Shown here: in pieces, positions 1 to 64,000 of the stretch | Numbering within the stretch: position 1 is the first letter of the stretch | Layout of the letters: every line of letters starts with the position of its first letter | Assembly (NCBI GenBank): GCA_031763025.1 | Contig: JASSKH010000010.1 | Span: 5,265,901-5,329,900 of the forward strand | Direction: 5' to 3' | Length of the DNA: 64,000 nucleotides | Source: Macrocystis pyrifera | Taxonomy: Eukaryota > Sar > Phaeophyceae > Laminariales > Laminariaceae | Translations under genes and position numbers: made by a program | Notes under the pieces: model-generated | What the model saw: only the letters and a program-made list of their open reading frames with translations | Told to the model about the DNA's origin: nothing | Databases searched by the model: none

Positions 1-544
1 CGCGGCGCAGCCGCGTTTATGACCAGTTTTGGCCCGTTTTGGCTGCGGTTTGGGGTCAGGGTTAGTGTCAGGGTCAGGGTCAGGGGTTGGGTTGGGTCTT
101 CGCCCGTACCTTGACCCCAACAGGAAGCAAAACACCTGAACAGCCTACCAACCCAAAGATCCGAGCTCACAGATCGTAATAGGACCTCCCTTGATCAATG
201 TGTCTCGCCGGGCTTCCCGTGTCAACTATTTGGCCTCTCGCTAAAAAGTGCTCGTACCAAGAGATGTGTTCGAAAAAGTACAGAAAAATTCACGAACATG
301 ACTATTTATATACCTGGTATATATACCTGGTATATCCCTACGTTGCACTTCTGACGGGACGCATCCATCTCCTACACCTCCCTGCTCCAGCACGCCCCTA
401 TTTTTTTTGGCTTTCGATTTGTTTTTTTTAGTGTCTTTCGATTTTTTTTTTCTCTCTCATAGCATGAGCATGTCGTGCCTGTCGTATCCAGTACGATGAC
501 ATGTCATTGCCTTGTCTACTCTGCTTACCCCATAACAATGTGGT

Positions 545-700
545 GTCTTCGATGTGTCGTAGTTTGCTTTGGTGACCCCATCACAGCAGAGCTTGCATCT
601 CTCTACGAGTGAAGGATCGGCACGGACACTGGTTGTGCGGGATATCGACGGGTAGAAAGAACGGTTCAATGTGACAGTACAGAGTAGTATGCACACACAT
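545..700. repeat. Dispersed repeat family A, copy 1
   Basis: Shares the core 'cggcacggacactgg...' followed by 'tcgacgggtagaa.aacggtt' and a CA-rich end with copies at 2120-2275 and 7470-7612. Short open frames on the minus strand of the copies look alike only because they cross this repeat. Confidence 0.7.
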
Positions 701-1114
701 GACCTTATTTGGAGGGTCATCGCCGCCCATTGTTATTGCCCTCGATGAAATGCATTCGAGCGCTGTTCTCAGTTTGATTGTCTTCGTTCTTTGTGAAGTC
801 GCAGTTGGAGTTGGTCATAGTGGTACAACAGCAGTAAATTATAAGGTATTTAATCGTCCCAGTCCTTACTTCCACCGACATACCTGGTAGTCGTACAGAA
901 GTAAATTGTCAGGTATTTTAGGAACGTTAATTTTGTATTAATAGTATGAATTGCACAGCGGTCCTTTCTTTGACCCACACACAGCAGAACTGGTACAGCA
1001 GTAACTGGCCAGGTATTTAAGGAGCGTCAACTTAAAATCCAGTCCCTACATCATCATAAGATCAACCAGAGGATCAAGCGCAAAAAAGAAAAAGAAGACA
1101 AAGGAAGACCACGT

Positions 1115-1300
1115 TCGAACCAGCTGCACCAGTTGGCGGCACGAGTAGCATAGACTTATTCCACTTGCTATTATTAATAATAGTCGGCCTGGTGCCTTGC
1201 TACCCTGCCTGCCATCTCCTTCCTACTTGGGTCCACCGCGGTTTCCCTTCTACTCCTCCTGTTGCCCCCCCTCCCCCGTGTTCCCTTGTGAGTGATACCA
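1115..1300 (+). repeat. Dispersed repeat family B, copy 1
   Basis: Starts around 'cagttggcggcacgagtagca', continues 'gtcggcctggtgccttgctaccctg' and ends 'accgcggtttcccttctactcctcctgtt'. The same order of blocks is found in reverse complement at 6880-7065, so the two copies are inverted relative to each other. Confidence 0.7.
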
Positions 1301-1463
1301 GCTCCCCGTGCCTAGCCTGTACCTTCTATATCGTATCTTCATGGTACTGCCATGGTGCACGGCGGTGTACAGCTCAAGGTTCCACAATTCAGATCATAAA
1401 ATCAACCAGAGAATCAAGCGCAAACATACTGTAGGAAGAAGGCACTTCTTCGTAGGGTCATTA

Positions 1464-1552
1464 CCCCTTTAGTACCGCAGTCCCGATTTGGGGACGACCC
1501 AGTCTAATTTCAAGTGATTTGTCCCCAAAACGGGACTGCGGTACTAAAAGGG
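1464..1552. mobile_element. Foldback element family 2 (~90 bp), copy 1
   Basis: Imperfect palindrome: 'cccttTagtaccgcagtcccg' at one end pairs with 'cgggactgcggtactaaaaggg' at the other, with a short asymmetric centre. Other copies are at 16163-16255, 24742-24840, 58832-58920 and 61271-61474. It is non-coding, and I infer a non-autonomous DNA element. Confidence 0.75.
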
Positions 1553-2119
1553 TGATGACCGACCGGACTGCTTCTGGTGTGGCCGGTGCTTTGTTGTTGC
1601 TTTACGTACAGTAGTCGTCATTTGTTTTTGACGCTGTCCTTTCCGAAGGCCGTACGTACAGCAGTTAGGCATCAGCGTGAGATCTTTACATCAGACCCAA
1701 CTGCATACACCAGCACACCTAGTGTCCGTCCTGATTCCTTAGCTTAAGAGAGATAATATTAATAATTTTGTGGTCACAGACTGTGAGACAGAAGAAAACA
1801 AAAAACCAAGAATTCGTAATCGCAAACGAATGGGTCAATCGAGGAGCGAAATCCCAACGTGCCGGGTACAAGAACACAAGATCTTACCAGAAAAAAAGTG
1901 GTATGATGAATCTAGTGAAATATTTCGATTTGCCAAAAGTATATTCCAACAGCCTGAAAAAATCACAGGACGGCCGACCGCGTTTTGGCCCTCTTAAGTA
2001 ACTTGAATCCACTGTACTGTTTCTTCGGCAGGGCGTCGAGAATGTCTCGCGACACACCACGAATTGTGTGGTTTGACTACCCCCACATTGCAGTGCCCAC
2101 TGCTGTGCTTACTGCATGC

Positions 2120-2275
2120 GTGGCAACGTATTAATAGTATCTCTATATCTGTGGCGTAGCTTTGTGACCACAGAACTTGTATCTCTTCTAGGATTGAAGA
2201 ATCGGCACGGACACTGGTTGTGCTGGATGTCGACGGGTAGCAAGAACGGTTTACTGCTGTGAAGAACGCACACAC
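2120..2275. repeat. Dispersed repeat family A, copy 2
   Basis: Same core as the copy at 545-700 ('cggcacggacactggttgtg') and ends in a short CA run. Confidence 0.7.
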
Positions 2276-3112
2276 ACACTCTGCCCCCTCACCTGTAAAG
2301 CCGTACATTCTGGCCTTCGACAGCATCCGAGTTGTTTGTCCGCATCGAACGGGCGTGAAATCCGGCGAAAGTCGCGATGTTCAAGCTTTTCGAGGGCCCT
2401 GCATCGTGATTCAATCAATATGGAATGCTGCTGCTGTACGTGCCACATGGAATGTACCTTCTGTCTAGTTTCTCCGCACGTAAACGTCGAAAACGGCACC
2501 TCAACAACCCACGTCATTCAAAAGCGGCAGTACCCCCGAAATCACTACCCTGATAGTTGGTAGAATATGGGATCTGGACGTGAAAAATCGATGACCGAAA
2601 AACATGCAAAGCCAAGAACCTCTGAAAAGAAAACAGCGATGAGTTCTTCGCTCCACTAGAAAGACGATTGGTGAAATTGCTCAAGCCGGGAGGGAGAGGC
2701 GCGCCGAGAACGCTGCGGGGCGCCGTGACTCTGTCATGCTTTACGGCGGCGCCACGACGGCGTTGCTCGCACACGCGCGCGACGTGGCCGTTGCTCAATG
2801 CGCGCAGTAGGTCGTTTTTGCGCCAATCTGCCCCCCCAATGTCGTGCTTTGAGAACTTCCGATCGGCTTGTGCTGTACCAGACAGAGCCCAGCAAGCACA
2901 CGAGATTCTGCTTGGCCTACCAATTCGTGCCAATAAAACGGTACGAAGGTGATCCATGAAGAACTTGTTCTCCATCCCCCGCGTTGACGGCGGCGAGGTG
3001 GAGCACATGCAAGAAGCACCCAGTGCGGAAGGAACGCATAAATGAATGATTGATTTCATCCATCAGCCGCAACAACGGCGAGAGCCCGTGCATCATGACC
3101 ACCCTCCATCCC

Positions 3113-3144
<32 letters not shown>

Positions 3145-3212
3145 TGGTGCTGCTGCTGGCTGGTGCTCCGTGTCCACTTTCTTTGTTTTCAGCAATATTT
3201 CTATATTTTCGC

Positions 3213-3322
3213 TATTACGGGGGGCCATAGTAAATAGGACCAAATATTGTTACTAAAAAAAGTAATTATATAGTTTTGTTTCTTTGTACCATAGGTCCTA
3301 TTTACTATGGCCCCCCGTAATA
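3213..3322. mobile_element. Foldback MITE family 1, copy 1
   Basis: Terminal inverted repeats TATTACGGGGGGCCATAGTA / TACTATGGCCCCCCGTAATA flank an AT-rich centre containing 'ggaccaaatattgtta' and 'ataggtcctattta'. Non-coding, with TA at each edge. Confidence 0.9.
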
Positions 3323-3849
3323 GTTTTTGTCACGCTTGGTGGTGCTGAAATGCTGCCGGCTGTGTTTTTTTTTTCTGCATGAATGATATTTTTTTTATGA
3401 CGCCTTCTGTCAATTTCTTTTGCTTCGTTGTGGTCGTTCGGGAACTACATAATCTTTCATTTCTGAGCTCAGGGATCCGCGCTCATTGGAATAGCCGGTA
3501 CCGTCTAGAAAACGGACCTCACAGCTCACGCCTATGCCTAACAGCAGCAGCAGTATAGTGCAACTTTATTGTCAAGTTGAAGTTGATGTTAAATTTGGTG
3601 TTGAATTTTATGTTGGAAGTTGACGTGAATGTTACCGTTGACGGACACATTTCACACACCTCCCATAGACAATGATCTGGATAATCCAGTTCCTCACCAG
3701 CCGCTGTCAGAGGTTGCGCAGGATCTGCAAAGTACAGATCCATCCCAAGAAACTTGCGTTGTTATATACCTGGTACAATAGATCATGCGGGTTATCTGGG
3801 TCCCACACGTGATCTGAACTATACCAGACCGGGAATGTATCTGCCTTGA

Positions 3850-3945
3850 AAGGTCTAGATCATGCAGTGGGAATGATCTGTACATGATCTGCACATGATC
3901 TGTACATGACCTGTAGATGATCTGTACACGATCTGTAGAAGGGGA
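3850..3945. repeat. GATCTG-type minisatellite remnant
   Basis: Short tandem run of variants of 'gatctgtacat' / 'gatctgtagat'. The same family forms long arrays at 10.6, 14.7-15.3 and 20.1 kb. Confidence 0.7.
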
Positions 3946-4060
3946 GGATTACCGTTGACGTTAAAGTTGCCGTTGACATAAACGATTCCTATTCCCAACG
4001 CTGAAATTACCCAACCGCCTCCGCCGCCGCCATTGCAACGCATCTATCGCACTACGGCAG

Positions 4061-26766
<22,706 letters not shown>

Positions 26767-27175
26767 TGGTAGTGGTGGTGGTGGTGGTGGTGGAAGTAGC
26801 AGTCTTCGTTCGATTCATACGTGAGGAGTCTCCGAGCGCAAAAAAAACTGTGATGGGGACGATACGGCGGCGCAATCAGTGATTGGTGTGTGTGGGCGGA
26901 GTTTCGCCGCGTTCGAGCTGGATCTTGACGCGCCCCTGGGTCTGATAAAAAGTTCGTCACGGTTGCGGTTTGGCGGGAGGATGGCTTGGGGCGGGGACGA
27001 GGGGGGGGGGTATATATTTGGGAGTGGGGGGGGGAGTGGGAGTGCATGCGCGTGTTTGCGTGTTCGCGGTTGGCGCTTCTGTTTGCTGTTTTTTCCACGG
27101 AGAGGTTATATGTTCGTTTTTGTATTGCTTATTTAGATATGTTTACGGTCGCAGGCGAGACGCACGATAGTTTTT

Positions 27176-27200
27176 TGCAGCAGCGGCAGCAGCAGCAGCA

Positions 27201-27236
<36 letters not shown>

Positions 27237-27240
27237 GGCT
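27176..27240. repeat. CAG/CGG trinucleotide run
   Basis: (CAG)n followed by (CGG)n, about 65 bp. Confidence 0.9.
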
Positions 27241-30200
27241 GCAGCGGGCCTGCAAGCAAGGCAATGTGCTTTTTTTTAGTCTTGTCCGTGACGAGTTATG
27301 AAATTTAGGGAGGGGGGTCCTCGTTCATTCTTTTTAGCGGATCGGTCCCGTCTCACGCTTTCATGTCAACCTTATCTCGGTCGTTTAATCTGTCTTCGTA
27401 AATTTCCTAGAAAGTTCCCGGGGTTGTCGATGGTGCCCCTATTTTTGTAGACTGGGGTTTATTTTGCCGCGCCGTACTTACTGCCTCTACGGTTTAAGTG
27501 CCGGTAACGGCTGCAAAGAGTTGGACCTCGCCCGGGGCTGTGGGCAACCGCTCCCCGGTATTACGACAGTCGTTGGGATGTTTTTGGTTACGGGAGAAAG
27601 GGAGGGAGTGGGGGAGATGTAGTGCGATACTGTACATGACAACGTGTGTGGGGGGCGACTTAAATACATCGAAGTTCTGGATAACTTTGTGAGGGGCGTT
27701 GGTAGAGATTGTTGGAGTTGTGGCGTTCACAGGAGGGGGGGGGGGGGGGGGGGAGGGGGGAATCATGCTGATTACGACGGAATTTGGAGGGGACCATATT
27801 TGTACTGCTGAACTCTTTTGTTGATTCGGCTGGCGCTTTATTCGTGTATTTTTATTTTACTACGCACGTACGCAGGAAAAATTTAGGGAATCCCGCTTTT
27901 TACGTATCCATCGCTTATTTTTTATCTCTTAGGTTGGGGATCGCTCTTTGTCGCGTGGACGTTTTTTTCGTCGATCCCGGTAGATGTGTGTGTTGTGTTT
28001 TCTTTTGTTTTCTTTTGTTGGTGTGTGTGTCTCGTGGGCGATGCTAGCTAGCCTAGTCGGCAAACCAACGAAAAGGTTAGACATAAAAGTCTGCGACACG
28101 GCGTGGGCTGTGTATGTGCGAGGTACGACCCACGGGCTGCGTGAAAGGAGGATGCTTCTGTGCGCCGGGGGGGAAGGGGGGGTTAGACCTTGCTGGCCTC
28201 GCCGCCAGCCGAGAGCGATTCATCCTGGGGGGAGGGGGGGGGGGAGGGGGGGGCAGGCGGCTATGGTAGCTCTCGGAGGTGTCTGAAAATGGTGGCAGGC
28301 AAGCAAGAATGGTATTAGTACTTTCGCTGATATATACTGCGCGATCAGGCCGCCTCGAGCCAAAACACACACAAGGAAACAAATACGCTAAAGGACAGCA
28401 TTTTTTTTTTTCGGGTAATGCGTACACATCTTCCCCGAAATGTAGCCACCTTTTTTAATTAAATATCAGCATACAAACGATATTTAGTTTGCGGGACATA
28501 GTGGTGCGAGGGACAGGTTAAAAAAAGAAGAGGGCACCACTCGCTGCAGAAGAATTGAGGTTGGGCGTCCGGCCGTTATTGGGGAGTTTTTTTTCGTTTC
28601 TGCAGTGATCATCCTTGGGAGACATGGCGCGAATTCAGATTTTGGTGTCGAAAGCGCGATACCAACACCAACTATACTGCGACTGGAAATGTGGGCATTT
28701 GGCAGCCTAAAGGATTCGTTTCGTGGTAGTTGTCCTCGGCTTTTCCCCATGCTTTTGTTGTTTGATGGGAAGCATCGGGTTGGCCGAAAACCTTTTTTTG
28801 GCATTGTGCATGCACCTAGAAAGGGGTCACAAAGGCTTGCTAAGCCGTGTGGTCTCCGCGAACGATAGCACTATCTGATAGAACAGGAGTGGGCATAGGG
28901 TTAGCGTTGGGGGGGGGGGGAATCGCGGTGGGGGTGACTACTACTTTATTTGAAATACTCCAGACGGTAGTATCTAGCAAGTCGCCCCCGCGTAAACAGA
29001 CTGTGCCTGTGGTAGTAGTGCTCGTAAGGTTTAAGGTTTTGGTAGTCGGTCGTAGCGTGTTCAAGCTTGCTTGCTTGCTGCCGGTTTGCTCTGGCATGGT
29101 TGTTTCTTCACCCGCGATGTGCCCGTAAAACGTACCCGGCTCGATAATTAGTCATCTAGCCGCGGTTGACACCGCCCCTCCGCTACCTGAATAGAGGCGG
29201 TATCGGCACGGCTTGCCGTGGCTTTTCCCGGACGGCAAAGTGATTACTACCCTATATTCCCCCACTTGCGATGGGATAAGCAGCGGTATTATTGGTCGCA
29301 GTGACGGGTCCCGTCGTCCATGGGGTGCAATGTAAAAACGAACATCGACGAGAAGCATATGTGAGCCGCGATGCTGAACACATAGCCTTGCACCAGATCG
29401 CGGCGAGATGTACCAATGCGCATGAAGTGCCCCACCCAACGCGCTGTGGGCGCAGAGCTCTACTCTGCTGTTAATACCAAGCATGTACTTGTGTTATGTA
29501 ATGGAACTGATTTTTTCTTGTTCGGTGCAAACCCCGAATACGTTTTTCTTGCGGGAAAAATCGAATAATGCCATGGAGGGAAAAATGCCATGCCATGCCA
29601 TGTATGCGTGACTGGACTGCACGACGACACCATTAATCACCATCACGAGCCAGGTGCGCCTCGATTTCTGAAACCGTCACTATACGTACAATATAGACAT
29701 AGAACCACCACCACTAGCAGCAGTGGCAGACCCCTTGTCGGGAGGGTGCTCTGTACGCTCCTACCCATCACGTTGGGGCAAAACGAACCACAAAACTAAC
29801 AGACCCAACGGAACCAACACACGGCAAAGGCCACACGAATCGATGCGCTACTTCTTGCCTGCTGTTTAGATTTTGAGTGACAACGCTAGGTTTCCGCGGC
29901 GTGCCGCATCGCATCGACTCCCGCCGCAAACCAAACTCGACCTTACACTCACTCTTCCTGCATGGCGCAATAAGAGGGGGATCGGCACGAAACAAAACAT
30001 CCGAGGAGCACACGAAACGCATCCCGGTGAAACAGCAAGTACAAGCCCAACCGCTTCCCTTCACCTACACACGGTTGGAAGCTTTCTGGCCTGCCATCCC
30101 AACCCAGTCAAGCCACCAGCACTGTATATAAGTACAATAGCCGGTTCATCGGAAGGAGATTCTCGCAGAGGCTCAACATGGCGTGGTAAGGGGTGATCGC

Positions 30201-30430
30201 CCAGCGCGCGTGGGGGAGCCCCAACCCGTATCTACCATGTCCTCCGCCATCGACAGTCACAGCCCCATCTCGATCCGCGAAATACTATGTGGCCCCGAAA
30301 TAATCTCAGTGGGCGCACCGAGTGCCCTTTCTGCTACGCCTTCTTCAGGACAGATCCAAAATAAAATAAAACACGCAACAAGTCGAGCTTAAGGTGAAAC
30401 GTCAACGTTTTGGTCGGAGGCAAGCGGAGG

Positions 30431-30431
<1 letters not shown>

Positions 30432-30522
<91 letters not shown>
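30432..30522. repeat. (CT)45 microsatellite
   Basis: Perfect 91-bp CT run. The Leu-Ser and Arg-Glu frames through it are artefacts. Confidence 0.97.
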
Positions 30523-30527
<5 letters not shown>

Positions 30528-31170
30528 ATGGCCGCACTCAGACCAGAAGGGGGGCGTGAGACCCTTCCGTGATCCCATACCCCCTCCATCTCAATATATA
30601 CGCATATATAACGGGAGAGGCGTACAACTGCCGCGAGAGAGAAAGCGACAACAGAATACTCGCAGTTCTCCGATAAGCCAACCTTCCAACCCTGACGTAC
30701 GAACATATGACACGTACACCTTCATCAGGTTCCTGAAGGTGTCTGTGTAGGGCTGTATAAATTTCTAGGAAAATCGATATAACGAAATAATAATACTACA
30801 AATATATAAAAAAATATTTCGTTGGGGCGGGGGGGGGGGCTTGAGTGCAAAGTCCGCCCGCCACAGACCCCTACACCTTGCTCGCGTCACATTCACAGCG
30901 GGGTGCAGGTAACGGCCACATCGAAACCATCCACCATCAAAATCGGTCACCGCGCTCCTCCTCCCCCGCGTCATCCACATCCCCTCAAATCTAGAGGAGA
31001 CATTTCGCCGCCGGGAACAGGCAGGACGCTAGCACCCCCTTGCCCCCCCCCCTCCCCTCCCCAAATGAGTACCCGCCCGCCCTTCCCAAAATATGCTGTC
31101 CTCCTCCCTCCTGCCACTAGGTAGAACGAAAACCCATATATAAGAAAAAAAAAAAAAAATCCCGCCCCAC

Positions 31171-32630
31171 CTACACTGCAGCACGAGACCCCGGAGGGTA
31201 GCCCGCCCAGCCCCGTCCCATGTGCAAAACTACGGCGGGGGTAAGCAACGCCGGGAGTAAGCTCTCATCGTCGTCGTCGACAATATTATCACGCGGGTGA
31301 TGCACGCCAGACGGGCCAGAGCCGCTCGTAGGCGGCGGGTGTGATAGAGGCTGAGGGGGCGCGTGCGACCGTTCGTCGACTCCTGCCGACGGCGTCAGAG
31401 GGGATGCGACGAAACCCTCCGCGAGGACCTGTGCGAGGGTGGGGGAGGCGCTCTCGGCGCGGCGGCGAGGCTCCCGGGAGGCGCCGACCCACCCGAACGC
31501 TCCACGCGGAGGAGAAGAGTTTGCGTAGCCGTCGCGGTTGGCCTCCTCCGTGGGTAGTGGTCGCGCGGAGGGGCGCGGCGGTCTCGCAGAGAGGAAGGGC
31601 GGAGCAGCGTTCACCCACCCCCCGAAAATGCCTCGTCCTCCGGCGGCAAGTAAAACTGCGCTGTCGTTATCGCCACAATTGTTGTTGTTGTTGTTGTTGT
31701 TGATGACGTCAGCGTTTGGGCTGGGGTTCACGTTGACGTCGTTGGTGTTGTTGGAGGCGTTGCTGGTGATGTCATCGCTGCCGCTGAGGGTGCTGTCATC
31801 GTCGCTGTCGTAGTCGCTGTCGTCCGGACGCCCACCCCCGGGGGGTGTCGCGGCAGGTAAGGGGGCAAGGTCCACAAGTCCAAGGCTTATACCCGGGACC
31901 ATCGCGTCGTCGCCGTCGCCGCCATTGCCCGTACCTCTCGTGATCCGACGACCGGAAACTAGCAGAGGGGAAAGGCCCGCCCACTCGACGATCTCTCGCA
32001 TGAAGGACGTCCCCGCCTCGCCTCCCGATACCTCCTGGGGCTCTACCGTCGGGCAGGGGCCGAACAAACGCTGCCTTTCGACGCCTTTGTCTGAAGCACC
32101 ACCACCACCACCACCAACACGGTCGCCACCACCATCCCCATCCTCACCACAACCCCTGCCACCACCACCACCATCAACCCCACGGCCGCCACCACCATGA
32201 TGACCATCACCACCAACACCACCAACACCACCAACACCACCACCACCACCACCATCACCACCACCACAAACGCCGCTTCCCGGCGGTGCGATCATGCCAG
32301 AAGGAGAGTCGACGCAATCCTCTTCGATGAAACCCGTCACGGAGGTCGACGCGTTAACGCTGGTCGAGTCATTGGCACATGCCACCGCTGCGGCAGGGAT
32401 TCGGGCCATGGACACCCAGCGCGCTGCTTCTTCTCCCGCTGACATTCCGGCCGCGCCTGCGCCAACGATCTCTGCGGGTAGCCTGGTGGCGAGCAGAGGG
32501 ACCGCTGCCGTTCGCGCAAAGACCGACTCCACCGGCATTCCACCGCTGCTGCTGCTGCTGCCGCTGCTGCCGCAGCTGGAGCTGCTGCCGCTGCCGCTGG
32601 TACTGGAAGAAACGAACACCTCCACTCTTC
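31171..32630 (-). CDS. Kinase gene last exon: low-complexity C-terminal tail
   Basis: Open frame of about 484 codons starting near 32625 and ending at 31171. It is rich in Ser, Gly, Pro, Asp and Asn, with acidic and poly-Asn stretches. More complex patches (VPLLATRLPAEIVGAGAAG; REIVEWAGLSPLLVSGRRI) suggest real coding. It is in a different frame from the kinase-core exon, so an intron (probably donor TCCG|GTAATT near 32690 and an acceptor in the GAGAGGAGGAAGAG stretch near 32630) or a frameshift must lie between. The start is approximate. No domain is recognised. Confidence 0.6.
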
Positions 32631-35600
32631 CTCCTCTCGCGCAGCAGCAGCAGCAGCAGCAGCAGCAGGCGAGGGGTCACTGCAGTAATTACCGGACCCC
32701 GCAGCTGAACCCACGACCGTGCTTGACGCCAGCGAGCGCAAAAATGTGGTCATCTCTGCCATATCCTGCCGCTCCAGAGGGTCTCGGGAAATGCTCTTCT
32801 TCAAGAACTCGCAGACCTTTCGTTAAGACGCGTGCACATAATTTGACGCGGTGGGAGGGGGGCAAGCAGAGGAGGTAGCGACGTCGTGATTGAATGATGC
32901 ACGCGGCCTAGGAACTGCTATGGCGTCGCCGACTCGAACCGAGGAAAGCAAGCGCCAAGTCAGGCATGGACGGAGCTGTAGCGTGGGACTGGCGCGCGGG
33001 GAAGCCCGCAACTAGGCTTTTTTCGCCCCCTCGTGCAGCCAGGCAAGTAGGGAGGTGAGGGTGATTATTGAAACTGTGAACCTGCATTCGTTCAGTTTTT
33101 GCAGGAGCTTGGAGGGGTAGTGGGTGCGACTTGGCTTGACAGGGGTGGTCGGACCCTTACTTACCTGAACACGGGTATAGCAGTCCTCGAGGCTGCCGCT
33201 ACTGTTGTGTGTAAGACCGCAAACCTCAAGAACAAAACGCCCATTTGCTGCATTAAAACCTCTAAACAGAACAAAAACGCATAGGCTGCAAAAAACAACA
33301 AACGATCGCCTACATATACTCTGCTGTTAAACCTCTAATCAAACCAAAAACGCCTAGCACGAACACATGTGCTGTCGTTCATCAAACCCGTATAGCGCTG
33401 CCTGGGATCCAGAGCTATGTACAACAGTAGCGCGAGACACTCCGGATGCGTGCACACTTCAGAGTATATTGAAGCCGGTCCTGTGACCACGGACCGAGTC
33501 ATCTTGCTTTTACAACGAATTAACGAGATACCAACAGCGAACATGCGAAGGGAGGCAGCAGAGCTCACGTTGGACAGCTCCCGCTGTGGCAGAGTCGGGT
33601 TGAGGTTTCCCGGTGTGAGGAAAATACGCGCGAAGCTTCCGTCCGCCATGGTTCGCTCGGTTAGGTCTTCCTGCGTCCGCCAGAGACAGGTGCAAGCCAA
33701 GCGCAACACAAGGGTAAACAATGGGGGGTCGAGATAGGGGTACGTAGCGAGATCGAGTCAGAGGCGCGCGGTGTATAGGTAGGTGCATGGTGGGCGAATA
33801 CCCCACGTCGTGCACGCAGTCAGTCAATGATCTTTATGCGCGACCGTGCTAAAACGAACGTCGGGAGAGGGGGAGCAGGGGGGGGAGGGTGGAGGTAAAG
33901 GGGCCGGACGATAGACCTACTACCCGCCTCGGTTCCTAGTTGTCTTTTTTTCTGCCTTGTGCGCTGACCCTTCCTTACATCAGGAACCTCAGCGATTGTC
34001 GACGTTTGGATTTTGACGCCATACGGCTTTAGCGACGTTCGTTTTTCGACATTGGTCGCCAATCTTCCAGAGACGAAGATAGCGCGACGCGTACGACTAC
34101 GTAGTGTGGTGTTTCCCTCCTCCCGTTGTAGAGAAGGGTGGTCATGATCAAACCGCTCAAGGAGCTAAGGAAAACAGGCGGATGCTTCCATTACGGGGGA
34201 CCATAGTTAATAGGACCTATGGTATCAATAGCAGCCTACATATATACCTATTTTTACTGTCGATATTTGGTCCTATTTACTATGGTCTCCCGTAATAGAC
34301 CACCGGGGTGATCGTTGATTCAACCATGTTTGGCCCTGACTCATGCCTCTACAGTAGATCACCGGGGTGACCAGTGGTTCAATCATGATTGGCCTTTACT
34401 CACCCAGAAGTCGTTCGTGTCTTCTTCTTGGCCCTGTAGGCGATCGAGCCGTTCTTTCTCGGCGGAAGTCATGACACACTGCACCGAGAGGCAAACACAG
34501 GCAAGGCGGGGCGCTTTTTGTTACCAAAAGGACGTTGAGATCCATCACATGCATCCTTCTTTCACCTTTCGACCGGAAAAAGTCAACACGATCCTTGCTA
34601 CTGCTGCCGCTGGTGCTGGTGCTGGTGCGATGGGAGCACGGGTAGCACTTTTGGCAGAAAAAAAAAAAAAATAATACTTGACGTTAGCTCTCTCCGCAGT
34701 TGAGGAACTACTGTACCCGGTACATCAGTATCCCTTTTGTGTTGCACAATATGTTTCACTTACGTGTCAAGACCACGAAAATTTTCCTACACACGCGCGC
34801 GCTCCAAGTCACTTTCTTGGTGAGGTAAATACCATTCTGAGCGCAAACAGAAGGGACGATTGGTCTTCATGTTAATGTATAAGCGGTCCTTATATTTTCC
34901 GTACAGAATGTTTTTTTTTTTTTTTTTTTTTTTTCATCATCACTTTTACTTTCCAGCCCACTCGCAGGAGGTTTTACGCTCGACGATCTTCTGGACAAGC
35001 CGTGGTCACAGGTGTCGTCCCTTCTCCCCCCCGGTACGCGCCTTTAGTTTTTATCGCGCATAGGGTTCAGCATTCCCACTGCTCGTCGATTTTCATCTAA
35101 TGTACAGCTAACTCACGCTCTCGCGCTTTCCGCTAATCAATTTTATGCAAGAAAAAGCCCCTATGAGCATGTACTCGGTGAGACTCGAACTCACGAAATT
35201 GATCTTGATAGGCTCGTGGACCACCTACCAAGCCACCGGGGACGCCGGACTACATATATATACATATAAATATATATATAGAACTCCTCAAGTAAGGCGT
35301 ATCATGAAAAAGTAGGTGCTATACTTGTACCCCTATTTGACCACGCTTATATATGTATAGCACTGCTGCGGTGTATCAACCATGACAAGTAAAGCGGGTG
35401 CAGCGACGCCAAGGGGAGCTGTCGAAACACAAGCGAAGCCGGACAGAGCGTTCGACAGATAATAATTTTTGGCACGGGCTTTCGACAAAAGAAAGTTGAA
35501 CGTGACATTTTTTCGGCGAAAATATACGAAAAAATACACAGAACAAGAGTTACGCCGACGAGATTGCTGGCCTGGTGTGCTTCTGCACCCTAAAAAAAAT

Positions 35601-38600
35601 GCAGCGTTCGCGGCTGTGATTTTTCGTTTTTTTTCTCTGCGTGGGCTTTAGTCGTGACTCCCACATTACGCACTCGCATCGGACAAAATAGTTTTGTTTT
35701 TCAAGCAAACAAGAACAAATTTGATTGAAGGGACGGCCCATTGAAAGCTGGGGCAGCGATGCCTTTGCCCCTTCCAAATCGCAACAGTTCAACACTTATT
35801 CATTATGTGCTGCGTAATAATGGTCACCGCTGATTCTGACAAAATTAATCTATTTTTGCATTATGTATCGCTACTATTGTACCGGGAACTTCCTTCAACC
35901 ATTCTAACGCTCTTCGTAAATGTCGACTCTACCATACCGTAGGTCAACGTACCGCCGGTCTTCTCCGATTATCCAGCGACAAAAAAAAAACCCGTGCCTC
36001 TGATGTTAAATCTGTTTTTATGTCTTGAATCAAGTAGTAGGTACTCGTGAATTCGTACGAATTTTTGTTTATCGTCTCCTAATCTCCTCGAACAATTTAA
36101 TGAATTAATTAAACGCTAACTCATCTGTTTACTGTCTTGGAAAAATGTATTACGTACGAACTTACACGAATTCTTGCTCACCTTCCCTGAAACAAAAATA
36201 TTAAATTAATTAAGCAACACTAGCTCAGAGTTATGAATGCATGATTTTCTCCCACCCACCCATACCCTCTCGTGGTAGGAGTAGCATCATGTGATAGTTA
36301 CCGAGTGCGTCCACATGTTGACGTCCTCGTGCTGCCTGTCTGGATGGGCCAGGATGAAGCACAGGTCGCCACCGACGGCGAAGGTGTCGTGGTTCGGAGC
36401 GGCTTCGACAGCCTGGTGGAAATTTTCGAGCGGGACTCTCCCCAGCGTGCCCATGCGCACACCCTTCATCTCGCCACTACCTGTGGTGGTTCGAGATGAG
36501 CATATACAGCAGTGCACGTCCCAAAAGACCCCGTCGTTCAGAGGGGGGAAGAATGTCATAGGGATTTCTCTGGGCTGGGTAACCGATCGATCTTTTGCCC
36601 CTGTAGCTCAGTGGGTGACACCCTGACAGCATGGTACGAACGGGATACGTACGTACCAGGTAAGTCATTGGATTCTACTGTAGCTACCGTCTTGCATGTG
36701 GATGGTAAGAGTGGATAAACGCTGCACATTGTCAGATGGTAAATGGAATAATGAAAATAGAATACATATCGTGTTCGCGATAAAACCGACGCGAAACACT
36801 ATATGGAGGCGTTTTATGGAAGGGCAAGGGCGCCCCTGCAAAAGCATGCAACGGGAAGCGAGCGGTATTGTTGATAGAACTAGCTCACCGTACTACACAA
36901 AGCAGAAGCTTGTCGTATACTGGTATATCACTTCCCTTGTGATAAGAGAACACGGGGTGATACGATAAAACGCCCCCTGGGTAGAATACAAAAATCACGG
37001 GGAGATAATATAACACACTCACTGGGAAATTTAAAGCAAGTGAACGGGGGGACGCGTTCAGCAATAGGGCATGCCTCATATACAACTTTTTGACGAAAAT
37101 ATTGCTGAGTGACCGGGCTCTCCTCAAACGCAGTTTCGCTGGAAAATCACTAGTGTTGGGCCTATTATTCGTTACATACGTGGGCTATAAAACATATATA
37201 TATATATATATTCATAAATATATTACATAGCACCGGTGTAGGATCTATTCATCGACTTGTAACTTTGAGCTTTCTCAAAATCTTCTGTTTTTTCGCCGAG
37301 GCATAGAAATTTCCTCAAGGGTGGAGCCTCAGAAAATTCTCAGAAAATCTCAAAACATTTAGGCGCTATATACCCCTACCGTAGCATGCATCGCATCAGG
37401 GAGGCTGTTGAAAGAGCTCGCCGACAAGACGTATTCCCATAGGGACGCATCTCTCGGCATTTGCACTCTCCCTCCCCCTTGTCGAAAATGATGTTTTTCC
37501 CAGGGTATGTGTTATCGCCAGTGTGTACGGCATGTACGGTAGCTGCGGTGGGAAACAAAGGCTAGCCAGCGTGAACGATGCCGTACAGGGTCTCAACCGC
37601 CCCAATGTTAGGCCCCCTGTACAGACGAATTTCTTTTTATGACGACAAACATTTTTCGGCTACAGCGAGAGGGAGGCGCGGGGAGGGTGCTCTGATGTCA
37701 TGCATGGACGTAGTCGTGTGACTTTCGACCTTCGCGTCCTTACATTGCTGGAACGGAGCACGTCGGATTTTCACCGACCGGGCAAAACAATGCTTGCACC
37801 GAGCACGAAGCGCCTTGAGGTGTTGAGCGAGTCGGTCGCATGAAGGGTGGGGGGCGTGAATGTCCAAGGGAAACGAAATAAAACGCTCTGCGGTAAGGCG
37901 CGTGAACCCACAACGCAAACGGTAGTCAGCAACCAGGAATTCCAAAATGGTAATGGTTACACTCGATGCCTCGATTTTTTGGTGGCTCAACTATGCAGCC
38001 AGGAACATGTCGGTGCATTGACCGCGTACCACCAATAATAACGTCTTTTGCTCATCATTAATACTGCATTCTCCAGGTACGATGCATCGGTGAAAACGGT
38101 ATCGCTGGCAGCAGGCCTGAATCGGCTGGAGACAGGCAGCGCTGAAAGCTAGGTGTCTGCCGTCACCTTTCCTCCCTAACCCCATTCGTGACCCCTACTA
38201 AATACGAACGGTTTCGATTCAAACCAGCAGTGGATGCCCCCTTTGTTTGGTTTCGCATCCAACAGCAGCGTCCAGCGCATGCTTTACTCCGACGTGAATC
38301 GAGTACTCGTACTCTTGCATACCTCGGACAGATAATCTACAAATAGATCAGATAGATCATTTAGATCTTATCTGGCCAATATGGTATGCTGTGCAGGATC
38401 TGTATAGTGCAGATCCAACTCAGGAAACCCAGCCTAAATTACCCAGGCTATCCGGGTCTTGCCCGACGCCCGACAACTTGATAGTACAAGATCGGGAGCC
38501 AATCTTCCTAAAGCGACCTAGATCATGAAATGGAAATAGATTATCTGTAGATGATCTGTAGATGATCTATAGGTTATCTGTGAATGTATCTGTCCGGGGC

Positions 38601-40521
38601 GTGTGCTCTTGTGTTCGGTGCCAGAGGTATGTCGCGTGATGCGGAAGATGATGGAGAAACGAAACACAACTACAGAGTACGTTCGGCGTCACCCTGTTCC
38701 TTTCTCGCGTACGAGGTGTTCAGGACACACCGCCACCGTAGGTGTGCCAAACACGAAATACCGAATAGATTCACTTTCGCTCCGCTGCCTTCAGTCTGCC
38801 GACGATTTAGACAGAAGTTAAACGTTCAATAGGCGTACGTCTACTGGTGGTTTATACAGTAGACACTATCATCAGGTGTGTAACTCTACTGACCAAGTAC
38901 GCAGTCATAGATACTATTAATACTATAAATAATCCCAGTAGGCAGTTTAGTCCACTGACGGTTCATACAGTAGCTCCTATTAAAAGGCTTATTACCCTAC
39001 TGACGGTGTACCCGACAGTAGGTGTGCAAACCTACTGACAAGCAGATACCCTGACTCACCGCACCACAGTCCGGGGTCGGTGATTTTGCCGACGAAGCCC
39101 GTAGGACCGTCCGAGCGGCAGATCAACGTGTTCCCCAGCTTGTGGTCGCAGTGCACCATGCCAAGGCCGTGCATGAAACCGAGACCTTCCGTGGCATCCG
39201 CCTCCAAACTGGACACGCGTAACATACAGCAGCAGCGGGAGTGAATAGATGCTAGCCCTTGTAGTACTGTACTGCACTGTACATAAACCTAAATAGTACT
39301 CCAATTCCAGGTGTTTTGACGAGGAATCACTCTTCTTGTTCTCGTTTGGCAAGGCGAGGGGGGGGGAGGAAGGCGGCACGAGTCAGGAACTATCTGAAAT
39401 TTGAACTCGCACGTGTAAATGGGTGACGCTGTATATTATTTTAATTGTTTTCCTCGGACCGCGTGTCGTAACTTGTTTCATTCCGACTTGAATCGGACGG
39501 ACGCTTTATAACATCGCAGTGATAGCAGGCTCTCTTCTGTCACTGTGAACCGATAAAAAATGAATTTTATGTTGACACCTCAGCGAATAATGAACGCCAC
39601 AGCTCGGACGAGAAGCACGGCTCGACCGTTGACAGTCACGAGTATCGAAGACATGCAACCGTTCACGGAGAGAGAACAATGCCGCGACTCTGCGTCCACG
39701 ATCTCAAGAGGTCGGTTGAACCGATGCTGTGTCCACTTGTTTTAAACGCGTTTTCGATATTGCCAGCGCCCACATACCCCACACATCCCACCCCCCACCC
39801 CAACACAAACTTCAGGCGAAGGCAGAACGGGCCAATGTACACTTCCTCTACCTGGGCGACCGGGTGGTACAAGCGATAAACTCAAAAAAAGTACCGTTAT
39901 ACCTCAAGGCCTGAGGCGTTCCACGATAGAGGCCCACCCTTAATTTTCTGAGGCTCTTCACTTGAGGAGCTCCATACCTCACCTAAAACTGCCTTCAGCA
40001 AATATCTAATTGCACCCCGATGAATAATCCATGGCCCAAGTATACCATTACGTCATTTTTCGAAAGAAGATTGACATTCCGACGATTTTGGGTTAAGGAA
40101 CCCTGTTCTTTAGAAAACATTTCAGCAGAAATGTGCTACCTCTATCGTAGAAGGCGTCGCCAAGGCTAAATGTTTGTTTGCCTCAAGGCTGCTGTGTGCG
40201 CCACCCGTAGTCAGCGGTCTGCGTCGTTTTTTTACCGCTGTTCATTAACACCCCCGAGGCAAGAGTTCGCCGCCAAGATGTTCCTGTGCGAATACTCGTC
40301 ATCTGCACCGCGCACAGACAGTTAGTTCTGCTTGCCTGATCTGCTGCGCTAGCGTGAAGGCGATATCGCTCCTTCCCGTGGCGGCGATGAACATGTCGCA
40401 CACAGCCACCTCCATGACCAGCCCTTCCGACCCGGGCAGGTCGTTGATGCAGAATACGTCCACGATATTCTTGTGCTCCTTCATTCTGCGATGTTGGAAG
40501 CAGGGAGGGAGAGGAGAGGGA

Positions 40522-40557
<36 letters not shown>

Positions 40558-43500
40558 GGTGTACTTGTGTCATGCATGGCCGTAGCCGTGGGACAATAGA
40601 CCCTCGCATCCCTACAACGCCGGGACGGAGCGGTAGGAGAGGAGGGCGGGCGGGGGGGGGGGGGGTACTCATTTGTTGCGTGACATAGTCATTTGCCCAC
40701 TGACCACGCATCCCTTTCGAGACGGAACACCGTTCCTATTCCTAATAGAGACACCTCCAACATTTGGGCGCTCATTCCGTTGTTTCCATGTATTGCATGA
40801 AACAAGTGCTAATCGTATCCCCGTTCTGTTTGGTCGCCTGCGACCACCATCTATCTCCTAGGATAGCGATCGTTTTCTACCTGCTATCTAGTGTATCAAA
40901 CTCCTCCATGTCACAATCATCTATTTCCCTCATCTCCTCTTCAAACACATCTCGTTCCTCCTTGTATATTTCACATTCTCCTACTATATGGGTTCGCTCT
41001 CTACTGCTTTGCCACACGGGCACATCTGTGCATCTACTTCATCCTCCTCCCGGCTACTGGTATACCTCTTTCTTCTTTCTGGCAGGTCCAGGTCACCTAC
41101 AAGAAATCGCAGTTTCAGCTTTTTGGAAGTCCATTGGACCGTGCAAACACGTTTTCATTTCCTATTCCTTCCCTCAATACCCCGTATATCTCCAAGTGTT
41201 TTTCTTATTCCTCCTTGTTTCTTAGCGCTACCCTTTCCCTTCTTTCTACCCTTTCTTCTACTTCTGCCTTGTACCTCCCAAACTTCCCGGTAGACATCAC
41301 CTCTTCTTGGTTTTCCCCAATATCCTCCCATACTTTCTCAACTACGCCATCCCACCTTATTCCAGCCCGCCCTTTTGTGATTTTCTCCCATAAAGCTCTA
41401 TCAACTATGCCTTGCAACCTCATTTTGGGCACGCTCCTTACTTTATATTGCCATTTCAAGTTTCTCATGTCTCCATGTGTCTTGGGTGGGTGCATTCCCA
41501 GTTCTGCTTGAGAATCTTGGGGCTTTTTTTAGCTGCTGTCATCCGTACTGTTTCCAACTGTTTTACGAGCTTCGCGTTCCCTTCCCATACTTCTCCTGCA
41601 TACTCTAGCTTTGGTTCTATCACATACATCAGGACACATATCTTAATCCTGGTGTCAAGGTGCGAGTCTGTTAGGATCGCATCCATCTTGCTTACGTGTG
41701 CTGTCGCTTTCCTGATACTTTCGCTATATGTGTATCCCAATAGCAGTCTTTTGAGATCTCTACGCCAAGGTACGTATACTGGTCTACGATCGGCAATTCA
41801 TCTGCTCCCCACTTCCAACTGAAATTTACCGGGTTTACCTTATCTTCGTTACAAACAACTACTGCGCATTTCTTGACGTTTGCCGTCACCCTCCATTTCC
41901 TAGCGTATTCTACCGCCTTTTCTATTTGTTTCTGCGGGTGTTTCTGATATCCCCACGAAGTCATCCGCGAACATCAATTCCGACACCGTATCCTCCCCTA
42001 CGGTGACTCCCTGCCTTGCTGCTTCGACTGCTACTATCAGGTTGTTAATATATATATATATATCTTGGAATAGGTTAGTGACAACGTACATCCCTGCGCA
42101 ACTCCTTGTAAAATATCAACATACTTCGATATTTCCCCGTCCAGCATCACAGCACTTCTCGCACATTCCATAATATTTTTCATTATTCTCTACGTCTTTC
42201 CTCTGATTCCTATTGCCCACAGTTTTTTCCACGATCCATTTCTCCTTACTACTGGTGTGTCACGTAGGCTTTCTGCACATCTAGAAAGAAACAGTACATT
42301 GTTTGTCCCGCGTCTTCTCTACCTTGGATTATCTTGCCTAAGGTGTACACATGGTCTACGCAGCTACGGTTTGGCCTAAACCCTGCTTGTCCTTCGCTTA
42401 TTTTGTCTCCCTTCTCCATGATCGTTCCCATTCTGTCGTTCAAAACCTTATAAAATGTTTTTCCTACTGATGTTAGTAGCGTTATCTCTCTGTACTTCCC
42501 CGGGTCAGCCTTATCTCCTTTCTTGAATAAGTTTACTGCTACTCCTTCTCTCCACCTCCTACGTGCGTACTCGTTTTTCCATATCCAGTTGTACAGCATA
42601 ACCATCATGCTAAGCATTCCTTCTCCCCCGTACTTCATAAAAAAAATCACTATTTGGCCTGCCCCTGCTGCCTTTCTATTCTCAAGTTTAGCTACATACT
42701 TATTTACTTCTTCCCTTGTGAACCCTCTCTTTAACCCTCCCGAACCACTGTCTTCCCTTTCTGATGCATCTCCGTTCGCCTCTGCCCACGCGTTGATTTC
42801 CTTCTGGAATTCTGCTTTGAAGGTTTCGTTGGCTGTGGGTGTTCCTAGCTTACGCTAATGCTCTACTAGTACTCCCCTCTTCCCTTTCAAGCTACTAACC
42901 ATTTTACCGTTTGGCTCTCAAGGGAGCTATTCCCGTGTCTGCCTCTCCTGCTTGCTTGCCCAGTATCCCTTTTACCCCTACCCACATCTGCTTTATCCCG
43001 CCCTCAAAGTTTTGCATTAGCTTTATTTACTACGTTTTTCCACATCCCTTTCTTCTTCTCCACCATCCCTTTTACATTCTTTCTAATACAGCTATAGCAT
43101 ATTCCTCCCCTCCTGTCGTAGGTTTACTCGATGTATATATCTTGCGTGTGCCTTTCTCCATACTCGTATAGCCTCATTAGGACGAGGGGGGGGGGGGGGT
43201 ACTAATTTACACCTGCAATGCCGGGACGGAGCACGTCGGGTTTTACCGATCGGGCGTGCATTGCTTGCACCAAGCGCGAAGTGCCGTGAGATGTTGGATG
43301 AGTCGCATGAAGGGTGAGCTGCATCCTACTAAGAACCGCTTTTGAGGCAGATTTCTTACATATGGAGGACAACATCAATGGATTGATATATTTTCTGGTG
43401 TAGCCACTTCGAGAGACAGCAGCGGTGGTACTATTTAACCGCCTCGTGAGTGCCTTACCATATACACACTACGATACGATCATCCCCCTTGTGCGGAGTT

Positions 43501-46500
43501 AAGGTTCTCCCCGCACAAGAAGGATCTAACTCGACCGCTAGCCGTGGTGACCACCATAAAAAAGCAAAACGGTACCCTGGTTGTCTAGCCCACGCAGTGG
43601 GAGGCGTGTTTAACAGCGTCGTCCACAACCGACGCCAATCCAACCTGTATATATATACCAGGTATATAATATAGGAGGGGGGCGGAACTCTTTTGTTGCT
43701 TGCCTTAGTCATTTGACCGTTGACCACGCATCCCTTTCGAGACGCAGCGGATGGGGGGGGCGGGCGTATTGATTTGTTGATCGCTCGTACTCCAAATAGA
43801 CACGCATCCAACATTTGGGGCGCTCACTACTCTTTTTTCTGTATATGACACATGCACAATTTGATGCTCTAATCCCCTTCATGTTCTGCCGTCTGTGATG
43901 GAGGGGAGGGGGAGAGCGTGAGGCAAGGTACACGGGTTTCATTACTCATCCGAGTGCCCGACACACGACTCTAAAAATCAATACGTATATAAATAGTACA
44001 GTACAGCAACACCACTAGAACCGGATCACGCAGAAGTGCAAGAACGATCGACCCCACGTTCTACATCAAGAGTTCTTCTGGCACAGCACCTTTCCAATTG
44101 TTTTCCCCGGGACGCCCTGCCGCGCTAATTTCACAAGGTGGCACCTGTTTTAGCCCGGCATACAACTAATATTACCCCAAGGTCTCACATCACGTACGCC
44201 ATCAGCTCCCTGGTCAACCCCGTCGCGTTAAGCCCCTGAAAACAATAAAACAAAAAAACGGCGATAGGGGGGGGGGGGGGGAGAGTGGGTTGAATTGGGC
44301 TTCACCTGGGTAACGGTACTACAACATCGCCACGTCAACGTACTTTCTGTATGAAGCAAAGTGCGTTACGTTTTGATTTGGGATTGAAAGGTCAAAACAC
44401 CAGGTACTGGCCATACCGTACAAACGCGGGAAGAAAAATGCGTCGGAACGAAACGTTCTTGCCTAACACGACTTTAAAGAAGAAGCGACGCATGGCGCTA
44501 CGCCAGGGTCATTGCAGGTACAGACAGGTCTTGGGTAAGGGTGTCGAACAGCATGTTCGCCCTGCCCTAGCCGACAAATCCTTGAATGGGAACCGAACGC
44601 CACTTATAATGTTTTATCAAAGCGGCACAACCCTCTTATGAGTATCTCTGTCTGCGCCCCCGAGCCGTTGCATTGGCAAAACATTAAAACACTCAACCGC
44701 TGGGAACGAATCGTTGTTTATGTGAGCAGGGCGCTCTTGCCACCGTACAACCTATGCTTTATCCGGCACCGTGTCGTACCTTGGATATCGCATAGTGAGG
44801 GGGGAATCCTTGCTCAGGCATTTTTAACGCCACACAATTTATAGTTACCAGACAAGCACGGTTTTGAATGCGCGCGTCTATTGTGAGCTAGCTGCCTGTG
44901 GTACCGAGGCGTCGCGTCGGCTGAAAAAAAATAAACGGCTCAACGGTTTGGAAAATACGCGTCGCTTAGACACCCAATGCTACGTCAAACGCTGCAGCTG
45001 AGCTATCGTTCGGTGCTTGAAGGCGGACGAAGTTTCTTGCACGTTCCTTGGCGAGCGACGAACCCTGACACAAGCACAAAGCGCCAAACGAATAAAACGC
45101 TCTCGTATACATCGGCCGGCACCATATTGGACCCCCTCCTACGAATAGACACTGCTGTGTCTCTGCCTTGCGGTACCGCTTTCGCGTGGTCATTAAATGA
45201 AACACTCAAAACGGTTGAGAACGGACCCATTTTGTGGGCACACGCTAAGGTATACTTAGTATAGATGTGCACCGTTTTTTTCTGAGGTTCCTGACTTCAC
45301 CTTAAGAAGCTCCATACCCCGCCCAAAAACTGAACGTGAAAAATTCCACTGTGGCCGGAAATATAAGGATCGTTTAGACACTAACATGAATGCCAATCTG
45401 CCCATATATTTGCGTTCAGAGTGGTATGAAAGTGCAACCCGATGAGCAATCCCATGGCCTATACTGGTAGCTATACAAAACCCCCCAACGCATTTCAAAA
45501 CCAAAACGGCGTATCCCGAGGACGTTTTTTTCTCGGGTTAAGGAGGCCCGCGTCACATTTAGAAAATATTTTTAGCCAAGCTATGCTCGTAACCCTATCG
45601 CAGCGCGCGTCTGCCTGTGGTCACATGTTATCTGTAAGTAGCGCACTATGGAACACTTGCAGCAGGCTCGATGCACAACACCATAGAGGGTGCTCCTGTA
45701 ATTTTATATTATGAGGCTCCTCACTCGCTTCATGAACATAGCAATCAGGACCAAATATTGTTAGTAAAAACACCTAAATATATAGGTTTTTATGTATGCC
45801 ATGGGTCCTGTTAACTATAGACCCCCGTAACAGTACGGAGGACCACAGCAGTGATCAGGACCCATCATATACGCAAAAACCCACATATTCCGGTATTTTA
45901 CTAAGCATCTTTGGTCCTGATTGCTATGTTCTCCCGTACTGCTGCTGTAGCTCTATCTATCATCCGAAAACGACTTTGTTGTGTGGTATAAAGTGTACGC
46001 TTAAACCGACGGGCAGTCGATCCCGCGGCTCACGGGGATCTGCATCGAAACGCGTCGAAAACAAGACAAGAACGATGCTGGTGCAGCAATTTCGACCCGC
46101 GACGATGAGCGGGGGAAAGGGCTAAAGTATATCGTGATAGAAATTCAAGGCACGCACCGTTGTGCTGAAGTGGGAGAGGCGATAAGAACGTTTTTTGTGA
46201 CCCCGGATATGAGCTATGACTAGGATGAAGAGAGAAACGGAGGGCGAAGATAGTAACAGGACGAACAAAAAAAAAAAAAGAAGTAGTTCCTGAGGTGAGA
46301 AGCCGCCATCAGTGCGTAGGCGTGAACATTTTTTTTTAAATCAAAAGTGCCACCCTTCGCGTATCGTAGCGGGCGCGCCGGCCGCTGCGTGCTGTGCGTG
46401 GTCATACTTACAATCTTCGCCGTTTTTTTTCACCGCGTACTGCTTCCTCGTCCTTTTGCACAGCCCCTGGTGGACGATGCCGAACGCGCCCTTGCCGAGG

Positions 46501-49065
46501 ACGGTGCTGTTCTCGAACCGCTGCTGCACGTGGGACAGACCATTGGCGGCCAACTCTCGCGTGCACGCGCACGCGTCGCGTTGTTCCTGCATGACGATGT
46601 CGCGCAGCATGCCCGGCGTCCACCGTGCTTCCAGGTCGGCGTATCGCAGCGGTCCCGCCGACAACCCTCCTGGAATCAAGCGAGACATTGCGTCTGTCGA
46701 TGCACCGGGCTGTTAGCACGGGACACAAGGAGAGAGAGAGAGAGAGGCGGGGGGGGGAGGAGGGGAGGACAACGCATCCCTTGAAGGTGTAAGCATCATT
46801 CCGTGGCGACGCAAAGTAATACACTCAAAAATACGCATACCTAGTTTGGTTGCAACGGTCGTGACTACGTACGTATATACGTATACACAACAGCAGGGGG
46901 AATGCGCGTAGAAGGTAGGGGTCCTGCATGCCACCAAACGTTTCTGCCAACGTGGTAAAAGCGAGAGCGAAAAACCGTCCTCGAAACGATCGGCTATTTT
47001 TATGCCAGTATATGTATATATTGTCCGACCAACGGTTGCTCCTGTGCGACGATGTATTATTCGATGTACCGTTATGACCGACGCCTGCCGCCAAGAAAAT
47101 GAGCAGTAAAACGGAGAAAGTTGCGGCCAGTTTTGCCTGCCACATCTCACAAGCGAACGAACCTCGTCGGCCCAAGCGTCCGCTTCCCTCCTCTGACGCA
47201 GTAAGGCGTCCGCAAGCTGGTTTAGCCCCTTGGTGCGTTCCTAGCCCGGTCGAGACAGACAAAAGCGGCGGCGGTGGCGGCGGCGGCGGATGCGACTTTG
47301 ACGTTCCGCTGCTCGCACACAGCATAACAAATAACAGCGGATAAGGACGGTAAACGCACTGCAAATGCAGCAAGACCACCGATAGAACGTTGTTTGGCCG
47401 CTGTGTGTTGATTTATATGAATTGTTTGTGCAAAACGCCCCACGAATCACGAATGCTCCCTAAACAGCAGTGGCTCAATGCGATGTCCAGAGGGACTTCA
47501 ACTGTGCCCTGGCATGTGGTGAACTTTACCGGCACGGAATAGTATTGCTGGAAGGCGCATCACGCATCATTTCTACGTACGTACGTGCAGATAATAAATA
47601 CATACCAGTAGTATCTGGTAAATTTCAAGTTCCACAAGCAAACAGCCGTGTCGACGCGATAAAACACAGACTGCCGCACTCGTCACTACACGTATTGTGT
47701 TCCTATTTATATTTTTAAACCTTACTGTTTCCTCCGTGCCGACGAGGCCCGATGAAACGCTCCTTACTGCCTACATACCTGTTCGTCTTCCAACGCCGCA
47801 GTCTCCTTCTTCAGCAGCTCGACGATCAAATCCGAGGCAATCTGCTCCTCGGCGAGTTGTTTCTGCAACGTGGTTGAAAGTTGGTTCAAGGCGAAGGAAG
47901 GGGGTGCGGGCATTCACTTTCGACCCCAGCCCTCGCTACGTGAATGTATGGCAGGGACACACACGTTCTTGGGCACTATCAACTTGGAATTCAACTGGAA
48001 CATATTTCGGGAGTATGCATACAATACACTCTGAACCGGAATATAAACTCCGTTTTGTATTCATATCAGAGTCCAAATGGTCCTCATATTAACGGTCGGA
48101 GTGTAGAAAAGGTTTGGGTTAAGAATATCCTCAAGTTGAGAGTTAAAGTTGCACCCGACGAGCAGTGCCTTTGGCGGTGGAACCAGAAACTGATCGACAT
48201 CGAGAGGCTTGGGGGTCATATACCAGCTGCAGCACTCGTGTTCAAGACCTTGAGCTCGATTCGATTTCGGCATTCCGATGATGACCCCGATTTTGTCTCA
48301 GGCGAACAACGGTACATGGCCTGAGAAAAAGAAGCGGGGCGTATATATACATACGTAACATATTTTTTGTCCGTCCAACTTAACTTACAAGCCTGGATGC
48401 TCAACTTTCAAGATAATCCCCCGACCCACCCCCCCGTCTTGAAAGGGAGGTGCGGTCAATGGTCAAACGACTATGGCAAGCACTGAACGAGTACCCCGCC
48501 CCCCCTCTCCCGCTTTTTTCGTTGGAATGAGCTACCTGCTGCTTGGCTGCTTGTGTCGCATCACCTTGCTGAAGTAGCTCAACATGTACCGGTATACTAT
48601 TATTACTATTAGTAGTTCCTTCGAACGAGATAAGTACCAGGTACATGCTTTGGGGTTCGACGATGATCTGTGGCTGGAACGAAAGTAGCCCGGAACAGGC
48701 AAATCTTACAGTCGGTACTTCCCTCGAAAACACGTCCTCTCTTCTCCTCCCCTCTCCTCTCTCGAGTACGCAGGCATACAGCAGTACTCACGAGTGGCGT
48801 GGATGGACGGAGCAACTACTGTACAACAGCAGCACACGCGCACAGACAGTGAGTAGCTCACCGTGAGAACCACGCATCTCTTCTCGGCAGCGAGGGCGCG
48901 ACGCCGCCAGCTCCCGATGAGTTTGCCCGCTTCATGCAGGCGGCGCGTTGCCTGCTCCCGCTCCCGATGCCCTCGCTGCTCTGACTCCTTGAACTTGTTC
49001 GCGAGCCAGGCCTCGTTGACGCGGGCTCGGACTTCGTGGACCTCTTCCACTCGGCGCCCCGCGTG
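31171..49065 (-). CDS. Diverged Ser/Thr protein kinase with N-terminal coiled coil (multi-exon)
   Basis: Exons in transcript order: 49065-48862, 47862-47779, 46709-46412, [missing helix-C exon], 40485-40336, 39208-39060, 36480-36302, [probably a helix-G exon], 32816-about 32691, about 32630-31171. Motifs in order: charged coiled coil; VLGKGAFGIV glycine loop and YAVKK lysine; KEHKNIV and LVMEV; catalytic loop MVHCDHKLGNTLI; ITDPG; GTLGRVPLE; helix F HDTFAVGGDL; FLKKSISRDPLERQ near the end of the domain. Catalytic Lys, Asp (HCD), Asn and metal Asp are present, so activity is possible although HRD, DFG and APE are all altered. The tail is Ser/Gly/Ala/Asp/Asn rich. Substrate and pathway are unknown. 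The true N-terminus is unresolved. Confidence 0.8.
32040..32275. repeat. CCA trinucleotide stretch within the kinase tail exon
   Basis: Interrupted (CCA)n on the plus strand encodes Gly/Val-rich sequence in the kinase frame. Such runs often vary in length between individuals. Confidence 0.85.
32691..32816 (-). CDS. Kinase gene exon: end of kinase domain
   Basis: Acceptor 'gtcttaacgaaag', phase 0. Peptide VCEFLKKSISRDPLERQDMA, then EMTTFLRSLASSTVVG. The 'fLkksi.rdP.eRq...' pattern is the helix H-I region (usually '..R.dp..Rp'), placing it near the C-terminal end of the kinase domain. Donor TCCG|GTAATT is proposed at 32690, in phase 1. The preceding intron is 3.5 kb, and at least the helix-G part of the domain is missing between this exon and 36302. 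Confidence 0.7.
34190..34297. mobile_element. Foldback MITE family 1, copy 6
   Basis: 'attacgggggaccatagttaataggacc' ... 'ggtcctatttactatggtctcccgtaat'. Confidence 0.9.
35171..35243 (-). other. tRNA-like sequence, degenerate
   Basis: 73 nt on the minus strand starting GTCCCCGGTGGCTTGGTAGG, with a perfect T arm (GTGAG TTCGAGT CTCAC), a plausible D arm with wobble pairs and 5 of 7 acceptor pairs. The anticodon stem does not form. Best read as a decayed tRNA or the head of a tRNA-derived SINE. No anticodon is assigned. Confidence 0.4.
36302..36480 (-). CDS. Kinase gene exon: activation segment to helix F
   Basis: Acceptor 'cgaaccaccacag', donor 'cactcgGTAACT'. It starts in phase 1, completing the glycine begun by exon 39208-39060, and leaves in phase 0. 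Peptide SGEMKGVRMGTLGRVPLENF, then APNHDTFAVGGDLCFILAHP and EDVNMW. GTLGRVPLE occupies the place of GTp.Y.aPE, and HDTFAVGGDL that of the helix-F 'sDvfalGgvl'. Proline-Leu-Glu for Ala-Pro-Glu is unusual. Confidence 0.8.
36600..36645 (+). other. tRNA 5'-half-like sequence
   Basis: 'gcccctgtagctcagtgggtgacaccctgacag' looks like the acceptor 5' strand and D arm with A box of an Ala/Val-type tRNA. No T arm follows, so it is a fragment. Confidence 0.3.
37668..37860 (-). mobile_element. SINE-like poly(C)-tailed repeat (minus strand)
   Basis: On the minus strand: 'ttcatgcgaccgactcgctcaacacc', 'cggtgcaagcattgttttgcccggtcggtgaaaatccgacgtgc' and 'cgactacgtccatgcatgacatcag', then a C-rich end. Confidence 0.75.
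38500..38590. repeat. GATCTGTA minisatellite remnant
   Basis: 'ttatctgtagatgatctgtagatgatctataggttatctgtg'. Related pieces occur at 38330-38420 around 'tgtgcaggatctgtatagtgcagatcc'. Confidence 0.7.
38836..39050. repeat. CTACTGACGGTxxATACAGTAG tandem-like repeats
   Basis: Four spaced units around 'ctactgacggt.tatacagtag', ending directly beside the donor of the kinase exon at 39060. Confidence 0.65.
39060..39208 (-). CDS. Kinase gene exon: catalytic loop and DPG
   Basis: Acceptor 'gttacgcgtgtccag', donor G|GTGAGT. The first base completes Ser across the GC-AG intron. Peptide EADATEGLGFMHGLGMVHCD, then HKLGNTLICRSDGPTGFVGK and ITDPGLWC. H-x-D, K and N of the catalytic loop are kept (HCDHKLGN); Arg of HRD is Cys, and DFG is DPG. 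HRD-Arg loss is typical of non-RD kinases, which are often not controlled by activation-loop phosphorylation. It leaves in phase 1. Confidence 0.9.
40336..40485 (-). CDS. Kinase gene exon: N-lobe strands 4-5 and hinge
   Basis: Acceptor 'cttccaacatcgcag'. The donor appears to be GC type: ATCAG|GCAAGC. Peptide MKEHKNIVDVFCINDLPGSE, then GLVMEVAVCDMFIAATGRSD. 'HkNIV.v' and 'lVmE' are the usual landmarks after helix C and at the hinge. It enters needing one base (phase 2), while exon 46709-46412 leaves in phase 1, so an exon of length 3n+1 must lie between. No GT donor of equal quality gives the right phase. Confidence 0.85.
40524..40554. repeat. 31-bp poly(G) run
   Basis: Homopolymer next to a minus-strand SINE-like 3' end (40554-40640), that is, its poly(C) tail. 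It lies about 40 bp from the kinase exon acceptor and forms the pyrimidine tract on the minus strand. Confidence 0.9.
40554..40640 (-). mobile_element. SINE-like poly(C)-tailed repeat, 3' end only
   Basis: Minus strand: 'gctccgtcccggcgttgtagggatgcgagggtctattgtcccacggctacggccatgcatgacacaagtac', then C. Confidence 0.75.
40667..43180 (-). mobile_element. Degenerate, 5'-truncated non-LTR retrotransposon (LINE)
   Basis: Minus-strand reverse transcriptase pieces: 42858-42249 with ITLLTSVGKTFYKVLNDRM, GQAGFRPNRSCVDHVYTL and FLDVQKAY; then, after stops and frameshifts, a QGCTLSL block and LMFADDFVG (catalytic FADD) near 42000; thumb and C-terminal pieces to about 40870 (WKWGADELPIVDQYTYLGVE; YVIEPKLEYAGEVWE). 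No endonuclease is seen; the 5' end stops near 43180 beside a G run. The 3' end reads 'gggatgcgtggtcagtgggcaaatga...acaaatgagtac', then poly(C). It sits in a kinase-gene intron in the same orientation as the gene. It is dead by the several stops and frameshifts. Confidence 0.9.
43190..43640 (-). mobile_element. SINE-like poly(C)-tailed repeat (minus strand, long copy)
   Basis: From the C-run end at 43190, read in reverse: 'ggtgcaagcaatgcacgcccgatcggtaaaacccgacgtgc', 'caaaagcggttcttagtaggatgcagctc', 'tctctcgaagtggctacacc', 'ggtcgagttagatccttcttgtgcgg' and 'ccactgcgtgggctagacaaccagggtacc'. Same order as 25750-26265. Confidence 0.8.
43675..43830 (-). mobile_element. Truncated LINE 3' end
   Basis: Minus strand: 'cgccccaaatgttgga', 'cgaaagggatgcgtggtcaacggtcaaatgactaaggcaagcaacaaaagag', then C-rich sequence. 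Confidence 0.7.
45737..45832. mobile_element. Foldback MITE family 1, copy 7 (diverged 5' end)
   Basis: 'gcaatcaggaccaaatattgttag' ... 'gggtcctgttaactatagacccccgtaaca'. The left terminus is diverged. Confidence 0.7.
45834..45943. mobile_element. MITE-like foldback, variant ends
   Basis: 'agtacggaggaccacagcagtgatcaggacc' ... 'ggtcctgattgctatgttctcccgtact'. Same internal layout as MITE family 1, but with TIR variant GTACGGaGgaC and TGATCAGG in place of AGTAAATAGG; abuts the previous copy. Confidence 0.75.
46412..46709 (-). CDS. Kinase gene exon: domain start with glycine loop
   Basis: Acceptor 'cccgtgctaacag' (46709) fits phase 0 after exon 47862-47779; a second AG at 46694 would need phase 1. 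Donor GATT|GTAAGT. Peptide PGASTDAMSRLIPGGLSAGP, LRYADLEARWTPGMLRDIVM, then RFENSTVLGKGAFGIVHQGL and RKQYAVKKNGED. GKGAFG-x-V is the ATP-binding loop; AVKK carries the VAIK-type lysine. It leaves in phase 1. An in-frame ATG at 46688 is a possible start if the upstream exons are not used. Confidence 0.9.
47779..47862 (-). CDS. Kinase gene exon: coiled coil
   Basis: Acceptor 'caaccacgttgcag', donor 'gaacagGTATGT'. Exactly 28 codons, phase 0 at both ends: KQLAEEQIASDLIVELLKKE, then TAALEDEQ. Hydrophobic residues at heptad spacing suggest a short coiled coil or dimerisation helix. It joins in frame to both neighbours. Confidence 0.75.
48430..48510 (+). mobile_element. Truncated LINE 3' end (plus strand)
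   Basis: 'cttgaaagggaggtgcggtcaatggtcaaacgactatggcaagcactgaacgagtacccc', then C-rich sequence. In a kinase-gene intron. Confidence 0.65.
48862..49065 (-). CDS. Kinase gene exon: charged helical region
   Basis: Donor 'ctcacgGTGAGC'. Of several AGs, the acceptor at 49065 (gcaccctcag) gives 68 codons in phase 0; 49074 and 49100 are alternatives. Peptide HAGRRVEEVHEVRARVNEAW, LANKFKESEQRGHREREQAT and RRLHEAGKLIGSWRRRALAA. It is rich in Arg and Glu and almost certainly alpha-helical. It joins in phase 0 to exon 47862-47779. Confidence 0.65.
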
Positions 49066-49309
49066 CTGAGGGTGCTGTATCAGCCCCCCCGCCCCCCGTG
49101 CTGCTATGGGAGGTTTCGTCAACCGCGATCCGACCGCGATCGCTCGCGGCGTGACCTGTCAAAAAGCGAGGGTGGGAGGTTCGATTAACCCACTGGCGGG
49201 AAAAAAATCGTGAATCATTTTTTGGTTTTCGCTCCTGGGGTTAATGGGGACTGCAGTCCGGTTTGGGGGACTAATCACCCGGAATTATAGTCAAGACATG
49301 TGAGTCTGT

Positions 49310-49395
49310 AAAGTACAGTCATGAATAGAAGGGTTAAGACACAGATACACAGATACACAGATACACAGATGAACAGAGACACAGATACACACACG
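49310..49395. repeat. ACACAGAT short tandem array
   Basis: 'gacacagatacacagatacacagatacacagat' and variants. A half copy of foldback family 2 ('gactgcagtccggtttgggggac') lies just upstream at 49248-49272. Confidence 0.8.
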
Positions 49396-49625
49396 CCCCG
49401 CGACCCTACGGCCGTTATCGTATTTTAGATGTCTGGTGACACGGTACCTCCGGGTTGGCGCGGCATCATTGTTTTGGCTTTGTTGTCCCCAGTCTTTTTG
49501 TACCAGCGAAATATACCCTGATTCGTATAATGTGGAACGCATGGGATGTGATATTGGGTTGGTTGCCTCTTGCCGCTTTTTTGTTGGTATTTGAGTAGAT
49601 AATGTTATTTTTGCAGGCATCTACT

Positions 49626-49731
49626 ATGTCACGGGGGACCATAGTAAACCTGCCGTACACACAAAAACCTATACATTACCCTATTTTTACCAACAATATT
49701 TGGTCCTATTTACTATGGTCCCCCGTAATAG
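49626..49731. mobile_element. Foldback MITE family 1, copy 8
   Basis: 'gtcacgggggaccatagtaaacc' ... 'ggtcctatttactatggtcccccgtaata'. The left arm has a small internal deletion. Confidence 0.85.
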
Positions 49732-50672
49732 TACTGCAGTAGGTACTTTAGTGGTCGTACAACTGCCTCTAGTACTCGGGCGGTGCGCCAGAGTTCGGTC
49801 TGGCGAGAGCTTAGAGCTTTTTCAACTGGCATTATCAGCATTGCTGCTCCTGTACAGCGCAAACAGAAAAAAAAAACTGCTTAAAGTAGACCATCTGATA
49901 TGAAAACTATTCGTGATAATGGCTGTGCGACCTCTCGGCAACATTAACAGCATCTCAATAACCCATTAGGGACTGCACCCACTCCGGTCGTGGGCAGCAA
50001 GACACCTCTAATTACTCTCAGGTTTATGTGCTGCAGGCTTCATGTACATCATTGTCGAAGAGTAGAAATAACGGTATGATGTGGAGAACACACACATTGC
50101 ATAATAGTAGTAATGGAAGGTTTCACCGCCAGCTTCCACCAAAACCGCGGCAGGCGGCGCAAGTAAAAGGAACCGCACGACGACCAGCCTGATCTACGCG
50201 AAACGCGCTGCTTAGCCCGACGATGCCGATGGAAACACTATTACATGTGTATGTATCTACGGTAATCTTGTCCAGAACAGTTTCTATCAACATCATCGGT
50301 CTTACAGACCAGTAGTAGGTAGTAGGCTGCCTGTCGCATTAACGACATTGTCACATTTTATCGTACGTAGCCTCATCTTGGCGATGATGGTGATGGTACT
50401 CTGCTGTACGAGTCCTAAATTATGCCTCCACACAAACCTCGTTCCCTTGTGTATGGAAGGCGGAAATGCATTGATTTTATTTTTCGCCCCCAACCGAGGA
50501 CACCGTATGGACTACGTTGTCCAAAAAAAAAATCGTTCGAATACGAATAGTTAATTCAAACTTTCCTTATTTATTGGAACACGGCCGTACCATGCTCCCA
50601 AAGACTTTCCCACCCAATGTTTTGTGTTGGCGCGCTTCTTCTGCGTACCAAAACACTTTTAGTTTGCAGTAC

Positions 50673-50786
50673 TATTACGGGGGACCATAGTGAATAGGAC
50701 CAAACATCGTTAGTAAAAATAGGCAAATATATAGGTTTTTATGTACAGTATTCCATAGGTCCTATCAACTATCGACCCCCGTAATA
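50673..50786. mobile_element. Foldback MITE family 1, copy 9, with TACAGTA insertion
   Basis: TATTACGGGGGACCATAGTG ... CAACTATCGACCCCCGTAATA. Relative to sister copies it has five extra bases forming TACAGTA at 50744-50750. Confidence 0.9.
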
Positions 50787-51701
50787 ATACTGCTTGTATG
50801 TATACCTGGGATACCATTACGGGGGGGGGGGTATAATTTACGATGTAGTAACCGAAACCCAGGATGCTGATGGGCCCAAAACGACACGCCTCCCTAATAT
50901 GTCTACATGTTTCCCTGTATACCACAGCACCCGCTGAAAAGATACAAACCATTAACAACAAGAACGTCAGCCTGAAAAATTGAAGAAAAAAATAAGAAAG
51001 CCCTCAGCCTGTCTGTATTCGTACGTAGTCATTCAAAGTTTACCCCTTCTTACGGCTGTAGCGTTAGCCTGGGCTCAAGGCCCTCTTCATTGTGCACACG
51101 CCTCGTGTTGTGCTGCGAAGGAAAACGTTTTGTCCGGAGGACCAACCAAACAAAGTAAGAAAGCGCAACTATTAAAACAAGAAATTATGCCTTCGCGTGC
51201 GCCCAGAATGAGCAAAAATCAGCCTGAGCCCGCGATTTTGGGTTTCTTGTGAGAGGTTCGGTCGATATTGCTGCTCTGATGCTGTACATGTATCTGGTGC
51301 CATATTTGGTTTCGTGCGCGTGTATGTCGCCTGACGATATGTCCTGCTCGTGCGATGCTGCAGCACTGCAGGAGGAGTATACGAACGTACCTGGTACGTA
51401 CGAACGCACGAATACGAGTATCTCGCGTTTCCCATTTTCCGTTTCTTTAGTACTCAGATCAAGATATCCTGCCGTTGCTGCGTATACCTTATTAAATGAT
51501 ACGTACGTACTGCTGCTGCTGCTGCTGCTGTACCTGGTACCAGATCGTATCACTTTCGTATGATACGGACATCAACGATCTTTTTGCGATGTCGGTACGG
51601 CTGCTGCTGCTGACTGCTGCTGACTGCTGACTGCACTGCTGCTTTAGAATTTTCTCTGAATTTCGAAGACCGCGAAGATGGTCGCGTGATCGCCCTCAAA
51701 C

Positions 51702-51829
51702 CTGCAGTATATTAGTAGCATATCTCGTGGCCATGAAATAAAATAATGCGGGTAGGTATTCGCACACGAAGCAGCGCTCTAGCGGGGGCGGCAGCAGGCA
51801 TGCCCGCCACTCCCGCAGTTGCTCGTTGG
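51702..51829 (-). CDS. Possible further upstream exon of the kinase gene
   Basis: Bounded by 'ggctactatag' and 'ctgcagGTTTGA'. Reads NEQLREWRACLLPPPLERCF, then VCEYLPALFYFMATRYATNI, and would leave in phase 0, as exon 49065-48862 requires. There is no family match. Support is only splice borders, phase and plausible composition. Confidence 0.3.
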
Positions 51830-54800
51830 CTATAGTAGCCGTATCGATGGGTAGAAGCTTTGTAGACGGTGTGTTACCTGATTGAAAAATATGTGTGCTG
51901 CTGTTGCGCTTTTTTTTACTGTTACGTACACGTTTAGGCTGTATCATACCGGTACAGTATATCAAGAGGCACGGGATACTACATGCCAGGTAGCAAACGC
52001 GCTCCCTACAACATCGCAGCAGCCCGCCCTGGACGCTCTCACCTGTCGAGTCACGCCGGTGCTCGGTGTCAGCCAGTCCTGAGCACCTCCACGATCACAG
52101 CATCCCAGACCAGGCGTCATCATCATGCCGCGGAGCTCTGCTGCTGCTGCTGCTGCTGCTTTGGTGCGCTCCTTGCGGCCAGGCTATGCTAATAAACACG
52201 AGAGCAGTGCGTGAGACTGCTCGCTGTGGTGATGATCAAGCTCTCGAGCCGACGGGACGAAAACTAAGCAACAAGTCCGCGTGGCGTGGATGGACGCCCA
52301 GCCAGCTCCGGTGGTGGCCGTTTAGTGCCCTTGAGGTCATCAACCTGTGGGTGCCTTCAGGCCACCATGGTGTGCATCTCGCTTCAGCCAGCAGATTCAA
52401 GGCCCGTCTGGGCTGCAGAGCAAGAAGAGTGCACGACAGCAGCAGCAGCAGCAGCAGCAGAGTAGTACACGTGGTTGTATAAGTGGGAATTTGAGGGTAG
52501 CATTCGGGTTTTCTTACCGTTTTTTAGAAGGGGCAGCAGCAGGGAAAAGGGAGAAAAAAGCCGTTGTTTTATTTTGTAAATTTCGGTTGATTTTGGCTCT
52601 TCCGTACCATTCGATATCGAAAAAAAAGGATCTGGCTCTTCCGCCTGGAGTAACAAAATGAACCATCATCATCATCAGCATGAATCAACCTATTAATATC
52701 AATCTATCCGGAAATGTAAGGACCATTTGTATTCAATATTTATATTTAAAAGTTTCTTACACATTCGGACAAGTTGTACTTTTCTAAAACGACCGGTGCC
52801 ATCCATCGTACCGAGTAGAAGTATTGGAGTGTCCGGTCTGCTCACGATACCTATGGCGCCGCTTTTGTCGCAGGCGAGCCGTACGTACGAAGCAGAAGCG
52901 GTGAACCCTGGCCAGCCTAGACACAAGATGGTGCCTACTGCACTGCGCGGTGGTGGCACGACAATGTATATTAATACGCTTGCTTTATACCTGGTGGTAC
53001 CTCAAGGGTTCTTCTGGTAAAAACAATAGACAAAACAACATAATTAAGCAAGCGAAGCAAGAAAGATTACAGCAAGCAGCATGTAGCAAAAGTCCCCGAG
53101 GTCCTCCTTCCTGCGGTTTATCGTAACGTTCGATGTTTTCAACATTATTTACGGTATGTTTTGAGCCCTGCGCGCACCAAGTATCGCTTACATTCAACAG
53201 TATTGATACACAATATTAATAATAGTAGAAGTAAGCGCTTACAGCACAGATACATACAATTAAACTATCATTCTATATACAGCAGTACGTTGCTGCTGGT
53301 TGCTGTGCGTGCATTCTCGTCAGAGACGTCTCCTCCGTTGCACTGGTGCTAATGGGGCTGCTGCACCTGGTGTTGGTGCTGACGACGTTGGTGTTGGTAT
53401 TTCGAGTGGCGACGGTGATCTCCACACGCTTGGTTCATCCTTTTCAACTACTAACGTACTGACGTACGTACGTACGCATTTATTTATTTCCAGAGGTACG
53501 TATTTGAATGTCAATGATCGATATGCAGCAGCATGTGATGACGAGTTTCTCTGATATGAAAAAAAAGTACACGGAGGTTTTTTATAAATCATTGAAACAC
53601 GTCAGCTGTGAGTTCGACTGATTAAATTATAGTTGATACTCAACATTTGTATACAAGTGGGTGTAGTCTGTACGTACATATATTTATCTATTAATATAAT
53701 ATTAATATAATAGTAGCATTATATTACAAAATATGAAAATATGTATGTAGGTATTATTTTTATATATATACAAGAAGGGGGGCAAAAGGGGTATACGCCG
53801 AATGACACTCACTCGCAATATCGATGAATGTGGTTTACCTTTGCCCAAAAGCCGCGAAACACTCCCCCGTCGAAAAAACGTGAGCAGAGCATGCACGCAT
53901 CATGCTGATACGACAGCGCGCCCATCGCCACACACACCATTTTTGTTAGGCCTCGCCATTCAATGTTTCACCATTTTTAATTATGAATACCTGGTAATTA
54001 ATACCTACCTGGTAGTATAAGTAGTAAATCTTCGGAATCGTCGAGGAAATATTGTATTATGCAGGAGTATCAAGAGTAGAGAGAACAACAAAAGTGCCAA
54101 CAACAGCGAGATCAAAACACGCCAACCATGTATTATACAGGGGGTAGGACTGGTGTGAGAGGCGGACTTGGACCTCTGCCCTGACTATTGGTTGGCCTGA
54201 TTATGCGATGAAACCAAACAGGAGGCGTTTTTAGACATGAAAACGTGTGTGTGTCTATGGAAACATCCAGCCCAACAGAGTCCAGGAACACTCCACATAA
54301 TACATACATGTTGCTAGCAAGCAAGGCTCTACGCGGAGGCGAACGCGTTGATTATCGTCTGTGCCGATTATTCTGTGGCTACTTGCGTGGCGTAAGGAGA
54401 TGTCGTGTTTGTATCCAATCCTGTTTTGGCTTAAAGAAAAGCGCCCACCACGCGAACATTAAACACCCCCATAGAATGAATTAGTGTTAGCAGTACACTA
54501 TGGAACACAGTAGGTTATTATGGCGCTGAGCCAATAACATGATAACACCAACAGCAGTAATATACCTGGTACCAACAAAAAGCGATAATATGCTGCTGAT
54601 CACCATCAATCACATCATCTATCTCTCATCCATCTGCGGTCTTCTACGTATGTATGTATGTATGTATGTGCATATCGTCGAGGGTAAAACTTCCTACGAA
54701 TGGGCTGGAAAGTAAAAGTGATGACGAATATATATATATATATGACATTGTACATAGGACCACCACCACGGCAAATCGCGGCAGCTCCCTCCGTAACGGA

Positions 54801-55139
54801 TACATTTCTTCGTAGTAGGGCGAAAGCTAAAAAGGCCAAGTTAGCACACCCGCTCCCTGCTGCTACAACTAACTCCTACAGAGTATTACTATTGCATGAC
54901 ATTGTACAGCAGCAGCAGTAGACTATTATTAATAGTAAGCGCAGTAGTAGTAGTAGTAGTAGTTGCTTGTTGTGTGTTACGATGGGGGCGGCCTGCCGCG
55001 ATCGGGCCCCAGGCCCCTCGGCGAGCGACTATACTGTCACTTAAAGCCACAACAAACAAAAAAATCTTGCATCATTATCTATTGTGGCAGTAGGTACTAT
55101 TAATATCAAACACACCAACACATCAGGGCTATTCACGGT

Positions 55140-55350
55140 TCAGGTCGAACCTCGGGGGTTAGGTGAGTAGTGGTAGCCCGACCCCATCCATGAGAGTTTG
55201 AAAAAAACTCCGGACCCGACCTGACCCGACCCGACATAACCCAACCCGACTTAGCCCAATCCGACCTAACCCAACCCGATCCGACCCGACCCGACCCGAC
55301 TCGACCCGATTCGCAATACTAAAAAATATATGAACCAACCCGCACGTCGG
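55140..55350. repeat. ACCCGACC-rich degenerate repeat
   Basis: 'acctgacccgacccgacataacccaacccgac' and variants, with the complementary 'cgggtcac' nearby. Resembles the foldback at 10078-10185. Confidence 0.75.
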
Positions 55351-56045
55351 GTCACAAGACCGGTGAAGAGCCCTGACAACATGCTTCGAACTAAAGTGAC
55401 GACAGAGGGTACACTACAGATAGATATATTACAGAACCATCGGTCATACGAAGCAGCCCCGCCTCTACTGCCACTAGCCTCTACTAGCCTCTGCTACGGC
55501 TGCTGAGGTATGCTGCTGTTTACAGTAGAATATTATAGGCTTTATTTAGAAGAGAGCTGTATGTAGCAATATGAGGTTTCCCCTAATACTATATATTTTC
55601 ACCCAAACACTGAATGAAGAAAAAAAGTACGCTGGATTTAAACACCCCGCCGATCGAATTTAAACCCCTGGCGTTGAAGGCTCTTCGCAAGCCTCCCCCC
55701 CCTAGACCAGGAAGCAACCTGCTGCAGAGAGACACGAGCGTTGTACTCGAGGGCTATAATATAGAGCTACTTGTGCAATGCAATGAAACACCCGAAACGC
55801 ACACCGCATATATATGATACTGCAAACAAAAGTCGTAATACTGCGATGATAATAAGATAAATAATACAAGGAGTGCCCCCCCCTCCACTATTAGGGGGGG
55901 CTATAGCATAATACATAGTAATACACAGTAGTAATGCACAGCAGTAATACATGGGTAATACATAGTCATACATAGTAGAACATAATAATCATATCCCACG
56001 ATGGACATATCCCCCCGTTTATTACACGCCATATTCGGTTCTAAC

Positions 56046-56153
56046 TATTACGGGGGTCCATAGTTAACAGGACCTATGATGTACATAAAAACCTATATAT
56101 TTGTCTATTTTACTAACAAAATTTGGTCCCGTTAACTATGGACCCCCGTAATA
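56046..56153. mobile_element. Foldback MITE family 1, copy 10
   Basis: TATTACGGGGGTCCATAGTTAACAGGACC ... GGTCCCGTTAACTATGGACCCCCGTAATA; long, almost perfect inverted repeats. Confidence 0.95.
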
Positions 56154-57368
56154 TTATATACTATTATAGTTCCAATAACAGACAGGTTTATGCTGCTGCT
56201 GTACCTTCTTGGGCATAGTTTTAGTCGCTACGCAATTATCAAGTCATAAAAGAGTTACCAAGGTATGTGTCGTGTGCATCAACCGGTGCGCACACAACTT
56301 TCCGCGCAAACACAGCAGTAAGCAAGTACGTACGGAGTGGAGGCATACATGTGCGTATGTATACACACAGGTACGTGTGATTTTTCGGGTGCAGCCCGGG
56401 GGAGGTCTACATACACCACGAAGCGCATGGCATCTGTCAGTTATTTCGCCTGCCGCTGCTGTAGCAGCAAGCAGTGGAATCCTATATCTCTAGTAATGGG
56501 CGGAAACACAAGGAGCGTTTCGACATCGATCGTAAGAACACCAAAAGCGGTCCTTCTACAAGTATTTCCGACCAGGCAGAGTGGTATTGTATACCAGGTA
56601 CCAGATATACGTACTCTTATTACAGCAGAAAGAACGACCGACGCCATCGTTCGAATCCAAACTTCAAAAACAGATCCTTCTCCTCTGTCTGTTTGCTTCT
56701 ATACGCGTACGTGTGCAGTATACGTCGCGGCATCGCAAAAAACACCTGCAGTGCTTCCTTGCGTACTCTTGGGTCATGACCAGGTATGGACAAGGCCAAC
56801 CTTGCTTTGCGGGCGCTACCCTTTCCTGAAGGCCGGAAGGAAAGAAATCTACCGATCAACTTCGTATTTTGTACCGCCAGGCATGTCATGCGGGCACATA
56901 TATATGCATGTACCTCCACGATGTAGAAAGCAACACCCGTTTGCCCCACGCCGCGATCAGCGAACAGTCCAACGAAAAACACCTACTACATGACAACAGA
57001 AACCTCCCACAGAGCGCCAAACGTGCAAAACTGTTTGATCTAGATTGTCTGTGGCCGTATCCAAGAGTCCTGATCAACGCCTACATACTCACCGCTGACG
57101 CCAAAAAAAGAAAGAGTGCACAAGAGCATGTCTTAGAGCATGACGACATTGTGTACCAGGTACAGAGTACCGCAGACGAAAATGACGACCCAATTGGGGC
57201 ACTTACAGGGAGTACGCCCTGAACAAAAGTCACAGCGGTCGCCTACGATTACGTATCAACTTCACCGCCTTCTGTCGCTACGTGCTGTTTTCAACGAAAA
57301 ACGAACGTTACAAAAAAGGGGAACGATATTCGAAAAAAAAACTTCAAAATGCAGCGGCCAAATGCACC

Positions 57369-57478
57369 TACTACGGGGGTCCATAGTTAAGAGGCCCTAT
57401 GGTATACATAAAAACCTATATATTTAACTATTTTTACTAACAATATTTGGTCCTATTTACTATGGTCCTCCGTAATAT
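57369..57478. mobile_element. Foldback MITE family 1, copy 11
   Basis: 'tactacgggggtccatagttaagaggccc' ... 'ggtcctatttactatggtcctccgtaata'. Confidence 0.9.
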
Positions 57479-58329
57479 TTATTTGACGGTTTTCTTCAAG
57501 TTTGTGAACCTAAAACTTTCCAAAAATGTGACACCACACATAATTCACTACTCAGCAGTAGCATCCGGGCACATCCACAACTCACAATCAAATATACCGG
57601 CTGACGGTCTATTGATAGCTTTGGCCCGTCAAGGAAGGCCTCTTTAGACACAGTATGCCAGTTTTAGTGTGGGAATACCATGACGGCTGTATATGACGGC
57701 TGTATATGACGGCTGTCCGTCTAGGGGAAAGAGCGCCGTTAACCGTCGCACCATCTTTGCTCACAACAAAAAAAACGGCAAGCCGTTGGCTCCGTCGAAT
57801 TCGTTACTATTAAATATCATTAGTAGATAACTTTAAATACGATAACAGCGAGAAAATTTAGAGGATAAGCGGCGCTCGCCCTTCCCTCCCTACAACTACC
57901 ACCACGAGCGTCATCATCACCACCATCACCGCCACAACCGCCAGCATTGACAACAGCAGCAAAGCGTCGTCGTTGGCATCAAACTTGTGAACAACAAGGA
58001 GCCCAACCAGTCGGTTCCCACAGCGAGGGCGGCAGCAGCAGCGGCAGCAAAGCTAAAAACGCCATTTGAATGCCCCGAAAAACACCTCTTCCGGCAGCGA
58101 AAAGCCCACCCAGGGGACGGACATCAGATCAAACGCATCGTATTATCTTCGTGGGAAACATCTACTACTGTACAACTCTGTGACGAGTATACTTCACTAA
58201 TTCAGCAACTCCTGACGCCGAATGCGTCTAGAGTGCCTTCTGCCCACGAAAAGTATGGAGTACGTGGGATCAAGAACCGCGGTACTATGAATACTACTAA
58301 GCTAGACCTACAGTGGACCTGCTGGTGAC

Positions 58330-58475
58330 ACAATAGAAGACTATATTAGAGCTACTTACAGTAGACCTACTGCAATAGACCTACTGGTGACACAACATTT
58401 TACAGTAGACCTGCTAGATCTACTGGTGACACAAAAACAAACCACAGTAGACCTACCTGACCTACTGATGACACA
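58330..58475. repeat. AGTAGACCTACTGGTGACACAA repeat
   Basis: Four units of 'cagtagacctactggtgacacaa' at uneven spacing. They lie within about 110 bp of the stop codon of the small membrane-protein gene (58589), on its 3' side. Confidence 0.8.
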
Positions 58476-58588
58476 ACAGCAGCGGACAACAACAAAAATC
58501 TTCGGGTGCACTTAGGCCCCGTGCAGCAGCCCCGGCGCTTCTCACCCCAAGCCCAAGGCTTGCAACAACACGCCGAAGTATGATGTTC

Positions 58589-61500
58589 CTAGGGGTTTGA
58601 GGGGTTAGGGTGGCATAAGCTCCCCGGGGGGAAGGGGTTGAGGAAGATGTAGTCATCCACCACGGCGCCCTTGTCGTTGTACTGTTTGTCAGCCGAAGAG
58701 CAGCACGCGGCGGAGAAGGGAACGGGGAGCGGCATATCATGAACACTATGTTAGTGTAGAGAACGAAGAAGCAAGGGTAGCAATCGGAGCAGGTAGAGGT
58801 TAGGTTGATCCTCTTGGCACCTCTTTCTTAACCCTGATAGGACTGCAGTCCCGGTTAGGGGACGAACTACTTGGAATTAGAGTGCTTCGTCCCCAAAACG
58901 GGACTGCAGTACTAAAAGGGCTAACTTAAGGGATAGCGACGAAAACAATGATAACTGTGGTGTTGTGAACCGTCTTACGAACGAGTGAGCGCCCATCAGC
59001 ACGGGCGTGCCCGTGCCGTACGGCTGTCACTCAGACACCAATTTGTATCATCCACCAATCACGCAGTGGCCGGTCCTGTAATCAATCGTCAATTTTCATG
59101 GAGATTTTTCCCTCTCTGAAGTCCCCAAGACGCTCAAGCAGGAAGTGGGTACAGAAGGGAGTGTAAGACTTCGTGCATACGTAAGCAGATACCTGGTAGA
59201 AGTTGAGCAGGAAGTAAACACAGACGGCGTACGACTTCGTGCATTGGTTTCCCTTTTCTGTTTCGGTTTCCCTCGGTTTTCTTCTTTCGGCGGGGGACGT
59301 TTCTGAGTGATCACCCAATAGGCTATTGTAGTCGAGTAGTTTACTGTAGGCCAATAGGTTTCCTTTATGTTTTGGCTTCCCTTGGCTTTCTCCTTTCGGG
59401 GAATGTTTACGAGTTATCAACGTCGAAGCTACTGCAGCCCAATAGGCTACTGTGGCCCAATATCCGACTGTAGGCCAATAGGTTTGCTGCTTGTTTCGGC
59501 TTCTCTTGGTTTTTATCTTTGGGGGAGTGCTTCAGAGTTATCAACGTTGAAGCCCAAGCTGACCAATATGATTCTATGTAATTATTCAAACCCAGTCCGA
59601 AAACGAATCAACCGCCGAGAGCGCGTAGCGTGGGTGGGTGCTATTCAACGCGAGTCGACGAGGGAAGAAATGGCTGAAGTCCTCTCGCTGTAAAAACGAA
59701 GGCAAGAACCGTCGTGGGGAGGGGGGAGGAGAGCCTGCTATGTGACCCAATGGTTGATCTGAGTTACGACAAGGAGGGAGAGAGAAAAGGAACGGCAACG
59801 TTAAAAATGGGATCGAAAAAAAGGAACAAGTCCAGCTGAAAGGTCCTGTAAAATGTCACCCAAGGGTATGCATGTTGAGCGACGGACGAGAAACCTAAAG
59901 GAATACATGAACTACCTGGTACTGCATATGGATAATACACGCGGAGCGACAAGAGCAACCAGGGATATGTAACGGCGCGGACGTCTTGACTCGACAAAGT
60001 GAACCGTTTTTTATTTTTGCTTTCTTCAGGACACCGCTTTTCCGCCAAGCGCACGGACGGAGAACATGTCGTTTGAACAGCAAGGTGGGTGCAGCGAGGT
60101 CGAAACAGGGCACAAAATAACAAAAAAAAATACGACATGGCCCACCCGGCGGTGTAGTGGTTACCCTCGAAAGCTGCTCAGGTTGATACCCCGAATTCGA
60201 ATCCCACCGTGGTGAGACGGGGAATATATTTTGAAAAAATGAAAGGAATTAACTCAACTGCTGAGAGCGCCTACTTGGCGAGGGGTAGAGGCGCTATAAG
60301 ACGCTGTAATAGTCGACCAGGGCAGAAAGGGCTGAAGTCTTCTATCACGGGATAAAAATGAAGAAAATACGAACGGTTGTGGGGAGGGGGAGAAGAAAGA
60401 GCCTACTATGTGACCCCCGATCTGAGTTAAGGATATTCATAGGAGGGAGAGAGGATAGAAGGGCGAAGCAAATAGATGGAACGCAAAACAAAAAAAAAAA
60501 CTGTTGCCGTGGCAAGGCCAACCCGGAGCAGGCCACCCAACAGGAAGTTATTAGGCCACACCATATATATGTGTACATATGCCAAGAAGAAATCGTGCCA
60601 GACAACAGCAACAGAAGAAAGGCGCGAAGCAAAAAACATCAGCCAATTGTTTTAAAAAGCAGAACCAACACGGTAGAACAGAACATAAACATGGCTGACG
60701 GATTTTCAACCAACCTCCCCATTCGCCGCCGGATTTGCCACGTTTGCCCGAACTAGTTCCACTCGATCTTGGAGGCAAACAAACAAACGATTAAATGTGA
60801 ACCTAGCGGTCGTCGCACTGAGACTTTCGCTATTCGGTGTGTATGCTCCTATAAATATGGATGAAACGGGCTACAACTGTAGCAGTTCACCACTGTACGT
60901 ACTTGAGGATCAGACCTCAGAACAAGTGAGCACAAACAAACCTAAATCTTGATGTAATCCGAGAGTGACGGTCGCCATTTTCGTTCCAACCATTCGATGC
61001 ACGAAAATGTTCGCCAATATGCAACGAGAGCGTTCATACAATTTCCTGCGGCGTGTCGTATCGTCGCGGTAGCCCCCTGATTGGGGTGGGGCATAGTAAT
61101 ACATATTACTGGGGTCTATAGTTAACAGGACCTATGGCGTACATAAAATCCTATATATTTAGGTATTTTTACTAACAATTTTTGGTCCTGTTTACTATGG
61201 TCCCCCGTAATAATAATACATACAATAGTAATATTATCTAGTTCCAAGTGCTACGACTTTCTCGCTTCAACCCTTTTGTTAAGGCCACAGTCCCGTTTTG
61301 GGACAAATCAGTCAAACTCTAACTATTACGCTAAGGGACCATAGTTAATAGGACCTACGGTGCACACAAACACCGATATATGATCATATTTTTACTAACA
61401 ATATTTGGTCCTATTTACTATCGCCCATTACCGTAATAGTTTGTCCCCCAAATGGGACTGCGGTCTTACGAGGATTTGGGTTATTTTTAACAAAATTAAA

Positions 61501-62920
61501 CCGCGGGAGTTCGTTCTGTCGCGGTGGTGTTCGGCCCACAGTGATGCTCGGCTCTTCAGCACCGGCCTTGAGCAGGACGTACTTTATTATATCAATCACT
61601 CTTGCGGGTAGAATAACGAAATACCAGGTACGATCTGTGGGTTTGCAAGGATGTCGTGGGGCTGCTAGGGGAAAGGGGGGGGTTGGGCAGTGGCGACGAT
61701 TTGATCGATTTTTCCCTCATTACTGCTGTAGGCCCCTCGCTTTGCCTTGTACCAATACTGGGGAACATACCGTAGTAATCAGAACCAAAACATGGTGTGT
61801 TAACATATAGTAGGGGGATAATAAGGTTTTTTGGGTCCATCGTGGGCTCTGATTTCTGTAAATTACTATGTAATTACTATGTATCACTATTACTGGGGGC
61901 CATAGTAAATAGGACCAAATATTGTTACTAAAAAACGGCGAATATATAGGTTTTTGCTTGTACCGTATGTCCTATTTACCGTGGCCCCTCGTAATATGTA
62001 TGTCCTATTTACTATAGTCCCCCGTAATAATAGCTACTATGGTCTCCCGTACTACTACTGTAATACTATAATATTACGGGGGACCATATTAATAGTAAAT
62101 AGGACCAGCTGTTGTCAGTAAAAATAGGGAAACATATACCTGGTAGGTTTTTGAGTGTAGCGTAGGTCCTATTTACTATGGTCCCGTGATAGTGTTTTTG
62201 GAGAATACCTCGTGTAGCTAAAGTTAACATTTTGACGACTGCATCCACCCTAAGGGAAAAACAAAATGCTTGGAAGTTATGCAGCGCCGAGAAGGAGTTA
62301 CGATCATTATCATTTCCCGTTTTAAGTGCAATAACCCATGTGCCGCGTACAAACCAATTCAAATGATACCTATCAATAGCTACAATTGGCCATTGCTCCA
62401 GGTTTAACCAACAGATCGCCTTCACACCTCGGATAGATCATACAGATCGTATAGATCATACAGATCATACATTCCCACTTAATGACCTAGATATTTCACG
62501 ATAAGAATACTCCTGATCCGTATTGGTCTACTTCATGTAGCTCATGTTACCGAGTGGAATCTGAATAGTCTGCATGATCTATATAATAATAGCCTGGGTT
62601 GGATCTGTGCTACGCATATCCTGCACAACCTCTAGTGTAACGGCAGGCTAGGATTTGTATAATTTAGATGATGGCAAGATCATGACCTACAGCTTAACGT
62701 GATCTGTTCGAATTGAGACAGCAAAGTTATCGGCCAGGGCTCTCACCTTGGTCCTGCCGCTGACCCACACAGTGCGGCGGTCGCAAGGGCAGAAGTAACT
62801 GCACGGGATACCCCCAACGATCGCCACAATCCACGTCGTCAGGCCGCAATAGCGGTCTTCCACCCACATTCCCATCGTGGGGGCTCCTGGCGGCGCCACA
62901 ATCGGCTGCGTAAACGTCAT
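58589..62920 (-). CDS. Small Cys-rich membrane protein (two exons, 88 aa)
   Basis: Join 62920-62747 and 58681-58589. Exon 1 starts at ATG 62920, 58 codons: MTFTQPIVAPPGAP, then WVEDRYCGLTTWIVAIVGGI, PCSYFCPCDRRTVWVSGRTK; donor AAG|GTGAGA. Exon 2: acceptor 'gctgacaaacag', YNDKGAVVDDYIFLNPFPPG, then SLCHPNPSNP and TAG. Both junctions are phase 0. One hydrophobic segment (about residues 27-43) is followed by a CPCDRRTV motif. That motif is like the 'CCPCD.RtvYv..G' tail of small cysteine-rich eukaryotic membrane proteins I recall from protists, a weak resemblance with no known function. The 4-kb intron holds MITEs and SINE-like units. Exon 1 is firmer than exon 2. Confidence 0.6.
58832..58920. 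mobile_element. Foldback element family 2, copy 4
   Basis: 'ccctgataggactgcagtcccgg' ... 'cgggactgcagtactaaaaggg', centre 'cttggaattagagtgcttcgtcccc'. Confidence 0.85.
59225..59540. repeat. CCAATAGG-rich repeated segments
   Basis: Three related blocks with 'gttttggcttcccttggctttctcctttcggggaatg', 'gagttatcaacg' and 'ggccaataggtttgctgc'. Degenerate tandem of about 110 bp. Confidence 0.7.
59600..59815 (+). repeat. Repeat D, copy 1
   Basis: 'tcaaccgccgagagcgcgta ... gagtcgacgagggaagaaatggctgaagtcctctcg ... gggaggggggaggagagcctgctatgtgaccc ... atctgagttacgacaaggagggagaga'. It parallels 60245-60470 block by block. Confidence 0.8.
60139..60470 (+). mobile_element. tRNA-headed SINE-like element with repeat D body (copy 2)
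   Basis: The head at 60139-60222 has A-box-like 'cggtgtagtggttaccc' and B-box-like 'gaattcgaatccc' spaced as in a tRNA. It is followed by the repeat D body ('ctcaactgctgagagcgcc ... agtcgaccagggcagaaagggctgaagtcttct ... agcctactatgtgaccc ... atctgagttaagg'). The copy at 59600 lacks an obvious head. Inference: a tRNA-derived SINE family. Confidence 0.55.
61104..61213. mobile_element. Foldback MITE family 1, copy 12
   Basis: 'tattactggggtctatagttaacaggacc' ... 'ggtcctgtttactatggtcccccgtaata'. Confidence 0.9.
61271..61474. mobile_element. Foldback element family 2, copy 5, split by a MITE
   Basis: Left arm 'cccttttgttaaggccacagtcccgttttgggacaaatcagtcaaactctaac', right arm 'gtttgtcccccaaatgggactgcggtc'. 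MITE copy 13 sits between them with TA on both sides. Confidence 0.9.
61324..61439. mobile_element. Foldback MITE family 1, copy 13 (nested)
   Basis: TATTACGCTAAGGGACCATAG ... CTATCGCCCATTACCGTAATA, inserted inside foldback element family 2. Confidence 0.9.
61889..61996. mobile_element. Foldback MITE family 1, copy 14
   Basis: 'tattactgggggccatagtaaataggacc' ... 'gtcctatttaccgtggcccctcgtaata'. A solitary right arm ('gtcctatttactatagtcccccgtaata') follows directly at 62001-62030, and another trace at 62038-62052. Confidence 0.9.
62072..62191. mobile_element. Foldback MITE family 1, copy 15, with TACCTGGTA insertion
   Basis: 'tattacgggggaccatattaatagtaaataggacc' ... 'ggtcctatttactatggtcccgtgata'. 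Compared with other copies it has seven extra bases giving TACCTGGTA at 62137-62145. Confidence 0.9.
62430..62680. repeat. GATCATACAGATC minisatellite remnant with flanks
   Basis: 'gatagatcatacagatcgtatagatcatacagatcatac', then the block 'gctcatgttaccgagtggaatctg...ggttggatctgtgctacgcatatcctgcacaacc', also seen near 10490-10600, 20040-20120 and 20470-20560. The GATCT minisatellite thus belongs to a larger dispersed element of about 200 bp or more. Confidence 0.75.
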
Positions 62921-64000
62921 GTTATACCAGGCGTAGGCACATTATGTACCAGTAGAAAACGTCAATACCCGCGCAAAGGAGGGTGTACGGAAAGGAGAGG
63001 AGGGGAGGGGGGGGAGTTAGTTGGCCTGAGCAATACGATGCTAGAAATAGTCGAGTCGAGGCACGCGATGCTACAGAGTAGTAAATAGTCGCTCTGAGGC
63101 ACCCACGCTATTCACGAACAAATAGTCGACTTGAGGCACGCGGTGTGAGCAAGGGAGGGAGGAGGGAGGGAGGGAGGGGTATGAGGGTGGAGGAGAAGGA
63201 ACGAGGGAGGTTGGAGGTTAGGCGACGGGTCCGTGCGCGATCGGACGGCCGTAAGGGAGAAAGCCAAAGGTGCCACTCGTATCAGTGTTTCGTAAAAACA
63301 AATTGAGCAATAGGGGACCCATTTCCGTGATACAGATTTGCCTACGAGTTCCCTATTCTATAACGAAAAAAAACCCATCCTCTTGGGAAGTATTACGAAG
63401 TTTTCGAACCAAGAAACGGTAACATTTCCTACGTGTAGGCCACGTCGTTAACGTTTCTCTGCTGATGGTTACCAAGACAACAGGGAGCTTCGCGCCAAAG
63501 CTACAGTTGCGCGGTTCTGAAGCGCTATCCATGTGTAGTGCTGACGTGTTCTGCGCTGTACCAGGTAGCTATAGAGTTGTTGTTATCACATGAACTCTCT
63601 GATCAAGGAGTCAGTGGTCACACAAAGGCACAAAGGTGCTGGAGCCATAGGAATACCCGAAAAACCAACAAAAGAAAGGCTGGGAAGCAAGACGCTTCCC
63701 ACCTAAAAATGCACGAGATATAGCAGGCGCACACATGAAATGAAACCAATGTGCGAATTGAATTAACATGACCGCGAGTATCCACTCAACTACAGCATAG
63801 AGTTCCCCCCGTTTCCACTCCCTTCCAGTCGCCTCCCCTTCTCCCCCGTCCCAAAAAACAAAAGGCTCCTCGCACTTGCGGTTCTGGTCTGAAAAACGAA
63901 AAAAGTTTCTGCGCAGGGTGAGTTCAATCCGTCTAACACCCGCTCGTCGACGCTCTGTCTCCCTCCTCCTTCGTCGTCGAATCCAGCTCCTGCCCGCTCA
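62921..64000. other. Right edge; no gene recognised
   Basis: Contains three spaced units of 'aatagtcgacttgaggcacgcg' (63045-63150), a GGGAGG tract (63150-63215), and otherwise plain sequence. The promoter of the small membrane-protein gene would lie here, but no TATA or initiator motif stands out. Confidence 0.5.
63045..63150. repeat. AATAGTCGAnTnGAGGCACGC tandem-like repeat
   Basis: Three diverged units of about 40 bp upstream of the small membrane-protein gene. Confidence 0.75.

What the first reader, a model, noticed from the sequence alone, without database searches (positions are those of the whole stretch)
40667..43180. LINE and a SINE-like repeat share a 3' end finished by poly(C) instead of poly(A)
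Every LINE 3' end in the window (13.57, 40.67, 43.68, 48.5 and perhaps 11.33 kb) and every SINE-like 3' end (9.75, 14.0, 14.4, 19.1-19.4, 25.7, 26.26, 37.67, 40.55, 43.19 kb) finishes with a variant of 'aatgact..g.ca.g.a..atgagtac' and then a C run, up to 49 C. Sharing of 3' ends between a SINE and its partner LINE is known; a C tail is unusual and may show how the RT primes or slips.
Basis: partly seen in the sequence, partly recalled or inferred. Interest (0 to 1): 0.8.

Follow-up and report, generated by a model that had tools for sequence, protein, structure and literature searches.

The report
C-tailed LINE and SINE in alga
A jumping-gene pair in what is probably a brown alga, one self-sufficient and one parasitic, shares an end signal that lies inside the last codons of the bigger one's gene, carries a C-rich tail instead of the usual A-rich one, and often sits right after an earlier C run, so copies chain head to tail.

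Summary
LINE and SINE share their last ~52 nt (41 of 52 alike in the consensuses; score 56 against at most 36 in 20,000 shuffles). Of 19 BLAST rows, 15 have at least 50% C in the next 25 nt and 14 a C run of 5 or more. 'Every' copy is overstated, and the C49 run precedes an element instead of ending one.

Three further results. (1) The shared piece is not a 3' UTR but the coding end of the LINE's ORF (GCVVNGQMTKASNK-stop), leaving 3 nt, GTA, before the tail. (2) That motif ends distant LINEs whose preceding residues differ between groups: 24 of 133 proteins have it in the last 40 residues, and it occurs 0 times in the other 98,949. Its substitutions mostly keep GNN-GNN-NAY-GG codons and the SINE shares it with a broken frame, so I infer an RNA signal. 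(3) C runs also lie just upstream of many 5' ends, on the element's strand, so copies form same-direction chains.

One 31-nt insertion shows C arriving with the element. The genome search did not complete, so this rests on one window. The host is probably a brown alga.

The parts
40666..43185 (-). LINE copy, 5'-truncated and frame-shifted; first match near residue 532 of a 1360-aa relative, covering its RT and C-terminal region
   Evidence: tblastn of P0153; RVT_1 in 42249-42650
40669..40671 (-). stop codon (TGA) of the LINE ORF; only GTA (40666-40668) lies between it and the C tail
   Evidence: sequence; last residue of P0153 aligns at 40672
40666..40718 (-). 3'-terminal piece shared with the SINE; encodes KGCVVSGQMTMSRNK-stop in this copy
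40652..40665 (-). C14 tail of the LINE (G on + strand)
40562..40631 (-). SINE 3' fragment downstream of the LINE tail
40524..40554 (-). C31 run after that SINE fragment, longest tail in the window
43200..43646 (-). SINE copy with near-complete 5' end, upstream of the LINE; its shared 3' piece is mostly deleted
43186..43199 (-). C14, tail of the SINE and immediate 5' flank of the LINE
43687..43744 (-). LINE 3' end, downstream half of a split copy
43749..43779 (-). 31-nt insertion inside that LINE copy: last ~13 nt of a LINE (2 mismatches) plus GCCCGCCCCCCCC, possible 3-nt ATC duplication; absent in two paralogous copies
   Evidence: alignments, coordinates
43780..43897 (-). upstream half of the same LINE copy
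13150..13186 (+). very short LINE 3' end, then C9
   Evidence: (E 0.039)
13212..13576 (+). LINE 3' copy, then C19 at 13577-13595
13662..13683 (+). 22-nt SINE 3' scrap between C13 and C18
   Evidence: by eye
13702..13736 (+). 35-nt SINE 3' scrap between C18 and C20
13780..13972 (+). SINE copy, then CA and C19
14051..14379 (+). SINE copy, then C24
19016..19064 (+). C49 upstream of a SINE; no element tail upstream of it was found
19072..19171 (+). SINE 3' copy, then C14
19186..19430 (+). three tandem ~86-nt SINE 3' units with CA/C-rich ends
25549..25716 (+). SINE copy, then C6, C7 and C16 with single-base interruptions
25760..26257 (+). SINE copy with near-complete 5' end; the GAGTA motif is repeated once; then C12
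9624..9748 (+). SINE copy, then C13; C-rich tract also upstream
37692..37848 (-). SINE copy with a C-rich, not pure C, tail
11333..11397 (-). LINE 3' end with a C-rich tail and no long run
48436..48493 (+). LINE 3' end, then CCCCGCCCCCCC; C-rich tract also upstream

Best explanation
This is a LINE family with an AP-type endonuclease and a short, apparently non-coding SINE-like family that parasitises it, in what is probably a brown alga. The LINE RT recognises a ~50-nt RNA signal at the 3' end; in the LINE this signal is the last ~15 codons of its ORF, and the SINE carries it in a broken frame. The RNA ends GAGTAC plus a short C-rich tail. During target-primed reverse transcription a G-rich 3' end at the nicked target pairs with that tail, so insertion favours C tracts, including the tails of earlier copies, and slippage lengthens the C run. 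Repeated events give same-direction chains separated by C runs. Shown: 3'-end sharing, coding position of the LINE end, C-rich tails, one C-tailed insertion in a site without C, C tracts beside many 5' ends on the element's strand, and conservation of the end motif across LINE proteins. Inferred: RNA-level recognition, G-strand priming, slippage, mobilisation in trans.
For: Sharing: 41 of 52 nt, far above shuffles. Coding end: frame and stop against relatives P0121, P0122 and P0153. The alignment has two 1-nt gaps, so the SINE does not keep the LINE frame. Relative P0153 has endonuclease and RT domains. Motif in distant LINEs: strict form in the last 40 residues of 24 of 133 proteins, 0 times in the remaining 98,949 residues; in an 8-protein alignment the last invariant columns before the end are in this motif. 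With position 5 free (positions 3 and 4 held to VEGAI and VGAI) 36 of 42 matches at 10-16 residues from the end are N, Y, D or H, all NAY codons, while elsewhere in the same proteins Q, K and R lead; with strict flanks 22 of 22. Position 3 is V 26, E 8, G 2 of 36, all GNN. The motif spans tree branches of up to about 1 change per column. 3' flanks 65% C; 5' flanks 46% C, 10 of 19 rows at least 50% C against 2.9% of random positions, or 9 of 18 without the split copy (p 5e-10). 14 of 26 long C/G runs adjoin elements, none on the wrong strand; 6 are both the tail of one element and the 5' flank of the next. C-tailed 31-nt insertion with empty sites in two paralogues. A relative reads past its stop as MSTPSPPPSP (P0138), which would fit GAGTACC plus C-rich sequence in another genome.
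Against: No clear target-site duplications: 4 of 15 copies share 6 nt or more against 12% of mismatched pairs, and one of the four is due to the tandem array. No RNA fold supported: no consensus structure, z -0.6 and -0.2; a GGUC/GACU hairpin keeps 91% of pairs, but shuffles do as well (476 of 500) and no pair changes on both sides. The two near-complete SINE 5' ends do not abut C: 25760 lies 12 nt after C16, 43646 has no C tract. Of 9 copies with no listed element upstream only 4 have a C-rich 5' flank, and one of these (13780) follows a short scrap. 12 of 26 long C/G runs have no element, and A and T runs are in excess too, so simple runs are common here anyway. Position 4 includes I 3 and P 1, and 6 of 42 position-5 matches are other residues, some perhaps chance. 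Only 24 (strict) or 38 (relaxed) of 133 proteins show the motif, many others being truncated or of other clades. Codons of relatives are inferred from proteins, not seen as DNA. The motif could still serve the protein.
Confidence: 0.6

Rival explanations
1. Ordinary LINE-SINE pair with an encoded or slippage-made C tail and random insertion; chains arise from later tandem duplication and recombination between C runs.
For: The 19186-19430 units are evenly spaced and look like tandem duplication. One insertion brought its C tail into a site without C. Homopolymers of all four bases are in excess in the window.
Against: Chains mix LINE and SINE and carry different truncation points. C-rich 5' flanks also occur where no earlier tail was found (9624, 19072, 48436).
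Confidence: 0.25
2. Template jumping: within one insertion event the RT reaches the end of one RNA and continues on the C tail of another, producing head-to-tail chains at once.
For: Chains have one direction and C runs between units; 22- and 35-nt scraps at 13662 and 13702 fit repeated short starts. Recalled precedent: end-to-end jumping of the R2 RT.
Against: Does not explain C tracts before units with no element found upstream (13645, 19016). Members of a chain were not dated against each other.
Confidence: 0.2
3. The C-terminal GCVVNG motif is a protein feature of the LINE protein, and the SINE match is a by-product of SINE birth from a LINE 3' fragment.
For: The motif is seen at protein level in 24 of 133 LINE proteins. 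A SINE born from a LINE end would carry it for a while.
Against: Substitutions V to E or G and N to Y, D or H are chemically unlike but keep the same codon bases. SINE copies with a frame-broken signal have spread.
Confidence: 0.25
4. C tails are assembly or sequencing artefacts.
For: Long homopolymers are error-prone in length.
Against: Runs beside elements lie on one strand, at element ends, and interrupted C-rich tails occur too.
Confidence: 0.03

Closest known systems
RTEX-N1_Ec32 with RTEX-1/RTEX-2_Ec32 of Ectocarpus (PMC12477816; section 5 part 1 and passages seen)
   Same: Abundant non-autonomous element of unknown 5' origin that shares its 3' end with LINEs of a brown alga. The hits that bear an organism name are nearly all Ectocarpus.
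   Different: That element is ~600 bp, against ~450-500 nt here. The main text holds the word 'poly' 0 times and 'c-rich' 0 times, and what I read does not place the shared end in the ORF. Sequences could not be compared, so same family is not shown.
RTE and RTEX LINEs and their SINEs as tabulated by Ohshima 2013 (PMC3747384; passages and parts of Tables 1-3 seen)
   Same: SINE borrows the LINE 3' end; tails are often short repeats other than poly(A).
   Different: Tails listed in what I read include (A)n, (T)n, (TTG)n, (CA)n, (CAA)n, (CCAT)n and (ATT)n; no (C)n, and 'poly c' 0 times.
UnaL2 and its SINE in eel, and other 'stringent' pairs (passages of the same review; stem-loop details partly recalled)
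   Same: LINE RT recognises a specific 3' signal, followed by a repeat tail prone to slippage.
   Different: There the signal is described in the 3' UTR, often as a stem-loop; here it overlaps the ORF end and no stem-loop was supported.
Zepp of Chlorella and microsatellite-targeting LINEs such as Waldo and Mino (recalled)
   Same: Insertion into earlier tails or simple repeats, giving same-direction arrays.
   Different: Targets there are poly(A) or AC-type repeats (recalled), not C tracts.

Membership tests
APE-type LINE (non-LTR retrotransposon) | reverse transcriptase of the LINE kind | tested here: met
   RVT_1 E 2.7e-8 in the window copy; relatives match L1 ORF2p and R2 chains in the PDB
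APE-type LINE (non-LTR retrotransposon) | AP endonuclease domain upstream of the RT | tested here: inconclusive
   lies outside the 5'-truncated window copy; met in relative P0153 (PF03372 E 3.4e-12, PF14529 E 3.3e-7)
RTE-X clade | RT phylogeny with clade references | not tested
   no clade reference sequences used; suggested only by the Ectocarpus paper's table of LINE clades
SINE | short, dispersed, 5'-truncated copies with a tail | tested here: met
   lack of coding capacity was not tested separately
SINE | pol III-type head (tRNA, 5S, 7SL) | tested here: inconclusive
   no tRNA in the window, no Rfam match at gathering score, one chance-level hit near the SINE (E 0.9); a diverged head could be missed, so 'SINE-like' under strict definitions
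LINE-SINE pair | 3' ends homologous beyond the tail | tested here: met
LINE-SINE pair | LINE protein mobilises the SINE in trans | not testable with these tools
   needs a retrotransposition assay
Sequence-targeted LINE (C-tract target) | empty sites are the target sequence | tested here: inconclusive
   5' flanks C-rich in 10 of 19 rows, but the one empty site seen has no C run
Insertion by target-primed reverse transcription | target-site duplications | tested here: inconclusive
   no excess that stands out; possible ATC at one site

The most novel reading that the evidence does not exclude
A whole clade of LINEs carries its RT recognition signal inside the last codons of the ORF, with almost no 3' UTR; SINEs steal those codons as RNA; and in one lineage the poly(C) tail is both the primer-pairing end and the landing pad, so that each insertion creates the target for the next.
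Probability: 0.35. Interest if true: 0.8.

Novelty: new variant of a known kind. Interest (0 to 1): 0.6.

Why it matters
LINE-SINE pairs are known, but the recognition signal is usually placed in a 3' UTR and tails are usually A-rich or short repeats. A signal that doubles as the protein's C-terminus makes a sharp prediction (synonymous constraint in the last ~15 codons) that any genome with these LINEs can test. A C tail that is also a preferred landing site would be a self-feeding target and would explain the same-direction chains.

Tried and rejected
Whole-genome copies: the genome search on the window's assembly did not complete (16 attempts). Related DNA: no relatives in genome contigs (116 pattern matches, none confirmed; 0) or viral contigs. 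A shared stem-loop was looked for and not supported. Target-site duplications were not convincing. A tRNA or known-RNA origin of the SINE head was not found. The idea that chains end at intron polypyrimidine tracts was only touched: 4 of 8 terminal copies have a splice-acceptor-like stretch in 130 nt downstream, against 13% per 100 nt in background; of two supposed kinase exons one gave a weak Pkinase match (E 0.0078, below its cut-off) and the other nothing.

Limits of the counts. The 19 rows include both halves of one split copy and three tandem units that may be duplicates. The relaxed motif (38 of 133) was defined with N, D, Y or H at position 5 and cannot test that position; one search leaves it free, and its 6 other residues (W, E, E, F, Q, T) are reported. 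In one search, 33 of the 38 were used: P0148, P0161 and P0200 were dropped as likely chance, P0145 and P0196 as under 560 aa; three long branches there are unsure. Of 630 hits only the best 120 were listed and used; of 157. In one search the pattern allowed 4 mismatches; the reversed window gave 0 hits. One named hit is a bacterium (Ekhidna sp., P0079), which I take for algal contamination of that assembly, untested.

Print: 'non-LTR retrotransposon, poly c, tail' 0 papers; 'line, retrotransposon, poly-c tail' 2 papers, unrelated by title; further listings. I saw listings only, except PMC12477816 (section 5 part 1 and passages) and PMC3747384 (passages, parts of tables). Subscription papers and supplements were not searched.

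Full report
What is there. The window is about 49% G+C. The organism-named relatives of the LINE RT are Ectocarpus (51-66% identical in the best local alignments), apart from one bacterial name; unnamed hits reach 85% over short stretches. So the host is probably a brown alga other than Ectocarpus. That rests on the LINE alone; no host gene was identified firmly. The LINE copy runs from 43185 to 40666 on the minus strand. It is 5'-truncated (first match near residue 532 of the 1360-residue relative P0153) and frame-shifted, so it is dead. P0153 has endonuclease and RT domains. Further LINE 3' ends lie at 13186 (weak), 13566, 43687, 48493 and 11333. SINE-like copies, ~450-500 nt when near complete, start at 9624, 13780, 14051, 19072 (with three tandem units after it), 25549, 25760, 37848, 40631 and 43646.

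The shared end. With tails left out, LINE and SINE consensuses match at 41 of 52 columns from AGGGATGCG to ATGAGTA (9 mismatches, 2 single-base gaps). The score is 56 against a maximum of 36 in 20,000 shuffles; without the last 11 nt none of 20,000 shuffles reaches the observed score. The consensuses were made by eye from the copies aligned. Among single copies 20 of 66 LINE-SINE pairs exceed the 99.9th percentile of shuffles. The two gaps mean that the SINE does not keep the LINE's reading frame.

The shared end is coding in the LINE. Read in frame, the consensus LINE end is TCT CGA AAG GGA TGC GTG GTC AAT GGT CAA ATG ACT AAG GCA AGC AAC AAA TGA, that is SRKGCVVNGQMTKASNK-stop, followed by GTA and the C run. 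Relatives P0121, P0122, P0153 and P0160 end in G(C/R)VVNG(Q/L)MTKASNK. In the window copy the last residue of P0153 aligns at 40672, the stop is 40669-40671 and the C run starts at 40665. The 3' UTR is therefore 3 nt.

The motif reaches much further. Many LINE proteins from other, unnamed sources end in GCVVNG or a variant 10-16 residues before the ORF end, while the ~40 residues before it do not resemble one another between groups; in an alignment of eight such proteins G964, V966, V967 and G969 of P0123 are invariant and nothing between residues 945 and 963 is. In the strict form it is found in the last 40 residues of 24 of 133 proteins and nowhere in the other 98,949 residues. Many of the rest are truncated or of other LINE clades. 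The variants are telling. With position 5 free, 42 matches lie 10-16 residues from the end: N 22, Y 6, D 6, H 2 and six others; elsewhere in the same proteins the same pattern holds mostly Q, K and R. With strict flanks the 22 matches are N 16, D 4, Y 2. Position 3 is V 26, E 8, G 2 of 36; position 4 is V 29, I 3, A 3, G 1, P 1 of 37 (the other positions are held to their common letters in each test). V, E, G and A share a first-base G; N, Y, D and H share the codon form NAY. Valine-to-glutamate and asparagine-to-tyrosine are poor protein substitutions but leave those bases alone. Such changes occur on several branches of a tree in which the motif spans branches of up to about one change per column (three long branches are unsure). 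With the SINE, which reads GTC TAT GG at this place, this argues for an RNA signal. It is an inference: I saw no DNA of the relatives.

Tails. Of the 19 rows, 15 have at least 50% C in the 25 nt after the 3' end, 14 a run of 5 or more and 11 a run of 7 or more; one row (43826-43782) is not a true end, which makes it 15, 14 and 11 of 18. LINE tails often hold GCCC units; some SINE tails hold CA units. A tail of C is not among the tails listed in the parts of Ohshima's review that I read.

C tracts upstream. In the 25 nt before the 5' end the mean C is 46% (background 25%), and 10 of 19 rows are at least 50% C against 2.9% of random positions; without 43744, whose flank is the inserted tail, it is 9 of 18 (p 5e-10; rows in a chain are not independent). 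Of 26 C/G runs of 10 or more, 14 lie within 25 nt of an element: 12 as tails, 8 just before a 5' end, 6 of these both; two (13645, 19016) are upstream only; none adjoins an element on the wrong strand; 12 have no element. Neighbouring copies within each cluster (13.1-14.4, 19.0-19.4, 25.5-26.3, 40.5-43.9 kb) point the same way. Against this, only 4 of 9 copies without a listed element upstream have a C-rich flank, one of them after a short scrap, and the two near-complete 5' ends do not abut C.

A natural test. At 43749-43779 a 31-nt piece interrupts a LINE copy: 13 nt of LINE 3' end (two mismatches), then GCCCGCCCCCCCC, with a possible ATC repeat. The copies at 13.4 and 40.8 kb have the uninterrupted sequence without C. 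Here the C came with the insertion. It is one case and the LINE piece is short; a reversed-window control gave no match of that quality.

What I could not show. No consensus fold, no z-score of note, a 4-bp hairpin whose pairing shuffles equal, no clear target-site duplications, no known origin of the SINE head, no relatives in the other collections searched, and no genome-wide copies because the genome search did not answer in 16 attempts.

Verdict. The pair belongs to a known kind, and a similar pair is reported in Ectocarpus. New here, as far as my searches go, are the C-rich tail, the position of the shared signal inside the LINE's last codons, its conservation across distant LINEs, and the C-linked chains.

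Noticed in passing
57366-57482 and 16620, 22647, 34186, 49619, 56043, 61101, 61324; inverted copies at 12944, 24990, 45734, 61883: An interspersed ~117-nt repeat family in both orientations, perhaps a small DNA transposon.
   Followed up: no
4223-4790, 10627-10835, 14762-15283, 17752-18190: Long tandem repeat arrays (AGT/AGC triplets, GATCTGTAGAT, CTGCATGATCTATACGAT, GGTGTT types).
   Followed up: no
46410-46685 (-) and 40305-40484 (-): A possible protein kinase exon (Pkinase E 0.0078, below cut-off) and a second open piece right after a pyrimidine tract ending CAG; if both belong to one gene, the 40.5-43.9 kb chain lies in its intron in sense direction.
   Followed up: partly
19431-19480: The tandem SINE units are followed by a splice-acceptor-like stretch (TTTTGCTGTTTCCGCAG); retroelements may favour pyrimidine tracts at intron ends. 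The scan did not score this one as a hit.
   Followed up: partly
31043-31071: C10, then TCCCCTCCCC and AAATGAGTACCCGCCCGCCC, perhaps a LINE end of only ~10 nt (4 mismatches to the pattern).
   Followed up: partly
25836-25861: A run of 26 T inside one SINE copy where the other near-complete copy has short T runs.
   Followed up: no
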